Origin: an uncultured Rhodospirillales bacterium | GTDB taxonomy: Bacteria > Pseudomonadota > Alphaproteobacteria > Acetobacterales > Acetobacteraceae | Assembly: GCA_903823665.1 (NCBI GenBank) | Contig: CAIJTR010000153.1 | Coordinates: 1-64,000, forward strand | Length of the DNA stretch: 64,000 nt | Direction: 5' to 3' | Part shown: piece by piece, positions 1 to 64,000 of the stretch | Layout: each line of letters opens with the position of its first letter | How positions within the stretch are numbered: position 1 is the stretch's first letter | Translations under genes and position numbers: made by a program | Notes under the pieces: model-generated | Told to the model about the DNA's origin: nothing | What the model saw: the letters and a program-made list of their open reading frames with translations, nothing else | Databases searched by the model: none

Positions 1-230
1 GCGGCAGCCGCGACCGGGATCATCTGGCGGTTGCTCAGAACCAGGCCATTCTCGGTCGGTCGCTCGGCCATGCCACCCTCGACATCGGTGCCTGGCGCAT
101 TGTTCTGTGGCGCGCCGACAGCCGTATTCGGCGTATGGCAAGCGATGGTTTCCATGGTTTCGTTCTGGCCGAAGCGGATCTGCTGCGGCTTGCCGGCATT
201 GTCCGTGCTGCCGATCGTCCGCTCGCGTCC
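1..230 (-). CDS. 3' part of an unidentified gene, truncated by the window edge and by a junction
   Basis: On the minus strand one frame stays open from 230 to the window edge and shows the strong third-position G/C bias of real genes here. The translation runs through GKPQQIRFGQNETMETI and ends with SNRQMIPVAAA at the edge. An in-frame TGA at 231-233 lies immediately upstream, so no native start is visible. The neighbouring sequence from about 237 upward reads as a transposase N-terminus in another frame. I infer that the gene lost its 5' end at the insertion-sequence junction. I do not recognise the product. Confidence 0.4.
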
Positions 231-236
231 TCAGCG

Positions 237-412
237 GCGGCGCGCGGCCCCATCGGGGCATCGGCGGTGTTTGTGCGTGCCCGCCATTTTGCCACAGTGG
301 TTCGGCTCAGACCGTAGCGTTTGGCCAGGGCACCGCTCGTCTCTTTCGACGCTTGCAGCTCGGCTCGAACTCCGGGCGTCGTTCGGGCACCGCCATGAAG
401 AATGCTTGCCAC
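237..412 (-). pseudogene. N-terminal fragment of an IS481-family transposase
   Basis: From a GTG at 412 the minus strand encodes about 58 residues typical of IS481-family transposase N-termini: TTPGVRAELQASKET, then the helix-turn-helix ALAKRYGLSRTTVAKWRART and ADAPMGPR. After GPR the similarity stops and the reading frame continues as non-coding translation, so the DDE catalytic part is missing. The element's outer end may lie near 466, where the minus strand reads TGTCAGTCCCGGAGAG, but no partner inverted repeat is visible in the window. This is a relic that cannot encode an active transposase. Confidence 0.6.
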
Positions 413-548
413 AACAGGTCCTCCCCAACTCGGGTCAGATTAGCATCATGACTCTCCGGGACTGACAATCTGGCGTTTTGATGATGTCATTGCCAGCGAC
501 CGCCTGCGTTCTGATGCAAGTATTCGGCTTCTCGAAACTGGTCTTTCT

Positions 549-1310
549 TTACTTTCGCCGGTGCAACCGCCCATCAAGCGCCAGCAGTGCTAGATTGACC
601 ACGGCGGCAAACCCCACCAGCACGAGTGTCAGCGCCATGATCAGGTTGACCTGGTTGAGCCCGATGGCATTCATCAGCATGAACCCCAGACCGTTCTTGG
701 AGCCGAACATCTCGCTCAACAACACGCCCAGCATTGTGCCCGCGAAACCCAGGCGTAACCCGGTGAACACCTCTGGAATCGTTGCAGGCAGGGCGATCCG
801 CCAGATCACCTGGCCCGCGCGCATCCGCATCACCCGCGCCGTCTTGAGAAATGCCGGGCGGATGTTGCGAACCGCCGTCATGGTGAACAGCAGCACTGGC
901 AAAATGCCGTGCATGACCGCGAACACCACCACCGAGAGAGTACCAATGCCGCAGAACATCAGCACGATTGGGTAGAACACGATCTTGGGGATTGAATACA
1001 GCGTCATAATCAGCGGCTCGGCCACTTCGCCCGCCAGCCGGTTCAGCCCAAGCAGCGTTCCAATCAGCAGCCCGAAGACCAGCTCGATTGCCAGTGCTAT
1101 GCCGAGTGCGCGAAAGCTGGATGCGACATTGGGCCAGAAATCCGCCGAGCGCAGTAGGGCATAGGCGTTGCCCATGGTCTCCAAAGGGGGCGTGATGGCA
1201 ACCTCTCCCACCACCAGATACAGCGCCTGCCAGACGGCGATCACGGCCACCAGGAACATCAGGCTGTCACCCATACCCGGCCAGGTGCCGCGAGAGGTAT
1301 CTGCGCTCAT
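549..1310 (-). CDS. ABC transporter permease (nitrate/sulfonate/taurine type)
   Basis: Integral membrane permease of the SsuC/TauC/NrtB kind, about 253 residues with six or so hydrophobic segments and the BPD-type cytoplasmic loop (FLKTARVMRMRAGQVIWRIALPA) that contacts the ATPase. I chose the ATG at 1310 because it overlaps the stop of the upstream permease as ATGA; the longer start at 1343 would overlap by 37 bases. It is the last gene of a three-gene minus-strand operon with a second permease and an ATPase. The matching binding protein is encoded divergently at 5283. Substrate unknown. Confidence 0.85.
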   Translation of the reverse strand: MSADTSRGTWPGMGDSLMFLVAVIAVWQALYLVVGEVAITPPLETMGNAYALLRSADFWPNVASSFRALGIALAIELVFGLLIGTLLGLNRLAGEVAEPLIMTLYSIPKIVFYPIVLMFCGIGTLSVVVFAVMHGILPVLLFTMTAVRNIRPAFLKTARVMRMRAGQVIWRIALPATIPEVFTGLRLGFAGTMLGVLLSEMFGSKNGLGFMLMNAIGLNQVNLIMALTLVLVGFAAVVNLALLALDGRLHRRK

Positions 1311-2056
1311 CGCTCCCGTCGCCGCAACAGGCGGTGTTCCCATGCAAAGAACAGGCTGTTGACGCTGGCAACCACGAGAACGACAAACAGGATGAGGGCG
1401 TACATCGTCTTGTTGTCGAAATTGTTGAAGGCAAGCGCGATCTGATAGCCGAGCCCATTGCCGGACAGGATGAACTCGGCCCCGAGCACACCGACAAACG
1501 CATAAGCAATCGCCAGCTTCACGCCGCCGAACACATAGGGTGCCGCACAGGGCAGCACGATCTTCAGCGTCCGCCGCACCCGGCTTAGACGCAGCACGCG
1601 CGCCGTCTTGATCAGCACCGGCGGCACGCGGTCGAGGCCGTTGAGCGTGCTTGTCATCATGCCCACCACGGCGAACATGAAGCCGATGAACACGATGGGC
1701 GTGCGGTTCATGCCGAACAGGACAAGGAACATCGGGTAGAGCACATAGATTGGGATTGCGTAGTAGGTGGCCAGTACCGGGTCGAGGCAGCGTCGCAACC
1801 TGGGCATTGCATGCAGACCGGCACCGAGCCCGAAGCCCACCAGGATCGCAGCCCCGGCGGCGGTTGCGACGCCCAGCAATGTGGTGGTGATCTCGCCATC
1901 AAGCTCGCCCTGCGCCAGCAAACGCACCAACCCGGTTACCATGAGGCTCGGCGGGATCATGGTGAAGCGGCCAATCAACCCCGTGCGGCAGGCCAGCTCC
2001 GCTGCCACCGCCAGCAATGCCAGCAGGGCCACGCGGATCAGCGTGGCCTTCCTCAT
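1307..2056 (-). CDS. ABC transporter permease (nitrate/sulfonate/taurine type)
   Basis: Second inner-membrane permease of the same importer, about 249 residues. It starts at MRKATLIRVALLALL with a hydrophobic first segment and carries the EAA-like loop (VLIKTARVLRLSRVRRTLKIVLP). The ATG at 2056 overlaps the ATPase stop as ATGA, which argues against the much longer frame starting at 2179. The two permeases presumably form a heterodimer; many relatives use a homodimer, so paired permeases are a mild peculiarity shared with a subset of this family. Confidence 0.85.
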   Translation of the reverse strand: MRKATLIRVALLALLAVAAELACRTGLIGRFTMIPPSLMVTGLVRLLAQGELDGEITTTLLGVATAAGAAILVGFGLGAGLHAMPRLRRCLDPVLATYYAIPIYVLYPMFLVLFGMNRTPIVFIGFMFAVVGMMTSTLNGLDRVPPVLIKTARVLRLSRVRRTLKIVLPCAAPYVFGGVKLAIAYAFVGVLGAEFILSGNGLGYQIALAFNNFDNKTMYALILFVVLVVASVNSLFFAWEHRLLRRRER

Positions 2057-2871
2057 GCGGCCACCGCCTGGGAGCGCATGGCCTTCATCGACTCGCCGCG
2101 CAGCAGGCCCCACAAATGGCTTGAGATTTCGCCGAACCGTGCCCCGGTGGCGAGACGGGAATCCCGTTCGCGGGGCCATCCGGTCTCGACGATTTCAAGG
2201 AACCTGCCGGGCCGGGCCGACATCACACCGACCCGGTCCGACAGCAAGGCCGCCTCGTCCAGCGAATGGGTGATCAGCATCACCGTGGCCCCGGTGGCGC
2301 GCCATAGCGTGAGAACCTCATCGCCCATCAGGAGCCTTGTCTGCTGGTCAAGCGCGCCGAACGGTTCATCGAGCAGGATGAGCCGCGGCTGCAGCACCAA
2401 GGTGCGGGCGATGCAGACGCGCTGGCGCATGCCGCCGGAGAGCTGCACGGGGTAGGCCTCGGCGAAGTCCCAGAGGCCTACCAGCCTGAGCGCGTCATCC
2501 ACCCGCCTGCGAATTTCGGCGCTGCGCACGCCCTGCTGTTGCAGCCCGAAACCGATATTCTCGCGCACCGACAGCCACGGGAAACTGGCATCCTCCTGGA
2601 ACACCACGCCCACGCCCTCGGGCACGTCACTGCCGACCGGGCGTCCTTCGAACAGCGCGCTGCCGGTGCTGGCGGGGCTGAGGCCTGAGATAATCTCCAG
2701 CAAGGTCGATTTGCCGCAACCGGAGGGGCCTACCACCGAGAAGAACTCGCCCGCCTGCAGATCGAAGCTGATCGGCCCTAGCGCGTGCAGCACGCTGCCT
2801 TTTTCTGTCGCAAAAGAGCGCGTCACCTCACGCAGCGATGCGTGCGCGCCGCTCAAAACCGTGTTCCGCAC
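2053..2871 (-). CDS. ABC transporter ATP-binding protein (SsuB/TauB/NrtD type)
   Basis: Cytoplasmic ATPase of 272 residues powering the importer formed with the two downstream permeases. It shows Walker A GPSGCGKST, signature LSGGMRQR, Walker B LILLDEPFGALD and the switch histidine in LITHSLDEA. This subfamily usually imports sulfonates, taurine, nitrate, cyanate or pyrimidine-like compounds together with NMT1/SsuA-type binding proteins. The divergent LeuC/LeuD-like genes and binding protein suggest an organic acid substrate, which is inference. First gene of the minus-strand operon. Confidence 0.88.
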   Translation of the reverse strand: MRNTVLSGAHASLREVTRSFATEKGSVLHALGPISFDLQAGEFFSVVGPSGCGKSTLLEIISGLSPASTGSALFEGRPVGSDVPEGVGVVFQEDASFPWLSVRENIGFGLQQQGVRSAEIRRRVDDALRLVGLWDFAEAYPVQLSGGMRQRVCIARTLVLQPRLILLDEPFGALDQQTRLLMGDEVLTLWRATGATVMLITHSLDEAALLSDRVGVMSARPGRFLEIVETGWPRERDSRLATGARFGEISSHLWGLLRGESMKAMRSQAVAA

Positions 2872-3006
2872 AAGGGCTGTCGATACACGATTACAACGGA
2901 GCCTGCCGGCATGAGGTGTTCCTCTCCCGCCTGGGGCTTCATCACCCCTTGATATTCTTGCGAGCTTAGGCGAAGCTACTAATAGCTGTCAAAGGCGATA
3001 CAAATT

Positions 3007-3027
3007 GGCAGTTGCAGAGTAACTGCC
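3007..3027. promoter_or_regulatory. Inverted repeat in the divergent ABC/LeuC-like intergenic region
   Basis: GGCAGTT and AACTGCC form a perfect 7-bp inverted repeat with a 7-base spacer; allowing one bulge the arms extend to TTGGCAGTT / AACTGCCCAA. It lies 35 bases before the LeuC-like start, in the only gap between the divergent operons (2872-3061). It could be an operator for both units or an RNA hairpin in the LeuC leader. Confidence 0.4.
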
Positions 3028-3061
3028 CAAAAAATAAAAGTGTTCAGGGGAAGAGCCTTAC

Positions 3062-4477
3062 ATGGCCGCACTGCCACGCAGCCTATTTTCCAAGATCTGG
3101 GACAGTCATGTCATCCGGGAACTGGGCGCTGATCGCACACTTATTCAAATCGACCGGCATCTTTTGCATGAAGCGACAAGTCGTGATGCCTTCGATGGTT
3201 TGCGTCGGCGCGGCCTTGCACCAAAATCTGTTGCGGCCACCTTCGGTGTGGTTGATCACGACCCCTCCACCCAGCCCGGCCGGACCTGGATGACGTATCT
3301 ACCGGCGCGCGAGCGGATTAGCGCCATGCAGCAAAATTGCCGCGAGTTCGGCATCGAACTGCTCGACGTGAACGACTCGCGCCAGGGCATCGTGCATGTG
3401 ATCGCACCCGAACTCGGCATCACCCTGCCGGGAGCAACAATTGTTTGTGGTGACAGCCACACCGCCACCAGCGGCGGCCTCGGGGCCTGGGCCTGGGGCA
3501 TTGGCACCACTGAGATTGAGCGGGTGCTGGCAACCCAGGCGATGATTCTGCGCCGCCCGAAGACAATGCGGGTGAACTTCCATGGCAGTCTCCCCGCCGG
3601 TGTGTATGCCAAGGATCTCATCCTCGCCTTCATTGGTCGCCATGGCATCGCGGTGGGCAGCGGCTTTGCGGTGGAATATGCCGGTGAGACCATTCGCGGG
3701 CTCGGCATTGAGGCGCGTTTGACGGTGTGCAACATGTCCATCGAATTTGGTGCCCGCTCGGGCCTGATCGCACCGGATGATGCCACCATCAACTACATTG
3801 CCGGCAGGCCTTTCGCGCCCAGTGGCAAGCTGTGGGACCAGGCGGTGGCGGATTGGCATCATTTGCCAAGTGACGACGGTGCCGCCTTTGACCGTGAGAT
3901 CGCTCTCGACTGCAGCAATCTGCACCCGCAGATCACCTGGGGCACCAGCCCGCAGGATGTGATTGCGATTGACGAGGCGATCCCCGACCCGTCCACCGCT
4001 CCGGTGGAGCGACGTTCGGCCATGGTCAACGCACTGGACTATATGGGGCTTTCGCCGGGGATGCGGATGGAAGGGTTGCCAATTGATGTCGCTTTCATCG
4101 GCTCCTGCACCAATGCCCGCCTGTCCGACCTTGAGATCGCGGCCCGCATGGTTCGCGGCCGCAAAGTGCCTGAGCACGTCACAGCCTTCGTCGTGCCGGG
4201 GTCGACCGCCGTCAAGCACGTGGCTGAGGCTGCGGGGCTCGATGTCGTGTTCCGTGAGGCAGGGTTCGGCTGGCGGGAATCAGGATGCTCGATGTGTCAG
4301 ACATTGGGTGGCGATTCAGTGCCGCCGGGGCAGCGTTCGATCTCGACCACCAATCGCAACTTCGAGGGCCGCCAGGGGCCGCAAGCACGCACCCATCTGG
4401 CAAGCCCCGCCATGGTCGCGGCGGCGGCAGTTGCTGGGCGGATTGTGGACACGCGCAAGCAGCCGGTCCTTTTCTGA
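3062..4477 (+). CDS. LeuC-like aconitase-family dehydratase, large subunit
   Basis: A [4Fe-4S] hydro-lyase large subunit, 471 residues, the usual LeuC length. It opens like LeuC (LFSKIWDSHVI, IDRHLLHEATS, AFDGLRRRG) and has the cluster cysteines in GSCTN and GCSMC and the SNRNFEGRQG-like segment TNRNFEGRQG. After the cluster cysteines it reads QTLGG where isopropylmalate enzymes normally read LAMN, and the small-subunit partner also departs from the isopropylmalate signature. It sits beside an importer rather than leucine genes. I infer dehydration or isomerisation of an imported malate-like hydroxy acid; citramalate or dimethylmalate-type substrates are possible. Confidence 0.8.
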   Translation: MAALPRSLFSKIWDSHVIRELGADRTLIQIDRHLLHEATSRDAFDGLRRRGLAPKSVAATFGVVDHDPSTQPGRTWMTYLPARERISAMQQNCREFGIELLDVNDSRQGIVHVIAPELGITLPGATIVCGDSHTATSGGLGAWAWGIGTTEIERVLATQAMILRRPKTMRVNFHGSLPAGVYAKDLILAFIGRHGIAVGSGFAVEYAGETIRGLGIEARLTVCNMSIEFGARSGLIAPDDATINYIAGRPFAPSGKLWDQAVADWHHLPSDDGAAFDREIALDCSNLHPQITWGTSPQDVIAIDEAIPDPSTAPVERRSAMVNALDYMGLSPGMRMEGLPIDVAFIGSCTNARLSDLEIAARMVRGRKVPEHVTAFVVPGSTAVKHVAEAAGLDVVFREAGFGWRESGCSMCQTLGGDSVPPGQRSISTTNRNFEGRQGPQARTHLASPAMVAAAAVAGRIVDTRKQPVLF

Positions 4478-4521
4478 AGATAAAGAGGATCGTTTTTACT
4501 CGATCACGTTTGGACACATCG

Positions 4522-5142
4522 ATGCAAAGCTTCACCACGCTCACCGGCGTCGCCGCCCCGCTGCTAAGACCTAACATTGACACCGGCACCATCATCGCCA
4601 GCCGCTTCATGCGCTCGCGATCGATCGATCTGGGCGAGAAGCTTTTCTCCGACTGGCGTTATGCCGCAGATGGCAGCGAGAACGCGGATTTCGTGCTCAA
4701 TCAGGAGCCCTATCGCCATGCAAAAATCCTGCTTGGCGGCATCAATTTCGGCTGCGGCTCCTCGCGTGAGGCGGCGGTATATGCACTGATGAAGTTCGGC
4801 ATCAGCTGTGTGATTGCCCCCAGCTTCGGCGAGATTTTCTTCGACAATGCCTGCCAGAACGGCCTGCTGCCCATCGAGTTGCCAGAGGATGTCGTCGTCT
4901 CTCTGGCCGATGCCATCAAGCGTGCCAATTCCGCCGAACTGACGGTGGACCTGCTGACTCGCCGCATCACCACGCCGCAGGGCGACACGGTTGGCTTCAC
5001 GATCGCTGAGGATCGGCGCACTTCCTTGCTTGAGGGTCTCGACGAGACCGCACTGGTGCTGCGCCACAGTGACGAGATCGACGCCTTTCGCGATGCCGAC
5101 CGGCGCACACGCCCTTGGCTTTATGAAAGGTCCGCTTTGTGA
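4522..5142 (+). CDS. LeuD-like aconitase-family dehydratase, small subunit
   Basis: Small swivelling-domain partner of the preceding large subunit, 206 residues starting at MQSFTTLTGVAAPLLRPNIDT; the earlier in-frame starts lie inside the LeuC-like gene. The DTGTIIASRF opening and the NFGCGSSREAAVYAL, IAPSFGEIFFDNA and NGLLPIEL blocks are characteristic of LeuD. The family signature GSSREHA is GSSREAA here, losing a highly conserved histidine next to the substrate-contact region. It follows the large subunit by 44 bases and is presumably cotranscribed with it. Function in leucine synthesis is unlikely from context. Confidence 0.8.
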   Translation: MQSFTTLTGVAAPLLRPNIDTGTIIASRFMRSRSIDLGEKLFSDWRYAADGSENADFVLNQEPYRHAKILLGGINFGCGSSREAAVYALMKFGISCVIAPSFGEIFFDNACQNGLLPIELPEDVVVSLADAIKRANSAELTVDLLTRRITTPQGDTVGFTIAEDRRTSLLEGLDETALVLRHSDEIDAFRDADRRTRPWLYERSAL

Positions 5143-5166
5143 GCCAATACCGCAGCAGACCATGGA

Positions 5167-5271
5167 TGCATCGCCTGCCTCAAATCGATCAACGCGCTGG
5201 ACAGCAATGTGCCGTGGCGCTCGCTGGTCGATCAGAGCTTCCTGCCGCCCGACCTGCAATGCCCACACTGA
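5167..5271 (+). pseudogene. 3' stump of a second periplasmic binding-protein gene
   Basis: In one frame this stretch reads LKSINALDSNVPWRSLVDQ then SFLPPDLQCPH and a TGA. That matches the C-terminus of the intact binding protein just downstream, which reads LKLVHALDSETPWRTLVDQ then SYLPPDLQKKF. There is no room for the rest of the gene between the LeuD-like stop and the intact binding protein start, so this is the tail of a paralogue whose body has been deleted. Confidence 0.7.
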
Positions 5272-5282
5272 GGAGCCATCAC

Positions 5283-6260
5283 ATGACACGCAGCCTCTGC
5301 CTCGCGCTCTGCCTTATGATGGGCCTCTGGGCTCCGGCCTGTGCGGAGGAGATCGCGATCGCGCAATATGGCAGCTCGACTTCGGCCATGCCGTGGGCGG
5401 TGGCGCTGGAGCAGGGCTACTTCAAAGATGCCGGCGTGGACATCACCGCAATCCGCGCCTCGGCAGGCGGCAGTGCTGATATCCGCAACATGATCGCGGG
5501 TGGACTGCCATACGCTGAATCGGCCATCGCCAGCGTGATGACCGCCTCGGCCAATGGTGCCGACATTCACATCGTCAGCGAGAACGTCCATACGGTGGCA
5601 AACTTCGTCTGGGCGACGCTGCCTGACTCTAAGGTGACATCACTGGCTGACCTCAAGGGCCGCAAGCTCACCTTTACCACGCCGCAGAGCACGTCCGAGG
5701 TGATGGACCATCTGCTGGTCGCCAAAGCGGGTCTGCGCAATACGGACGTGACCTATCTTTCGACCGGGCCATACGGTGCAGCACTGACCGCGCTGCAGAC
5801 CGGTGGTGCTGATGTGGCGCTGCTGGCTGAGCCGATCTTCACGCTCAACACAGGTAAATATCGCGCTCTTGCTTGGGCGCGTGATGTGCTGCCGCCGCTG
5901 GTCAGCACCGTGGGCGTGGTGCCGACCGAAGTGGCGCGGAAACGACCCGAAGTGGTGCGTGGGATTCTGCTGGCGCATCGTCGCGCGGTGGAATTCATGG
6001 CCACCAATCGCCATGAGGCGTCCGCCATCATTGCCCGTGTCTACAAGCTGCCGCCGGAGGTGGTGGAGACAGTGTTGGGCACGCTGACTGATCAGACGTC
6101 TGGCGGCGTTCCGTATTTCGGCCTGGGTGACTTCAACCCGTCGGGTGTGGATGCGCAGGTGGCGGGGCTGAAGCTGGTGCATGCGCTGGACAGCGAGACG
6201 CCGTGGCGGACGCTGGTGGATCAAAGTTATCTTCCGCCTGATCTACAGAAGAAATTTTGA
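5283..6260 (+). CDS. ABC transporter substrate-binding protein (NMT1/SsuA-like)
   Basis: Periplasmic solute receptor of 325 residues. The start at 5283 gives a clean Sec signal peptide (MTRSLCLALCLMMGLWAPACA, cleaved before EEIAIAQYG). The mature part has the family's opening (MPWAVALEQGYFKDAGVDI) and hinge segments (SLADLKGRKLTFTTP; GADVALLAEPIF). It probably delivers the substrate to the importer encoded at 549-2871. It is separated from that operon by the LeuC/LeuD-like genes and placed downstream of them, so uptake and catabolism of one compound is the simplest reading. Ligand cannot be read from sequence. Confidence 0.82.
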   Translation: MTRSLCLALCLMMGLWAPACAEEIAIAQYGSSTSAMPWAVALEQGYFKDAGVDITAIRASAGGSADIRNMIAGGLPYAESAIASVMTASANGADIHIVSENVHTVANFVWATLPDSKVTSLADLKGRKLTFTTPQSTSEVMDHLLVAKAGLRNTDVTYLSTGPYGAALTALQTGGADVALLAEPIFTLNTGKYRALAWARDVLPPLVSTVGVVPTEVARKRPEVVRGILLAHRRAVEFMATNRHEASAIIARVYKLPPEVVETVLGTLTDQTSGGVPYFGLGDFNPSGVDAQVAGLKLVHALDSETPWRTLVDQSYLPPDLQKKF

Positions 6261-6275
6261 AGGCAAACTTGCCGG

Positions 6276-6377
6276 GCGCTCAATGTCGCCAACGCCGTGG
6301 TGTTTCATGCCTCAGACAAGGCATGGCAGCTCAACGGGTCGCATCTGGTGGTGGATGAGGTGCTGCTGGCCCCGTAG
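6276..6377 (+). pseudogene. C-terminal remnant of a short-chain dehydrogenase
   Basis: An open frame reads ALNVANAVVFHASDKAWQL, NGSHLVVDE and VLLAP then TAG. This is the standard C-terminal segment of SDR oxidoreductases (IANAVVFLASD...TGxxLVVDGG). Only about 33 codons remain, directly after the binding-protein gene, and the end overlaps the convergent ligase gene. No Rossmann or catalytic part exists, so it is a degraded gene end. Confidence 0.6.
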
Positions 6378-7836
6378 CGCGGCGCAACTCCGGCTTGAGC
6401 ACCTTGCCGGCACCGCTACGCGGAAGGACGTCGAGGCGCGTGATGTGCTTAGGCAACTTATATCGGGCGAGCCGCTCGGACAGGAACGCCAGGAGCGCTG
6501 TGTCATCGATCTCTGACCCTGGTCGCGGGACGATGAACAGATGCCCAACCTCGCCCCAACGCGCGTTCGGCACGCCGACGACGGCTGCCTCAATCACGCT
6601 GGGATGTCCGCTCAGCGCCGCCTCGATCTCGGTGGGATAAACGTTTTCGCCACCGGAGATGAACATGTCCTTCTTGCGGTCGAGCAGCCAGAGAAAGCGA
6701 TCCGCGTCAATGCGCGCGATGTCGCCCGTGCGAAACCAGCCATCGGCGGTGAAGGCGGTGGCCGTCTGATCCGGCCTGTGCCAATAGCCGGATGTCACGG
6801 TCGCTCCACGCAACAGCAACTCACCCGGCCCTTCGCCACAATCTTCGCCCTTGGCATCGACCACGCGATATTCAATGCCGGGCGGGATAAGCCCGCAAGC
6901 GCCAGCTTTGGCCCTGATCAGATCACGATCGAGCGGCATGCAACTCACTGTGCCGGTCTCGCTCATGCCAAAGCCATTGGCCATTGTAATGCCGTCATCG
7001 AGCCAGCGTCGGATCGCCTCGGCCGAATGTGGCGCTCCCCCCGAGAAGATCGCCGTCAGACCGCGCAGTGGCGCGGGGTCGAAGCCTGGCTCAGAGTGGA
7101 GCAGAGCCGCCATTTGTGGCACACAAAAATAATGCGTCACCCGGAGTGCTGGGTCGCTGAGGCGTGTGAGAGTGCGAGACGGCAGGAAGCCATCCGAGAT
7201 CATCAACGTCGCCCCCAGCATCAACCCCGGGCGGATGTTGGTGATGAGCCCGATGATGTGAAACATTGGTGCATCACACAGCACCACACTGTCTGATCGC
7301 ACCTCGCCAAGCTGCGCGAAATTCAGTGCGCTCTGGCGGATATTATGTTCTGATAGCAAAACACCTTTTGGTGGGCCGGACGTGCCCGACGTGTAAAGGA
7401 CCAGCGACGGCGCGTTGTGATCAGGAACCGGTAGCTCGATTGGTTCCAGCATCTCAGCATCAGTCGCAAATGCGTCGATGTCCGCACCCTCCAGCCCCGC
7501 ATGAGTGAGGTGGCCATCGCCAAGCAGCAGCGCTGGCTCGGCGTCACGCAACAGTGCGCGCAGTTCGGCTTCTGCCAGACGCCAATTCAGCGGAACATAC
7601 ATTGTCCCAAGTCGCGCGCATGCGAAATGGAGCATGATCAGCTCCAATCGGTTCTTCGCCAGCGCCGCCACCCGGTCGCCCGGCACAATGCCCCTCGCCC
7701 GCAGGGCTGCAACGAACTGTCCAATCGCGCGATCCAGTTCCGCGTAACGCCACTCTCGCCCCGACGCGAGGTCCCGCGCCGCCAGTTTCGACGGCAGCCG
7801 GCGTGCTTGCATCATCACGTCATCGGCGTGCTGCAT
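6331..7836 (-). CDS. AMP-forming acyl-CoA ligase, probably hydroxycinnamate-CoA ligase
   Basis: ANL-superfamily ligase of 501 residues that activates a carboxylate with ATP and CoA. Visible signatures are the P-loop LYTSGTSGPPKGVLLS, the adenylate motif NGFGMSETG, DGWFRTGDIA, and the hinge/C-terminal WLLDRKKDMFISGGENVYP. The C-terminal lysine region reads SGAGKVLKPELR. The neighbouring gene, 5 bases upstream in the operon, is a hydroxycinnamoyl-CoA hydratase-lyase, so the substrate is probably ferulate, p-coumarate or a related acid. It is shorter than classical Fcs proteins, more like the coumarate ligases of other alphaproteobacteria. Confidence 0.8.
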   Translation of the reverse strand: MQHADDVMMQARRLPSKLAARDLASGREWRYAELDRAIGQFVAALRARGIVPGDRVAALAKNRLELIMLHFACARLGTMYVPLNWRLAEAELRALLRDAEPALLLGDGHLTHAGLEGADIDAFATDAEMLEPIELPVPDHNAPSLVLYTSGTSGPPKGVLLSEHNIRQSALNFAQLGEVRSDSVVLCDAPMFHIIGLITNIRPGLMLGATLMISDGFLPSRTLTRLSDPALRVTHYFCVPQMAALLHSEPGFDPAPLRGLTAIFSGGAPHSAEAIRRWLDDGITMANGFGMSETGTVSCMPLDRDLIRAKAGACGLIPPGIEYRVVDAKGEDCGEGPGELLLRGATVTSGYWHRPDQTATAFTADGWFRTGDIARIDADRFLWLLDRKKDMFISGGENVYPTEIEAALSGHPSVIEAAVVGVPNARWGEVGHLFIVPRPGSEIDDTALLAFLSERLARYKLPKHITRLDVLPRSGAGKVLKPELRRATGPAAPHPPPDATR

Positions 7837-7841
7837 CTCGC

Positions 7842-8684
7842 TTATGGGGCCTTTTGCCTTGATAGATCGTAACTCCCCAGACCGGGCTTGAAGCTTTTAT
7901 CGTCTATGAATTGCCGGATACCTTCCTTGCGGCCCTCATTGTCGTAGCTGTTGGCGGCCTCCTGGGCGCGGACGAGATAGTCCTCAGCATTGTCGTAGGT
8001 CATCTCACAGACACGGCGGATTGCGTCCTTGGTGGCTTTCAGCGCCACTGGGTTTTTCTTCAGAAGAATATGCGCCACCTCCGCGACCCGGTCGCGCAGC
8101 TTTTCCAGCGGCACCGCCTCGTTCACCAGCTTCCACTCCGCGGCTTTCTTACCGTCAATCGGCTCACCAGTCATGGCGTGATACATCGCGTCGCGGAGAC
8201 TCATCAGCTCGACCGCAACCTTGGTGGCACCGCCGCCGGGCAAGATGCCCCAGTTGATTTCCGACAGGCCGAACTTCGCTTCTTCCGCTGCAAATGCGAG
8301 ATCACAGCCGAACAGCGGCCCGTATCCGCCGCCGAAGCACCAGCCGTTGACCATAGCGATGGTGGGCTTCTGATACCAACGCAGCCGCCGCCACCAGCCA
8401 TAGCTTTCGCGCTGTGCCATGCGCACGCCTGCAAGGCCACGCGCCTCGGCTTCGCGGAAATAATCCTTAAGGTCCATGCCCGCCGTCCAAGCGCTGCCCG
8501 CACCGGTCAGCACCACCACGCCGACCTCAGCACTGAACTCAAGCTCGTCGAGTACCTCCATCATGCGGCGATTGAGGGCGGGGCTCATGGCGTTGCGCTT
8601 GTCCGGGCGATTGAAGCTCACCCACGCGATCCGGTGCTCAACCGTGACGGCAACGATGTCGGATTGTGGCAGCTCGTCGCTCAT
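7842..8684 (-). CDS. p-Hydroxycinnamoyl-CoA hydratase/lyase (feruloyl-CoA hydratase-lyase)
   Basis: Crotonase-fold enzyme of 280 residues that hydrates and cleaves a hydroxycinnamoyl-CoA to an aromatic aldehyde and acetyl-CoA. The whole chain follows Pseudomonas Ech/HCHL: NRPDKRNAMSPALNR, LTGAGSAWTAGMDLKDYF, KPTIAMVNGWCFGGG, FGLSEINWGI and a C-terminal DDKSFKPGLGSY. The active-site Tyr of DLKDYF, the Glu of SEINWG and the Tyr of AEDYL are present. Where the Pseudomonas enzyme, from memory, has a serine after the glycine-rich loop (GGGFSPL), this one has Gly122 (GGGYGPL). It is first in the minus-strand pair with the ligase and divergent from a MarR regulator. Confidence 0.82.
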   Translation of the reverse strand: MSDELPQSDIVAVTVEHRIAWVSFNRPDKRNAMSPALNRRMMEVLDELEFSAEVGVVVLTGAGSAWTAGMDLKDYFREAEARGLAGVRMAQRESYGWWRRLRWYQKPTIAMVNGWCFGGGYGPLFGCDLAFAAEEAKFGLSEINWGILPGGGATKVAVELMSLRDAMYHAMTGEPIDGKKAAEWKLVNEAVPLEKLRDRVAEVAHILLKKNPVALKATKDAIRRVCEMTYDNAEDYLVRAQEAANSYDNEGRKEGIRQFIDDKSFKPGLGSYDLSRQKAP

Positions 8685-8724
8685 GGCAGTGTTCCCCTCC
8701 CTCGGGAGTTATGCTATATCAGAT

Positions 8725-8740
8725 AACGATTCAAATCGTT
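8725..8740. promoter_or_regulatory. Candidate MarR operator
   Basis: AACGAT-TCAA-ATCGTT is a perfect 6-bp inverted repeat with a 4-base spacer. It is centred in the 72-base gap between the divergent hydratase-lyase and MarR genes. Position and symmetry fit a shared autoregulatory operator, as for CouR/HcaR-type regulators of hydroxycinnamate genes. Confidence 0.5.
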
Positions 8741-8756
8741 GTGAGCAATAGTATTC

Positions 8757-9224
8757 ATGGCCGATTGCCCGCCGGACCTTGCCTTGGAGTCAGACGACCT
8801 GGATCACTTATTAGGCTATCAACTGCGGCGGTTGTCGGTCGCTGTGATGGCTGATCTGACCTCGGTGCTGGCACCGATTGATCTGCGTCCCGTCGAAGCG
8901 GCGATGCTGTTCCTCATCGGAGCGTCCTCCGGGATCACGCAAAGCGATTTGGGGCGACGTCTGGCTATTCAACGGCCAAATATGGCACCCTTGGTGGGCC
9001 AGTTGGACCGGCGAGGCTTGATTGAGCGGGCACGGATCGACGGGCGGTCACACGGCCTGTTGTTGTCGGCGGACGGTGAAGCACTGCGGCGCAAGGCGTG
9101 GGAGATTGTCCTGGATCATGAGGACCGAATGTTCAGCGGTCTGTCCGTGCCTCAGCGGCGCAAATTAGGCCAGCAAGTGCTGATGCTGCGCAAAACGCTT
9201 GAGCATATGGAACGTCCCACGTGA
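8757..9224 (+). CDS. MarR-family transcriptional regulator
   Basis: Winged-helix regulator of 155 residues. Recognisable parts are the dimerisation helix (LLGYQLRRLSVAVMADL), the recognition region (SGITQSDLGRRLAIQRPNMAPLVGQLDRRGLIERA) and the wing (RIDGRSHGLLLSADGEALRR). It is transcribed divergently from the hydratase-lyase/ligase pair with a palindrome between them. By analogy with CouR, HcaR and FerR it probably represses the pair and is released by a hydroxycinnamoyl-CoA thioester. Effector identity is inference. Confidence 0.82.
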   Translation: MADCPPDLALESDDLDHLLGYQLRRLSVAVMADLTSVLAPIDLRPVEAAMLFLIGASSGITQSDLGRRLAIQRPNMAPLVGQLDRRGLIERARIDGRSHGLLLSADGEALRRKAWEIVLDHEDRMFSGLSVPQRRKLGQQVLMLRKTLEHMERPT

Positions 9225-9267
9225 AATCAAAGCCGGACTTTTTGAAAACGAAGTCAGGAGGCAGGAC

Positions 9268-9292
9268 CGTCAACTACACGGATAAGTTGACG
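9268..9292. terminator. Hairpin between convergent genes
   Basis: CGTCAACT and AGTTGACG form a perfect 8-bp stem with a 9-base loop in the gap between the MarR gene (plus) and the formamidase gene (minus). A short T-rich run follows on the plus strand. Probably a terminator for the MarR transcript, possibly used from both sides. Confidence 0.45.
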
Positions 9293-9318
9293 ATTTCTTG
9301 GGGCATAAATGTTGCTAT

Positions 9319-10254
9319 TCAGAGATGTGCCTTGGCAAGCATCATATGAACGCCCTTATTGCCATCCACGGTCTGCGTCACTCGCAAGTCTCCGATCAGT
9401 GAACAAAGCATATAGGCCTGATTGCGAGAAAGGTTGGTACGCAGGCAGACGTGCTTCACCATCTCGCGCACGGCCTGCGCCGCCGCGTCGTCAAGATCCT
9501 CGTTCAAGCCAATGGACATCAGATGCGTCGCCGTCTCGGCGAACGGGAAATCAACCTTCATATCCTTGCGCACCGTGAGCCTGAACGTACCCGCAAGACC
9601 CGTCTCAAGCGCTGTGATGCAAACCTCGCCGTCACCCTGCACGCCGTGGCCGTCACCCGCCATGAACAACGCACCCTCGTTGAACACCGGCAAATACAGC
9701 GTTGTGCCGGGCTTCAACTCCTTGTTGTCCATGTTGCCGCCGAATGCGCGTGGAACAGGCGAGCCGCATCGGCCCCACGCCTTGGGAGGCGCCACGCCGA
9801 TAATGCCGAAAAACGGATCAAGCGGTAACTCGGTGCCCCACGGCAGCACGCACACGTTTCGCGCCCGGTCGATGGCGGGATGAATCGTCTCGTAGTCGGT
9901 GAACTCATCCGGAAGTGTCCCGAGCAGTGGCAGAATGGCGACGAAGCCCCAATCCATCGTGGGCCTAGCATCAAGGATATCGACCTGCAGTGCGTCACCG
10001 GGCAATGCGCCAGCCACATGGATCGGCCCGGTGATGAAATGCGGGCCTGGGCCAGACGGAAGTGCCTTGAGTGCGGCGAGGTAGTCAGCCGGAACCCGCG
10101 ACAGCTCGGGAAGGCTTTCCATCCCCCCCGCCGGAAACGATGACAGCGTCACGGTATCGCCAGATTGAACATGCAAAACTGGCGGCGTTGTGGCGTCAAG
10201 ATAGCCCAACACCATGTTCTCTGGTGTGGCTGGAATGGTATGGTGCTGGGACAT
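9319..10254 (-). CDS. Acetamidase/formamidase family protein (FmdA/AmdA type)
   Basis: Hydrolase of 311 residues from MSQHHTIPATPENMVLGY. It has the FmdA/AmdA hallmarks: an N-terminal beta-rich part with SGDTVTLSSFPAGG, FITGPIHVAGALPGDALQVDI, the G-N-M-D-N-K block, and the AGDGHGVQGDGEVCITALE segment containing conserved His/Glu residues thought to bind the metal. It is the last gene of the eleven-gene amide operon, presumably hydrolysing a small amide to acid and ammonia. A second, unrelated amidase fold is used by its two operon neighbours, so this one may act on a later intermediate. Confidence 0.8.
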   Translation of the reverse strand: MSQHHTIPATPENMVLGYLDATTPPVLHVQSGDTVTLSSFPAGGMESLPELSRVPADYLAALKALPSGPGPHFITGPIHVAGALPGDALQVDILDARPTMDWGFVAILPLLGTLPDEFTDYETIHPAIDRARNVCVLPWGTELPLDPFFGIIGVAPPKAWGRCGSPVPRAFGGNMDNKELKPGTTLYLPVFNEGALFMAGDGHGVQGDGEVCITALETGLAGTFRLTVRKDMKVDFPFAETATHLMSIGLNEDLDDAAAQAVREMVKHVCLRTNLSRNQAYMLCSLIGDLRVTQTVDGNKGVHMMLAKAHL

Positions 10255-10271
10255 GTTCGCCTCCAATACGA

Positions 10272-11033
10272 TCAGAACTGCACACCGCGGGTCAGCGCGC
10301 CATCCACGACCATGTTGGTGCCAGTGACGAAGCTTGCGGCCGGGCTGGCGAGGAACACCACCGCACGGGCCATCTCCTCCGGCTTGCCCATACGCCCGGT
10401 TGGATTGAGCGCCAGCGCCTCTGCGAACAGGGCGGGATTGCCATGCTCGATCTTCTCCCAGACGCCGCCTGGAAAATACGTGTTGCCCGGCGAGAGCGCA
10501 TTGACCCGGATGCCCTTGGCAGCAAGCTGGTACGACAGCCCCTTGGCGTAATGAATAAGCGCAGCCTTGAACACGCCGTAAGGGCCTGCGGCAAAATCCA
10601 CCTCACGGCCAGAAACCGAGGCAATGATCACAATCGCCGCTGCCTTGGACGCCTCCAGAAACGGCATGGCCGCTTGGACGGCACGCACCGTGCCCATCAT
10701 GTCCGTCTCGAACTCCGCCTTCCACGACGCCTCGTCCTGCCCGATGGACAAGGCGGAGACGTTGGCAACAACGATGTCAATCCCGCCCAGCTCTGCCGCC
10801 ACATCCACAATCCATTGCGTCAAAGCTTGACCATCCGATACGTCAACCGCCCTTCCGGTGGCGTTCACCCCTTTTGTCTTGAGCGCGGCCACGGTCTCGC
10901 CAACCTCTGTCGCATTGCGGGCGCAAATCGCGACATGGGTGCCTTCGGCTGCGAAATGCTCGGCCACGGACCGGCCAATGCCCTTGGTCCCGCCCGTGAC
11001 AACCGCCTTCAGTCCCGCCAAACCAAGATCCAT
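10272..11033 (-). CDS. Short-chain dehydrogenase/reductase
   Basis: Classical SDR of 253 residues, starting at MDLGLAGLKAVVTGG; the ATG at 11033 follows the upstream amidase stop by 10 bases. NAD(P) motif TGGTKGIG, NNAG-equivalent VANVSAL, catalytic Ser in IASVSGREV and YxxxK-type YGVFKAALIHYAK are visible, with a C-terminal ASFVTGTNMVVDG. It probably oxidises or reduces a carbonyl or hydroxyl of the compound released from the amide substrate. No sequence feature fixes the substrate. Confidence 0.82.
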   Translation of the reverse strand: MDLGLAGLKAVVTGGTKGIGRSVAEHFAAEGTHVAICARNATEVGETVAALKTKGVNATGRAVDVSDGQALTQWIVDVAAELGGIDIVVANVSALSIGQDEASWKAEFETDMMGTVRAVQAAMPFLEASKAAAIVIIASVSGREVDFAAGPYGVFKAALIHYAKGLSYQLAAKGIRVNALSPGNTYFPGGVWEKIEHGNPALFAEALALNPTGRMGKPEEMARAVVFLASPAASFVTGTNMVVDGALTRGVQF

Positions 11034-11043
11034 CGTCAAACTC

Positions 11044-12558
11044 CTAGAAAGTGGTCCAGTCGCCGGACTGCTCGAAGGCATAGGCAGCGCGATAGATCGT
11101 GGCCTCGTCCCAATGCTTGCCGATCAGCATCATGGACAGTGGCAGGCCGTCCGACATGCCGCATGGAATCGCCATGGCCGGATGGTGGGTGATGTCAAAC
11201 GGTGCGGTGTTGCTGATCATGTTCAGCGAACGCTCAACGACCAACTCACGCGTACAGTCGGCCGGTGGGATCTCGCTGGCCTTGATCGGGGTGGTCGGCA
11301 TCAGCAGCAGATCATACTTTGCAAGTGCGGCGTCGTAGGCCGCCGTCAGCAGGCGCGTGATGTTGGTGGCCTTGCCGAAATACCGGCTGCCATGATGCTT
11401 GCGGATATAGGTGCCGAGCAGCGTGAACAGCTTCGTCGTTTCACTCATCTCGTTGGCACGCGTGCGCCACTGGCGATGGAAGTCCATCAAGCTGGTGACA
11501 TACAGATCAGGCCGGCTGACACCATAGCCGTCGCCATGCATCATCGTCTGCGTCAGACCCTCAACTCCAATCGGCGTCCACAGAGCACCCCCCAGCATAT
11601 GCATGGGAATGGAGACTTCCTCGACGACGGCACCCAGTTTGGCGAGGCGGTCTGCCGCGGCGCGCACCGAGGCGTTCACGTCGGCCTCGGCGTTGGCCTG
11701 CTGGAATCCCTCGCTGACCACGCAGATGCGCATCCCGGCCACTCCGCCTTGCAGCATCTGCGAATAGGGCTGGGTTTTGACGTTGTATTGGCGTGGATCG
11801 TAGCCATCTGGACCAGCTAGCACTTCCAGCAGAAGCGCGTTGTCGGCCACGGTGCGGGTCATCGGCCCCACGTGATCAACCGTGATCTCAATCGGCATGA
11901 TGCCGGTATAGGGCACCAGACCATGCGTCGCCTTCATGCCGTAGATGCCGCAGAAGCTAGCCGGCATGCGGATGGAACCGCCCTGATCACCGCCCAGCGC
12001 CATATCGGCTTCGCCCAATGCCACAAGCACAGCACTGCCGGAGGACGAGCCGCCGGCGGAATATCCCATCCGGTGTGGGTTGTGCACCGGCCCGGTGGCG
12101 TTGGTGAAGCTGGAGCCGGCCAGACAGAATGATTCACAATGTGCCTTGCCAATGATTGTGCCACCGGCATCGAGAATGCGTTCCACCACGGTAGCGTCGA
12201 TATCCGGCATATAGCCTTCAAGCGTGGCGGCCCCGTTCATCATCGGCACACCGGCCAGCATGATGTTGTCCTTGAGGACAACCGTGCGGCCCTTGAGCTT
12301 ACCCTCGGCAGCACCTGGCACGGTGGTTTTGACATACCAGGCATTGCGCAGATTCTCAGATATTGGCGGGCGATGGCCGGGCGTGCGGGGATATCGCACC
12401 TGCGGCAGATTATCCGGCATCGCATCAATCAGATTATAGGCGGCGATCGATGGCCCAAACAGACCAATGAACGACGTAACATCGGCCTCGCTGAGGTCGA
12501 GCCCGATCTCCTCGGCAACCGAGCGCATCTCGGCAGGGGTGGGGGTTTGAACGGCCAT
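11044..12558 (-). CDS. Amidase-signature family amidase
   Basis: Ser-cisSer-Lys amidase of 504 residues. The catalytic lysine is in VVLKDNI, the glycine/serine-rich signature is GYSAGGSSSGSAV, and the nucleophile lies in GDQGGSIRMPASFCG. The start at 12558 (MAVQTPTPAEMRSVAEE) was chosen over the frame-opening start at 12621, which runs into the LivF-like gene. It resembles the amidases that accompany Liv/Urt-type importers and cleaves a carboxamide in the cytoplasm. It is one of two amidase-signature enzymes in this operon; they differ enough to suggest distinct steps. Confidence 0.85.
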   Translation of the reverse strand: MAVQTPTPAEMRSVAEEIGLDLSEADVTSFIGLFGPSIAAYNLIDAMPDNLPQVRYPRTPGHRPPISENLRNAWYVKTTVPGAAEGKLKGRTVVLKDNIMLAGVPMMNGAATLEGYMPDIDATVVERILDAGGTIIGKAHCESFCLAGSSFTNATGPVHNPHRMGYSAGGSSSGSAVLVALGEADMALGGDQGGSIRMPASFCGIYGMKATHGLVPYTGIMPIEITVDHVGPMTRTVADNALLLEVLAGPDGYDPRQYNVKTQPYSQMLQGGVAGMRICVVSEGFQQANAEADVNASVRAAADRLAKLGAVVEEVSIPMHMLGGALWTPIGVEGLTQTMMHGDGYGVSRPDLYVTSLMDFHRQWRTRANEMSETTKLFTLLGTYIRKHHGSRYFGKATNITRLLTAAYDAALAKYDLLLMPTTPIKASEIPPADCTRELVVERSLNMISNTAPFDITHHPAMAIPCGMSDGLPLSMMLIGKHWDEATIYRAAYAFEQSGDWTTF

Positions 12559-12583
12559 GATCAATCCTTCCGCAATGGTATCG

Positions 12584-13294
12584 TCAGGGGGCGAGGTAGC
12601 GCAGCAGTGCAGGGTCATCACGAACCTGATCGGCCGGCCCTTGTAGTGCTATTGTGCCGCGGTCGATCACGTAGGCGGTGTCGGCGACGCGCAGCGCGAG
12701 TTCGACATGCTGTTCAACCAGGATCACGCACATGCGCTTGGCAAGTTCAGCTAGCCTGTCTGCGATCTCTTCAATCACTCCGATCCAGACACCTTCCGTC
12801 GGCTCATCCAGCATGATCACCTTTGGTCGGCCCAGCAGAGCCCGGCTGATGGCCAGCATCTTCCGCTCGCCACCCGACAAGGTGGCGGCCGTCTGGCCCA
12901 GGCGCGCGCCGAGCTTGGGGAAGAAGGCGAGCATCTCATCAATCGCCTGCTTGTCAGGTGCCCCGCCGCCGCCCAGCAGTAGGTTCTCCCGCACCGTCAT
13001 CTTGGCAAAGATCGCGTGCTCCTGGGGCACGTGGCCGATCCCAGCACGGGCGCGTTGTTCTGGCGCGTCGGCGGTGATATCGCGGCCACCAAACGCGATC
13101 CGGCCCGACATCGGGCGAATTTCACCGGCAATGGTTTTGAGCAACGTCGTTTTGCCGGCTCCGTTGCGGCCCAAAATTGCCACACCGCCGGTGACCGGGA
13201 CACGAAACGACATATCGAACAGCACCTGACTGCGGCCGTAACCGGCGCAGAGGTTGGAGACATCGATCAGGGGGGCTGCGATGACATCAGACAC
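12584..13294 (-). CDS. ABC transporter ATPase, LivF/UrtE type
   Basis: ATPase of the amide importer, about 236 residues from a GTG at 13294 that overlaps the stop of the LivG-like gene by 8 bases; an ATG at 13324 is the alternative. Motifs: Walker A GRNGAGKTT, signature LSGGERKM, Walker B VIMLDEPTEG and H-loop VEQHVE. After the Walker B it reads VWIGVIEEI, where LivF proteins usually have a proline-containing LAP- or QPS-type segment. Works with the LivG-, LivM- and LivH-like subunits encoded beside it. Confidence 0.85.
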   Translation of the reverse strand: MSDVIAAPLIDVSNLCAGYGRSQVLFDMSFRVPVTGGVAILGRNGAGKTTLLKTIAGEIRPMSGRIAFGGRDITADAPEQRARAGIGHVPQEHAIFAKMTVRENLLLGGGGAPDKQAIDEMLAFFPKLGARLGQTAATLSGGERKMLAISRALLGRPKVIMLDEPTEGVWIGVIEEIADRLAELAKRMCVILVEQHVELALRVADTAYVIDRGTIALQGPADQVRDDPALLRYLAP

Positions 13295-14021
13295 GGCTGG
13301 TATAAATCTCCTGAACTCTGGCATCGCGTCCAATCTCGGCCACCGTGCCGTCACCCAGCACCCGGCCCTGGTCGAGCACGGTCAGGCGGTCGCAAATGTT
13401 CTTGATGAAATCGAGATCGTGCTCAACGATGATTAGCGAGCATTCACTCTTGATTGGAGCCAGCAACTCTCCTGTGACACGACGCTCCTCCGGGCTCATG
13501 CCCCCGGTGGGCTCATCGAGCAGCAGCAGCTTGGGTCGCGGGGCCAGCGCCATGGCAATTTCCAGCCATTGCTGTTCGCCATGGCTCAACTCGCCCGCCA
13601 GATCATCGGCACGATCGGCCAGACGAAACCGCTCCAGCGCATGCATCACCTCTGCGTCCAATCGCTGGCGGGAGCGGCTGCGCAGCAAAGCCCAGTTGCT
13701 CTCCATCGACTGCAACGCCAGCAAAACGTTGTCGTAGACCGAAAGGTCGTTGAGCACGGCGGTGATTTGAAACTTGAAGCTCAAACCAGCACGGCTGCGC
13801 TGATAGGGCGGTGCAGTGGTGATGTCCTGGCCATCGAAACGGACCGTGCCGGTGGTGGCGTAATGGGCGCCGGCGATAGATTTCAAAAGTGTGCTTTTGC
13901 CGGAGCCGTTTGGGCCGATCAGGCCATGAAACGAGCCCGCCTCTACCTTCAGATCAACACCATCGAGCGCGCGCAGCAGGCCGTACACCTTGGTCACGCC
14001 CGAGACTTCAAGCAATGCCAT
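13287..14021 (-). CDS. ABC transporter ATPase, LivG/UrtD type
   Basis: ATPase of 244 residues with Walker A GPNGSGKST, the LivG-type Q-loop region GLSFKFQITAVLNDLSVYDN, signature LSHGEQQWLE, Walker B LLLLDEPTGGM and H-loop VEHDLDF. The signature LSHGEQ is the UrtD-like variant. The ATG at 14021 shares one base with the stop of the upstream permease gene. Forms a heterodimer with the LivF-like ATPase. Confidence 0.87.
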   Translation of the reverse strand: MALLEVSGVTKVYGLLRALDGVDLKVEAGSFHGLIGPNGSGKSTLLKSIAGAHYATTGTVRFDGQDITTAPPYQRSRAGLSFKFQITAVLNDLSVYDNVLLALQSMESNWALLRSRSRQRLDAEVMHALERFRLADRADDLAGELSHGEQQWLEIAMALAPRPKLLLLDEPTGGMSPEERRVTGELLAPIKSECSLIIVEHDLDFIKNICDRLTVLDQGRVLGDGTVAEIGRDARVQEIYTSRV

Positions 14022-15061
14022 CAGCCAGCCCTCCGCCGGGCACCAAATGAGCCGATCCGCTCACGCGCAGACACCACCAGGCCAAGCAGGCCGGTCGGCT
14101 GAAACATCACCACAACCAGCAGCACCACGCCCAGGATCACCGGCCAGAACTGACGGATCGCATCCGTATCGGCTAGCACATAGCTCAGCAGTTCGATCGC
14201 GATGGTGCCGATCACCGGCCCAATCAGCGTGCCGCTGCCACCGAACAGGCAATAGATCACGGCGGTGGTCGACAGCCCCGGCCCCAGATTGGTCGGACCG
14301 GTAAAACCCTGATGGTAACTGTAAAGTGCGCCGGACAGACCTGCGATGGCACCCGAAAAGGTGAAGATCAGCGCTTTGAACACCTGCACCCGGTAGCCGA
14401 AAAACGCGAGCCGCTCCTCATTCTGCCGCATGCCGGCAAGCACAAGGCCAAGCTGTGATCGCGCGATCATCCGGCTCAGCAAATAGAAGATCACCAAGGC
14501 TGCCAACGCCACCGAATAGAACTCGAACCCCTCGACGAATTCGTAGCTGCCGAGGGCCATCAACTTGATGGAGGAAAGCCCGTTGCCGGCCCCCACATAC
14601 TGCCAGCCAGCCACCAATCGCTCGGCCGCGTAGGCACCGGTCAGTGTGCCAAACGCAACGAAGATCGACGTGGGAGTCTTGCGCCCCAACAGCAAAAACG
14701 CAGCAAGCGCTGCCGCAAGCAATGCACCGATAAGCATTGCAAGCGGCAGCGTTCCCCACATTTGGCTAAAATCCAGATCGCGCCCGACCAACGCCACCAC
14801 ATAGCCGGCGACCCCGAAGAACAGGGCCTGGCCATAGGACATGATCCCCGAAAATCCCCAGCACAAATCAAAGCTCAAGGCGAGCAGCGACAAAATGAGG
14901 ACGTTGGTCATCAGCGTGATCAGCTCCGGCCTTGAGGCCAGAACAAAGGGTGTCGCGACCAAAGCTGCGAGCATCACAAGTTCGATGAAAGGCAGCAGCG
15001 GCAACGGCTTGGAACGCACGCCCGTTTGGCGCATCGCCGTTGTGCCGGTCGCGACACTCAT
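14021..15061 (-). CDS. ABC transporter permease, LivM/UrtC type
   Basis: Membrane permease of 346 residues with about nine hydrophobic segments and the LivM landmarks CWGFSGIMSYGQALFFGVAGY and FGGSGTLIGPVIGT. I chose the ATG at 15061 because it follows the binding-protein stop by a few bases; the frame is open further upstream but runs into that gene. Pairs with the LivH-like permease at 16318. Confidence 0.85.
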   Translation of the reverse strand: MSVATGTTAMRQTGVRSKPLPLLPFIELVMLAALVATPFVLASRPELITLMTNVLILSLLALSFDLCWGFSGIMSYGQALFFGVAGYVVALVGRDLDFSQMWGTLPLAMLIGALLAAALAAFLLLGRKTPTSIFVAFGTLTGAYAAERLVAGWQYVGAGNGLSSIKLMALGSYEFVEGFEFYSVALAALVIFYLLSRMIARSQLGLVLAGMRQNEERLAFFGYRVQVFKALIFTFSGAIAGLSGALYSYHQGFTGPTNLGPGLSTTAVIYCLFGGSGTLIGPVIGTIAIELLSYVLADTDAIRQFWPVILGVVLLVVVMFQPTGLLGLVVSARERIGSFGARRRAG

Positions 15062-15065
15062 CGCC

Positions 15066-16295
15066 TCAGCACTCCCGTGGATCGACCATCGACGCCTTGT
15101 CGATGATGTCATACTTGGTTTTCCCGCCTTCGTTCTTACAGACGGCGATGTACATGTTCATTTTCGCGTGGTAATGACCGGGTACCATTTCCGCACCGCC
15201 GCCTGGACCCTCGGTCAGCACCGCCTTGTCCATCGCCGCCGCAACCTCCTCGCGGCCGAGTTTGCCGCCGGTGGCCTTCACTGCCGCCTCGTAGAACTTC
15301 ACGCCGCGATACATGCCAGTGGCGGCGGAGCCTGCGGTGAAAAGGTATTTGGTGTTCGGAAATTTCTTGGCATAGCCTTCTTGCAGCTTTTTGCTGAAGG
15401 GGTCATCCACCGCCTGGAAGTAATCAAGGCAGCTCACCAGACCCTCCATCTCCTCGGCCGGGTGATAGTTGAGCAGGTTCTCATCGTAGTACACGCAGGT
15501 CAGCACGCCGCCATTCTTCTGGAAGCCAGCCTCATACAGCTGCTTCACGAATGGCTGCAGACCGGGCGGGATGATGGTCATGAACACGCAATCAACCTTG
15601 CCATCCTTGATCTTACCGATGGTGGCGGAGTATTCGGCCTGATCGAGCGGATAGTATTCTTCGAACACCACCTCACCACCGTTGGCCTCAATCACCTTGC
15701 GGGCATATTTGTTCAGCAGCTGCGGCCAGACATAGTTGGCCGACGGCATGGCAAACCGCTTCTTGCCCAGGGTCTTAATGAGGTAAGGGATCAAACGGTC
15801 GCATTGCTGCGCCGGCGACGGCCCTGTGTTATACAAGAACTTCGTGCATTCCTGGCCCTCATACAGCTGCGGATAGATGTAAAGCGTACGGCCACGATTC
15901 ACGATCGGGTCCTTGATCGCCTGACGCATGGCGGACGTAATACCGCCCAGCACCACATCGACCTTACGCTCCTGGATCAGCTTGCGAACGTTGCCGACTG
16001 CGACCTTTGGATCAGATGCTGTGTCCTCAAGGTAGAGTTCGATTGGCTGGCCCAGAACACCGCCAGCTTTATTGATTTCTTCGACGGCGAACTGTGCAAC
16101 CTGCCAATTGGCGTTGCCAGAGGGCGCGATGGCGCCTGTAATGTCAGTAGCGATGCCCATTTTGATCGGGCCTGCCGCATGCGCCCAGCTTGGACGCAAC
16201 ACGAGGCCGCCGGCCACGCCGCCCACCCATCCCGCCGCCGACAGGGCAGCGGCACTGCTGAGAAAACCACGCCGGCCCAGATTTGTATCACTCAT
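15066..16295 (-). CDS. Amide/urea-type ABC substrate-binding protein with Tat signal
   Basis: Periplasmic receptor of 409 residues of the Peripla_BP_5 group (UrtA, amide-binding proteins). The N-terminus carries a twin-arginine signal (GRRGFLSSAAALSAAGW), so it is probably exported folded. Mature features include GIATDITGAIAPSGNA, YLEDTASDPKVAVGN and VLGGITSAMRQA, typical of urea/short-chain amide receptors. It shares its fold with the AmiC-like sensor at the head of the operon, suggesting both recognise the same or a related amide. It lies between the two permease genes. Confidence 0.85.
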   Translation of the reverse strand: MSDTNLGRRGFLSSAAALSAAGWVGGVAGGLVLRPSWAHAAGPIKMGIATDITGAIAPSGNANWQVAQFAVEEINKAGGVLGQPIELYLEDTASDPKVAVGNVRKLIQERKVDVVLGGITSAMRQAIKDPIVNRGRTLYIYPQLYEGQECTKFLYNTGPSPAQQCDRLIPYLIKTLGKKRFAMPSANYVWPQLLNKYARKVIEANGGEVVFEEYYPLDQAEYSATIGKIKDGKVDCVFMTIIPPGLQPFVKQLYEAGFQKNGGVLTCVYYDENLLNYHPAEEMEGLVSCLDYFQAVDDPFSKKLQEGYAKKFPNTKYLFTAGSAATGMYRGVKFYEAAVKATGGKLGREEVAAAMDKAVLTEGPGGGAEMVPGHYHAKMNMYIAVCKNEGGKTKYDIIDKASMVDPREC

Positions 16296-16317
16296 GACTG
16301 TTCTCCTCCTTGTTGGA

Positions 16318-17178
16318 TCAAAGACGACCGACCGTGATGAAGCCCTGTGGCCGTAGACGGACGATTGCGAGTGCGATGACGAAAACCAGCGGATCGGCCA
16401 AAACCGGGATCACCACCCAGGGCAGACCCGCCGCCATGCCGCCCACCGCGGCGGCACCGAGCACAGGGCCTTCAAACGTTCCGACACCTCCGAGCATGAC
16501 GGACAGGAAGGCCTGCACGAGAAACCGAATGCCGATATCGGCAGACAACGCGTAAAGCGGAACGATCAAGGCACCGGCCAATCCTGCCAGCGCCGCACCA
16601 AAGGCGAATGTCAGCGCATAGAGCCGGCCGGTGGAGATTCCGCAGGCGCGCGCCAGCATTGGATTTTCCAAAGCGCCCCGCACCCGCAGCCCAATCGACG
16701 TGCGTGACAGCAGCAGATAGCAGCCAGCGATGACGGCCAGCGTGGTGGCGATGATGAAGCTGCGCCAAATCGAGAATTCCATCCCACCAATGGCGAACGC
16801 GCCAGAGATGGGCTCGGGAATGGCCTTGTAATGGCCGCCCAAAAGCCCGCGCACGATCTCGCGGATGATCAGGCCGATGGCATATGTGCCGAGCATGGCG
16901 ATGATGGGGGTGGCGTAAAAGCGCCTGATGATTGTTCGCTCAAGCACGAACCCCACAGCGCCCACCACGAACGGTGCCAGAATCACGCCGGTCCACGCGC
17001 CCATGCCGTGCTCGTCACACAAATAGACCGTGTAGGCACCGAGCAGCACAAGCTCGCCATGGGCGAAGTTGAAGATACCCATCATGCTGGCGATCACGCC
17101 AAGGCCCAGCACGATCAACACCATCACGGACGTGAAGGCCGCGATGTCAAAGACGAACTTGATCGCGAAATCCATCAT
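16318..17178 (-). CDS. ABC transporter permease, LivH/UrtB type
   Basis: Membrane permease of 286 residues, with LivH signatures GLGVIASMMGIFNFAHGELVLLGAY and FLSVMLGGVGTFEGPVLGA. The start at 17178 overlaps the stop of the upstream amidase by 4 bases (ATGA); the next codon is also ATG, so a start one codon later is equally possible. Pairs with the LivM-like permease to import the amide. Translational coupling to the amidase links uptake and hydrolysis. Confidence 0.86.
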   Translation of the reverse strand: MMDFAIKFVFDIAAFTSVMVLIVLGLGVIASMMGIFNFAHGELVLLGAYTVYLCDEHGMGAWTGVILAPFVVGAVGFVLERTIIRRFYATPIIAMLGTYAIGLIIREIVRGLLGGHYKAIPEPISGAFAIGGMEFSIWRSFIIATTLAVIAGCYLLLSRTSIGLRVRGALENPMLARACGISTGRLYALTFAFGAALAGLAGALIVPLYALSADIGIRFLVQAFLSVMLGGVGTFEGPVLGAAAVGGMAAGLPWVVIPVLADPLVFVIALAIVRLRPQGFITVGRL

Positions 17179-18731
17179 TTGGCCTCGATCAGGCGCGGTG
17201 CCCGCCGATAGTGCGTGGCCTGCTCGTAGTCATAGGCATAGGCCAGCAGATCCACTTCGCTCCATTGCCGGCCGACGAAAATGAGGCAAAACGGTGCGCC
17301 GCCGTCATGCGCGCCTGCCGGCACAACCACACCGGGCAAGCCTGCGATGTTGATTTCGCACACTGTGGTTTCATGGATGGGCTCACCGCCATGCAAAGGC
17401 GGCAGCGGGTCGCGCATCTGGGGGAAGACCAGGGCGTCCAGCCCATGCGTGTCCATGACATCAGTAAAGATTGTCAAATAGGCTTCGCGCGCGGCTTGGA
17501 ACTCAGACATGTCGGGCGGCTGGCTTGGATCAGCCAGACACGCCTTCAGCGCAGGGAGTTCGGCCAAATAGCGCAGCGCACCTGTCGGCCCGAACGCAGC
17601 CTCGGCCTTGGTGGCCTCAGCAAATTCGGCAAATGTTTTGAGCGTGGCATGAGGCCCAAGCCGCTGCAGATATTGCTGCAGGTCATATGGCACAGACTCC
17701 ATGCCGCGCGGATCAAAGTGACCAGGCCCGGGCATCGCACGGCCAATGGCCGCAAAGTCGGTGCCGGCGAATGGGTCGGCGATCAACGTGGCACCGCGCG
17801 CGGCAATTTCACTTTGAGCGCGGCCATAAAGTGCAGTCGTGCCTACCGAGAGTGGCTGATCGCGCCATCCAGGGCCGTACAGTCCCAGCCGCTTGCCCGC
17901 GAGCGCCGTTGTGCTGAGCCGCGACGTATAGCCACCCTTGGGCAGCTTGCCGACCGCAGCGGTGGTCTTGGGGTCGGCCATCGTGAAACCGGCCAGCACG
18001 TCCAGACATAAGGCGGCGTCGCGTACGCAGCGGGCGATGGGCCCCACCACATCCCGCTGACTGGAGAGTGGCACCACACCCGCATTCGGCACCAACGCGA
18101 AGGTGGGCTTGATCCCCACCAGGCCCTGCGCCGAAGCGGGGTTCTGAATTGAGCCGCCGGTCTCCTCGGCGAGGCCCAGCACCGCCATGGACAATGCCAC
18201 CGCGGTGGCAGTGCCAGACGAGCTGGCACCGGGCACGCAGTCCGGTGCTGCGGCATTGATGGTGGGGCCGGCCCAGCTATCATTGGCATGGGTGCCGCTG
18301 GCGCTGAGCACCGGGACATTCGTTTTGCCAAGCATGATGGTGCCAGCCGCGCGCATGCGGGCCACCACCGGGCTGTCCACCGCCGGGATCAGATCGACGC
18401 CACCTTTGCCGCTGTAGAGGAGCGACCAGCCGGCGGTGGTAGGGATGCCTGCCATGTCCATCGGGTCTTTGATGACGACCGGCACACCCGCCAAGGGAGG
18501 CAACGCCTCTCCGGCGGCGCGCCTGCGATCGATGGCGCGGGCATCTGCCAACGCATCTGGGTTCAGAAAGATCAGCGCGTTGTAGCGCTGGTTGAGCACG
18601 GCGATCCGGTCCAGATAGGCCTGCGTCAGTGCCTCGCACGTGAACGTGCCGGCAGCGAATCCCGCTTGCACCTGCGCCACAGTCAGCTCGACAAGATCGA
18701 TTTGGGTCGCTTGCGTGGTGTGCGTGTCCAT
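17175..18731 (-). CDS. Amidase-signature family amidase
   Basis: Second amidase-signature hydrolase of the operon, 518 residues. Catalytic Lys in VVIKDPMDMAG, Ser-rich signature PGASSSGTATAV and nucleophile region EETGGSIQNPAS. No signal peptide is evident, so cytoplasmic. It follows the ANTAR gene by 4 bases and overlaps the LivH-like gene, placing it as the first enzyme of the pathway by gene order. Its N-terminal helix (VELTVAQVQAGFAAGTFTCEALTQAYLDRI) is typical of the family. Substrate unknown. Confidence 0.86.
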   Translation of the reverse strand: MDTHTTQATQIDLVELTVAQVQAGFAAGTFTCEALTQAYLDRIAVLNQRYNALIFLNPDALADARAIDRRRAAGEALPPLAGVPVVIKDPMDMAGIPTTAGWSLLYSGKGGVDLIPAVDSPVVARMRAAGTIMLGKTNVPVLSASGTHANDSWAGPTINAAAPDCVPGASSSGTATAVALSMAVLGLAEETGGSIQNPASAQGLVGIKPTFALVPNAGVVPLSSQRDVVGPIARCVRDAALCLDVLAGFTMADPKTTAAVGKLPKGGYTSRLSTTALAGKRLGLYGPGWRDQPLSVGTTALYGRAQSEIAARGATLIADPFAGTDFAAIGRAMPGPGHFDPRGMESVPYDLQQYLQRLGPHATLKTFAEFAEATKAEAAFGPTGALRYLAELPALKACLADPSQPPDMSEFQAAREAYLTIFTDVMDTHGLDALVFPQMRDPLPPLHGGEPIHETTVCEINIAGLPGVVVPAGAHDGGAPFCLIFVGRQWSEVDLLAYAYDYEQATHYRRAPRLIEAK

Positions 18732-18735
18732 TGTG

Positions 18736-19347
18736 TCAGGCCCGTTGCTTTTGGTCGGTTGAGGTGTGAACGGCGTCGGGTGCGGCGATCAGCTGTCCGG
18801 CGTAGTCCTCGATGCTGATGCGTCTGCGCATGCTCTCGCGCCGGAGCACGTCATAGGCTTCATCATCGCCGATGCCGGTGGTCTGCATGAGCTGCACCAC
18901 CGCCTTCACCAAAGCGCGACGGCCACGCTTGCGGGATTCGTGTTCAGCCAGCGCGCACTCCAGACCGCGCACGCGGTTGTAGCCATTCACCGCCAGGAAC
19001 AAGGCGGCGTAAACCGCCGATGCATGCACGGGTTTGCGCAGGAATGCGGTGACGCCGAGATCCATCAGCGCCTTCAGCCGGCTGGGTGCTTCGACACCAA
19101 CGAGGCCAATGGCCGGTGCCCGCCGAAGAAGCCCGCAAGCAGGCCCAGCATCGAGCGGAGCATCTCCGTCCAGCAGCAAAATATCGCGCTGCGCATCCAG
19201 GGCCGCCGGGTCTACGTCCCCCAATCGCACCAGCGTCATGCCCAGCCGGGTTAGGCACGCCTGCAGCGTCTCGACCGCCATGCCGGGACCAGCCAGCAAC
19301 ACGCCGCGCTGGCCTCTGAAATTCTGGACAAGGCGCGTATTCGTCAT
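18736..19347 (-). CDS. amiR: ANTAR-domain transcription antiterminator, AmiR-like
   Basis: Regulator of 203 residues: a degenerate receiver-like domain (1-120; GVLLAGPGMAVETLQACLTRLG, ILLLDGDAPLD), a linker helix, and a C-terminal ANTAR three-helix domain (ALVKAVVQLMQTTGIGDDEAYDVLRRESMRRRISIEDYA). Its ATG overlaps the stop of the AmiC-like gene, as expected for an AmiC/AmiR pair in which the sensor sequesters the antiterminator until the amide binds. ANTAR proteins bind paired RNA hairpins to stop termination; the only sizeable leader in this operon is upstream of the AmiC-like gene. Confidence 0.82.
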   Translation of the reverse strand: MTNTRLVQNFRGQRGVLLAGPGMAVETLQACLTRLGMTLVRLGDVDPAALDAQRDILLLDGDAPLDAGPACGLLRRAPAIGLVGVEAPSRLKALMDLGVTAFLRKPVHASAVYAALFLAVNGYNRVRGLECALAEHESRKRGRRALVKAVVQLMQTTGIGDDEAYDVLRRESMRRRISIEDYAGQLIAAPDAVHTSTDQKQRA

Positions 19348-20507
19348 ACCGCCACCCGCAGCGCGGGCGGGGAGCCTGCTGTCCAGAAACGCGGAGAGTT
19401 CCAGATTAGATAAGGATCGGGCCTGACCGGCATCGGGGCTTCGGCCAGGATGTCAAATCGCATGTCTTTGCGCGAACGGCCGATCCGCGGGGTCAGCGCC
19501 GCGTGAAGCGTGTCGGGATCTACCCTCACCAACCCCTGCGGTGCATGCAGGCGGACCTGTGTGACGGCGCGCTTGATGGCATCCACATCCGTGCGCCCAT
19601 TTGCCTCGACCAATGACAAAGCAAGAAGCCGCACGGCGATGTAGGCAGCCTCCGCATCCGCGCAGACCACCGGGCCGCTTGGATACTGAGCCGCATAGGC
19701 TGCGACGAAACGATCATTTTCCGGTGCGGCAACCGTCGAGAAATAGACGCTCGCGGTGATATGCCCGTCTGCCGCCACTTCACCGATCGCCTCCAGCTCG
19801 GGTTCGGACAATGTGCAGCTAGCGACCGGAATGACGCGTGGCTGATCGATGTCGCGCGCCGTGCAGGTAGCCCTCAGATCACGAAGAAAGCAGTAGGATG
19901 AGACACCGATCAGTGTGTTGAACACGAAGGCGGGCCGCGCCTTGAGGATGGCCTCGATCACCTGCGCGAAATCACTCTCGCCTATTGGAAAATAGCGCTC
20001 AGCCACGACGCGCCCATGCGACATGGCCAGCCGCTCGCGAAGGATGCGATTATTCTCCCACGCCCAGATGTAGTTGGAGCCGACGCAGAAGGCCGTGCGG
20101 CCGTGATGTTCCAGCATGTGGTCGGCAAGCGGAAGCAGATGCTGATTGGCGACCGCACCCGTGTAGATGACGTTTGCCGAACACTCAAAACCCTCATAGT
20201 GCGTCGGATACCACAGCAAAGCATCCGCTTTCTCGAACTGTGGAATGATCTCCTTGCGGCTCGACGACGTGTAGCACCCGACAACGTGCTGCAGGCCTTG
20301 CGCCAGCATGTCGCGGCACAGCGCGTTGTATTGTGACAGATCGCCTGCCGGATTGCCGATCACTGGCGCGAGCTTGATCGCCGGATGGTCGCTGTCGTTC
20401 CACTCCGATACGGCCAAGAGCGCGCCGTTTAGCATGCTGCGAGAGACGTCCCCATAAGGACCGTCGACAGAGAACAACACACCAAACGGAACTGTCTCTT
20501 GCGCCAT
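19344..20507 (-). CDS. amiC: AmiC-like amide sensor / negative regulator
   Basis: A Peripla_BP_5-fold protein of about 387 residues with no signal peptide (begins MAQETVPFGVLFSVDGPYG), so cytoplasmic. It matches AmiC-like sensors: LLAVSEWNDS, VVGCYTSSSRKEIIPQFEK, LLWYPTHYEGFE and VFCVGSNYIWAWENNR. In Pseudomonas, AmiC holds AmiR inactive until an amide displaces it. Here it is the first gene of the operon and overlaps the AmiR-like gene. An ATG at 20525 in the same frame is an alternative start. Confidence 0.82.
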   Translation of the reverse strand: MAQETVPFGVLFSVDGPYGDVSRSMLNGALLAVSEWNDSDHPAIKLAPVIGNPAGDLSQYNALCRDMLAQGLQHVVGCYTSSSRKEIIPQFEKADALLWYPTHYEGFECSANVIYTGAVANQHLLPLADHMLEHHGRTAFCVGSNYIWAWENNRILRERLAMSHGRVVAERYFPIGESDFAQVIEAILKARPAFVFNTLIGVSSYCFLRDLRATCTARDIDQPRVIPVASCTLSEPELEAIGEVAADGHITASVYFSTVAAPENDRFVAAYAAQYPSGPVVCADAEAAYIAVRLLALSLVEANGRTDVDAIKRAVTQVRLHAPQGLVRVDPDTLHAALTPRIGRSRKDMRFDILAEAPMPVRPDPYLIWNSPRFWTAGSPPALRVAV

Positions 20508-20760
20508 TGTCGAACTCGATTTCAACAGCGGCCCGGGAGCGCCAGAGGCGCAGGCGACAATGCCAGGGGCACAGAGTTACCTTAGCGTGCAAGAGTTTGG
20601 CATCATTGCCACCTGCACAATCGTATCGGTCAGCCGAGAGAAAACGCGTCCACGCTGAGGAGCAAGCCGCATGCCACGATAGCAACATGCGAAATCCAGA
20701 TGCAATATAATCATTGTAAAAACCGTCTGATGTAATTCTGTGCAAACGCCCGCATTTCCG
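20508..20760 (-). promoter_or_regulatory. Structured leader of the amide operon
   Basis: The sequence upstream of the AmiC-like gene has no convincing gene. On the minus strand it can form three hairpins: 20691-20668 (CGCATGTT with GGCATGCG, 8-base loop), 20618-20587 (outer GTGCA/TGCAC around an inner TGGCA/TGCCA) and 20551-20539 (GCGCC/GGCGC, 3-base loop). An AT-rich stretch near 20700-20745 may hold the promoter. None is followed by a clear U-run. A structured leader fits control by the ANTAR protein, but I cannot show the paired hexanucleotide loops expected for it. Confidence 0.35.
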
Positions 20761-20966
20761 TCACTCCATGACCCGCCGCCACGTGCCTGATCACATCAGT
20801 ACGATTGTCGCGTCAGAGAGGCGTGCGTGTCTTGTCGCGGATAGCCGACCCGAAGGAGGTAAAGCGTCCCAATCAAAAAGTGTCGGCTGTTGCCCGACGG
20901 TCCCGCCCAGTGACCACAATTCAGGCGGCAGCAACCGATCAGGTAGCTCAGAAAAAAGGGCCATAG

Positions 20967-21281
20967 CGATGTGCCCGCAGTTGTGCCGTCCGTCACATAC
21001 AACGCATTTCCGGTGCCGTAGGTGGCGCTGAAAATGAAATGCCCTCCGAAGACGGCTCCATTTGCCAAATTTGAAGAGCTCGTCGGGCCAAAATTTGAGG
21101 CGACGGACGGGAACGCATCGCCACTTCCCGGGTTGAGATCGACCAGCATGGAGGTGTCGGCGGACAGCCCGTCAGTCACCCAAAGCTCGAAGCCATGTGT
21201 ACTGTCCTTGGCGCTGAACACCACGCGGTTTCCAAGCTGCACATGGCCCTGCGCTAATCGGATTGGGATGCTTGGCGTGCT
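20967..21281 (-). pseudogene. Fragment of an ELWxxDGT-repeat protein
   Basis: About 105 codons read as two units of the ELWxxDGT repeat: RVVFSAKDSTHGFELWVTDG, TSMLVDLNPGSGDAFPS, then FIFSATYGTGNALYVTDG and TTAGTSLW. Such repeats occur in large secreted bacterial proteins. Upstream (21282 on) the frame enters a 7-bp tandem repeat, and downstream of 20967 the similarity ends abruptly without a proper C-terminus. Both ends of the gene are gone. The segment 20761-20966 shows nothing I can assign. Confidence 0.55.
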
Positions 21282-21283
21282 GT

Positions 21284-21318
21284 CAGCGAGCAGGGAGCAG
21301 CGAGCAGCGAGCAGCGAT
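21284..21318 (+). repeat. 7-bp tandem repeat (CAGCGAG), five copies
   Basis: Five consecutive 7-base units: CAGCGAG, CAGGGAG, CAGCGAG, CAGCGAG, CAGCGAT. The ATG taken as the start of the following gene lies within the last unit. Since 7 is not a multiple of 3, changes in copy number would shift any frame that starts upstream. Confidence 0.75.
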
Positions 21319-22615
21319 GTTCCGGATGTGCGTTGATGGGCTCGCAACGAACACCACAACCTCAAACCTGGTGACGAGCCTTTCCGCGCCGGCAGATCCG
21401 GCACTTGCTTTGGCAGAGGCGGCACGCGCGCTGATTGACCGCAAGCTCTGGGATTTTGCCCGCAAGGCCGTTGATCTCGCGTTGTCAGTCGATCCGCTCC
21501 AGCCCAACGCCCACACACTGAAGGCGTATCTGTTCGAGCGTGACGGTGAGCACGCCCGCGCGCTTGCGCATTGGCGATTGGCCGCTTCCATCGCGCCCGA
21601 ATTGCCGGCGAACCGGTTCAACCTGGCGTTGGCGCTCATGGGGGCGGGTGCGTTGGCCGAAGGTTTCGCCCTACAGGAAGCCCGGCTGGAAAAGGCTGAT
21701 TGGAGCAGCTTTGCCGCACTTGGCAGCTTCGCGCCTCTCCGTAATCGCGTGCCCAGACCGGGCCAAAACCTGGCATCCGCCCGCGTGTTGGCCTTCACCG
21801 AGCAGGGGCTGGGCGACATGATCTGGGCTGCACGCTTTCTGCCGACGTTGATGGTGCGCTGCGGGCAGCTTGACCTTGCCTGCCCCCCGACACTGCAGCC
21901 GTTGCTGGCAAGCTTCATGGAAGGCAACGGCTCGGGCATCTTGTTGGGGGCGCCGCCAGACCGGCCGGACGCCAAGCTCAACCTCGCTTTGCTGGCCGAG
22001 ACTTGTGATGCCTTCGTGCCCCTCATGCGCCTGCCGCATATGCTGGGGCACCACGGTGCCAATGCGGTTTGGATCACGCCTGCCGCTGACCGCGTGGCCA
22101 CCTATCGCACGCAGTTTGCCGCCGCACATCTGGCAAAAGGCCCCATTTTGGGCGTTGTGTGGGCCGCCAACCCAGCCAGTCAGTCAGCCACCGCGCGAAC
22201 CTTTCCACCGGACATTTTGCGCGGGCTGGATGGTATTGGCGGCGTTGATGCGCGCATCATCAACCTGCAGGGCGGAGATCCGACCACACGCGCTGCCCTT
22301 GCCGAAGTCTTCCCGGATTGCGCCAATCCGATCGCCGATGGCGAGCCGCCGCTTGACGACTACGCCGCCATGATCGCTGCAACCGATCTGTTGATCACAG
22401 CCGACACGATGGCCGCCCATCTCGCCGGCTGCATGGGCCACCCGGCGTTCGTTGCAATTCCTGCATTGGCCAATTTCTATTGGGGCCCCGCCGGTGCCAT
22501 GACGCCCTGGTATCCGTCGCTGCGCCTGTTCCGCCAGGAGCCTCACGCCGATTGGTCTGGCGTGGGCCACGCGCTGATGGCGGCTGTGCGACATTCGCAC
22601 TGGAAGGCTCGCTGA
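21317..22615 (+). CDS. TPR protein with glycosyltransferase-like domain
   Basis: About 432 residues. Residues roughly 20-110 form TPR-like helices (LWDFARKAVDLALSVDPLQPNAHTLKAY; HARALAHWRLAASIAPELPANRFNLALALMGAG). The remainder resembles GT9-like modules found behind TPRs: ARVLAFTEQGLGDMIWAARFLP, ILGVVWAANPASQS and the sugar-nucleotide end LLITADTMAAHLAGCMGHPAFVAIP. It may glycosylate a protein or glycan, but acceptor and donor are unknown. The start is uncertain: ATG 21317 sits in the tandem repeat, 21326 is another ATG, and the frame is open from 21263. Confidence 0.65.
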   Translation: MFRMCVDGLATNTTTSNLVTSLSAPADPALALAEAARALIDRKLWDFARKAVDLALSVDPLQPNAHTLKAYLFERDGEHARALAHWRLAASIAPELPANRFNLALALMGAGALAEGFALQEARLEKADWSSFAALGSFAPLRNRVPRPGQNLASARVLAFTEQGLGDMIWAARFLPTLMVRCGQLDLACPPTLQPLLASFMEGNGSGILLGAPPDRPDAKLNLALLAETCDAFVPLMRLPHMLGHHGANAVWITPAADRVATYRTQFAAAHLAKGPILGVVWAANPASQSATARTFPPDILRGLDGIGGVDARIINLQGGDPTTRAALAEVFPDCANPIADGEPPLDDYAAMIAATDLLITADTMAAHLAGCMGHPAFVAIPALANFYWGPAGAMTPWYPSLRLFRQEPHADWSGVGHALMAAVRHSHWKAR

Positions 22616-22683
22616 GTGGCACAACTCGCAAGACCAACCAGTTTCTCGAAGGCCACACGCCGCCGATCGATCCTGAGCCGGTA

Positions 22684-23877
22684 TCAGGCCCCCTGCAGCA
22701 CCTCGCCAAATAACTCCCAACCGGTACCGTTCCATTTCTGCAGCTGCATCTGCCGGATCGGGTGGAAGTTGGTGGCAGACGTGGCCACCTTCACCCCCGG
22801 CAGCAGTGTCGGCACCACGAGGTCGTTCAGGCTGGCGGCCTGTTTCATGATGTTCTCGCGCGAAAAATCCTGGCCGCACTGCTTCAACACCTGAAGTGTG
22901 GTTGTGGCCACTCCGTAGGCGAAGACGTGGTTGTTGTCGGTCACATCAGCACCCGGCATGTATTTGCCCATGAACGCGAACCATTGTTTCATGCCGGCAT
23001 CGTCATGCCAGCGCGCGTCGGTCCAATCCTTCTGGTAGCCGGCGGAGATCATGCCGCGGGCCTTCTCAGCGCCGGCCGGGGTGATGACCGAGCCGACCGA
23101 GATCGAGACGTTGGTCATGAAATGGGTTGGATGCCAGCCGATGTCGAAGATTTTGCGGATCATCTGGGCGGCGAATTTCGGCGTGGCAGCAGTGATCAGC
23201 ACGTTGGCACCGCTGCCCTGCAAGGTGATGGCCTGGCTGTCGATGGTCGGATCAGCCACCTCATACGAGACGGATTTCACCACCTTGGTGTCGAAATCGG
23301 CACCCAGCACGTCCTTCAGCCCGGCCAAATAGTCTTTGCCAAAGTCATCGTTCTGGAACAGCACGGCGATCTTGGCATCCTTGACTGTGGCGAGGATGTA
23401 TTTCGCATAAATCTGCGCTTCGGTGCGGTAGCTGGGCTGCCAGCCCATCGTCCAGGGGAAATGTGCGGGGTCGCCGAACTTGTCAGCCCCGGTGGACACA
23501 AACAACTGCGGCACCTTGCGTTGGTTCATGTAGCGCTGGATGGCCGAGTTTGACGGCGTGCCAAGCGGGTTGAGTAGGAAAGCCACCTGCTCCTCTTCCA
23601 CCAGCCGGCGGGCCTGCTCCACGGCACGGGCTGGCACGTAGCCGTCATCCAGCGTGATGAAGTTGATTTTGCGGCCACCGATACCGCCCATTTCGTTGAC
23701 CATCGTGAAATACGCAGCAACGCCTCGGCCGATGGCACCATAGGCGGAGGCTGGGCCGCTATACGGCATCAGGTTGCCGATCTTGATCTCGCTGGCGGTG
23801 ACACCGACCGTGTCGGCAAAAGCGGCGCGTGACAGGACGAGAGCAGCGGGGGCGAGCAGAAGCGAGCGGCGAAGCAT
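22684..23877 (-). CDS. Branched-chain-amino-acid-type ABC substrate-binding protein
   Basis: Periplasmic receptor of 397 residues, Peripla_BP_6 fold. The ATG at 23877 gives a Sec signal (MLRRSLLLAPAALVLSRAAFA, then DTVGVTASEIKIG). Mature segments GNLMPYSGPASAYGAIGRGV, LDDGYVPARAVEQARRLVEEEQVAFLLNPLGT and FQNDDFGKDYLAGLKDVLG are typical. It is the last gene of a five-gene Liv-type operon. Relatives bind branched-chain amino acids, aromatic acids or other amides, so the ligand is open. Confidence 0.85.
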   Translation of the reverse strand: MLRRSLLLAPAALVLSRAAFADTVGVTASEIKIGNLMPYSGPASAYGAIGRGVAAYFTMVNEMGGIGGRKINFITLDDGYVPARAVEQARRLVEEEQVAFLLNPLGTPSNSAIQRYMNQRKVPQLFVSTGADKFGDPAHFPWTMGWQPSYRTEAQIYAKYILATVKDAKIAVLFQNDDFGKDYLAGLKDVLGADFDTKVVKSVSYEVADPTIDSQAITLQGSGANVLITAATPKFAAQMIRKIFDIGWHPTHFMTNVSISVGSVITPAGAEKARGMISAGYQKDWTDARWHDDAGMKQWFAFMGKYMPGADVTDNNHVFAYGVATTTLQVLKQCGQDFSRENIMKQAASLNDLVVPTLLPGVKVATSATNFHPIRQMQLQKWNGTGWELFGEVLQGA

Positions 23878-23888
23878 GGCGATCTCCC

Positions 23889-24860
23889 TCAGGTTTCTTG
23901 TTGTTGAATTCTGGTTTGCTGTCGTTGGGTTCTGGCACGAAACCAAGCGGCCACACGGCCCGGCACGGACGCGGCCCCGCCGGGGAGCAGAAACATCACG
24001 GCGATCAAGATCACGCCGTAGACAGCACCAGGTGCGGCCTTGGAGACATGCTCGGCGAGGTTGGGCACGAACTCGATGAACACGGCACCCACAACCGCGC
24101 CACGGATCGAGGCGCTGCCGCCGATCAGCAGACCGACGAACAGCGTAATCGACAGAAAAAAGGAAAAACTATCGGGTGAGACGAAGGCCACGGCCACCGC
24201 GCCCAGCGAGCCAGCCAAGCCGGTCAGCACGGCACCCGCGGCAAAGCTACGGGTTTTCACCATGGCAACGTTGACGCCCATCGCCTCGGCGGCCGTCGGA
24301 TTGTCGCGAATGGCGCGCATGGCACGACCGATGCGGCCTCGCACCAAGTTGGACGCCGCCATGAACAACGGCACCGCCACCAACAACGTGAAGCAATACA
24401 GATAAAGGTCGGGCGAGATTGGCAGGCCAAACGGCGCATCGGGCTTGTCGAGCACAATGCCTTGCACGCCCCCGGTGACGCCCTCGAACAGGCGGTATTT
24501 CAGCAATTGCGGCGTCGCAATCGCCAGCGCAAAGGTGGTGAGTGCCAAATATGGTCCCCCCAGCCGCAACGCCGGGAAGCCCACCAGAAATCCCGCAGCG
24601 CCACAGATGACCGCCGAGACTGGCAACGTAAGCCAATAGGGGCAGCCGAACTGGTCCATCAGAATGGCTGTGGTGTAGGCACCCAGCGCATAGAAGGCAC
24701 CGTGGCCGAGTGAGATCTGGCCGTTGAATCCGGTGACGAGCGTGAGCCCAAGAATCGCCACGGCATAGACGACCACCATGGTGAGCTGGAACAGCTGGTA
24801 GCCGGTGGCAAAACTGGCCGGCAGGATGATGGCAGCCAGCAGGAACACGACGCGCATCAT
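23889..24860 (-). CDS. livM: ABC permease LivM-type
   Basis: Permease of 323 residues with about nine hydrophobic segments and LivM landmarks LVTGFNGQISLGHGAFYALGAYTTA and LIGGSASIRGAVVGAVFIEF. The final ten residues are unusually glutamine-rich (RTQRQQTRIQQQET), reflecting a short degenerate GTTGTT-rich stretch at the 3' end. The start overlaps the LivH stop by 4 bases. Subunit of the second Liv-type importer. Confidence 0.87.
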   Translation of the reverse strand: MMRVVFLLAAIILPASFATGYQLFQLTMVVVYAVAILGLTLVTGFNGQISLGHGAFYALGAYTTAILMDQFGCPYWLTLPVSAVICGAAGFLVGFPALRLGGPYLALTTFALAIATPQLLKYRLFEGVTGGVQGIVLDKPDAPFGLPISPDLYLYCFTLLVAVPLFMAASNLVRGRIGRAMRAIRDNPTAAEAMGVNVAMVKTRSFAAGAVLTGLAGSLGAVAVAFVSPDSFSFFLSITLFVGLLIGGSASIRGAVVGAVFIEFVPNLAEHVSKAAPGAVYGVILIAVMFLLPGGAASVPGRVAAWFRARTQRQQTRIQQQET

Positions 24861-25729
24861 ACCCGGCTCACCACAATGCGGCCGAACAGCCCCGACGGCC
24901 GCAGCACCAGCACGGCCACGATGATCACCAGCGCCATCGGTAATTTGAGCTCGGTGCCCACCAGATAGGCACCACCCAGATTCTCAATGACGCCCACTGC
25001 AAATCCGCCGACCACGGCACCCAGCGGATTGGTGATTCCACCAAGCAGCGCGCCGGCAAAGGCGTAGAGCAGCACGCCAGACATCATGTTCGGATCGAGG
25101 AACACGACCGGGGCCACCATCGCGCCTGCGACGGCACCGATGGCAGCGGCCAACCCCCAGCCCAGCGCCAGCATCCGCCCCACGCGCACGCCCACCAGCC
25201 TGCTCGAAACCGGATTATAGGCGGCGGCGCGCATGGCAAGGCCCAGGCTGGTAAAACGGAAGAACACGTAGACCATCAGCAGCACGGCAAGTGTTACCGC
25301 CGTGGCACCAAGCTCGTGACGCGACACAAGCCCGCCCAGCAGCGGTGCGCCGGCACCAAACGGGCTCGGGAACGGTTGCAGCGTGTAGCTGAAGATCAAC
25401 CCGGCGAGGCTGTTGAACACTAGCAGCAAGCCAATGAACACACCGACCGATGCCAAGACCGGTGCCATTGCCATCGGTCGCATCAGCACGCGCTCGATTG
25501 CCATGCCAGCCAGGAACGAAACAACCACGGTGATCAGCAGCGCCGGCCAGTACGGCAGTCCCGCCTGGATCAGGGTCAGCGCGATATAGGTGGAGAACAT
25601 CGCCATCTCGCCTTGGGCGAAGTTCACCAGATGCGTGGCCTGGTAGATCATCACCAAAGCCAGCGCCATGCTGGCATAGATGCCACCGGTGGCGATGCCT
25701 GAGATGAGCTGGTGGAGAAAGCCGTCCAC
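24857..25729 (-). CDS. livH: ABC permease LivH-type
   Basis: Permease of about 290 residues starting from a GTG at 25729 (VDGFLHQLISGIATGGIYASM), one base after the LivF stop; the upstream in-frame extension runs antiparallel to nothing real and lies within livF. LivH landmarks are MIYQATHLVNFAQGEMAMFSTYIALTL and FAGALLGGITNPLGAVVGG. Pairs with LivM in the same operon. Confidence 0.85.
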   Translation of the reverse strand: MDGFLHQLISGIATGGIYASMALALVMIYQATHLVNFAQGEMAMFSTYIALTLIQAGLPYWPALLITVVVSFLAGMAIERVLMRPMAMAPVLASVGVFIGLLLVFNSLAGLIFSYTLQPFPSPFGAGAPLLGGLVSRHELGATAVTLAVLLMVYVFFRFTSLGLAMRAAAYNPVSSRLVGVRVGRMLALGWGLAAAIGAVAGAMVAPVVFLDPNMMSGVLLYAFAGALLGGITNPLGAVVGGFAVGVIENLGGAYLVGTELKLPMALVIIVAVLVLRPSGLFGRIVVSRV

Positions 25730-25730
25730 C

Positions 25731-26435
25731 TCAGTATCCCAAATAGGCGCGACGCAATGCGTCGTTGCTGCGAATATCGGAGGAGGCCCCCTGCATGGCG
25801 ATGCGCCCGGTTTCCAGCACATAGGCAGTGTCGGCCAGATCGAGTGCCAGATTGGCGTTCTGCTCCACCAGCAGCAGGCTTACACCACGTTCGCTTCGGA
25901 TGCGCGCCATGATCGCGAAAATCTCGCGCACGATGAGCGGTGCAAGGCCGAATGACGGTTCGTCGAGCAACAGCAGCTTGGGGCGCAGCAGCATGGCCCG
26001 CGCGATCGCCAGCATCTGCTGCTCGCCGCCAGACAGCGTGCCGGCTTGCTGGTTGAGGCGCTGCTTCAGCCGCGGGAACAGGGTGAGGAGATCCTGTGTG
26101 TCGCTCGCAACCGACCGGTCGCGCCTTGTGTAGGCACCCAGGCGCAGATTCTCGGCCACTGTCAGCTCAGAGAAGGTCCCGCGCCCGTCAGGCACATGGG
26201 CGATGCCGCGGCGTGCGATTGCCTCCGTGGCGAGGCCATCGATGCGCTCGCCGGCAAACCGGATTTCGCCGGATATATGGCACATGCCGCAGATCGCCCG
26301 CATGGTCGTGGTCTTGCCCGCTCCGTTGGCCCCAAGCAGCGACACGGCACCGCCTTCGGGCACCGCGAAATCAAGTCCGTGCAGCACCCGTGTCTCCCCG
26401 TAGCCGGCGTGCAGCCCACTGACTTCAAGCAGCAT
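25731..26435 (-). CDS. livF: ABC ATPase LivF-type
   Basis: ATPase of 234 residues from [20 protein letters not shown]; the ATG at 26435 overlaps the end of livG by 11 bases. Walker A GANGAGKTT, signature LSGGEQQML, Walker B LLLLDEPSFGLAP and H-loop VEQNANLAL are all canonical for LivF. Operon order livG-livF-livH-livM-binding protein. Confidence 0.88.
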   Translation of the reverse strand: MLLEVSGLHAGYGETRVLHGLDFAVPEGGAVSLLGANGAGKTTTMRAICGMCHISGEIRFAGERIDGLATEAIARRGIAHVPDGRGTFSELTVAENLRLGAYTRRDRSVASDTQDLLTLFPRLKQRLNQQAGTLSGGEQQMLAIARAMLLRPKLLLLDEPSFGLAPLIVREIFAIMARIRSERGVSLLLVEQNANLALDLADTAYVLETGRIAMQGASSDIRSNDALRRAYLGY

Positions 26436-27219
26436 GGGTCGTCTCAGTGTCACCGAGATAGGCGCGGATGACCTCAGGTTCACTGCGCACCTGCTCTGGC
26501 GTGCCGGATGCGATGCGGCGGCCGAATTCCAGCGCCACCACCTGCTCGGATACCCGCATGACCAACGCCATGTGATGTTCCACCAGCAAAATGGCCAGTT
26601 TGTATCGGTCGCGCAGGCTAATGATCAGTTCGCCCAGCGCATCGACCTCGCCATGCGTGAGGCCGGCAGCAGGCTCGTCGAGCAGCAGGAGCTTCGGCCT
26701 GCCGATCAGCGCGCGGGCAAGCTCCACGCGCTTTCGGGTGCCGAATGGCAGCCCGCCCACAACATGATCAGCCTCGGAATTGAGGCCAAGATCGGCCAGG
26801 ATACCGACGAGATCCCCATCGATCTCAGCCTCTTCCCGACTGACCGTCGGCAGGCCCAGCGTGTTGGCGGCATAGCCGGTGCGCAGACGGGCATGGGCAC
26901 CCACGAGCACGTTCTCACGCACCGTCATGGATGGAAACAGCGCCACGTTCTGGAAGGTTCGGCCGATGCCGAGCCCCGCCCTGGCATGACGTGCGACGCC
27001 CAAGAGCGAGTGTCCGGCAAATCGTAAATCGCCGCGGTTCGGCCGGTAAATGCCACTGATACAGTTGAACAAAGTGGTCTTGCCTGACCCGTTCGGGCCG
27101 ATCAGCCCACAAATCTGGCCTGATCGGACATGGAAGGATACACCGTCAAGCGCCACAATGCCGCCGAAACGTACTGCGACATCCTCGATATCGAGCAAGG
27201 CGTCGTCGCCTGCCTGCAT
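26425..27219 (-). CDS. livG: ABC ATPase LivG-type
   Basis: ATPase of 264 residues and first gene of the second Liv operon. Walker [10 protein letters not shown], LivG-specific [25 protein letters not shown], signature-equivalent [15 protein letters not shown], Walker [16 protein letters not shown] and H-loop VEHHMALVM. The non-canonical LPFG signature is normal for LivG. Any promoter would lie just upstream of 27219. Confidence 0.88.
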
Positions 27220-27578
27220 CGGTTGTAGCCTCCCCGCGTGCGCCGTTTTATCCGGAATGACCGGGGGCTTCTTTCGCTTGGCGACAATCGTAGCCGTCCG
27301 GATTCAACGAATGCAATGATCTTCGTAGACCGGACATTGAGATTATGGCGATTTGCGTGCCGCGGATAATCAGGCGTGCTTGTTGAAGTCGGCTTGGCGT
27401 GCGGCGGGCCATGCGCGGTGTCGGCCACGCCTGCCAATATGCCTATTCTACGCTGCAGTTCTCAAACGCCATTCATCTCAATTTAGGTCATATCGTTGAG
27501 CCATACCGATGGTATCGCGCCTAGCAGCCTGTCGGATTGGAGCTGAATTAAGAGCATTTATGGTTGCGGCGGTGGCGA
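27220..27578. other. Intergenic region upstream of livG
   Basis: About 360 bases with no supportable gene. Presumably holds the livG promoter. Base composition is somewhat less GC-rich than the flanking operon. I see no strong inverted repeat or integrase fragment. Confidence 0.4.
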
Positions 27579-27720
27579 TCACGCCGCCTGCAGCCTGTGT
27601 ATCCGACGGCAGTTATGGGCCAGTGCGATCAGCGTCCACTCAGTTGTGACCTTGGTGATACGGCGGAGGCGGAAGTGGATGACGCCCATTGCGCTCATCA
27701 GAATATTCGGGGTTCGAACT
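27579..27720 (-). pseudogene. C-terminal remnant of a DDE transposase (IS1182-like)
   Basis: The minus strand encodes ILMSAMGVIHFRLRRITKV, TTEWTLIALAHNCRRIHRL and QAA then TGA. The EWTLIALAHN block is the conserved C-terminal motif of IS1182/IS5-like DDE transposases. Only about 45 codons remain and no terminal repeats are evident. The flanking 27721-27940 is AT-richer than average and shows no gene. Confidence 0.5.
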
Positions 27721-27940
27721 CAGCCCAACCAATTTGCCGAAAATGCTGAGTCGATTCAATGAGTTGATGCTGGGGGCCGAAATGACCATAGGCCCAAGCT
27801 ATGGAGAGAAATCAGTGCAGAGAGAGAACAAACGGCGATTTTTTAACTTTCGCAGCCCCGATCATAAACGGCAAACCCACGCGGGAGCTCGGCTTTCTCG
27901 GCTGCATGAAATTGACGGAGAGCGTGTTTCAGCATGCGCA

Positions 27941-28017
27941 TGGCGTCCCCGGCGGGATTCGAACCCACGGCCCCCAGATTAGGAATCTGGTGCTCTATCC
28001 GGCTGAGCTACGGAGAC
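27941..28017 (-). tRNA. tRNA-Arg (anticodon CCU), CCA encoded
   Basis: A full cloverleaf on the minus strand: acceptor GTCTCCG pairs with CGGGGAC, D-arm GCTC...GAGC, anticodon arm CCAGA-TTCCTAA-TCTGG with anticodon CCT, T-arm GTGGG-TTCGAAT-CCCGC, discriminator G and an encoded CCA. Length 77 bases. tRNA-Arg(CCU) genes are common integration sites; the transposase remnant lies on the side of its 3' end. Confidence 0.95.
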
Positions 28018-28184
28018 GCACGACGGCCTTATAGCGGAGTTGGATTGTGTCGTCAGCCATGTTGTCCGGGGGCTTCGCATAACGCGGTGCGAGCGGTGAT
28101 TTTATCTCGGCCGGCCTGGAAGATGTCTTGCGCGACGTGATAGGTTTCGCACATTGCAGAGAATTTTAGCAAGGGATCTGCGCG

Positions 28185-30251
28185 ATGAGCATTTCAACCA
28201 CAACGGCACCTTATGGCTCGGTTGTCTTCATCACCGACAGCATTGGCGGCGTTGCCTACACCGCGAGCGGGGTGCTGATTGCGCCGGATGAGGTGCTGAC
28301 AGCGAGCCATGTGGTGTATCGGGCGGGCGTTGGCACTGCCGTGAACATCCAGATAAGCCCCGGCTATGATCAGGGTTCGACGCCGTTCGGCACCATCAAC
28401 GGCGCGTCGTTTCAATACAACTCCATCAATGATGCCAATGGGTTGATCACCAATTTTGCCTCACAGCTGGATTTTGCGGTGATCCATCTTGCAAGCCCGG
28501 TGGCGGCTGCGGGCGCAATGGGGCTGGAGGCTGGGTTTGGCGGCGGCAGCGTCAACATCACGGGATATCCGGGTGGGTCGTATGGCGTGCAGGCTCAGTC
28601 GGCTCAGACGGTGCAGGTGCAGCCCACGCTGAACATTCTCGACAGTGTGTCGTTGGGTGCTGGCTCCAGCGGTGGGCCGCTTTGGGTGACGTCGTCCGGC
28701 ACTGCGTATGTTGTGGGGGTGGTGTCGTCGCAGGATACCTATGGCTATGGCTACAATGTGCAGCTGACCAGCGCCGATATTGCGGAGATCACGCGGTGGG
28801 TGAGTGCTGACAATCCGAACGATGTGATCGCCCAGCTTTCGGCGACGGCCCCGAGCGGCCCGTCCTCGCCGGGGCAGAATGTGCCGGCTGAGGATGCGAC
28901 AATCAATCAGCTTTATAGCCTTGTGCTCGGTCGCAATGCCGATGTGGGGGCGTTGTCAGGGTGGGAGGCGCAGCTTGCCGGCGGGCTGAGTGCGACGCAG
29001 ATGCGCGTGGATTTGGCGACCAGCCCTGAGGCAATCGGCGATATTCGTGCCGCGTATCAAAACGAGCTGGGCCGGCCTGCCGATGCTGGTGGGTTGGCGT
29101 ATTTTGATGGTGCGCTGGGAACCTCGCTGTCGCTGTCGGACATTCGCATCACGTTGTCGCAGAGCCCGGAGGCGCAGGCGACGCTGAACAGGCTGTATCA
29201 GGACGTGCTGGGGCGGGTGCCGGATGCAAGCGGGCTTGCCTATTTCACCGGCTCGCTGGCGGGCGGTGGGTCGCTTTCCGGCATTCGTGCGACATTGGCC
29301 AACAGTGGCGAGGCGGCGAGCGATATCACCACGCTGTATCAGAATGAGCTGGGGCGGACCGCGGATCGCGGCGGGCTGTCGTATTTCGCCAGCACGCTGG
29401 CGGGCGGCGGGTCGCTTACGGGCGTGACGAGCTTTCTGGCGAACAGCAGCGAGGCGCAGGGGGATATTGCCGGGCTGTATCAGAGCGTGCTGGGGCGTGC
29501 GCCTTATTCCGATGAGCAGACAGCCGCGACGCAAAGCCTGGCCAATGGCGGATCGCTGGCATCGTGGCGGAGCGGGTTGGCCACCAGCACTGAGGCGCAG
29601 TCCGATATTCGATTGGTTGTGGAGAAATACTTCAACGCGCAGCCCTCGGCGAGCGACCTCAATACGGATGAGCAGCTGTTGGCGAACGGCACGTCATTGG
29701 CGCAGTTTGGGAGCAATGAGGCGGCGGCGGCGAGCGGCGGCAATGTGGGCGTCATTATGACTGTTGCGAGCTTGGCGTCACTGCCTGTTGCAGCGCAAGG
29801 TATTGCAGACGTGGTGCCTCTGCTGCAGACGGACTTTGGAACAACTCCCTCAACCGCTGCCATCAACGCCGCCACGTTGCAGCTGAATTCGGGGCTGAGT
29901 TTTGCAGACCTTTCCGCTCAAGAAACCATTCTGGCGCAAAGCCCGGCGGTGCTGACGGGGGCCAATGTCACGCCAGGCAGCGGGCCTGCGGTGATCGACT
30001 ACAGCCATGACACCGGGTTTGGGCACTACATTGAGGCGTTCAACCCAGGACAGGACATCATTCAGTTCAGCACTGGGCAATTTGCGAACGTGGCGGCGGT
30101 GCTGGCGGCGGAACAGGTATTGAGTGGTACGCCGCCGGGCTATCATTTCACCAATTTCCAAGCGGCCGCCGGGCCGTTCACGCTTTACGTGGAAAACGCC
30201 ACACCGTTCACGCTGACGGCGGCGAATTTCAGGTTCGTTGCAACGCTTTAG
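28185..30251 (+). CDS. Trypsin-like serine protease with DUF4214 repeats, probably secreted
   Basis: A 688-residue protein with two parts. Residues 1-215 are a trypsin-fold protease with the triad His42 (TASHVV), Asp96 (LDFAVIHL) and Ser162 (GSSGGPLW). Residues about 240-480 contain five or more DUF4214 units of the form LYxxxLGRxxDxxGLxYFxxxLAGGGSL. The C-terminal part (DYSHDTGFGHYIEAFNPGQDIIQF) resembles type I secretion targeting regions. There is no N-terminal signal peptide, so export by a type I system is inferred. DUF4214 occurs in phycobilisome-linker-like and S-layer/adhesin proteins. A paralogue without the protease follows 27 bases downstream. Confidence 0.75.
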   Translation: MSISTTTAPYGSVVFITDSIGGVAYTASGVLIAPDEVLTASHVVYRAGVGTAVNIQISPGYDQGSTPFGTINGASFQYNSINDANGLITNFASQLDFAVIHLASPVAAAGAMGLEAGFGGGSVNITGYPGGSYGVQAQSAQTVQVQPTLNILDSVSLGAGSSGGPLWVTSSGTAYVVGVVSSQDTYGYGYNVQLTSADIAEITRWVSADNPNDVIAQLSATAPSGPSSPGQNVPAEDATINQLYSLVLGRNADVGALSGWEAQLAGGLSATQMRVDLATSPEAIGDIRAAYQNELGRPADAGGLAYFDGALGTSLSLSDIRITLSQSPEAQATLNRLYQDVLGRVPDASGLAYFTGSLAGGGSLSGIRATLANSGEAASDITTLYQNELGRTADRGGLSYFASTLAGGGSLTGVTSFLANSSEAQGDIAGLYQSVLGRAPYSDEQTAATQSLANGGSLASWRSGLATSTEAQSDIRLVVEKYFNAQPSASDLNTDEQLLANGTSLAQFGSNEAAAASGGNVGVIMTVASLASLPVAAQGIADVVPLLQTDFGTTPSTAAINAATLQLNSGLSFADLSAQETILAQSPAVLTGANVTPGSGPAVIDYSHDTGFGHYIEAFNPGQDIIQFSTGQFANVAAVLAAEQVLSGTPPGYHFTNFQAAAGPFTLYVENATPFTLTAANFRFVATL

Positions 30252-30278
30252 GACCATACGTTCAAGGAGAAACATCGC

Positions 30279-31751
30279 ATGGCCACCCCAGCTCAGACCG
30301 CTCAAGTGGCTCAGATGTATGTCAATATCCTGGGGCGGCAGGCAGATGCGGATGGATTGGCCTATTGGTCGGGCGCGCTGGCAGATAGTGGCTCGCCCAG
30401 TTTGATTGAGGCGGCGCTGGCCAGCAGCAATGAGGGGCAGGCGGCGCTGGCGGAGATTTATCAGGCTGTGCTGGGCCGTGCGCCTTATCAGGCTGAACAG
30501 GCCGCCGGTGCCTATCACCTGAGCAACGGTGGGTCGCTTGCGCAGGTGCAAGCCACACTTGCGAGCAGCGACGAGGCGCAGAGCGATATCAGCGCGATTT
30601 ATCAGTCGGTGCTCAATCGGGGTACGGACATAAGTGGCGCTGCGTATTTTACCCAGGTTTTGGCCAATGGCGGGTCACTGACCGAGGTGCGGGCTGATCT
30701 CGCGTACAGCCAGGAAGCGCAGAATAATATCTCTAATATCTTTCAATATAATTATTATGGTCAGGCACAAAGCGTTGATATTTCAAATTCTAGCAGCTTT
30801 CTTGCAAAAGGTTATTCATTTAGCGATCTAACTAGTTTGTTGGTAAATTATAATAATATTAATTCTAATGTTAATTCTATTTTCAATATAGAATTAAATA
30901 GATATCCAGAAGCAGGAGTTTCTGAATATTTCACAGATAATATCATTTTTAATGGTAGTTCTCTGTCGAATGTTGCATTTTTCATTGCAGCAAGCCCAGA
31001 ATCGCAAGCCAACATAGTCCAAAGTTATCAAGACATCCTGAATCGTAACCCGAACAGCGCAGAGATAAATGCTTCTGTGCAAATTTTGGCAAGCGGCGGA
31101 GCTCTTACGTCCTTTCAAAACTCGCTAGCGTTTGGTTCAGAGGCACAGTCGGACGTTAATTCAATTATACAGACCTATTTTGGCGCTCCACCCTCGGTGG
31201 TTGATCTTAATGCTGACCTTAGCCTCCTTGTCAGCGCTTCTTACGGTGGTGTCGGCCCCCGCCTCACACTTGCGCAATTCACCAACAACGTGGCCGCCGC
31301 CGCCGCTCAAACATCGGCTGTGACGCAACTTCTCCAGACTGATTTCGGCACTGCCCCTACCACGGCTGCGATTAACGCGGCACTCGTCGAACTCTCCTGC
31401 GGTCTGAGCTTTGCGGATCTCACCACGCAAGAAGGTATTCTTTCTCAGAACCCATCGGTGGTGAAGAGCAATGGTGGAGTGATCATCCTTGGGAGTGGGC
31501 CGGCGATTATTGATGAGACAACGCACAGTTATGATATTCTCAATTTTGATGCGTCAAAGGATATTATCGCTATTTCGCGTGCGGATATTACCAGTTATAC
31601 TAGTTTATCTGAGACTATTTATTACGATATTCGTGGTGTAGGATATGGTGCCATTTCGAGTTATAATTCTATCTCGAGTTCATATTTCTCTCTCTCTTTG
31701 CAGAGCAACCCTGCGCACCCGCTAACGCCCGCCAATATCCAGCTTGTGTGA
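30279..31751 (+). CDS. DUF4214-repeat protein with AT-rich internal block
   Basis: A 490-residue paralogue of the preceding gene lacking the protease domain. It begins directly with a DUF4214 unit (VAQMYVNILGRQADADGLAYWSGAL) and has further units to about residue 290. It ends with the same C-terminal region (LSFADLTTQEGILSQNPS, GSGPAIIDE). Codons 148-227 (30721-30960) are about 25% GC by my count, against roughly 60% either side, yet the frame and repeat pattern continue (SIFNIELNRYPEAGVSEYF). A second AT-rich stretch covers about 31540-31690. I infer recombination with DNA of a different base composition. Likely secreted like its neighbour. Confidence 0.72.
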   Translation: MATPAQTAQVAQMYVNILGRQADADGLAYWSGALADSGSPSLIEAALASSNEGQAALAEIYQAVLGRAPYQAEQAAGAYHLSNGGSLAQVQATLASSDEAQSDISAIYQSVLNRGTDISGAAYFTQVLANGGSLTEVRADLAYSQEAQNNISNIFQYNYYGQAQSVDISNSSSFLAKGYSFSDLTSLLVNYNNINSNVNSIFNIELNRYPEAGVSEYFTDNIIFNGSSLSNVAFFIAASPESQANIVQSYQDILNRNPNSAEINASVQILASGGALTSFQNSLAFGSEAQSDVNSIIQTYFGAPPSVVDLNADLSLLVSASYGGVGPRLTLAQFTNNVAAAAAQTSAVTQLLQTDFGTAPTTAAINAALVELSCGLSFADLTTQEGILSQNPSVVKSNGGVIILGSGPAIIDETTHSYDILNFDASKDIIAISRADITSYTSLSETIYYDIRGVGYGAISSYNSISSSYFSLSLQSNPAHPLTPANIQLV

Positions 31752-31950
31752 TCCGTCCGGCTGATCATTCGCGGCCAGTGACGTCCTGCGGGGACGCATG
31801 CGCGAAGGTCATGTTTGTGGCCGTGCTCTGCACCCTTGGCGATCCTCCTCCCCGTCGTTGCAAGGCCTGCTTTGCCTGCGATAGCGTTGGGGCGGTGTGA
31901 GTGTGCGATTGTCGTGTTGTCGGAATGGATCGCCAGGGAGGGTTTGGTCG

Positions 31951-33270
31951 ATGGTGGATGCTCAGGGCAATGAGATCACGGGTGGCACTGGGGCGTCTGT
32001 GGCACGGCTGGATGAGGCGATGCGGGCGCTGACCATCGGGCATGGCGATGCGTTGGGCATGCTGGATGAGATGATTGCGCAGTCACCGGATATGCCGTTG
32101 GCGTTGCTCACCAAGGCCTGGTTCCTTGCCATTCCGCTGGACCCGAAGCTGGCGCGGATGGCGCAGGCGCTGGTGGACCGGGCCGCCGAGATGACGATGA
32201 ATGAGCGGGAGCGCGCGCTGCTGGGTGCTGTGAAGCTGGTGCTGGCGGGGGAGCGGCGGGCGAGCGTGACGGCGCTGGATGCACATCTGCTCGATTATCC
32301 GCGTGATCTGCTGGCGCATTATGCAGCGTTGTTCGGGGATATTCTGCTCGGGCGCGGGCATCGGATGCGTGAGCGGGTGTTGCGGGCGATGCCGTTCTGG
32401 TCGCCGGACACGCCCGGCTATGCGGTGATGCTGACCATTCTGGGCTTTGGGCTGGAGGAGGGCGGCAGCTACGCCGAGGCGGAGGAGCAGTCGCGGGCGG
32501 CCATTGCGCGGGAGCCGTATATTTATCTCGCGCACCACACGATTGCGCATTGCATGGAAATGACAGACCGGCCGGATGCGGGGCTGGCGTTCAGCCGGGA
32601 GCGGGCGTCGTTCTGGGCGTCTCCGGAGAGTGGGGCGCAGGGGCATGTGTGGTGGCACACGAGCCTGTTTCACATCGAGCTTGGGCAATATGCCGACGCT
32701 TTGGAGCTGTATGACGGCCCGCTGATGCGCACGATCCGTCCGGTTGGGTTCTCGTTGTCTGATCCGGCGGCGACGTTGTGGCGGTTGGACACGCTGGGGT
32801 GTGACGTGGGTGGGCGCTGGGCGGATCTGCTGCCGCGCTGGGAGGATCATGCGGATGGCCGCAGCACGGTGTTCACGGACATGCACGCGGCGATGACGGA
32901 GTTGCGGTCTGGGCGCGAGGCGCTGGCGGAGGCGCGGCTGGGCCGGATGCGCGAGACGGCGGCGGGCGTGGGGGAGGCGGCGGAGATTTATCGTGAGGTC
33001 GGCGTTTCGCTGGTGGAGGCGCTGCTGGCGTTCCATCGCGGAGCCTATGGCGAGACGATTGAGAAGCTGTTTCCGATCCGGCCGGAGGTCTGGCGGATCG
33101 GTGGAAGCCATGCGCAGCGCGATATTGTGGACTGGACGTTGACGACGGCGGCGCTGCGGGCGGGGCGTCGTTCGCTGGCGCAGGGGCTGGTGAATGAGCG
33201 TATGGGTCATCGCCCGGGGAGTGCTGCGAACCGGCAGTTCTCGCGGATGGCGGATCAGTTGGCGGCTTGA
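31951..33270 (+). CDS. TTC38-like tetratricopeptide repeat protein
   Basis: A soluble all-helical protein of 439 residues. Start ATG 31951 follows AGGGAGG; the longer frame from 31897 lacks such a site. Repeated helical pairs include LDEMIAQSPDMPLALLTKAWFL, YAEAEEQSRAAIAREPYIYLAHHTIAHCMEM and GQYADALELYDGPL. The HVWWHTSLFHIELGQYADAL motif is characteristic of the TTC38 family. No signal peptide or catalytic motif. It is convergent with the Ehr operon and transcribed alone. Molecular role unknown. Confidence 0.75.
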   Translation: MVDAQGNEITGGTGASVARLDEAMRALTIGHGDALGMLDEMIAQSPDMPLALLTKAWFLAIPLDPKLARMAQALVDRAAEMTMNERERALLGAVKLVLAGERRASVTALDAHLLDYPRDLLAHYAALFGDILLGRGHRMRERVLRAMPFWSPDTPGYAVMLTILGFGLEEGGSYAEAEEQSRAAIAREPYIYLAHHTIAHCMEMTDRPDAGLAFSRERASFWASPESGAQGHVWWHTSLFHIELGQYADALELYDGPLMRTIRPVGFSLSDPAATLWRLDTLGCDVGGRWADLLPRWEDHADGRSTVFTDMHAAMTELRSGREALAEARLGRMRETAAGVGEAAEIYREVGVSLVEALLAFHRGAYGETIEKLFPIRPEVWRIGGSHAQRDIVDWTLTTAALRAGRRSLAQGLVNERMGHRPGSAANRQFSRMADQLAA

Positions 33271-33302
33271 TGGGCGGCGTCGGGTGCTCGCAATAGCGAC
33301 AC

Positions 33303-33845
33303 TCAAATACGTCTGACGCGCTCGGGTCTGGCGTTGGCTTCGATGAGGGCGCAGAGGCCGGTGATGATGGCGGACGGCGAGGGGGGGCAGCCTCGGATGA
33401 CGAGATCGACGGGGAGGGCTGCGTCGATGCCGCCATCGATGGCGGGGCTGCCTTTGAAGACGCCGCCGTCGATGGCGCAGTCTCCGATGGCGACAACCCA
33501 TTTCGGATCGGGTGTTGCCTGCCATGTGGAAATGAGGGCCTCGCGCATGTTGCGGGTGACGGGGCCGGTGACGAGCAGGACGTCGGCGTGGCGAGGCGAG
33601 GCCACGAAGCGCAGACCGAAGCGTTCGAGGTCGTAGATGATGCTGGCTGTCATGTTTATCTCAAGCTCGCAGCCGTTGCAGCTGCCGCTGTCGATCTGGC
33701 GGATGCTGAGGCCGCGGCCGAGCCTGCGCTGGGCGGCGTCACGCAGGCGAGCGGAGAGGGCGTCGATCTCGGACTCGGATGGCTCGGGGAGGGCGACTGT
33801 GGAGTGGCCAGCCCGCAGCGCCTGCCAGATCAGGTGCCATGCCAT
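33303..33845 (-). CDS. hyfI: Ehr/Hyf complex NuoB-like iron-sulfur subunit
   Basis: Small-subunit homologue of HyfI/HycG/NuoB, 180 residues. Start ATG 33845 shares a base with the large-subunit stop (TGATG). All four ligands of the proximal [4Fe-4S] cluster are present: Cys56 and Cys59 (GSCNGCELE), Cys123 (GDCAIDGG) and Cys153 (RGCPPSP). So electron transfer to the large subunit remains possible although the Ni-Fe site there is lost. Last gene of the six-gene operon. Peripheral membrane subunit on the cytoplasmic side. Confidence 0.85.
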   Translation of the reverse strand: MAWHLIWQALRAGHSTVALPEPSESEIDALSARLRDAAQRRLGRGLSIRQIDSGSCNGCELEINMTASIIYDLERFGLRFVASPRHADVLLVTGPVTRNMREALISTWQATPDPKWVVAIGDCAIDGGVFKGSPAIDGGIDAALPVDLVIRGCPPSPSAIITGLCALIEANARPERVRRI

Positions 33846-35353
33846 CAGAGGTCCACTCCGGAATAGGAACAGTTGAAGCTCTTGTTGCACAAAGGGAAGT
33901 CGGCGACGATGTTGCCTTCGACGGCGGCTTCGAGCAGGGGCCATTGGCGCCAGCTTGGGTCGCAGAGGAAGGCCTGGGTGATGAGGCCGCTTTCGAGGCG
34001 CAGCCAGTGCCAGATGTCGCCGCGGAACCCCTCGGCACAGCCGACGCCCTCGCCGCTGGCCATGGGGAGTGGGGCGGTGATCGGGCCTTCCGGCAGTTCC
34101 ATCAGCAGGATGCGCAGGACGCGAATGCTCTCGGATATTTCGGCGAGGCGGATGCAGACACGGGCATCGACGTCACCGGCATCGATCATCGGGGCGGAGA
34201 CGTCGAGCCGGTCATAGGGCGGGTAGCACGGGTTGCGGCGGGCATCGCCGGGCTGGCCGCTGGCCCGGCCGATGACGCCGCCGGGGGCGAATTGGGTGGC
34301 GAGGGCTGGGGCGAGGGTTCCGGTGCCGGCCATTCGGTCTACGAGGCTGGCGGTGTCGATGTAGACGCGGTTGAGCTGGGGGAGTTCGGCCTGCAATGCG
34401 TCGAGGGCTGCGGCGATGGCGTCCGCTCCGGTGTCGTTGAGGTCTTGCGCGACGCCGCCGGGGATGACGGCGTCCATCATCAGGCGGTGGCCGAAGGCGG
34501 TGTTGGACACGCGCAGGATGGCTTCGCGTTGCTGGATGAAGCGGGCTTGGAGGAGGGGGAATGCGGCGTCGCCGATGATGGCCCCAACGTCGCCTAGATG
34601 GTTGGCCACGCGTTCGAGTTCGGCCATCACGCCGCGCAAAGCGAGGGCTCGGGGCGGCGGTGTGGTGGCGCAGGCGGCCTCGGCGGCTTGGGCGAAGGCG
34701 ACGCTATGGGCGACGGTGCTGTCCCCGGACAGGCGGGCTGAGAAGCGGGCGGCGGCGCGGGGGGATTTGCCGCGCAGGAGTGCCAACGTGCCTTTGTGCA
34801 GGTAGCCGAGGCGGATTTCGAGGCGGACCACCGTCTCGCCGCTGCCGGTGAAGCGGAAATGGCCGGGCTCGATAATGCCGGCGTGGACGGGGCCGACGGC
34901 GACATGATGCAGATCCGGGCCTTCGGAAGGGAGGAACTCCATCGGGTCGGGGGCGGCGAGGTTGGGAAGCGGGCGGGCGGCCATGGGGGGCGTTGCCGTC
35001 CATTGGCCGTGATCGAGCCAGGGGCGGAGGTCGGTGCCGTCGGCCGCCGTGTGGCCCCAGAGGTCGCGGATCATGCGCTCGAACCAGGCGGCGGCGGGGC
35101 GGGCGGGGGAGAGGGCGGTGTAGAGCCCGCTCTCGACGGCGACGGAGGCGAAGAGGAAATCGCCGTGCTCGCGGTCGTGCAGGAAGGCGTGGATGTGGGT
35201 GGTGTCGGCCCATAACGCGCGGAGTTCTATTTCGGGGGATTGCGTCAGCGCCTGCGTGAGTGCCGCCCAGGCTTCTGGTTCCAATTCGTGCCGGGGCCAG
35301 GGCTGGCAGGGGTGGGCGGTGGCGGCTTGGATCAGTTCGCGTGCGGTCATCAT
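33845..35353 (-). CDS. hyfG: Ehr/Hyf complex NuoCD-like large subunit lacking the Ni-Fe site
   Basis: A HyfG/HycE-type fusion of 502 residues: NuoC-like domain (about 1-115) and NuoD/hydrogenase large-subunit domain (about 150-502). The hydrogenase motif RxCGxC...H aligns with RLSGDSTVAHS, giving Ser209 and Ser212 for both cysteines. The C-terminal DPCxxC aligns with FNCSYS, keeping Cys495 but with Ser498 for the second. Three of four Ni-Fe ligands are gone, so it cannot be a [NiFe] hydrogenase. It also differs from NuoD in gene company. Start at the first of two ATGs overlapping the HyfF stop. Confidence 0.85.
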   Translation of the reverse strand: MMTARELIQAATAHPCQPWPRHELEPEAWAALTQALTQSPEIELRALWADTTHIHAFLHDREHGDFLFASVAVESGLYTALSPARPAAAWFERMIRDLWGHTAADGTDLRPWLDHGQWTATPPMAARPLPNLAAPDPMEFLPSEGPDLHHVAVGPVHAGIIEPGHFRFTGSGETVVRLEIRLGYLHKGTLALLRGKSPRAAARFSARLSGDSTVAHSVAFAQAAEAACATTPPPRALALRGVMAELERVANHLGDVGAIIGDAAFPLLQARFIQQREAILRVSNTAFGHRLMMDAVIPGGVAQDLNDTGADAIAAALDALQAELPQLNRVYIDTASLVDRMAGTGTLAPALATQFAPGGVIGRASGQPGDARRNPCYPPYDRLDVSAPMIDAGDVDARVCIRLAEISESIRVLRILLMELPEGPITAPLPMASGEGVGCAEGFRGDIWHWLRLESGLITQAFLCDPSWRQWPLLEAAVEGNIVADFPLCNKSFNCSYSGVDL

Positions 35354-36798
35354 GACACGACCTTTGCGGCGGAGGCGAGCCAGGACGCGAACCAGGTGGG
35401 CATGGCGATGCCGAGGACGAACACGATGGCGAGGTGCAGCCACGCGGGGACCATGTCAATCCAGCTGATGGCGGGGCCGACGCTCTCGCCTGCTGGGCCG
35501 AGGCAGAGGGTGATGAGGCGGGCGGCGAGTTTCCAAAAGCCGACGAGCATGCCGATGGCCAGCGGGATAAGCAGCCATGGGTGTTGGCGGGCGGCCTCGC
35601 CAAGGATGAGCATGTCACTGGCGAACAGGCCGAAGGGCGGCATTCCGGCGACTGCGATGATGGCTACGGCGAGCGTGAGGCCGAGGGCTGGGTCGGAGCT
35701 GATGAGGCCGGTGATGGCGGCGAAACTTTGGGCACCGCGACGCTGGGCTGCACGTCCGACGGCTTGGAACAGCCCGGCTTTGGTGAGGGTGTGGACGGTG
35801 ATGTGCAGCAGGGCTGCGAATATGGCGGCGGCTCCGCCAATGCCGATGGCGAAGGCGGCGAGGCCGGATTGTTCGATGGTGGAGAACGCGAAGAAGCGCT
35901 TCACGTCCCGCCTTCCCCACAGGCTGAAGGCGGCGAACAGGATGGAGAGCAGGCCGAGTGCCATGATCGGTGGGCCGGGGTCGATGGCGTGTGCGTTGGC
36001 GGCCATGACGAAGCGCAGGCGCAAAATCACCACGAGTGCGACGTTGAGGATGGAGCCGGAGAGGACGGCTGAGACGGGGGTTGGGCCTTCTGCATGGGCG
36101 TCTGGCATCCAGCCGTGCAAGGGGGCGAGGCCTGCCTTGGTGCCGTAGCCGATCAGCATGAAGACGAAGGCGAGGTTCAGCAGTTCGCCCCGGCAGTTCG
36201 GCGCGGCGCGGGCCAGTTCCGTCCAGCTCATGGCGGCATAGCCGGGGCCGAGGGCGGGGAGGGCTGCGAGGTAGAGGACGACGGTGCCGAACAAGGCGAG
36301 CGCGATGCCGACGCCGCAGAGGAGGAAGAATTTCCAGCTGGCTTCGATAGCGTTGGCGGTGTCGCGCAGGCCGACGACCAGCACGGAGCAGATGGTGGCT
36401 GCCTCGATGGCGACCCAGGTGACGCCGAGATTGTTCGAAAGCAGGGCCAGCAGCATGAAGCCGAGGAAGCCCATGAAGAGCGCGTGGTATTGCTGGGCGC
36501 GGTCCTCTGCGAGCCTGCCGCTTGCCAGTTCGACTGCGATGTAGCGCCTGCTGTAGATGGCGGTGGTGAAGCCTACGAAAGCCGTCAGGATCGTGACGTG
36601 GGCGGAGAGGGGGTCAACCAGCAGAAACAGGCCTTCGTGCATCTGCCAGGGGAGTAGGCATGCGGCGGCCAGTGCCAGTCCGGCGGCGAGAATTGCCACC
36701 CAGGCGGCAAGCAGGCTTGAGCGGAGCATCGCCAGCAGCAACGCGCCCGCGAGGGGGAATGCTGCGGGCAGGATGGATGGGTCTACCCAATTGGGCAT
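35350..36798 (-). CDS. hyfF: Ehr/Hyf complex antiporter-like subunit (HyfF, NuoN/M type)
   Basis: A polytopic membrane protein of 482 residues with about 14 hydrophobic segments and Mrp/NuoM/N signatures: FLLCGVGIALALFGTV, GYGTKAGLAPLHGWMPDAHAEGPTPVSAVLSG and HITVHTLTKAGLFQAVGR. The lysines and the glutamate of the antiporter proton channel lie in these blocks. It probably translocates H+ or Na+. It shares one base with hyfE upstream and four with hyfG downstream. Confidence 0.87.
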   Translation of the reverse strand: MPNWVDPSILPAAFPLAGALLLAMLRSSLLAAWVAILAAGLALAAACLLPWQMHEGLFLLVDPLSAHVTILTAFVGFTTAIYSRRYIAVELASGRLAEDRAQQYHALFMGFLGFMLLALLSNNLGVTWVAIEAATICSVLVVGLRDTANAIEASWKFFLLCGVGIALALFGTVVLYLAALPALGPGYAAMSWTELARAAPNCRGELLNLAFVFMLIGYGTKAGLAPLHGWMPDAHAEGPTPVSAVLSGSILNVALVVILRLRFVMAANAHAIDPGPPIMALGLLSILFAAFSLWGRRDVKRFFAFSTIEQSGLAAFAIGIGGAAAIFAALLHITVHTLTKAGLFQAVGRAAQRRGAQSFAAITGLISSDPALGLTLAVAIIAVAGMPPFGLFASDMLILGEAARQHPWLLIPLAIGMLVGFWKLAARLITLCLGPAGESVGPAISWIDMVPAWLHLAIVFVLGIAMPTWFASWLASAAKVVS

Positions 36799-37475
36799 CA
36801 GCGGTGCGCTCTCCCGATGCGGTCGAGATGGGAGACGTCGAGGCTGTCAAACCGCGCGCGCATGCGGCGGAAGAACACGCCGAACACGACGAAGGCCACG
36901 AGCACGAGGACGGCGACTGAGAGTTCGACGACGAGCGGCATTCCTTCCACGCCGACGGCTGCAAGGATCAGGCCGTTTTCGAGCGACATGAAGCCGATGA
37001 CCTGGCTGAGTGCGGAACGGCGGCTGATCATCATCAGCAGGCCGAGCAGGACGACGGAGAGGGCGAGGGCGAGATCTTCCCGCGTCAGTGCCTGGGATTG
37101 GCTGGTGGTTGGCAGCACCACCATGATTGCCAGTGCGACGAGTGCGACGCCGAGTGCCATGCTGGGAAAGATGCCAAGTGCGGTTTCGATATCGCGCGCC
37201 ATGTTCAGCCGCGCCACGATGCGGTGCATGGCAAGTGGGATGATGACGCCCTTGGCGGCAAAGGTGATCAGCCCGGTGATGTAGAGATGCGGCGCGTGCT
37301 GCACCCAGCCCTGCCAGAATGCGGCACCGGCCAGCATGGCGGCTTGCAGGGCGTAGACGTTGATCAGGGCGGGCAATCGGCGCTGCGACAGCAGAGTGAA
37401 TGACAGGAGAAGTATCACGCCACCCAGGAGGTGTGCTACATCATAGGGCAATGTGCCGTAGGCGATGCGGTCCAT
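36798..37475 (-). CDS. hyfE: Ehr/Hyf complex small membrane subunit (HyfE, NuoK-like)
   Basis: Membrane protein of 225 residues with about seven hydrophobic segments. The C-terminal half is NuoK/MrpC-like (VIGFMSLENGLILAAVGVEGMPLVVELSVAVLVLVA) with the conserved glutamate in a membrane helix. HyfE is specific to hydrogenase-4 and related complexes and absent from complex I, so it ties this operon to the Hyf/Ehr group. It abuts hyfC and hyfF with one-base overlaps. Confidence 0.87.
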   Translation of the reverse strand: MDRIAYGTLPYDVAHLLGGVILLLSFTLLSQRRLPALINVYALQAAMLAGAAFWQGWVQHAPHLYITGLITFAAKGVIIPLAMHRIVARLNMARDIETALGIFPSMALGVALVALAIMVVLPTTSQSQALTREDLALALSVVLLGLLMMISRRSALSQVIGFMSLENGLILAAVGVEGMPLVVELSVAVLVLVAFVVFGVFFRRMRARFDSLDVSHLDRIGRAHR

Positions 37476-38437
37476 CAGGCGAACCCCTGGCTGACGAACA
37501 AGAAGATTGCAGCCAGCAGACCTAACAGCAGCGCCATGCCGAGCATTTCCGGCACGCGGAACACCCGCAGCTTTGCCCTGAGTGTTTCAAACAAGGCGAG
37601 GGCCGTGGCCATGAGTGCGGTTTTGGCGGCCCAGGCGGCTATTCCGAGCGCCCAAAGCCATGGCGCCACGCTGCCCGATGGGGTGATGCCGAACGGGGCG
37701 AAGATGGCACCGATGAGGGACATCCACAGGAGCAGCCGGAGTGCTCCGGCGAGTTCGACCATGGCGAGGTAGCGGCCGGAATATTCCAGCGCCATGGCCT
37801 CATGCACCATCGTCAGTTCGAGATGTGCAGCGGGGTTGTCGGCTGGGATGCGGCCGCATTCGACGAGGGCGATGACCAGGGACGCCACCAGGGCGAGCGC
37901 CATTGAGATGCGCAGACCGAGATTGCCGGCGGCGACGAGCGTGGCGATGGCGTCGAGATTGCTGGTGCCGGCGAGCAGCGCCATGGTGAAGACGACGAGG
38001 AAGAAGGCGGGTTCGGCGAAGACGGAGAACGTCATCTCCCGGCTGGCACCGATGCCGCCGAACGCGGTGCCGGTGTCCATCGCGGCGAGGGCGAGGGTGG
38101 CTCGGCCAACGGCAAGTAGGCCTGCGATGACGAGGAGATCGGATGCGCTCGCCGTTGCCATGCCAAGTGCGAAGCTTGGGATCAGGGCGGCGGCGGCGAG
38201 GGTGGTGGTGAGCAAGACGATGGGGGCGGCGCGGAACAGCCAGCTTGTGCCGTCGGCGACCACCGGCTGCTTGCGCAACACTCGTGCGAGATCGCGAAAC
38301 GGCTGCAGCAAGGGCGGTCCGACGCGACCGGTCATTCGGGCCTTGATCAGCCGGATCAGCCCGATCAGCAATGGTGCGGCCAGCAGCATGAGTGCGAGAT
38401 GCAGGGCTAAGGCGAGGAGGCCTGCTATCGCCGTCAT
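37475..38437 (-). CDS. hyfC: Ehr/Hyf complex NuoH-like membrane subunit (HyfC)
   Basis: NuoH/HyfC homologue of 320 residues with about eight hydrophobic segments. The quinone-pocket-side motif KARMTGRVGPPLLQPFRDLARVLRK is typical, as is LELTMVHEAMALEYSGRYLAM. Start ATG 38437 overlaps the hyfB stop as ATGA; the longer frame from 38551 lies inside hyfB. It anchors the peripheral arm to the antiporter-like subunits. Confidence 0.87.
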   Translation of the reverse strand: MTAIAGLLALALHLALMLLAAPLLIGLIRLIKARMTGRVGPPLLQPFRDLARVLRKQPVVADGTSWLFRAAPIVLLTTTLAAAALIPSFALGMATASASDLLVIAGLLAVGRATLALAAMDTGTAFGGIGASREMTFSVFAEPAFFLVVFTMALLAGTSNLDAIATLVAAGNLGLRISMALALVASLVIALVECGRIPADNPAAHLELTMVHEAMALEYSGRYLAMVELAGALRLLLWMSLIGAIFAPFGITPSGSVAPWLWALGIAAWAAKTALMATALALFETLRAKLRVFRVPEMLGMALLLGLLAAIFLFVSQGFA

Positions 38438-40398
38438 AGCTGCTCGACCAATGCGACGAAGGCGAGGAACAGCACAAGGGCTGAGGCCATCACCACGAGG
38501 ATTTGCCGGACGGTGAGGAACTGCATGAGGTCTGCTTGCGTGGAGAGCCACGCGCGGGAGGCGGCCACTGGGCGGAACAGATACGCGACTGCGGGGTCTT
38601 CCATGTGGACGGCGTAGATTGCTGCACGGGTGTCACCGGGGGCGGGCATGTCGAGGCTGTCGTGCGCGTCCATCAGCGCCGGGCCGAGGACTCGGCGCAA
38701 AGGCTGGGCGAAGCTGCCGCCGCCGTATTGTCCGCGTGGGTCGGCAAAGGCGGCACCGAAGCCGCAATCCCAGGCGGGGCCGGTGCGGTAGCCGGTGGCG
38801 GCACGGGCGCGCAGGACGGCGGCAATCGCTGCGCCGGCCAATCCGAGGAGGGCCAACACCGCGACGGGCGGATATCCGGGCTGTTCGGCCACTGGGGTGA
38901 TCAGCAGGATGCCGGCGCGGTTGCTCATTCCGGCATTGCTCAACAGACCCAGCGCGGGTTCAGCCAGACCGAGCACAGCGCCTGGAAACAGGCCGATCGA
39001 TACGACGGCCAGTGATGTCAAAAGCAACGCCCAGCGCATCGGTGGTCCGGCCTCCATCGCTTCTGCCGCTCCCGCCGAACGCGGTCTGCCGAGCAGGGCC
39101 ACGCCGATCAGGCGGATTGCGGCGCATGCTGCTAGGGCCGTGGCCAGCGCGAGCGTTGCTGCCAGCACGCACACCAGAATTTGCAGGCCGAGGCCGCCCA
39201 GCCTCACGGAGGCCAGCACGGACTGGAACAGCAGCCATTCGCTGGCGAATCCGGCCGATGGCGGCAATCCGGCGAGGCAGGCGGCACCGAGCAGCATGCA
39301 GGCCCCGGTGATCGGCATGCGCTGCATCAATCCGCCCAGTCGCTCCAGGCTGCGTGATCCGGCGTGGTGCAGCACCGATCCGCTGCCGAGGAACATCAAC
39401 GATTTGAACAGGCCGTGTCCCAGAATGTGCAGCAGGGCGGCTGCCATCGCGAGGCTGGCCAGCGCCGAAATGTCCGCAGCCCTGGCTGCCATCGCCAGGC
39501 CCAGAGCGAGCGTGATCAGCCCGATATTCTCGACTGTTGAACAGGCCAGCACGGCCTTGATATCGCCTTCCATGTTGGCGCGAAACGAACCCAGCACGGC
39601 GCTGGCGATGCCCATGACGAGCAGCGGCCCGGCCCACCATAGCGGCTGAGCGGGTCCGGCGAGGTCGAACAGCAGGCGGATCAACACGTAGATCGCCACC
39701 TTCGTCATGGCTCCGGACATCAGCGCGGAGACCGGGGCGGGGGCTGCCGAATGCGCGGGGGGGAGCCAGACGTGCAGCGGTACGAGGCCTGCCTTGGCTC
39801 CAGGACCGATCAGCACCAGTGCCAGCACCACCCAGGCCCGCCACCCCTCCGGCGGATGCGCTCGCATGGCGGCGAAGCTGGTGCCGTGTCCGGCCAGCAG
39901 GGCAAGGGCTGCGATGAGGCAAAAGGCGGAGAGGGCCGCCATACCGAGATAGAGCCGTGCGGCTGCCTGAGTGGTCTCGCTGCGGTGGTCGGTCAGCACC
40001 AGAATGAACGAGGCGAGTGACATCAGCTCGAAGCCGGCCACCAGGGCGAAAGCGTCGCCTGCCAGCAGGGTGAGTGCCATGGCACCCACGAATACCGGCA
40101 TTGCGGGAGACGTGGGCCACGCCGCCTCATCAAGCATGGCCGCCGAGGCCGCGGCACCGACCAGCATCAGCAGGAGCATGAACCAGGCGGATACTCCGTC
40201 CAGTGCCAGCGCCGAGGGCTGTCCCGCCAGTCCGAACGGCACGCTCAGCGTTTGCGGAGGGGCTCCGGCGAGCAAAAAAATCAAGATTATCAGGCTTCCA
40301 AGCCCGCACAGGCCCAGCGTTCCCCATGCGGCCAGGCGTCCGCCGACCGCCCACGCCACCGGCCCAAGCGCCAGCAACAGCGCCGTCACCAAGGCCAT
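38434..40398 (-). CDS. hyfB: Ehr/Hyf complex antiporter-like subunit (HyfB, NuoL/M type)
   Basis: A polytopic protein of 654 residues, first gene of the operon. Signatures GPGAKAGLVPLHVWLPPAHSAAPAPVSALMSGAMTKVAIY and HILGHGLFKSLMFLGSGSVLHHAGS are those of HyfB/HycC-type antiporter subunits. I chose ATG 40398 (MALVTALLLALGPVAWAV); the 910-residue open frame from 41166 is antisense to the phosphodiesterase gene and not hydrophobic. The 172-base gap to the divergent phosphodiesterase must contain the promoter. Confidence 0.87.
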   Translation of the reverse strand: MALVTALLLALGPVAWAVGGRLAAWGTLGLCGLGSLIILIFLLAGAPPQTLSVPFGLAGQPSALALDGVSAWFMLLLMLVGAAASAAMLDEAAWPTSPAMPVFVGAMALTLLAGDAFALVAGFELMSLASFILVLTDHRSETTQAAARLYLGMAALSAFCLIAALALLAGHGTSFAAMRAHPPEGWRAWVVLALVLIGPGAKAGLVPLHVWLPPAHSAAPAPVSALMSGAMTKVAIYVLIRLLFDLAGPAQPLWWAGPLLVMGIASAVLGSFRANMEGDIKAVLACSTVENIGLITLALGLAMAARAADISALASLAMAAALLHILGHGLFKSLMFLGSGSVLHHAGSRSLERLGGLMQRMPITGACMLLGAACLAGLPPSAGFASEWLLFQSVLASVRLGGLGLQILVCVLAATLALATALAACAAIRLIGVALLGRPRSAGAAEAMEAGPPMRWALLLTSLAVVSIGLFPGAVLGLAEPALGLLSNAGMSNRAGILLITPVAEQPGYPPVAVLALLGLAGAAIAAVLRARAATGYRTGPAWDCGFGAAFADPRGQYGGGSFAQPLRRVLGPALMDAHDSLDMPAPGDTRAAIYAVHMEDPAVAYLFRPVAASRAWLSTQADLMQFLTVRQILVVMASALVLFLAFVALVEQL

Positions 40399-40570
40399 CA
40401 GGGCCACGCCGCTCACGGCCGGGGATGTTTTGTTTGAGCCACGTCGCAACCTAGCAGCCAGGGGCCTCGTGCCGGAAGAGCGGCTATTGGCTGAAGGTGT
40501 CATCAATTCTTCCGCACCACCGGCGCGATGTGCTTGGCTAAAACATCGGTATTTGGTGGGAATCGAAGAA

Positions 40571-41977
40571 ATGACCTGCGTGCTGCTCGTGGTGTTTGAC
40601 GGATTGCGGCCCGACATGATCCGGCCGGACGTGACGCCCAATCTGATGCGCTTTGCCGCCCTCGGGACCACGATGGCGCGCGCCCGCTCGGTTTTCCCCT
40701 CGGAAACGCGCGTCTGCACCGCCTCGGTCGCCACCGGCTGCCATCCACGCCGGCACGGCATTGTGGCCAATCGGATGCTGCATCCTGCTGATCGCACCGC
40801 GCTTGTCGAAACCGGTGACGGCGAGTCGCTGCGCCGGATGCAGCAGGAAAGTGGCGAGGCGGCGGTGCTCGCCCCCGGTTTGTCTGATCTGCTGGCCAAG
40901 GAAGGCCGGGAATACGCCGTCTTCAGCAGCGGCAGCACCGGCCAGAGCTTCATTCTCGCCCCGCGCGCCGACGAATTGGGCCAGCTTGTGCTGAGCGGCC
41001 ATGGTGCGCGTGCCAGTTCGCAGCGTGGGCAACGGCTGCTGGAACGGCTCTCGCCGCCGCCAGCCGATCCGACCGCCCGCGCGGTGTGGATCGCGGAGGC
41101 GTGGCGCACCACACAGATGGCAGCGCCGCCGGACGCCAGCGTGCTGTGGCTTTGTGAGCCGGACACCTCGGCGCATTACGACGGGCTCGACAGCCACGTG
41201 CAGCGCCGGAAGTTGTCCGAGGTGGACGCAGCGTTTGGCCGTATTCTGGATGACTGGCAGGATGGCAAGCTGCGGGACGAGTTGCAGATCATCGTGGCGT
41301 CTGATCATGGCCACGTCACGATTGATGGGCATGTGGCATTGCTCACGGCGTTTCGGGCCGCGCCGGTGCTGGCAGGGTGCAGCTTCACTGGCGGCGGTGG
41401 CATTGCGGTTCCGGGTGCGGACCCTGGCCGAATTGCGGAGATCACCGAGTGGCTGATGGAACAGCCGATGATCGCCAACGTGTTTGCTGCCGGGGAGGAT
41501 GCGCTGTCGCCTGGGTGTCTGCCGCTCAGCACGGTTTTGCTCGACCATCCGCGTGCGGCGGACGTGGTTTACACGCTGCGCAACAGTGACGCCCGCAATG
41601 CCACCGGGCTGCTCGGCACCTCCCTGTCCACCGACGATTCCCGCCTTCCGCTTGGCGGTGGCACGCATGGCGGGCTCAACCGGGCAGAACTCGCCACGGT
41701 GTTGATGTTGGCAGGCTCCGCGATCACCCCTGGCCACACGTCTGACGAGATGGCGGGTCTGCCTGACATTGCCCCTACCATTCTCTCTCTGATCGGTGTG
41801 TCCGGCGGGGCCGCCATGGATGGCAGGGTGCTGGGTGATGCCTTGGGCGAGCAGCCTTTCGCCTGTGGGCCCCAGCTTCTGGACATCGGCGAGGCGCAGA
41901 ACGCGACCTATCATCAGCGGGTGGCGAGGCTGCGGGCTGGTCGTCATATCTGGCTCGATCACGCCGTCCGCGTATAG
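40571..41977 (+). CDS. Nucleotide pyrophosphatase/phosphodiesterase-like alkaline phosphatase superfamily protein
   Basis: About 468 residues from MTCVLLVVFDGLRPD. Two-metal active-site features are visible: Asp10 in FDGLRPD, the nucleophile Thr46 in FPSETRVCTAS, CHPRRHGIVANR and the metal-binding ASDHGHVTIDGH, with a final histidine in GGGTHGG. It probably hydrolyses a phosphodiester or phosphonate; no signal peptide is obvious. Transcribed divergently from hyfB. Similar genes are often annotated as type I phosphodiesterase. Confidence 0.8.
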   Translation: MTCVLLVVFDGLRPDMIRPDVTPNLMRFAALGTTMARARSVFPSETRVCTASVATGCHPRRHGIVANRMLHPADRTALVETGDGESLRRMQQESGEAAVLAPGLSDLLAKEGREYAVFSSGSTGQSFILAPRADELGQLVLSGHGARASSQRGQRLLERLSPPPADPTARAVWIAEAWRTTQMAAPPDASVLWLCEPDTSAHYDGLDSHVQRRKLSEVDAAFGRILDDWQDGKLRDELQIIVASDHGHVTIDGHVALLTAFRAAPVLAGCSFTGGGGIAVPGADPGRIAEITEWLMEQPMIANVFAAGEDALSPGCLPLSTVLLDHPRAADVVYTLRNSDARNATGLLGTSLSTDDSRLPLGGGTHGGLNRAELATVLMLAGSAITPGHTSDEMAGLPDIAPTILSLIGVSGGAAMDGRVLGDALGEQPFACGPQLLDIGEAQNATYHQRVARLRAGRHIWLDHAVRV

Positions 41978-42021
41978 ATCCGGACTTGCATCAGATTGCC
42001 GGCACCGCGCGTAATATCGGT

Positions 42022-42882
42022 ATGACCCCTGTATTACGCGCCGCCGCCTTGCTTGTCGGCTCCATCATCTTGCCATCTTGCTCGCCAGTGGACGCGCTGA
42101 ATGCGACCGTGGCGGCGGACGGCGTGACCGTTCAACGAGACCTCGCCTACGCGCCAGGCGCACGCCACGCGATGGATATATATCGTCCTGCACACGCAAC
42201 CGGCCCGGCCCCGCTGGTGCTATTCATCTACGGCGGAGCCTGGAGCAGCGGGCAGAAGGGGGACTACAAATTCGTGGCCGTTCCGCTGGCCCGCCGCGGC
42301 GTTGTGGTCGCGGTCGCCGATTACCGGCTGGTGCCGGACGTGCGTTTTCCGGCGTTCCTCAACGACGTGGCCCAGGCCACCGCATTCGCCCAATCCCATG
42401 CCGCCGAATGGGGTGCCGATCCGAGCCGCATGTTCATCATGGGCCACTCCGCCGGGGGTTATAACGCGCTGATGGTGGGGCTCGACCCGCAATATCTCGC
42501 AGCCGCCGGGGTGGACCGGAGCAAGCTGGCGGGGGTGATCGGCCTTGCCACGCCCGCTGATTTCCTGCCGCTGGATGATCCTTCGACCATCGCGGCCTTC
42601 GGTCAGGCCACGGACCTGCCCTCTACCCAGCCGGTCAATTTCGCGGATGGCCATAATCCGCCGGTTCTGCTGCTGCATGGACAGTCCGACACCACCGTTT
42701 ATCTGCGCAACAGCACCGCACTTGCCGCCCGGATTCGCGCCGCGGGCGGGCAGGCGACACTGATCACCTATCCTGGGATCGGCCATATCGGGCTGGTGAC
42801 CAGCATCGCGCCGCTGTTCGACGGGAGGGCACCGGTGCTGGACGATGTCGTGAATTTCATCCACGCACAGCCGCCCCGTTAG
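42022..42882 (+). CDS. Alpha/beta-hydrolase esterase, predicted lipoprotein
   Basis: An esterase of 286 residues with a lipoprotein signal: hydrophobic LRAAALLVGSIILPSC with lipobox Cys20. It has the oxyanion FIYGGAW (HGG-type variant with Tyr in place of His), nucleophile Ser143 in GHSAGGYN, an acid in GQSDTTV and His in GIGHIGL. This is the BD-FAE/carboxylesterase group acting on acetyl or feruloyl-like esters. The start at 42022 gives the best signal peptide. It lies 64 bases before hpnA on the same strand. Confidence 0.75.
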   Translation: MTPVLRAAALLVGSIILPSCSPVDALNATVAADGVTVQRDLAYAPGARHAMDIYRPAHATGPAPLVLFIYGGAWSSGQKGDYKFVAVPLARRGVVVAVADYRLVPDVRFPAFLNDVAQATAFAQSHAAEWGADPSRMFIMGHSAGGYNALMVGLDPQYLAAAGVDRSKLAGVIGLATPADFLPLDDPSTIAAFGQATDLPSTQPVNFADGHNPPVLLLHGQSDTTVYLRNSTALAARIRAAGGQATLITYPGIGHIGLVTSIAPLFDGRAPVLDDVVNFIHAQPPR

Positions 42883-42946
42883 CCCTGCCACTTTAGCCAG
42901 ACGCGTGAACCGGCTATAGCGCCGTCGCGGCATAAAGGTGGAATGA

Positions 42947-43951
42947 GTGAGCGAGACGCTGACATTGGTGACCGGCGGCACCGGCTTTGTTGGCTCGGCG
43001 GTGGTGCGTGCGCTGCTCGCCCGGGGCCACCGTGTGCGTGCGTTGGTGCGAAAGGGCAGTGATCGCGCCAATTTGGCCGGTCTTGGCATCGAGTTGGCGG
43101 AGGGCGATTTGACCGACCCCGCCTCGCTCGCCCGGGCCGTCACCGGATGCCAGCACGTGATGCATGTCGCCGCTGATTACCGGATTTGGGTGCCGGACCC
43201 GGAGGCGATGCTGCGGGCCAATGTGGACGGCACCGTGGCGCTGCTGCGCGCTGGGAAGGCCGCAGGCGTTGGCCGCATGGTCTATTGCAGCTCGGTCGCG
43301 GCCCTCGGCCTTACCGGCACCGCCGAGCCCGCCACCGAGACGACGCCGGTGAGCGAGGACAAGGTCGTAGGCCACTACAAAAAGTCGAAATTCCGCGCTG
43401 AGCAGGCGGTGCTGTCGCTGGTGCGCGATGAGGGGCTTGACGTGGTGATCGTCAATCCCGCCGCCCCCGTGGGGCCGCGCGACATCAAGCCGACGCCAAC
43501 GGGGCGGATGATCAAGGATGCTGCGTCCGGCAAAATGCCCGCTTACGTGGAAACCGGGCTGAACGTGGTGCATGTCGATGACGTCGCGGCCGGTCACATT
43601 CTGGCGCTTGAGCGCGGGCGGGCTGGCGAGCGTTATATACTGGGCTCGGAGAACCTGACGCTGCTCGCTTTGCTGGAATTGGTGGATGACGTGATGGGCC
43701 AGCCGCGCCGCCATGTGCGCCTGCCGCGTGAGGCGGTGTGGCCGGTGGCGATGGCTTGCGAGGCGCTGGCACGGTTCGGGATTGAGCCGTTGGTCACGCG
43801 CGATCATCTGCGAATGGCCGCCAAGACCATGTTCTTCTCCAACGCCAAGGCGGTGCGCGAACTTGGCTTCTCGCCCCGTCCGGCGCGTGATGCTGTGGCT
43901 GACGCGGTTGCCTGGTTCCGAATGCACAAGGCCGGGACCCATGCCGCATGA
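42947..43951 (+). CDS. hpnA: Hopanoid-associated sugar epimerase HpnA
   Basis: Extended-SDR protein of 334 residues: NAD motif VTGGTGFVGSA, VMHVAADYRIWVPDPEAML and YxxxK-type YKKSKFRAE. The sequence matches HpnA of hopanoid operons, which heads this cluster. It is thought to modify a sugar used in hopanoid head-group or related biosynthesis; its exact reaction is not established. Its stop overlaps hpnB as ATGA. Confidence 0.88.
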   Translation: MSETLTLVTGGTGFVGSAVVRALLARGHRVRALVRKGSDRANLAGLGIELAEGDLTDPASLARAVTGCQHVMHVAADYRIWVPDPEAMLRANVDGTVALLRAGKAAGVGRMVYCSSVAALGLTGTAEPATETTPVSEDKVVGHYKKSKFRAEQAVLSLVRDEGLDVVIVNPAAPVGPRDIKPTPTGRMIKDAASGKMPAYVETGLNVVHVDDVAAGHILALERGRAGERYILGSENLTLLALLELVDDVMGQPRRHVRLPREAVWPVAMACEALARFGIEPLVTRDHLRMAAKTMFFSNAKAVRELGFSPRPARDAVADAVAWFRMHKAGTHAA

Positions 43952-45051
43952 CCACGCTCGCCTTTATCGCTCTGCTGGCATGGATTTATCTCGCAACATT
44001 GCATGGCCGGTTCTGGCAAGGTGGGCCATTGCTGCTGAAAGCCACGCCCGCCTCGCTGCCAGAGATCGCCATTGTGGTGCCGGCGCGTGATGAGGCGGAC
44101 TGCATTGCTGACAGCATCGGCTCGCTGCTGGCACAGAATTATGCGGGGCCGCTCCAGGTTGTTCTCGTTGATGACAACAGCACGGACGGCACGGCAGATG
44201 TGGCCCGCAAGCTCCCCGGATCAGAGCGACTGCGGATCATCACCGGGCAGCCGCGCCCCGACGGCTGGGCCGGTAAACTCTGGGCGGTGCATCAAGGTGT
44301 TTCGCAAACGGATGCGGAACTCGTGCTGCTGACGGATGCCGATATCGTTCACGACCCCGCCCATCTTTCCAGCATCGTCGCCAAGCTGCTGACCACGCGT
44401 GCGGATATGGTCAGCGAGATGGTGCAGCTTCGGTGTGAGGGCCTGTTCGAGCGGATGCTGATCCCAGCCTTCGTCTATTTCTTCCAGCTGCTCTACCCGT
44501 TCGCCTGGGTGAACAACACACAGCGGGCGACGGCCGCGGCGGCGGGTGGTTCTGTGCTGATCCGCAGGCGCGCGCTGGACCGGATTGGCGGCATCGCCTC
44601 GATGTCATCAGCCTTGATCGACGATGTGACGCTGGCATCGCGCGTCAAACTCGGTGGGCGCATTTGGCTTGGTCATTCCACCCTGGCGCGTTCCATCCGG
44701 CGCTATCCGGAGCCGCGTGACATCTGGAATATGATCGCCCGTTCCGCCTACACGCAGCTGAAGCTGTCGCCGGCTTTGCTCGTCCTCTCTACACTCGGCA
44801 TGGGGTTGCTCTTCGTCGTGCCGCCCGTGGCTGCTGCCAACGGCATCTCGATGGGTGGCTTTGCCTGGACGATCATGGCTGCCACGTTCTGGCCAACATT
44901 GCAGCGTATGAAACAAAGCCCGTTTTGGGTGCCATTCCTGCCGACGATTGCGATATTCTACATGGCGGCCACGATTGGGTCGGCTTGGAACCATCATTTC
45001 GGTCGCGGTGTGGTGTGGAAAGATCGCGCCTATTCGGAGCCACAGACGTGA
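43948..45051 (+). CDS. hpnB: Hopanoid-associated glycosyltransferase HpnB
   Basis: Membrane-bound GT2-type glycosyltransferase of 367 residues. An N-terminal hydrophobic helix is followed by IVVPARDEADCIADSIGSLL, VVLVDDNSTDGTAD and LTDADIVHDP (DxD-like). Then come several C-terminal hydrophobic segments. It matches HpnB, probably a head-group glycosyltransferase. Overlaps hpnA by ATGA and hpnC by GTGA. Confidence 0.88.
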   Translation: MTTLAFIALLAWIYLATLHGRFWQGGPLLLKATPASLPEIAIVVPARDEADCIADSIGSLLAQNYAGPLQVVLVDDNSTDGTADVARKLPGSERLRIITGQPRPDGWAGKLWAVHQGVSQTDAELVLLTDADIVHDPAHLSSIVAKLLTTRADMVSEMVQLRCEGLFERMLIPAFVYFFQLLYPFAWVNNTQRATAAAAGGSVLIRRRALDRIGGIASMSSALIDDVTLASRVKLGGRIWLGHSTLARSIRRYPEPRDIWNMIARSAYTQLKLSPALLVLSTLGMGLLFVVPPVAAANGISMGGFAWTIMAATFWPTLQRMKQSPFWVPFLPTIAIFYMAATIGSAWNHHFGRGVVWKDRAYSEPQT

Positions 45052-45884
45052 GTAGCACCGCAGAAAACGTCGAGGCTTGGTCTGGCAAAGACAAGGGTGA
45101 TGAGAATTTCCCGGTTGGTGCCATCGTATCCCCCCGGCTGCGCGCGCATGTGCATGCGTTCTACAGCTTTGCCCGCAATGCCGATGACATCGCTGATAGC
45201 GACACGCTGGAAGCGGACGACAAAATCGCGCGCCTCAATGTCATGGAGGCCGTGCTGATGGGGGAGCACGATCACGGCTCGCCCAGCGCTCTCGGGCTTC
45301 GTGCAAGCCTCGCTGAGACGGGCGTTACGTCGCAGCACGCGCGCGAGCTGCTGATCGCGTTCCGGCAAGACGCGGTGAAAAATCGTTATGCGTGCTGGAA
45401 CGAGCTTTACGATTACTGCCGTTACTCTGCCATGCCGGTGGGCCGCCACGTGCTCGATTTGCATGGTGAGAGCCATGACAGTTGGGTGCCGTCCGACGCG
45501 CTGTGCACCGTGCTGCAGGTTCTGAACCATGTGCAGGACTGCAAGAAGGACCTGCTGGCGCTCAATCGCTGCTATCTGCCGGATGATCTCATGCTGCAAT
45601 ATGGCACTGGCATTGATGACGTGCTCGGCAATGCGGAAACGCCCGGTCTTCGCAAACTGTTCAATGATCTGCTGCAGCGTTGCCAAGCTCTCAACACAGA
45701 TGCTGGCCCGTTGCCGCGCCATGTGCGGGACCGCAGGCTGAGAGTGGAGACTTCGATCATCTGCAATCTGTCGAACCGGCTGACGGCGCGGCTGCTTGCG
45801 AATGATCCAGTGGCAAAGCGGGTGAAGCTCAGCAAACTCGATGCCGGGCTCAGCATCCTCGCCGCGTTGCGGTTTCTGCCATGA
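45048..45884 (+). CDS. hpnC: Hydroxysqualene synthase HpnC
   Basis: Squalene/phytoene-synthase fold protein of 278 residues. The GTG at 45048 overlaps the hpnB stop (GTGA), giving SSTAENVEAWSGKDKGDENF; an ATG frame opening at 44925 is inside hpnB. Aspartate-rich motifs are YSFARNADDIADSD and NHVQDCKKDLLALNRCYLP. HpnC converts presqualene diphosphate to hydroxysqualene in the HpnC/D/E route to squalene. Confidence 0.88.
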   Translation: MSSTAENVEAWSGKDKGDENFPVGAIVSPRLRAHVHAFYSFARNADDIADSDTLEADDKIARLNVMEAVLMGEHDHGSPSALGLRASLAETGVTSQHARELLIAFRQDAVKNRYACWNELYDYCRYSAMPVGRHVLDLHGESHDSWVPSDALCTVLQVLNHVQDCKKDLLALNRCYLPDDLMLQYGTGIDDVLGNAETPGLRKLFNDLLQRCQALNTDAGPLPRHVRDRRLRVETSIICNLSNRLTARLLANDPVAKRVKLSKLDAGLSILAALRFLP

Positions 45885-46735
45885 GCAATCCGTTGGGGGC
45901 GGAGCGCGCCGATCTTGATGCTGTGGAGGCGATTGTCCGCAATGCCGGGACCAGCTTCTATCGCGGCATGCGCATTCTGCCGCCGGACCGGCGGATGGCG
46001 ATGTATGCGATTTATGCGTTTTGCCGGATCGTGGATGACATTGCCGATGATCCCGCCCCGTTTCACACCGTTCTGCCGCGCCTGAATGAATGGCGGGCGC
46101 GTGTGGTGGGGCTTTACGCTGGTCATGCCGGAAGTGCCGTGGAGCGTGTGCTTCTGCGTGCCATCCAAACCTACGACCTGCGCCAGCGGGATTTCGAGGC
46201 TGTGATTGACGGCATGCAGATGGATGCTGAGACGGCTATCGTTGCTCCTGATCTGGAAACACTCGATTTGTATTGCGACCGTGTGGCTGCTGCGGTCGGC
46301 CGCTTGTCGGTGCGCGCGTTTGGGGATGCCTCGATGGATGCCGATCGCGTCGCATGGTCACTCGGGCGCGCGCTGCAGCTCACCAATATCCTGCGTGATG
46401 TGGCGGAGGATGCCGCCCGTCAGCGGCTTTATTTGCCGCGTGAATACCTCGTCGAGGCGGAGATTCCGCTGGAGCCGCAAAAGGCGCTGCTGCACCGGGC
46501 GCTGCCCGCCGTCTGCGCCCGGCTGGCGCGTGATGCGCATGCCCATTTTGCCGCCGCCCACATGGCGATGGAAGATTGCATCCCGCAGGCGATGAAACCC
46601 GCTCGCGTTATGGCCGCCAGCTACGCCGCCATTCTCGACAAGCTGGAGGCGCGAGGCTGGGACAGGTTGCAGATGCCGGTCAAGGTTCCCAAATGGCGGA
46701 GGCTTTGGATCGCCATCCGCCACGGTATGCTTTGA
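45881..46735 (+). CDS. hpnD: Presqualene diphosphate synthase HpnD
   Basis: Squalene/phytoene-synthase family enzyme of 284 residues condensing two farnesyl diphosphates to presqualene diphosphate. Visible are the opening TSFYRGMRILPPDRR, first Asp motif YAFCRIVDDIADD, and second motif TNILRDVAEDAARQRLYLP. Starts within the hpnC stop (ATGA). Confidence 0.9.
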   Translation: MSNPLGAERADLDAVEAIVRNAGTSFYRGMRILPPDRRMAMYAIYAFCRIVDDIADDPAPFHTVLPRLNEWRARVVGLYAGHAGSAVERVLLRAIQTYDLRQRDFEAVIDGMQMDAETAIVAPDLETLDLYCDRVAAAVGRLSVRAFGDASMDADRVAWSLGRALQLTNILRDVAEDAARQRLYLPREYLVEAEIPLEPQKALLHRALPAVCARLARDAHAHFAAAHMAMEDCIPQAMKPARVMAASYAAILDKLEARGWDRLQMPVKVPKWRRLWIAIRHGML

Positions 46736-47955
46736 AACACGTCCATATCATTGGGGGCGGGCTCGCTGGGCTGTCGGCTGCCGTCACGCTCACCCAGGCT
46801 GGACGGCGCGTCACGCTGTATGAGGCAGGCCCCGCCGCTGGTGGCCGCTGCCGTTCTTATTTCGACCGTGCGGTTGATGCGCGGATCGACAACGGCAATC
46901 ACCTCGTGCTGTCCGGCAATGACTGCGCGATGGAATTTCTGGAGACCATCGGCGCGCGCCACACGATGACCGGGCCGGAGCGGTCGCGCTTTGCGTTCAT
47001 GGATTTGGCGAGTGGCGAACGCTGGAATGTGGAGCCGAGCGCGGGCCGCATTCCCTGGTGGATTTTGACGCGCCGCATTCCCGGCACGCGCATCGGCGAA
47101 TACCTCTCGCTGCTGCGATTGAAAAAGGCACAGCCCGGCGAGACGGTGGCGGAATGCCTGAGCGGTGGTGAGCTTTACCGCAAACTGCTCGAACCGCTCG
47201 CGGTGTCTGGCCTCAACACACCAGCCGACAGCGCGCTCGCCTCGTTGCTTTGGGCCGTCGTCGAAGGCTCCTTGATGCGCGGGGGTGCTGCTTGCATTCC
47301 ACTCGTTCCGCGTGAAGGCTTATCTGAAAGTTTCATAGACCCAGCGTTGGCTTGGCTCGAACAGGGTGGTGCGTCACTGCACTGCTCCACCCGGATTGCC
47401 CGTCTCACGATCGAGGTGGACCGCATCACTTCGCTGCACACGCCATCTTTGCCGTTGGCCGTGGGGATGGACGAGGCGGTGATCTGCGCCGTTCCGCCCT
47501 GGGTTGCGGCCGATCTGGTGCCCGGCCTGCCCGCGCCCACGACCTTTGAGTCAATCGTCAATGTCCATTTCCGGCTTGATGCGCCGGCGGGCGTGACGGG
47601 ACTGATCGGCGGTTTGGCGGAATGGGTGTTTGCAAAACCCGGCATCGTCTCTGTCACGATCTCCGCTGCCAATCGTCTGGCAGATATACCGGCCGAGGAG
47701 ATCATCGCCATGGCATGGCGCGATGTGCAGAAGGTTCTGGGAATCGCGCAACCGATGCCACCCGTGCGGCTGTTGCGGGAGAAGCGCGCAACCTTTGCCG
47801 CGACGGCAGAAAATGAGGCGCTGCGCCCGAATTCGCGCACGAATATTGCCAATCTCGCCGTTGCGGGAGATTGGACCGCAACCGGCTTGCCCGCCACGAT
47901 TGAAGGTGCCATCAAATCCGGCCGAACTGCCGCCATGGCGTTGTTAGCCGCGTGA
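46732..47955 (+). CDS. hpnE: Hydroxysqualene dehydroxylase HpnE
   Basis: FAD-dependent desaturase-fold enzyme of 407 residues that reduces hydroxysqualene to squalene. The dinucleotide motif HIIGGGLAGLSAAVTLTQAGRRVTLYEA is at the very N-terminus. The only start in place is TTG 46732, overlapping the hpnD stop as TTGA; no in-frame ATG or GTG falls between that stop and the motif. C-terminal AVAGDWTATGLPATIEGAIKSG is the family's FAD-binding end. Confidence 0.87.
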   Translation: MKHVHIIGGGLAGLSAAVTLTQAGRRVTLYEAGPAAGGRCRSYFDRAVDARIDNGNHLVLSGNDCAMEFLETIGARHTMTGPERSRFAFMDLASGERWNVEPSAGRIPWWILTRRIPGTRIGEYLSLLRLKKAQPGETVAECLSGGELYRKLLEPLAVSGLNTPADSALASLLWAVVEGSLMRGGAACIPLVPREGLSESFIDPALAWLEQGGASLHCSTRIARLTIEVDRITSLHTPSLPLAVGMDEAVICAVPPWVAADLVPGLPAPTTFESIVNVHFRLDAPAGVTGLIGGLAEWVFAKPGIVSVTISAANRLADIPAEEIIAMAWRDVQKVLGIAQPMPPVRLLREKRATFAATAENEALRPNSRTNIANLAVAGDWTATGLPATIEGAIKSGRTAAMALLAA

Positions 47956-49886
47956 CCGGATTGGATATGAACGCTGTCGATCCCCCTCTCGCCCTGGAAT
48001 CCGCCATCCGTCGTGCGTCCGGAGCGCTGAAGCGCCGGCAGAACCCTGATGGCCACTGGGTGTTCGAACTTGAGGCGGATGCGACGATTCCGGCTGAGTA
48101 TGTGCTGCTGACGCATTTCCTCGACCGGCCCGATGTGGCGCTCGAAGCCAAGATCGCCAATTACCTGCGCCAGACGCAAATTCCCGGCAGCGGCTGGCCG
48201 TTGTTTCATGATGGCGCGGTTGATCTGTCCTGCAGCGTGAAAGCTTACTTTGCGCTGAAGATGATCGGCGATGATCCGGCTGCGCCGCACATGCGCGCCG
48301 CGCGTGACGCGATCCTCGCACTTGGCGGGGCTGAGCGCTCCAATGTGTTCACCCGCGTGCAACTCGCGCTGTTCGGCGAAGTTCCCTGGCAGGGCGTGCC
48401 GGTGATGCCGGTGGAAATCATGCTGCTGCCGCGCTGGTTTCCGTTTCATCTCGACAAAGTCAGCTACTGGTCGCGCACCGTCACCACGCCGCTTCTGGTG
48501 CTGATGTCGCTGAAGCCGCGGGCGCGCAACCCGCGTTGCGTGCGGGTGCAGGAGTTGTTCCAGACGGAGCCTTCGAAGATCAAGGACTGGATCCGCGGCC
48601 CGTTCCGTTCGGCCTGGGGGCATATGTTCAGCACGATTGATCGCGTGCTGTTCAAGCTGGAGAAGCTCACGCCGGATGCCGTGCGTGAAACGGCGGTTGC
48701 CCGTGCGGTCGCGTTCGTCACCGAGCGGCTGAACGGTGAGGATGGTCTGGGTGCGATTTACCCGGCCATTGCCAACAGCGTGATGATGTATGACACGCTG
48801 GGTTTTCCGCCCGATCACCCGTCCTACGTCACCGCCTGGAGCGCTCTGCAAAAGCTGATGGTGATCGAGGAAGACCGCGCCTATTGCCAGCCCTGCCTGT
48901 CGCCGGTGTGGGATTCTTCTCTTGCCGGTCACGCGATGGCGGAGGCTGAGGGCGAAGGCTCGGCGAGTGTGGAGGCGGCGAATGAGTGGCTGCGCTCCAA
49001 GCAAATCCTCGACGTGGTGGGGGATTGGGCGCGTCAACGTCCTGGCCTGTCGCCGGGCGGCTGGGCGTTTCAGTATGAGAACCCGCATTACCCCGATGTG
49101 GACGACACCGCCGTGGTGGCGATGCTGCTGCACCGGGACAATCCGGTGCTGCATGCCGAGGCCATCAAGCGGGCCGAGACCTGGATTTTGGGTATGCAAA
49201 GCCGCGATGGCGGCTGGGGCGCGTTCGATGCCGAGAACAACAAATACTATCTCAATCATATTCCGTTCGCTGACCACGGTGCGTTGCTCGATCCGTCCAC
49301 GGCAGACGTGACGGCACGCTGTGTTTCGTTCCTGGCGCAGATCGGCCACACGAAGGACGAGCCGTGCATCGCGCGCGCCATTGCGTGGCTACATTCTGAG
49401 CAGTGGCCGGATGGCAGCTGGTTCGGTCGCTGGGGCACGAATTACATTTACGGCACGTGGTCTGTGCTGTGCGCTCTGAATGCGGCTGGCGTGCCGCACG
49501 ATGATCCGGCGATGAAGCGTGCGGCGGGTTTCCTGCTGGAGACACAGCGCGAAGATGGTGGCTGGGGTGAGGACAACGCGAGCTATGCCACTGGCGAGCA
49601 TGGCGTGTATGACCGCTCCACTCCCTCGCAAACCGCATGGGCGTTGCTTGGGCTGATGGCGGCTGGACAGGGCAATCACCCGGCGGTGGCGCGTGGTGTG
49701 GCGTATCTGCAATCGACGCAGAAGGCCGATGGCGAGTGGGACGAAGAGTCCTACACGGCCGTGGGTTTCCCGCGTGTGTTCTACTTGCGCTATCACGGCT
49801 ACAAACTGTTCTTCCCGCTGATGGCGATGGCTCGCTATCGCAACCTGCGGCAGAGCAACGATCCGCGTGTGGCCTACGGGTTTTGA
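47952..49886 (+). CDS. shc: Squalene-hopene cyclase
   Basis: Class II triterpene cyclase (HpnF), 644 residues from GTG 47952 overlapping hpnE, or 639 from ATG 47967. The protonating motif D382-V-D-D-T-A is intact. QW repeats are present, for example QTREDGGWGEDNASY, QSRDGGWGAFDAENN and PDGSWFGRWGTNY, as is the C-terminal GYKLFFPLMAMARY. It cyclises squalene to hopene/hopanol at the membrane. Confidence 0.92.
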   Translation: MTGLDMNAVDPPLALESAIRRASGALKRRQNPDGHWVFELEADATIPAEYVLLTHFLDRPDVALEAKIANYLRQTQIPGSGWPLFHDGAVDLSCSVKAYFALKMIGDDPAAPHMRAARDAILALGGAERSNVFTRVQLALFGEVPWQGVPVMPVEIMLLPRWFPFHLDKVSYWSRTVTTPLLVLMSLKPRARNPRCVRVQELFQTEPSKIKDWIRGPFRSAWGHMFSTIDRVLFKLEKLTPDAVRETAVARAVAFVTERLNGEDGLGAIYPAIANSVMMYDTLGFPPDHPSYVTAWSALQKLMVIEEDRAYCQPCLSPVWDSSLAGHAMAEAEGEGSASVEAANEWLRSKQILDVVGDWARQRPGLSPGGWAFQYENPHYPDVDDTAVVAMLLHRDNPVLHAEAIKRAETWILGMQSRDGGWGAFDAENNKYYLNHIPFADHGALLDPSTADVTARCVSFLAQIGHTKDEPCIARAIAWLHSEQWPDGSWFGRWGTNYIYGTWSVLCALNAAGVPHDDPAMKRAAGFLLETQREDGGWGEDNASYATGEHGVYDRSTPSQTAWALLGLMAAGQGNHPAVARGVAYLQSTQKADGEWDEESYTAVGFPRVFYLRYHGYKLFFPLMAMARYRNLRQSNDPRVAYGF

Positions 49887-50539
49887 TATGTGCCGTCATC
49901 ACTGGGCTAGAAGCTGAGGCGAAGATTGCCCGCAGGCTTGGCGTTCCCGTGGCAGTGGGCGGTGGCACGCCTTGGGGGGCGGAGGTGGCGGCGGAGCGGC
50001 TGGTGGCGGAGGGGGCGACGAGCCTGCTGAGCTTTGGTCTTGCCGGCGGGCTTTATCCGGATTTTCGCCCTGGTGACATCGTGGTGCCGATTGCGGTGGT
50101 GGAGGCGGGGCGCATCAGGCCCACCAATGCGGTGCTGTCGGAAAAGCTCGGCGGATGGTTTGGCGGGATGATCCTGGCGGGCTCGGAGATTGCGGTGACG
50201 GCTGCTGATAAGGCGGCATTGGCGCAGAGTTCGCTGTGTGGCGCGATTGATTTGGAATCGGGCGCGGTGGCGCGGGTGGCGGAGCGGCACGGGATTCCAT
50301 TCGCGGTGCTGCGTGCGATCTGTGACCCGAGTGACCGGGATTTGCCGCCTGCGGCGCTCGCGGCGTTGGATGCCAAGGGCGCGATTGGTTTGGCGCGGGT
50401 GGCGGCGTCGATTGCCCGCTATCCTGGGCAAGTGCCGGGGCTGATTGCCTTGGCGCGGGATGCGGCACGGGCACGGCGGGCTTTGGTGCGACGGGTGGGG
50501 GAGATTGGCACTCGCCTCACGGTTTCGGGGTCGTCGTAG
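49883..50539 (+). CDS. hpnG: Hopanoid-associated nucleosidase/phosphorylase HpnG
   Basis: PNP/UDP-family phosphorylase-fold protein of about 218 residues. HpnG removes adenine from adenosylhopane to yield ribosylhopane. The motifs GLEAEAKIARRLG, SFGLAGGLYPDFRPGDIVVP and IDLESGAVARVAERHGIPFAVLRAICDP match the family. As with hpnE, the start is a TTG overlapping the previous stop (TTGA). Last gene of the plus-strand hpn operon. Confidence 0.85.
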   Translation: MICAVITGLEAEAKIARRLGVPVAVGGGTPWGAEVAAERLVAEGATSLLSFGLAGGLYPDFRPGDIVVPIAVVEAGRIRPTNAVLSEKLGGWFGGMILAGSEIAVTAADKAALAQSSLCGAIDLESGAVARVAERHGIPFAVLRAICDPSDRDLPPAALAALDAKGAIGLARVAASIARYPGQVPGLIALARDAARARRALVRRVGEIGTRLTVSGSS

Positions 50540-50580
50540 GGTGTGATGCGTTTGAGTGGCGCGGCTTTGTGACGCGGTTT

Positions 50581-50667
50581 GTCATCGCGAGCGCTTGGGC
50601 GAAGGCCCCCAGGGGCGCGTCTCGTGGTTCTGGATTGCCACGTCGCCAAGCGGCTCCTCGCAATGAC
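50581..50667. repeat. REP-like imperfect palindromic element
   Basis: An 87-base unit bounded by GTCATCGCGAG and CTCGCAATGAC, an inverted repeat with one mismatch that continues as CGCTTGG / CCAAGCG after a small bulge. Similar GTCATTGCGAG-ended dispersed elements are common in alphaproteobacterial intergenic regions. Located between hpnG and the next small gene. Confidence 0.6.
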
Positions 50668-50764
50668 GGGTTATTTTTGATCTCGTGCGTTATATGTTCT
50701 TGCAAGACCGGGGTGGTTGTGTCATAGAGAGTGACATCAACTTCTGCACAGGAACCCCGCCCCA

Positions 50765-51244
50765 ATGACCGCCTCTCGCTCTCCCGCAACTCCTGATCTG
50801 ATGGCGCTGATCTGCCTCATCGGCGGAGCTATGCGTGGGGTGGGGCAGTCGGATCTGCTGACCAAGCTGGTGCTGATTGGGACGTTCGTTCGTCCGCTCG
50901 GATACGCGATGGATGCCTGGATCATGACCGAGGAGCGTTATGCGGACAGGGAGTTTTATCTTTCGCCGCGCAATGACGAGGACGGGTGGGGCGGGGAGGA
51001 TGAAATCCGCCCTGGGTGGATTTGCAAGCTCGGGCGCGTGGCACTGTGGCGTCATGTGACGCGATTTGGACTTGCCGTGCTGGTGCCGATTCAGTGGGGC
51101 GACATGATCCGCAAGCCTGAGCCTCCGGTCGCCTTGCGCGGCTGGAGCGTTGCTCGGCCGTTAGAGGGCCTTTCTTTTTTCAGAATTTTTGCGCCGGTTT
51201 TGGGCGCGTCACCTTCGCTTGCCCTGATCGTTCCGGTATCGTAA
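50765..51244 (+). CDS. Hypothetical protein
   Basis: An open frame of 159 codons following AGGAACCCC. It contains LVLIGTFVRPLGYAMDAW, EERYADREFYLSP, GGEDEIRPGWICKLGR and WRHVTRFGLAVLVPIQWGDMIRKPEP, which look protein-like and moderately amphipathic. I recognise no domain. The last 30 codons are less convincing. It sits between the hpn operon and hpnH; link to hopanoids is unproven. The competing antisense frame lacks coding character. Confidence 0.4.
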   Translation: MTASRSPATPDLMALICLIGGAMRGVGQSDLLTKLVLIGTFVRPLGYAMDAWIMTEERYADREFYLSPRNDEDGWGGEDEIRPGWICKLGRVALWRHVTRFGLAVLVPIQWGDMIRKPEPPVALRGWSVARPLEGLSFFRIFAPVLGASPSLALIVPVS

Positions 51245-51262
51245 TATTAATGCGCCCGAGGT

Positions 51263-51293
51263 CTCCCGCATCGTGCAAAATGCGATGCGGGAG
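51263..51293. terminator. Bidirectional terminator-like hairpin
   Basis: CTCCCGCATCG and CGATGCGGGAG form a perfect 11-bp stem around a 9-base A-rich loop. It sits between the stops of the convergent hypothetical gene and hpnH. Confidence 0.65.
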
Positions 51294-51303
51294 GCATGGA
51301 GCG

Positions 51304-52455
51304 TCAGTCGGCTGAGTCTTCCATCTCCACCACCTTCGGCGCGTGCTTCAGCTTGGACATCGCGTTTTGCACATGCGCGCTGAAGACGTATTCGGCGGGG
51401 CGCTGGTTGACGAGGGACAGATCAGGGGCCATCGGACCCTTGGTCTTGATGCCGAACAGCTCAACGGCCAGCATCTTCCACGGCTTCGTCACCGCTTCCG
51501 TCACCGCTGTTGCCTCATAGCCGCAATGGACCATGCAATCGGCACATTTTTCATACTTGCCGGTGCCGTACTTGTCCCACTCGGTGGTTTCCATCAGCTC
51601 CTTGAAGGTGCCGACATAGCCTTCGCCGAGCAAATAGCACGGCTTCTGCCAGCCGAAATAATTGCGCGTCGGGTTGCCCCAGGGCGTGCATTCATAGGTC
51701 TGGTTGCCGGCGAGGAAGTCGAGGAACAGGCTGGACTGGTTGAACTGCCACTTCTTCTTGCCCGGCTTCTTGCGCGAGAAGATGGAGCGGAACAGTTCCT
51801 TCGTCGCATTGCGGTTGAGGAAGTGCTGCTGGTCCGGAGCGCGCTCATAGGCATAGCCGGGGGAGACGGAAATGCCGTCCACGCCCATGTCCATCACGTC
51901 GTCAAAGAAGCGCGCCTGACGCTCAGGGTCGGCGTTGTTGAACAGGGTGGCATTGATGATCGTGCGGAAACCGCGCTTTTTGGCTTCGGCAATGGCTGAC
52001 ACGCAGCGATCATACACGCCGTCCTGGCAGACCGAGCGATCATGGTCGCCTTTGTCGCCATCGAGATGGACGGACCAGGAGAAGAACTTGTTCGGTTTGA
52101 ACTGATCCATCTTCTTCTCAAGCAGCAGCGCATTGGTGCAGACGATGACGAACTTCTTGCGGTCGATGATGCCCTGCACCACATCGGCAATTTCCTTGTG
52201 TAGCAACGGCTCGCCGCCGGCGATCACCACCACGGGGGCACCGCATTCGTCCACCGCTTCGAGGCACTGGGCGACGGACAGGCGCTGGTTCAGAATTTCG
52301 GCCGGGTAGTCGATCTTGCCGCAGCCGGCGCAGGCGAGGTTGCAGCGGAACAACGGCTCCAGCATCAGCACGAGCGGATAGCGCTTGCGGCCGATCAGAT
52401 GCTGCTTGACCACATAGGCACCGACGCGAAGCGCCTGATGAAGAGGAACGGCCAT
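51304..52455 (-). CDS. hpnH: Hopanoid biosynthesis radical SAM protein HpnH
   Basis: Radical SAM enzyme of 383 residues, with Cys38, Cys42 and Cys45 in CNLACAGC binding the [4Fe-4S] cluster. HpnH adds a 5'-deoxyadenosyl unit to diploptene to give adenosylhopane, the first step of C35 hopanoids. The ATG at 52455 (MAVPLHQALRVGAYVVKQHL) matches the family start. Downstream cysteines (CADCMVHCGYE) are conserved. Convergent with the hpnA-G operon, divergent from a TetR gene. Confidence 0.9.
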   Translation of the reverse strand: MAVPLHQALRVGAYVVKQHLIGRKRYPLVLMLEPLFRCNLACAGCGKIDYPAEILNQRLSVAQCLEAVDECGAPVVVIAGGEPLLHKEIADVVQGIIDRKKFVIVCTNALLLEKKMDQFKPNKFFSWSVHLDGDKGDHDRSVCQDGVYDRCVSAIAEAKKRGFRTIINATLFNNADPERQARFFDDVMDMGVDGISVSPGYAYERAPDQQHFLNRNATKELFRSIFSRKKPGKKKWQFNQSSLFLDFLAGNQTYECTPWGNPTRNYFGWQKPCYLLGEGYVGTFKELMETTEWDKYGTGKYEKCADCMVHCGYEATAVTEAVTKPWKMLAVELFGIKTKGPMAPDLSLVNQRPAEYVFSAHVQNAMSKLKHAPKVVEMEDSAD

Positions 52456-52483
52456 CCTGGAAATCCTTGCTGCAGCGCGCCAT

Positions 52484-52505
52484 GCGAATACGACGTCGCA
52501 TTCGC
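52484..52505. promoter_or_regulatory. Palindromic operator candidate between hpnH and tetR
   Basis: GCGAAT-ACGACGTCGC-ATTCGC is a 22-base near-perfect palindrome with a CGACGTCG core. An overlapping repeat AATACG...CGTATT (52487-52510) adds symmetry. It lies in the 89-base gap between divergent genes, as expected for a TetR operator controlling both. Confidence 0.55.
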
Positions 52506-52544
52506 GTATTGGCATTGCGGTCTCGACGTGTCAATCATCCGCGT

Positions 52545-53174
52545 ATGAGTTCGAGCATCACCACACGTCGCAGCCCGGTTCAGGAGCGCAGCCAGGAAAC
52601 GGTGGCGCGCGCCCTCGCTGCGGCAACTGCTTTGCTGGGACGTGGGGTTTCGGTGGAGGCGCTCACCACAGCCGCCATCGCGCATGAGGCGGGGATGTCC
52701 GTCGGCGGGCTGTATCGTTTTTTCCCGGACAAGCAGGCCATCGTCGATGCCATCGCCGTCAAGCACATGGAGATTTTCCAGGAGCGGATGGGTGAGGCGC
52801 TGATGGCCGATTTTCCCGCCACCCCGCAGGACTTTCTGGCGGTGGTTGTGGATTCTTTCGTGGCCTATCTGGATGAGAAGCCGGATTTCCGCACCCTGGC
52901 CTTCGGTGCCCCGGGCGGCGGACGCTACATCAGCCGCCCGACCCGCGAGGATTACGCCGGCCATGAAGTGTCCGGCATGGTGATGGAGTTCATCGAAGGG
53001 GCGTTCGACATCAAGCCCACGCCCGAATTTGCGTTCCGGCTGCGTGTGGCGACAGAAATTGGTGATCGCCTGCTCGCCTTCGCGTTCGAGCAGCCAGACC
53101 TCATTGCACGCAAAACAGTGCTGGACGAGGCTAAGTCCTTGCTGGCTGGTTATCTATTTGAGCAGTGCGATTGA
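52545..53174 (+). CDS. TetR-family transcriptional regulator
   Basis: Regulator of 209 residues. The N-terminal helix-turn-helix (RGVSVEALTTAAIAHEAGMSVGGLYRFFPDKQAIVDAI) is canonical TetR; the C-terminal ligand domain has no diagnostic signature. Start ATG 52545 avoids the frame extension running into the hpnH promoter. Divergent from hpnH across a palindrome, so it probably controls hpnH and itself. Its effector is unknown. Confidence 0.85.
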   Translation: MSSSITTRRSPVQERSQETVARALAAATALLGRGVSVEALTTAAIAHEAGMSVGGLYRFFPDKQAIVDAIAVKHMEIFQERMGEALMADFPATPQDFLAVVVDSFVAYLDEKPDFRTLAFGAPGGGRYISRPTREDYAGHEVSGMVMEFIEGAFDIKPTPEFAFRLRVATEIGDRLLAFAFEQPDLIARKTVLDEAKSLLAGYLFEQCD

Positions 53175-53278
53175 CAGAAGCTCGGCGGTGGCATTAGGTC
53201 GGGTTATGGCATCCAACCTGCACATGACCGGGCGGTATTATACGTCGCTTGCATAGCGGCGGGATGGGTTTGTCATCT

Positions 53279-53306
53279 TTCAACCGCTGCCTCGCCAGCG
53301 GTTGAA
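53279..53306. terminator. Strong hairpin downstream of tetR
   Basis: TTCAACCGCTG and CAGCGGTTGAA form a perfect 11-bp stem with a 6-base loop, 104 bases after the tetR stop and 46 before the next gene. No long U-run follows, so it may terminate weakly or act in the leader of the dehydrogenase mRNA. Confidence 0.45.
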
Positions 53307-53351
53307 CCTTCCGGAACGGCGCTGGCCTCGTGGCTTATAAGAGGTCTGGTC

Positions 53352-54116
53352 GTGTCAGAAAAACGCAGCGCGCTATTCATTGGTATCATTGGCTTTGGCG
53401 CGTTTGGGCGTCTGATGGCGACGCATCTGCACCCGTATTTCGAACTCTGCGCGCATGATCCGGCGCTGCCATCCGGCGAGGTGATCCAAGGTGTTGAAAT
53501 GGTCGGGCTCGCACGCGCCGCCGCCTGCGAAATAGTGGTGCTGGCGGTTCCAGTGAACGGAATGGAGGCGACCGTTACCGCAATTCACCCGTTGCTGCGG
53601 CCAGATGCATTGGTGCTTGATGTGGGCTCCGTGAAATGCATCCCCGCCGAGATCATGCGCCGGGGACTGCCGGTCACTGTGGATATCATAGCCACCCACC
53701 CATTGTTCGGCCCGCAAAGTGCAAAGCACGGCATTGCCGGTTCGAAGATCGCGCTCTGTCCAGTTCGCGGCAGCCGGACGCCACGTGTCGCCGCATTTCT
53801 TTCCAAGATGCTGCGTCTTGAGGTGATCGTGACAACGCCCGAGGAGCATGATCGGGAGGCTGCGATGGTGCAGGGACTGACGCATCTGATCGCCAAGGTG
53901 TTGGTGCAAATGGAGCCGCTGCCAACCCGGATGACCACGCGCAGCTTCGATCTCATCATGAAGGCTGTCAGTATGGTTCGGTATGACGCGCCCGAGGTCT
54001 TTCAGGCGATCGAACGCGCCAATCCCTATGCGCGAGAGGTCAGGACGTCGTTTTTCCAGCTCGCCGCCGCATTGGACGCAGAGTTAGCGGATAGCTGTTC
54101 TAATATTTATGGTTGA
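53352..54116 (+). CDS. Prephenate/arogenate dehydrogenase-like protein
   Basis: TyrA-family oxidoreductase of 254 residues from GTG 53352. Rossmann motif GIIGFGAFG, the substrate-site HPLFGPQSA with its conserved histidine, and the helical dimer region (MVQGLTHLIAKVL) are present. It would oxidatively decarboxylate prephenate or arogenate in tyrosine synthesis. It is shorter than most TyrA proteins and lacks an ACT domain. Tail-to-tail, it overlaps the RcnB-like gene by 17 bases. Confidence 0.75.
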   Translation: MSEKRSALFIGIIGFGAFGRLMATHLHPYFELCAHDPALPSGEVIQGVEMVGLARAAACEIVVLAVPVNGMEATVTAIHPLLRPDALVLDVGSVKCIPAEIMRRGLPVTVDIIATHPLFGPQSAKHGIAGSKIALCPVRGSRTPRVAAFLSKMLRLEVIVTTPEEHDREAAMVQGLTHLIAKVLVQMEPLPTRMTTRSFDLIMKAVSMVRYDAPEVFQAIERANPYAREVRTSFFQLAAALDAELADSCSNIYG

Positions 54117-54456
54117 CCGGCACCACGCTGATAACCGCCCCGGTGGGTGTGCCGAGGACGAACACGCCATCAAGTGACCGCCATTCATAACCCGATGGTG
54201 GCGTGCGCAAACCCTGGCCTTCCCAATGGAACGGCGTGGCGCGCCCCCAATCGAGGATGTTCATTTTGTCGCCGACCTGCCAATGCCGGTAAGCGGGATA
54301 GTGGGGGCGCTGGCCCGAAAGCTCCGGCGTTGTGCGCTGGATATCCTGCGGTTGCTTGGCAATCTGCGGCTCCTGCGCAGGTTGCTGCGCCTGCGCCGTG
54401 AGCGAGCTGGCGGCACAGAACAACAAGACGACAAAAAGGCGGCGTGGGACTGTCAT
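54100..54456 (-). CDS. RcnB-like periplasmic protein
   Basis: Small protein of 118 residues with a Sec signal (MTVPRRLFVVLLFCAASSLTA). The C-terminal RcnB-type domain includes VGDKMNILDWGRA, PPSGYEWRSLDGVFVLGTPTGAVISVV. RcnB in E. coli influences nickel/cobalt efflux, but most alphaproteobacterial relatives are uncharacterised. ATG 54456 was preferred to 54474 for the signal peptide. A second RcnB-like gene lies 47 bases upstream. Confidence 0.7.
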   Translation of the reverse strand: MTVPRRLFVVLLFCAASSLTAQAQQPAQEPQIAKQPQDIQRTTPELSGQRPHYPAYRHWQVGDKMNILDWGRATPFHWEGQGLRTPPSGYEWRSLDGVFVLGTPTGAVISVVPVNHKY

Positions 54457-54503
54457 GCCTCGATCTTTACGCAAAACAGCCTCGCGCCGCCAAGCCGCAA
54501 ACG

Positions 54504-54863
54504 TCAGCGCGAATGCAGGATGATGTCGGCAATCACGCCGGTGGCGATGGCACCGAGGATGAACCGGCCATCCACTTCACGCCATTCGTAGCCGCGCGGT
54601 GGCTGGCGCAGGTGATGTTGACGGTAATCCACCTCGCCGCCGCGCTGCCAATCTTCAGCATGCATGTGATAGCCACGCTGCCATTCGCGGTGCTGATCGT
54701 ATTGGCGACGCTCATCGCGATGTTCCTCCGGACGGCCGTTGCCCTGAAAGCGGCGATCATCCTGACGGTGTTCATCCTGGTGTGGGTAGGGCTGTGCCAC
54801 AGCAAACGCGGTGCTGAGGCTCAACATCATCAACGATGCAGTGGCGATGCGAAGCTTGTTCAT
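54504..54863 (-). CDS. RcnB-like periplasmic protein
   Basis: Small protein of 119 residues. The signal peptide is MNKLRIATASLMMLSLSTAFAVAQ, followed by a His/Arg/Glu/Gln-rich low-complexity region (about 26-80) and the RcnB-type end PRGYEWREVDGRFILGAIATGVIADIIL. Paralogous to the following gene by the shared GYEWR-x-x-DG-x-F block. The charged, histidine-rich linker could bind metal. Transcribed divergently from cysK. Confidence 0.7.
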   Translation of the reverse strand: MNKLRIATASLMMLSLSTAFAVAQPYPHQDEHRQDDRRFQGNGRPEEHRDERRQYDQHREWQRGYHMHAEDWQRGGEVDYRQHHLRQPPRGYEWREVDGRFILGAIATGVIADIILHSR

Positions 54864-55239
54864 GGCGGGTCCGATCATGTGCGGCGCTAGCGGCGGTGGC
54901 GAAAAGCCAAAGTTGAAACCGTCGCTGCCATCGTCACTATGCCGGCAGGGTGTGGTCAAAATGCAGTCGGAAAAAGGCAAGATCACGACATAGCAGTTGG
55001 ACGCTGAACGATTGCATCAGTTCATGGGACATGGTCCTCCCATCAACCCTGTTCAATGGCAACGCGGCGGCATCGAGCGCCGCAGCGATCCGATTGGCCT
55101 GCTCCTGCTTCAACCCCCCCCACGTGTCGGCCGCGATCAATGGGATCACGGCCGCCGCGCAACCGAAATCGTCACACCTGCTTTCTCCGCTGGCCTTTTG
55201 TCCCTAAGCTCTGGACTCAATCAGGGGAGAAAACGCGGC
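54864..55239. other. Divergent intergenic region between RcnB-like gene and cysK
   Basis: Holds the promoters of both neighbours. The only open frame of note is 70 codons on the minus strand (54937-55149, MIPLIAADTWGGLKQEQANR...). It has a plausible amino-acid mix but no recognisable family and no clear ribosome-binding site, so I do not call it a gene. Confidence 0.4.
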
Positions 55240-56271
55240 ATGGATATTTCAAACTCCGGCCCACACGCCCCCCCGATTGCGTCGGCGCTCGCCGATGCCA
55301 TTGGCAACACCCCGTTGATCAAGCTGCGCCGCGCCTCTGAGGCCACCGGCTGCACGATTCTCGGCAAGGCGGAGTTCATGAATCCCGGCGGCTCGGTGAA
55401 GGACCGCGCGGCGCTGGCCATCATCCAGGACGCCGAACGCAGCGGCGCACTCCGCCCCGGCGGCATAATCGTGGAGGGCACCGCCGGGAATACCGGCATC
55501 GGCCTTACGCTTGTTGGAAATTCCCTCGGCTATCGCAGCGTGATCGTGATGCCGGACACGCAGTCGATTGAGAAAATTGAATATCTGCGCATGATCGGTG
55601 CCGATCTGCGGTTGGTTCCAGCGAAGCCTTACCGTGACCCTGGTAATTATGTTCACGTCTCGCGGCGGATGGCGGAGGAGATGGTGGGGCAGGGCATCAA
55701 TGCCGTTTGGGCCAATCAGTTCGACAACACCGCCAACCGCGACGGCCATGCCGCCACCACGGGGCCGGAAATCTGGCAACAGACCAACGGGCAGGTGGAC
55801 GCCTTCACCTGCGCCTGCGGCTCGGGCGGCACGCTGGCTGGGGTTTCGATGGCGCTGAAGAAGCTGAGGCCCGGTGTGCGCATCGTGCTGGCCGACCCCG
55901 AGGGCAGTGCGCTGTTCGGCTGGGTGAAAAGCAATGACATGACAGTGCAAGGCAGTTCGATCACCGAGGGCATCGGCCAAGGGAGGGTGCCCGGCAATCT
56001 CGCCGACATCAGCATCGACGACGCCGTGCGCATTCCCGACGCCGAGGCGCTGCATCAGGTTTTCGATCTGCTGTGGTACGAGGGGATTTCCGTTGGTGGC
56101 TCAGCCGGGCTGAACGTCGCCGCCGCCGTGCGCGTGGCCAAGGCGATGGGGCCGGGCCACACCATCGTCACCATTCTATGCGACGGCGGTGCCCGCTATC
56201 AAAGCAAGCTGTTCAATCCTGAGTTCCTGATGGGCAAGCATCTGCCGGTGCCGCCTTGGCTGGCGGGGTGA
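55240..56271 (+). CDS. cysK: Cysteine synthase A
   Basis: PLP-dependent O-acetylserine sulfhydrylase of 343 residues. The cofactor lysine is Lys54 in NPGGSVKDRAAL, with substrate loop EGTAGNTGIGL and phosphate-binding ACGSGGTLAGVS. Start ATG 55240 follows AGGGGAGA. It belongs to the longer CysK form common in alphaproteobacteria. Convergent with the phosphohexomutase gene. Confidence 0.88.
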   Translation: MDISNSGPHAPPIASALADAIGNTPLIKLRRASEATGCTILGKAEFMNPGGSVKDRAALAIIQDAERSGALRPGGIIVEGTAGNTGIGLTLVGNSLGYRSVIVMPDTQSIEKIEYLRMIGADLRLVPAKPYRDPGNYVHVSRRMAEEMVGQGINAVWANQFDNTANRDGHAATTGPEIWQQTNGQVDAFTCACGSGGTLAGVSMALKKLRPGVRIVLADPEGSALFGWVKSNDMTVQGSSITEGIGQGRVPGNLADISIDDAVRIPDAEALHQVFDLLWYEGISVGGSAGLNVAAAVRVAKAMGPGHTIVTILCDGGARYQSKLFNPEFLMGKHLPVPPWLAG

Positions 56272-56292
56272 GGGGGACTCGCCGCCCTCCCC

Positions 56293-57702
56293 TCAATGCC
56301 CAGCATTCGCCCCTGAGAAATCTGGCGCGGCCAGCCCACTTGCCTGCAACTGCGCAGCAAGAGCCACCTTGAGCCGATCCAGCCCAGCCTCGTCCTTCGC
56401 CTCGCACCGCGCTACCAGCACCGCCTGCGTGTTCGAAGCCCGCAATAGCCACCAGCCGTCTTCGGTCAGCACACGCACGCCGTCAGTGAGCGAGACGTTC
56501 GCCCCCTCTGCTGCCAGCCTCGCTGCCACTTCCTTGATCACGCCGAATTTGCGGTGATCGTCGCAGTCAAACCGCAGTTCCGGTGTGTTCAACACATGAG
56601 GCAGTGCCGCGCGGACCTCGCCCAGCGTGCCCGTCATGCGTGCGGTGATGCCGAGCAGGCGTATGCCCGCGTAAAGCGCATCGTCAAACCCGTACCACTT
56701 GTCAGCAAAGAACACGTGGCCGGACATTTCGCCGGCCAGCGGGCTGCCGGTCTCAGCCATCTTCGCCTTGATCAGCGAGTGCCCGGTTTTCCACATCAGT
56801 GCTACGCCACCGGCCTTGGCCACTTCGTCGAACAGCACCTGGCTCGCCTTCACGTCGGCGATGATGGTCGCCCCCGGACGGTTTTTCAGAACATCGCGTG
56901 CCAGCACGATCAGCAGCTGATCACCGTAGAGAATTTCGCCGGTGTTATCGACAGCGCCGATCCGGTCGGCATCGCCATCAAACGCGATGCCGAGATCAGC
57001 CTTGCGCGCGGCAACCTCGGCAATCAGCGCCTCCAGGTTCTTCGGCACCGTCGGGTCCGGGTGATGGTTGGGAAAGCGGCCATCAATCTGGGGATACAGA
57101 ATAGTGTGTGTGCCCGGTAGGCGCTTGACGAGACGCACCAGCACATCCCCGGCCGCCCCGTTTCCGTTGTCCCACACCACGTTCAGTGCGCGATCACCGC
57201 CGTCCCAATCCTGAACCAAGCGGTCGACATAGGCCTCCGACACATCAATCTGTCGTTCGCTGCCCTGCGTCTGCGGCACCACATCGCCCGACGCGGCCAT
57301 CGCCCCGATCTCGGCGATGCGCGCGCCAAAGAACGGCTTGCGCGCCAGCATCATCTTGAAGCCGTTATAGTCCGGTGGGTTGTGGCTGCCGGTGACCATG
57401 ATGGCCCCATCCGTCATCTGGATGGTTGAGGCGAAATACAGCATGGGCGTGGGGCCAAGGCCGATGCGCAGTACCTCGATCCCACTGGCCAACAATCCGT
57501 CCACCAGCGCCTGTTCCAGCATCGGTGACGAGACCCGCCCGTCATAGCCCACCGCCACCGTGCTGCCGCCAGCGCGGATCACCACCGAGCCGAAACACCG
57601 GCCGATGGCGAACGCGTCGACAGGATTGAGCGTGCTGCCGACAATGCCACGAATGTCGTATTCGCGCAGAACGGTTGCGTCGAACTGATGCTGAAACGCC
57701 AT
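56293..57702 (-). CDS. Phosphomannomutase/phosphoglucomutase
   Basis: Alpha-D-phosphohexomutase of 469 residues. Phosphoserine Ser106 in [15 protein letters not shown], metal loop DGDADRIG, sugar-binding loop GEMSGH and a C-terminal phosphate-binding [15 protein letters not shown] are all visible. It interconverts hexose 1- and 6-phosphates and sits 36 bases downstream of galU, which consumes glucose 1-phosphate. The pair supplies sugar nucleotides for envelope polysaccharide. Confidence 0.9.
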
Positions 57703-57738
57703 GCTACCTTCTCACCTCAAGCCGCCGTTACATGGTCC

Positions 57739-58608
57739 TTAGACGTATTGCTTAAGGAACTCACGCACCGCACCGCTCATATCGGGGCGTTTGAGGGCAA
57801 AGGCAATCTGTGCCTCCAAAAAGCCGATCTTGTCGCCGCAATCGAACCGGCGGCCCTCATAGCGCAGACCATGGAACGGCACCTGACCGATCATCTTGGC
57901 CATGGCGTCTGTCAGCTGGACTTCGTTGCCGGCCCCACGCTCCATGCGGCTCAGATGGTCGATCACGCCGGAGGTGAGCACATAGCGACCGATGATGGAG
58001 AGGTTGGACGGCGCATCTTCAGGCTTCGGCTTCTCGACAAGGCCTTTGACCTCAACGAGGCGGCCATCGTCGCTGCCGATATCGAGAATGCCGTAGCGGT
58101 TGGTCTGTGCGCGCGGCACTTCGGTCACGGCGACTACGCAGCCGCCGGTCTCGTTGTAGGCCTGAGCCAGCTGCAGCGTGCAGGGTGTGTCGGACATCAC
58201 GAGATCGTCTGGCAGCAGAATGGCGAAAGGATCATCGCCGATGAAGGCGCGTGCACACCAAATAGCGTGACCAAGGCCGAGCGGTTCCTGCTGCCGCACG
58301 GTGCTGATTGCGCCCGGCGGCATCTGCAGTTCGCGAAGTGCTGCAAGCTCGGCATTTTTGCTGCGCATCTTCAGAGTGGCTTCAAGTTCGTAGGCAATGT
58401 CGAAATGTTCGACGATGGCGGTCTTGCCGCGGCCGGTGATCATGCAGAATTGTTCGATGCCAGCAGCGCGTGCCTCGTCTACGGCGTATTGGATGAGCGG
58501 CTTGTCAACGACAGGCAGCATTTCCTTGGCCATCGCCTTGGTGGCGGGCAGGAAGCGCGTGCCAAGACCGGCCACGGGAAAAACTGCCTTGCGGAGTGGC
58601 TTGATCAA
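57739..58608 (-). CDS. galU: UTP-glucose-1-phosphate uridylyltransferase
   Basis: Nucleotidyltransferase of 289 residues making UDP-glucose. The N-terminal signature AVFPVAGLGTRFLPATKAMAKEMLPVVDKPLIQYAVDEA and the FAILLPDDLV and GNEVQLTDAM blocks are diagnostic. Likely cotranscribed with the phosphohexomutase. Upstream 58609-58804 holds the presumed promoter. Confidence 0.92.
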   Translation of the reverse strand: MIKPLRKAVFPVAGLGTRFLPATKAMAKEMLPVVDKPLIQYAVDEARAAGIEQFCMITGRGKTAIVEHFDIAYELEATLKMRSKNAELAALRELQMPPGAISTVRQQEPLGLGHAIWCARAFIGDDPFAILLPDDLVMSDTPCTLQLAQAYNETGGCVVAVTEVPRAQTNRYGILDIGSDDGRLVEVKGLVEKPKPEDAPSNLSIIGRYVLTSGVIDHLSRMERGAGNEVQLTDAMAKMIGQVPFHGLRYEGRRFDCGDKIGFLEAQIAFALKRPDMSGAVREFLKQYV

Positions 58609-58804
58609 GTTCTTGGTCCTTTGGCTTTAGGCGTTCGGGCGAGCGGCAGGAAAAAAGGCAAATGTTGGACCCTATCAGCATGTTGAGTGGGCTGAATTGT
58701 GGCAAACACTTTGCCTCCTCATGCGCAGCGTTAGCACGCGTATGCGTGCAGCCAAAGACGACACTTGTATTGAAAATTAGCCAATTGTTGCGGTGTATGA
58801 ATTG

Positions 58805-59242
58805 TCAGCCAAGCAAAACATCGCGCGCCTGATTGACGCGGGCAGCCAGCCAATCTGAGCCACCCTGGTCTGGGTGGGCGGCCCGCATCAGCCTCAGGTA
58901 GGAGGCTTGGATATCCGCCTTGGAAGCACCGTTGCTGAGGCCGAGCACCTGCAGCGCTTCAGCCTGCGTCATCCGCCCCGGTTGCGCGGTTGGAGTCGAC
59001 GAAGGTGCCTTGGAGGTGCCGAGACCGGTCCAGCTCCAGATCAGCGGACCGAGCAACGTGAGCCCCGCGAGCGCCACGCCGCCACGACCCGTCAGAAACA
59101 GCAACGCCGCAAGCAGCAGGCCGCCAATGCCCAGCGTCCACACTCCGAACTGCTTTACGTTGCTGATCTGCGCGCGTGAAAAAACTCCAAGTGCTGCCAT
59201 CACGGCGACCAGACTGGCAAGGCCGAGCAGCAGAAAGATCAC
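58805..59242 (-). CDS. Membrane-anchored J-domain protein
   Basis: A protein of 145 residues with two or three hydrophobic segments in the first 75 residues, a Thr/Pro-rich linker and a C-terminal J-domain (QAEALQVLGLSNGASKADIQASYLRLMRAAHPDQGG). The J-domain carries the HPD motif that stimulates DnaK ATPase. The layout resembles mitochondrial Tim14/Pam18-like co-chaperones. Its start overlaps the malic enzyme stop by ATGA. Confidence 0.8.
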   Translation of the reverse strand: MIFLLLGLASLVAVMAALGVFSRAQISNVKQFGVWTLGIGGLLLAALLFLTGRGGVALAGLTLLGPLIWSWTGLGTSKAPSSTPTAQPGRMTQAEALQVLGLSNGASKADIQASYLRLMRAAHPDQGGSDWLAARVNQARDVLLG

Positions 59243-61530
59243 GAAGCGGTAGCCTGCTTGCGCAACTGCGCCTCCAGCGTTGCCACAGCGCTGATGTTGA
59301 CGATGCCGCGTGCCGTCACACTCGGAACCACCACATGGATTGGCTTCTCCATACCAAGCAGCAAAGGCCCAACCGGCAGCCCGTCCGCTGCCGCCTTCAG
59401 CAGGTTGAACGCTATGTTGGCGGCGTCCAGCCCCGGCATGATCAGAAGATTTGCGGTGCCCGTAAGTTTGCTGTCCGGCACAGCCTTGTCTCGAATGGCG
59501 GCGGACAACGCGGCGTCCGCATGCATTTCACCGTCGATTTCGAGGTCTGGGTCCTGCGCGCGGATCATTGACAGAGCAGCGCGCATCTTGCGGGCGGAGG
59601 GGGATTGGCTTGCCCCAAAGCTGGAATGTGACAGCAATGCTGCCTTTGGTGCCAAACCGAAATTACGCACTTCGGCGGCGGCCAGCAGCGTCATTTCGGC
59701 AATCTGTTCAGCGGTGGGGTCTGTGTTCATATGCGTGTCGCACACGAACAGAGCGCCACCCTGCAAAATCAGACACGACAGCGCGTAAATGCGATCCACA
59801 CCGGCGCGGCGCGGGATGATCGGCATCACATACTGCATGTGCTGCCACCAATCGCCGCTGCCGCCACAGATCGCCACGTCGACCACGCCAGCTTGTAGCA
59901 TCATCGAGGCGATCACCGTGGGCCTCGTGCGCATCCGCCGTGCGGCGGCATCGGGCGGCACGCCGCGCCGCCCCACCAGCGCCTGATACGCGGCCACCAT
60001 CGGCGCGAAGAACGCCTCGTCCTGGTCCGGATCAAGGATGCGCACTGTCTCGCGCAGATCCATGCGCAGGCCCATCTCCACCACGCGCTTTTCAATCACC
60101 GCACGCCTTCCGATCAGGATCGGCTCGGCAATGCCATCATCGACCAGCGTCTGCACAGCGCGCAGGACGCGTTCATCCTCGCCCTCGGCATAGACGATCT
60201 TCGCAGGTGCGGCGCGGGCGCGGTCAAACACCGGGCTCATCAGTTGGCCGGAGCGGAAGACGAAGCGTTCCAGCTCTTGCTGATAGGCAGCGAAATCGGT
60301 GATCGGCCGCGTCGCCACACCGGATGCGATGGCCGCACGTGCTACGGCGGGTGCGATCTGCAGGATCAGCCTTGGGTCGAACGGCTTAGGGATGATGTAT
60401 TCGGTGCCGAACACCGGGGCCGCCCCGCCATAGGCCGCGGCCACCACCTCAGACGCCTCCACGCGAGCCAACTCGGCGATGGCTTCAACCGCGGCCAACT
60501 GCATCGCCATATTGATCGTTGTCGCTCCCACATCCAGCGCACCGCGGAAGATGAAGGGAAAACACAGCACGTTGTTGACCTGATTCGGATAATCACTCCG
60601 CCCGGTGGCAATGATGGCATCCGGGCGCGCGGCACGGACGGCCTCGGGCAGAATCTCCGGCTCTGGATTGGCAAGGGCCAAAATGATCGGCTTGGGGGCC
60701 ATCAGCGGCAGCCATTCCGCCTTCAGCACGCGGGGGGCGGACAGGCCCATAAAGATATCGGCCCCGGCCAGCACATCGCCCAAGGCGCGCGCATCGGTGT
60801 GGCGAGCGTAGCGTCCCATGCGGTCATCCAGGCCCTCACGCCCGGCATGCACCACGCCTTTGATGTCCGTCAGCGTCACATTCTCGGGCTTGAGGCCCAT
60901 CTCCACCAGCAAATCCACGCAGGCCAAAGCCGCAGCGCCCGCGCCCGAGGTGACCAGCTTCACCTCGCCCAGCGTCTTGCCTTGCAGCACCAGCGCGTTG
61001 CGGACGGCAGCGGCCACCGTGATGGCGGTGCCGTGCTGATCGTCATGGAACACCGGAATGTTCATCCGGGCGCGCAGCTTCGTCTCGATGTCGAAGCACT
61101 CGGGAGCCTTGATGTCTTCCAGATTGATCGCCCCGAAGGTCGGCTCAAGGGCTGCCACAACCTCGATGAACTTGTCGGGGTCCTGCTCGTCCACCTCAAT
61201 GTCGAAGACGTCGATCCCGGCGAATTTCTTGAACAGAACCGCCTTGCCCTCCATCACCGGCTTGCCAGCGAGGGCACCGATATTGCCGAGGCCAAGCACA
61301 GCGGTGCCATTGGAGATCACGCCGACGAGGTTACCGCGTGCGGTGTATTTATAGGCGTCATCCGGATTTTTGACGATTTCTTCGCAGGCGGCAGCAACGC
61401 CTGGTGAGTACGCCAGGGCAAGGTCACGCTGTGTGGCCATCCGCTTGGTGGCCTCAATGGCGAGCTTACCCGGGCGGGGCAGGCGATGGTAATCCAGCGC
61501 CGCTTTGCGGAAATCCTCGTCCATCGGCAT
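59239..61530 (-). CDS. maeB: NADP-dependent malic enzyme (MaeB type)
   Basis: A 763-residue fusion. Residues 1-430 are the malic enzyme, with [51 protein letters not shown] and [13 protein letters not shown]. The C-terminal part is a phosphotransacetylase-like domain ([21 protein letters not shown] onward), thought to be regulatory in MaeB. Converts malate to pyruvate with NADPH formation. Overlaps the J-domain gene downstream. Confidence 0.9.
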
Positions 61531-61608
61531 CAGTCTCTCCCGGGATCAGTGGGTTGCACGATCCGCTCCGGGGAGCATTTGCGCAACATGTGTTGCCTAA
61601 AGGGGATA

Positions 61609-61691
61609 TGCGGTCGAGAAGACTCGAACTTCCACGAGGTTACCCCCACAAGCACCTCAAGCTTGCGCGTCTACCATTCCGCCACGACCGC
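61609..61691 (-). tRNA. tRNA-Leu (anticodon GAG), CCA not encoded
   Basis: Class II tRNA of 83 bases on the minus strand. Acceptor GCGGTCG pairs with CGACCGC; the anticodon arm is CAAGC-TTGAGGT-GCTTG with anticodon GAG. The variable arm is TGGGGGTAACCTCG-like and the T-loop is TTCGAGT. Discriminator A. Placed between maeB and lipB. Confidence 0.93.
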
Positions 61692-61736
61692 ATATGGTAG
61701 GAGGCGGGCGTATAGCCGATCAACCAGCGGGCAGCA

Positions 61737-62399
61737 ATGACTGAAAATGCATCTTTGCCGGAATGGCGCATCACCGACGGTCTGACCGATTATCCCGAGG
61801 CGCTTGAGTTCATGCGTGAGCGCGTGGCGGAGATCCGTGCGGGGACGGCGGGTGAGCTGGTCTGGATGGTCGAACACCCGCCGCTTTACACGGCCGGCAC
61901 GTCCGCCAAGCCTGCTGACCTGCAGGACGCCAGCCGATTCCCGACCTTCGAGGCCGGGCGTGGCGGGCAATGGACCTATCACGGTCCCGGCCAGCGCACC
62001 GGCTACGTCATGCTCGATCTCACCCAGACGCATGGCTCCGTCCCGCCGCGTGACGTGCGCTGCTATGTCCATGGCCTGGAGGAATGGCTGATCCGCACGC
62101 TGGACCGGTTCGGCGTGCGCGGCGAGCGGCGGGAGGGGCGCGTGGGCATTTGGGTTGCGGACCGGATGGCCGGAACCGAATCGAAGATCGCGGCCCTTGG
62201 CGTTCGCGTCACCCGCTGGGTCAGTTGGCACGGCGTGGCCCTTAATGTGGAGCCGAACCTCGACCATTTTGGCGGCATCATCCCCTGCGGCATCGCCGAG
62301 CATGGCGTCACCAGCCTACACGCGCTCGGCATTCTCGCCACGATGGACGAGGTGGATGCTGCTTTGCGCGCGTCGTGGGGCGAGGTGTTTGGCGGCTAG
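61737..62399 (+). CDS. lipB: Octanoyltransferase LipB
   Basis: Transfers octanoyl groups from ACP to lipoyl domains. The protein has 220 residues with [21 protein letters not shown], catalytic Lys150 ([11 protein letters not shown]) and acyl-thioester Cys184 ([15 protein letters not shown]). The CTAG at its end serves as stop codon for both lipB and the convergent ligase gene. Confidence 0.9.
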
Positions 62400-64000
62400 A
62401 CCCGTCGCGTGCCGTCACCAATGGCCGCAATCAGCGCCGCGTCGCATGGCTCTAACCCGGTGCGTGCGTTGAACCAGACGGGGTCGCTGGTGTTGGCATA
62501 ACCCTCGGCCGCAAGGCGCGCCTTGCTCAGCTTGAAGGTGCCGGTCACGTCCAGCTCTTTGCAAAGCCGCACGAACATCGGCTGGGCATATGCCGGTAGC
62601 CCGGCTTTGAGAGTGGCCCGCAATGCATCGAGGCTGAATTCCAGCCCGGTGGTCAGGGCCGCCATGCCGGCGCGCCCTTCATGGCCCGGCACCGACACGC
62701 CATACACCACCGCGTCATGCACGCCGGGACAGCCGCGCAGCACCAGCGCCACCTCGGTGGTCGCCACGTTCTCGCCCTTCCAGCGGAACGTGTCGCCGAT
62801 GCGATCAACGAAGGTAAAATACCCCTCCGCGTCCCGCCGCATCAGATCACCGGTTCGAAACCAGCGGTCACTTGGCGTCAGCACATCAGAAATCAGCTTC
62901 TTCGCCGAAGCTGCCGTGTCGGTGTAGCCGTCGAACGGACGCGCCTGCAGCTGTGCTGCACCGGGAATGGCCCCCAGTGCTTCGCCGGTTTCATCCGGTC
63001 CGCATGGAATGCATAGGCCGTTCGCGTCTCGCGCAATCTCCCCAGTCTCCGGATCACATCGCACCAACGCCACCGGGAAGCGATTGGCCATGAACGGAGG
63101 AATGCGCCCGATGGCCCCGGGCTTGCCCTCGACGTTGTAGAGCGACACCACGCCTTCGGTCGCCGCATAGAACTCCAGCACCTGCGGCAGGGCGAAACGC
63201 TCCTGCACAATGCGCCACACATCGCCCTGCATCCCGTTGCCGCACGCCAGTCGAAGCCGGTGAGCCCGTTCGCGCGGATGGATGGGGGAGCCCGCGAGGT
63301 AGCGGCACAGCTCGCCGATATATTGAAAGATGGTGCACTCGCCGTCGGCGACGTCGTCCCAGAAACCACTGGCCGAAAAGCGCGGACGGATGAGCACAGA
63401 GCCGCCACTCACCAGCATGGCCGCCACCGCCACGATGCCGCCGGTGGAATGATACAGTGGCAGGCAGTCATACATCCTGTCGTCTGGCGTCACGTTCATC
63501 ATCGCTGCGAACCACAGACCCCATTCGAGGATGCGTGCGTGGGTGATGATGCCGGCCTTCGGCATGCCGGTGGTGCCGGAGGTGTAGACCAGCAGGGCGC
63601 GGGCGTTTTGGGCGGGCAGCGCCATCTCGGCGGCAGCGATCCGTTCGCCCGATAGGCCGTCTAGCATCAGTGTCTCGATGATCGCTGCATTGGTGCTTAT
63701 CGCATCGAGCGTCGGGCGCAACGACGCGGCCACGATGATATGCGTGGCGTTCGCCGCCTGGATGCAGTGCGAGAGCGTGGCACCGACAAGATTGGTGTTG
63801 ATCAGCGCCACCACGCATCCTGCCCGCGTCAGGCCCAGCCAGATGGCCAGATATTCGGTGCAGTTCGGCATGAACAGCGCCACTGCGGTCAGCTTCTCGG
63901 CCTGAGCCCAGCGCGCGATCTGGTTCACGCGGCTGGCCAGTTGCGCGTAGCTGAAAGCTTCTCCTTCGCCGACGAGGGCAGAGCGCTCGCCATGCTGTGC
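62396..64000 (-). CDS. FATP-type acyl-CoA synthetase (5' end beyond the window)
   Basis: AMP-forming ligase; the frame is open to the window edge ([26 protein letters not shown] upstream of the first internal start), so at least 534 residues with the N-terminus missing. Signatures: [37 protein letters not shown] and the FATP-like [33 protein letters not shown]. This group (very-long-chain acyl-CoA synthetases) activates fatty, bile or isoprenoid acids. Substrate unknown. Confidence 0.82.

Follow-up and report, generated by a model that had tools for sequence, protein, structure and literature searches.

How does a gene in a genome near 62% GC come to carry, without loss of its reading frame, a stretch in which only a quarter of the bases are G or C? 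This question is raised by the focal gene of this work, a DUF4214 repeat gene in a window of 64 kb, the window being the whole stretch of DNA analysed. The original prediction, made from the sequence alone, had proposed repeat-mediated recombination with a homologue from a low-GC donor, or intragenic diversification of an exposed protein. The coordinates of the features discussed below are collected in Table 1.

Table 1. Features of the focal gene and its surroundings (positions in the window)
Feature	Position	Strand	Description
tRNA-Arg (CCT)	27941..28017	-	left border of the insert
Lineage-specific insert	28036..33302		about 5.3 kb, three genes; between tRNA-Arg(CCT) and hydrogenase genes
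Tandem paralogue	28185..30251	+	trypsin-like domain and DUF4214 repeats; GC 62% throughout
Focal gene	30279..31751	+	490 aa; eight DUF4214 repeat units of 47-52 aa and a 97-aa C-terminal region (ORF, Pfam)
Units 1-3	30300..30722	+	normal composition; GC 57-66%, GC3 66-68%
Unit 4	30723..30863	+	AT-rich; GC 26%, GC3 19%; extra with respect to the paralogue
Unit 5	30864..31007	+	AT-rich; GC 31%, GC3 17%; counterpart is unit 4 of the paralogue
Units 6-8	31008..31457	+	partial recovery; GC 48-56%, GC3 47-56%
C-terminal region	31458..31748	+	resembles the ends of two paralogues; probable type I secretion end
Third insert gene	31897..33270	+	457 aa; possibly tetratricopeptide repeats (weak TPR_2 match below cut-off)

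Composition of the AT-rich part and its edges

The base count on which the prediction was built is correct: 60 of the 240 bases at 30721-30960 are G or C (25.0% by direct count), and this is the minimum among all 240-base windows of the 64 kb (mean 62.4%, standard deviation 4.6). The frame had been said to stay open through the block, and the ORF runs uninterrupted from 30279 to 31751. This is not accidental, since shuffling the block 30723-31007 gave a sequence free of in-frame stops in only 5 of 20,000 cases. Position 28185, which had been taken as the start of the locus, begins a separate upstream paralogue, and the focal gene starts 27 bases past the end of that gene.

An assembly artefact, in which two unrelated sequences would have been joined, has to be considered for a draft genome of 211 contigs, all the more as repeats are prone to misjoins. 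However, frame and repeat phase are exactly kept across the step, the downstream part stays in the same gene family to the C-terminus and the reported contamination is 0.15%, so we consider such a misjoin extremely improbable.

The amino-acid composition is ruled out as the sole cause of the AT-richness, because the third codon positions are shifted as well. With the codon usage of the neighbouring genes and the amino acids that it encodes, unit 4 should have 33.4 codons ending in G or C and has 9 of 47 (z -8.2), and unit 5 should have 35.6 and has 8 of 48 (z -9.3). Third-position GC over the two units together (30723-31007) is 18%. Furthermore, all parts of the focal gene from 30723 on have a GC3 under the host expectation, with z between -3.8 and -9.3.

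Regarding the edges, the best-fitting segmentation places the left one at codon 149, base 30723, which is a boundary between repeat units, and a three-segment fit with edges at 30723 and 30987 had the best BIC. At this left edge GC3 goes from 0.7 to 0.2 across adjacent ten-codon bins, and the 90-base GC step in the focal gene is 0.32, compared with a largest step of 0.12-0.26 in each of seven neighbouring ORFs. The GC drop claimed for 30721-30960 is therefore real, although its limits have to be moved to 30723 on the 5' side and, if whole units are taken, to 31007 on the 3' side.

The compositional junction is sharp on the left only. There is no sharp right edge, and the remainder of the focal gene stays AT-shifted, with a GC of 48% in unit 6, 56% in units 7-8 and 44% in the 97 codons of the C-terminal region. 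Within this last, possibly secretion-related region there is a second AT-rich dip (31506-31700, GC 35%). The value of about 60% GC given for either side thus holds for the left flank and fails for the right one, and the picture of a block cleanly spliced between two flanks has to be abandoned, because the 3' side recovers only partly. The AT-rich stretch is a one-sided step and not a clean two-sided insert.

Repeat units, their relatives and the search for a donor

Both the focal protein and the tandem paralogue score well above the curated Pfam cut-off for DUF4214 (PF13946, 23.2 bits). The focal protein matched over three stretches (E=1.5e-23, 83.1 bits) and the paralogue over five (E=4.8e-32). 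In the focal protein one of the Pfam matches ends at residue 150, at most 2 residues from the left edge, and units 4-5 by themselves gave no Pfam match. Against a profile of nine sister units they scored 7.1 and 23.5 bits respectively, and none of 500 shuffles of either unit reached its score. The repeat pattern does continue through the block, as had been proposed, and by this comparison the block appears to encode DUF4214 repeats that are degenerate but genuine. Predicted from an alignment of two sequences, the structure likewise has the helix order continuing through the block, with low to moderate confidence (mean pLDDT 66.5 overall and roughly 41-69 across unit 4). The focal protein also showed a weak match, under the cut-off, to the phycobilisome linker domain (PF00427, E=0.00044) and weak fold matches to linker domains, the best at E 0.007. 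The locus has no phycobilisome context, and these matches would reflect at most a distant fold relationship.

Focal protein and paralogue share 39% identity over 399 residues. In the multiple alignment unit 4, with its 47 residues, is left over as an additional module. The identity to any other unit is at most 27% for unit 4 and at most 36% for unit 5, compared with 40-60% for the remaining units; unit 8 is 60% identical to its counterpart in the paralogue. Recent exchange with the neighbouring paralogue is ruled out, since the DNA identity of the 5' repeats of the focal gene to the repeats of the paralogue is only about 67-72%.

We searched for a donor in overlapping sets of 60 relatives and about 400 genomes each of the family, the order and the phylum, as well as in plasmids, phages, viral contigs and the genome_contigs collection. 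The low-GC donor that had been postulated was not found in those genomes, plasmids, phages or viral contigs, where nothing was closer to the block than the paralogue, and two scans of the genome_contigs collection found no relative. Actually, the closest relative found is the adjoining GC-rich tandem paralogue (E 2.8e-16 for units 4-6). Block and flanks have this same closest relative, so that the segments do not differ in this respect. A phage or plasmid origin was rejected as well: in the collections searched there was no phage match and no viral-contig relative, and the plasmids had only distant DUF4214 proteins. In genus g54 the homologues covering the block reach an identity of only about 20-25%, and their GC is fairly even.

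The amino acids of the block bear on the same point. Lysine and arginine each account for 1 of the 95 residues of units 4-5, which is unusual for a low-GC donor. Such scarcity is typical of the protein family of the focal gene, and in the AT-richer DUF4214 proteins of relatives lysine makes up 2 to 5%. As proof of a local origin of the block the scarcity of lysine is suggestive only.

With the donor and a right edge missing, and with the paralogue as the closest relative, change in place stays a serious rival explanation, although on balance we hold it to be somewhat unlikely. According to it, no foreign DNA was involved: after the tandem duplication, relaxed selection would have let units 4-5 diverge and drift towards AT, while the neighbouring units were held GC-rich by selection or by exchange with other repeats. 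It would account for a block whose nearest relative is the neighbouring paralogue and not a foreign protein, for the most AT-rich units being also the most diverged ones, and for the lysine- and arginine-poor character of the family being retained. Nevertheless, the fall of GC3 at 30723 is abrupt, values of 17-19% are very low for this genome, and in the part of it that we sampled in-frame blocks of this kind hardly occur.

The sharp edge at a unit boundary, the extra unit and the lineage-specific setting described below favour instead a mosaic made by repeat recombination. We give about even chances to the explanation that recombination at a unit boundary joined the focal gene to a diverged AT-rich homologue, and that the resulting mosaic repeat protein is specific to this lineage. 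Units 1-3 would share descent with the adjoining GC-rich tandem array, which at the boundary of units 3 and 4 would have been joined in frame to units from a diverged AT-rich DUF4214 homologue; downstream of the joined units the gene would carry the weaker AT shift. Frame and fold would survive such an exchange because all units code for one and the same helical module, about 47 residues long, and the array would be free to gain and swap units. That the left edge coincides with a repeat boundary is what repeat-mediated recombination would lead one to expect; the low-GC homologue that was also part of this prediction is the element that the searches did not supply. We infer both the recombination event and the AT-rich donor.

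With mosaic bacterial repeat-protein genes the focal gene shares a unit-sized difference between paralogues, a step at a unit boundary and a preserved frame; it differs from them in that no donor sequence was found for the proposed exchange. If the units were exchanged at their boundary, this would be a clean example of a repeat protein that absorbs very foreign-looking DNA with its frame and fold intact, and it would remind us that what is transferred is not always a whole gene. If they changed in place, it would be a striking local decay of composition within a single coding sequence. Neither outcome would alter general understanding.

A variable site between tRNA-Arg and the hydrogenase genes

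The focal gene is the second of the three genes of a lineage-specific insert (Table 1). For comparison we drew on eight genomes of the genus, this one and seven others. In congeners G001 and G002 the insert is absent and the conserved stretches lie just about 40-50 bases apart, so that tRNA-Arg(CCT) nearly abuts the hydrogenase genes. The interval measures about 255 bases in G003 and holds a different stretch of 2.2 kb in G007. It is a variable site in the genus. At E<=0.001 the seven other genomes contain no relative of the focal protein, and just one of them has DUF4214 at all. Integration at the 3' end of the tRNA is unsupported, since the insert lies on the 5' side of the tRNA and no second tRNA fragment was found in the window. 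In G003 (contig C78, L195 435-459) some 160 bases past the intact tRNA, 25 bases repeat the 5' part of tRNA-Arg; they are possibly a trace of an earlier insertion.

Such a setting would also suit the acquisition of the whole second gene, or of the three-gene insert, from a lower-GC relative, native GC-rich repeats having later overwritten the 5' part or become fused with it. The GC3 deficit of every part from 30723 on agrees with this. However, the GC content of the first and third insert genes is typical, the identity of unit 8 to its counterpart indicates a common ancestry of the downstream part and the neighbouring array, and the 5' repeats are too far from those of the paralogue at the DNA level for a recent overwriting. 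We therefore regard whole-gene acquisition as improbable.

Probable export, rarity and a chimeric glycosyltransferase

By eye, the C-terminal ends of the focal protein, of the tandem paralogue and of a DUF4214 protein on contig C149 of this genome are alike, as expected for type I secretion substrates. The focal protein had no NCBIfam match to a curated secretion model and a weak match to the C-terminal module of alginate epimerase (E 0.039). From these likenesses we infer probable export by type I secretion, with a role at the cell surface or outside the cell. DUF4214 has been described as a domain that likely anchors proteins to the surface of segmented filamentous bacteria (PMC12780176), and a DUF4214 gene was mutated repeatedly in evolved Halomonas populations (PMC11970703); both reports are consistent with a surface role of the focal protein.

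Of the 61 DUF4214 ORFs that we compared, none has an internal GC drop as large as that of the focal gene. A general trend to AT-rich blocks in DUF4214 genes is weak: a few GC-rich relatives reach 40-43% GC, and none goes as deep. We also looked for strong in-frame blocks (GC <36% over 200 bases in an ORF >300 aa) in a sample of about 857 kb of the genome, which includes the window and loci picked for their DUF4214 genes. Only two were found, in the focal gene and in a glycosyltransferase ORF (L049 3536-5464, contig C149). In several short contigs of this genome most or all of the sequence is masked as N (L076, L085, L163, L180, L184, L188 and L192). Regarding comparable cases in the literature, we found nothing on point. 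We take the AT-rich focal gene to be real, unusual in degree and ordinary in kind, most likely a mosaic gene of a rare but ordinary sort.

The glycosyltransferase ORF resembles the focal gene in its in-frame AT step, from about 61% GC to 23-30%, and in lying close to another DUF4214 gene. It is a chimeric gene, because its two halves match different protein families: residues 1-330 are 52% identical to a protein of a GC-rich congener, and residues 352-637 are 39% identical to a GC-rich protein of another family in G026. The linker between the halves has the deepest AT content (GC3 0.07). Unlike the focal gene, it belongs to a different protein family and its composition changes ahead of the homology break, shifting at codon 246, about 85 codons before the break at residue 330. 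A compositional step need not, therefore, mark a junction exactly.

It is conceivable, though very doubtful, that in this genus the secreted DUF4214 arrays, and perhaps nearby glycosyltransferases, take up AT-rich modules in frame time and again, at the boundaries of units or domains; if true, surface proteins and their glycosylation would be diversified by a standing process. The DUF4214 protein near the glycosyltransferase (L049 1-2469) contains a long collagen-like Gly-x-y stretch with GATGSTGATG repeats and is probably a stalked surface or secreted protein.
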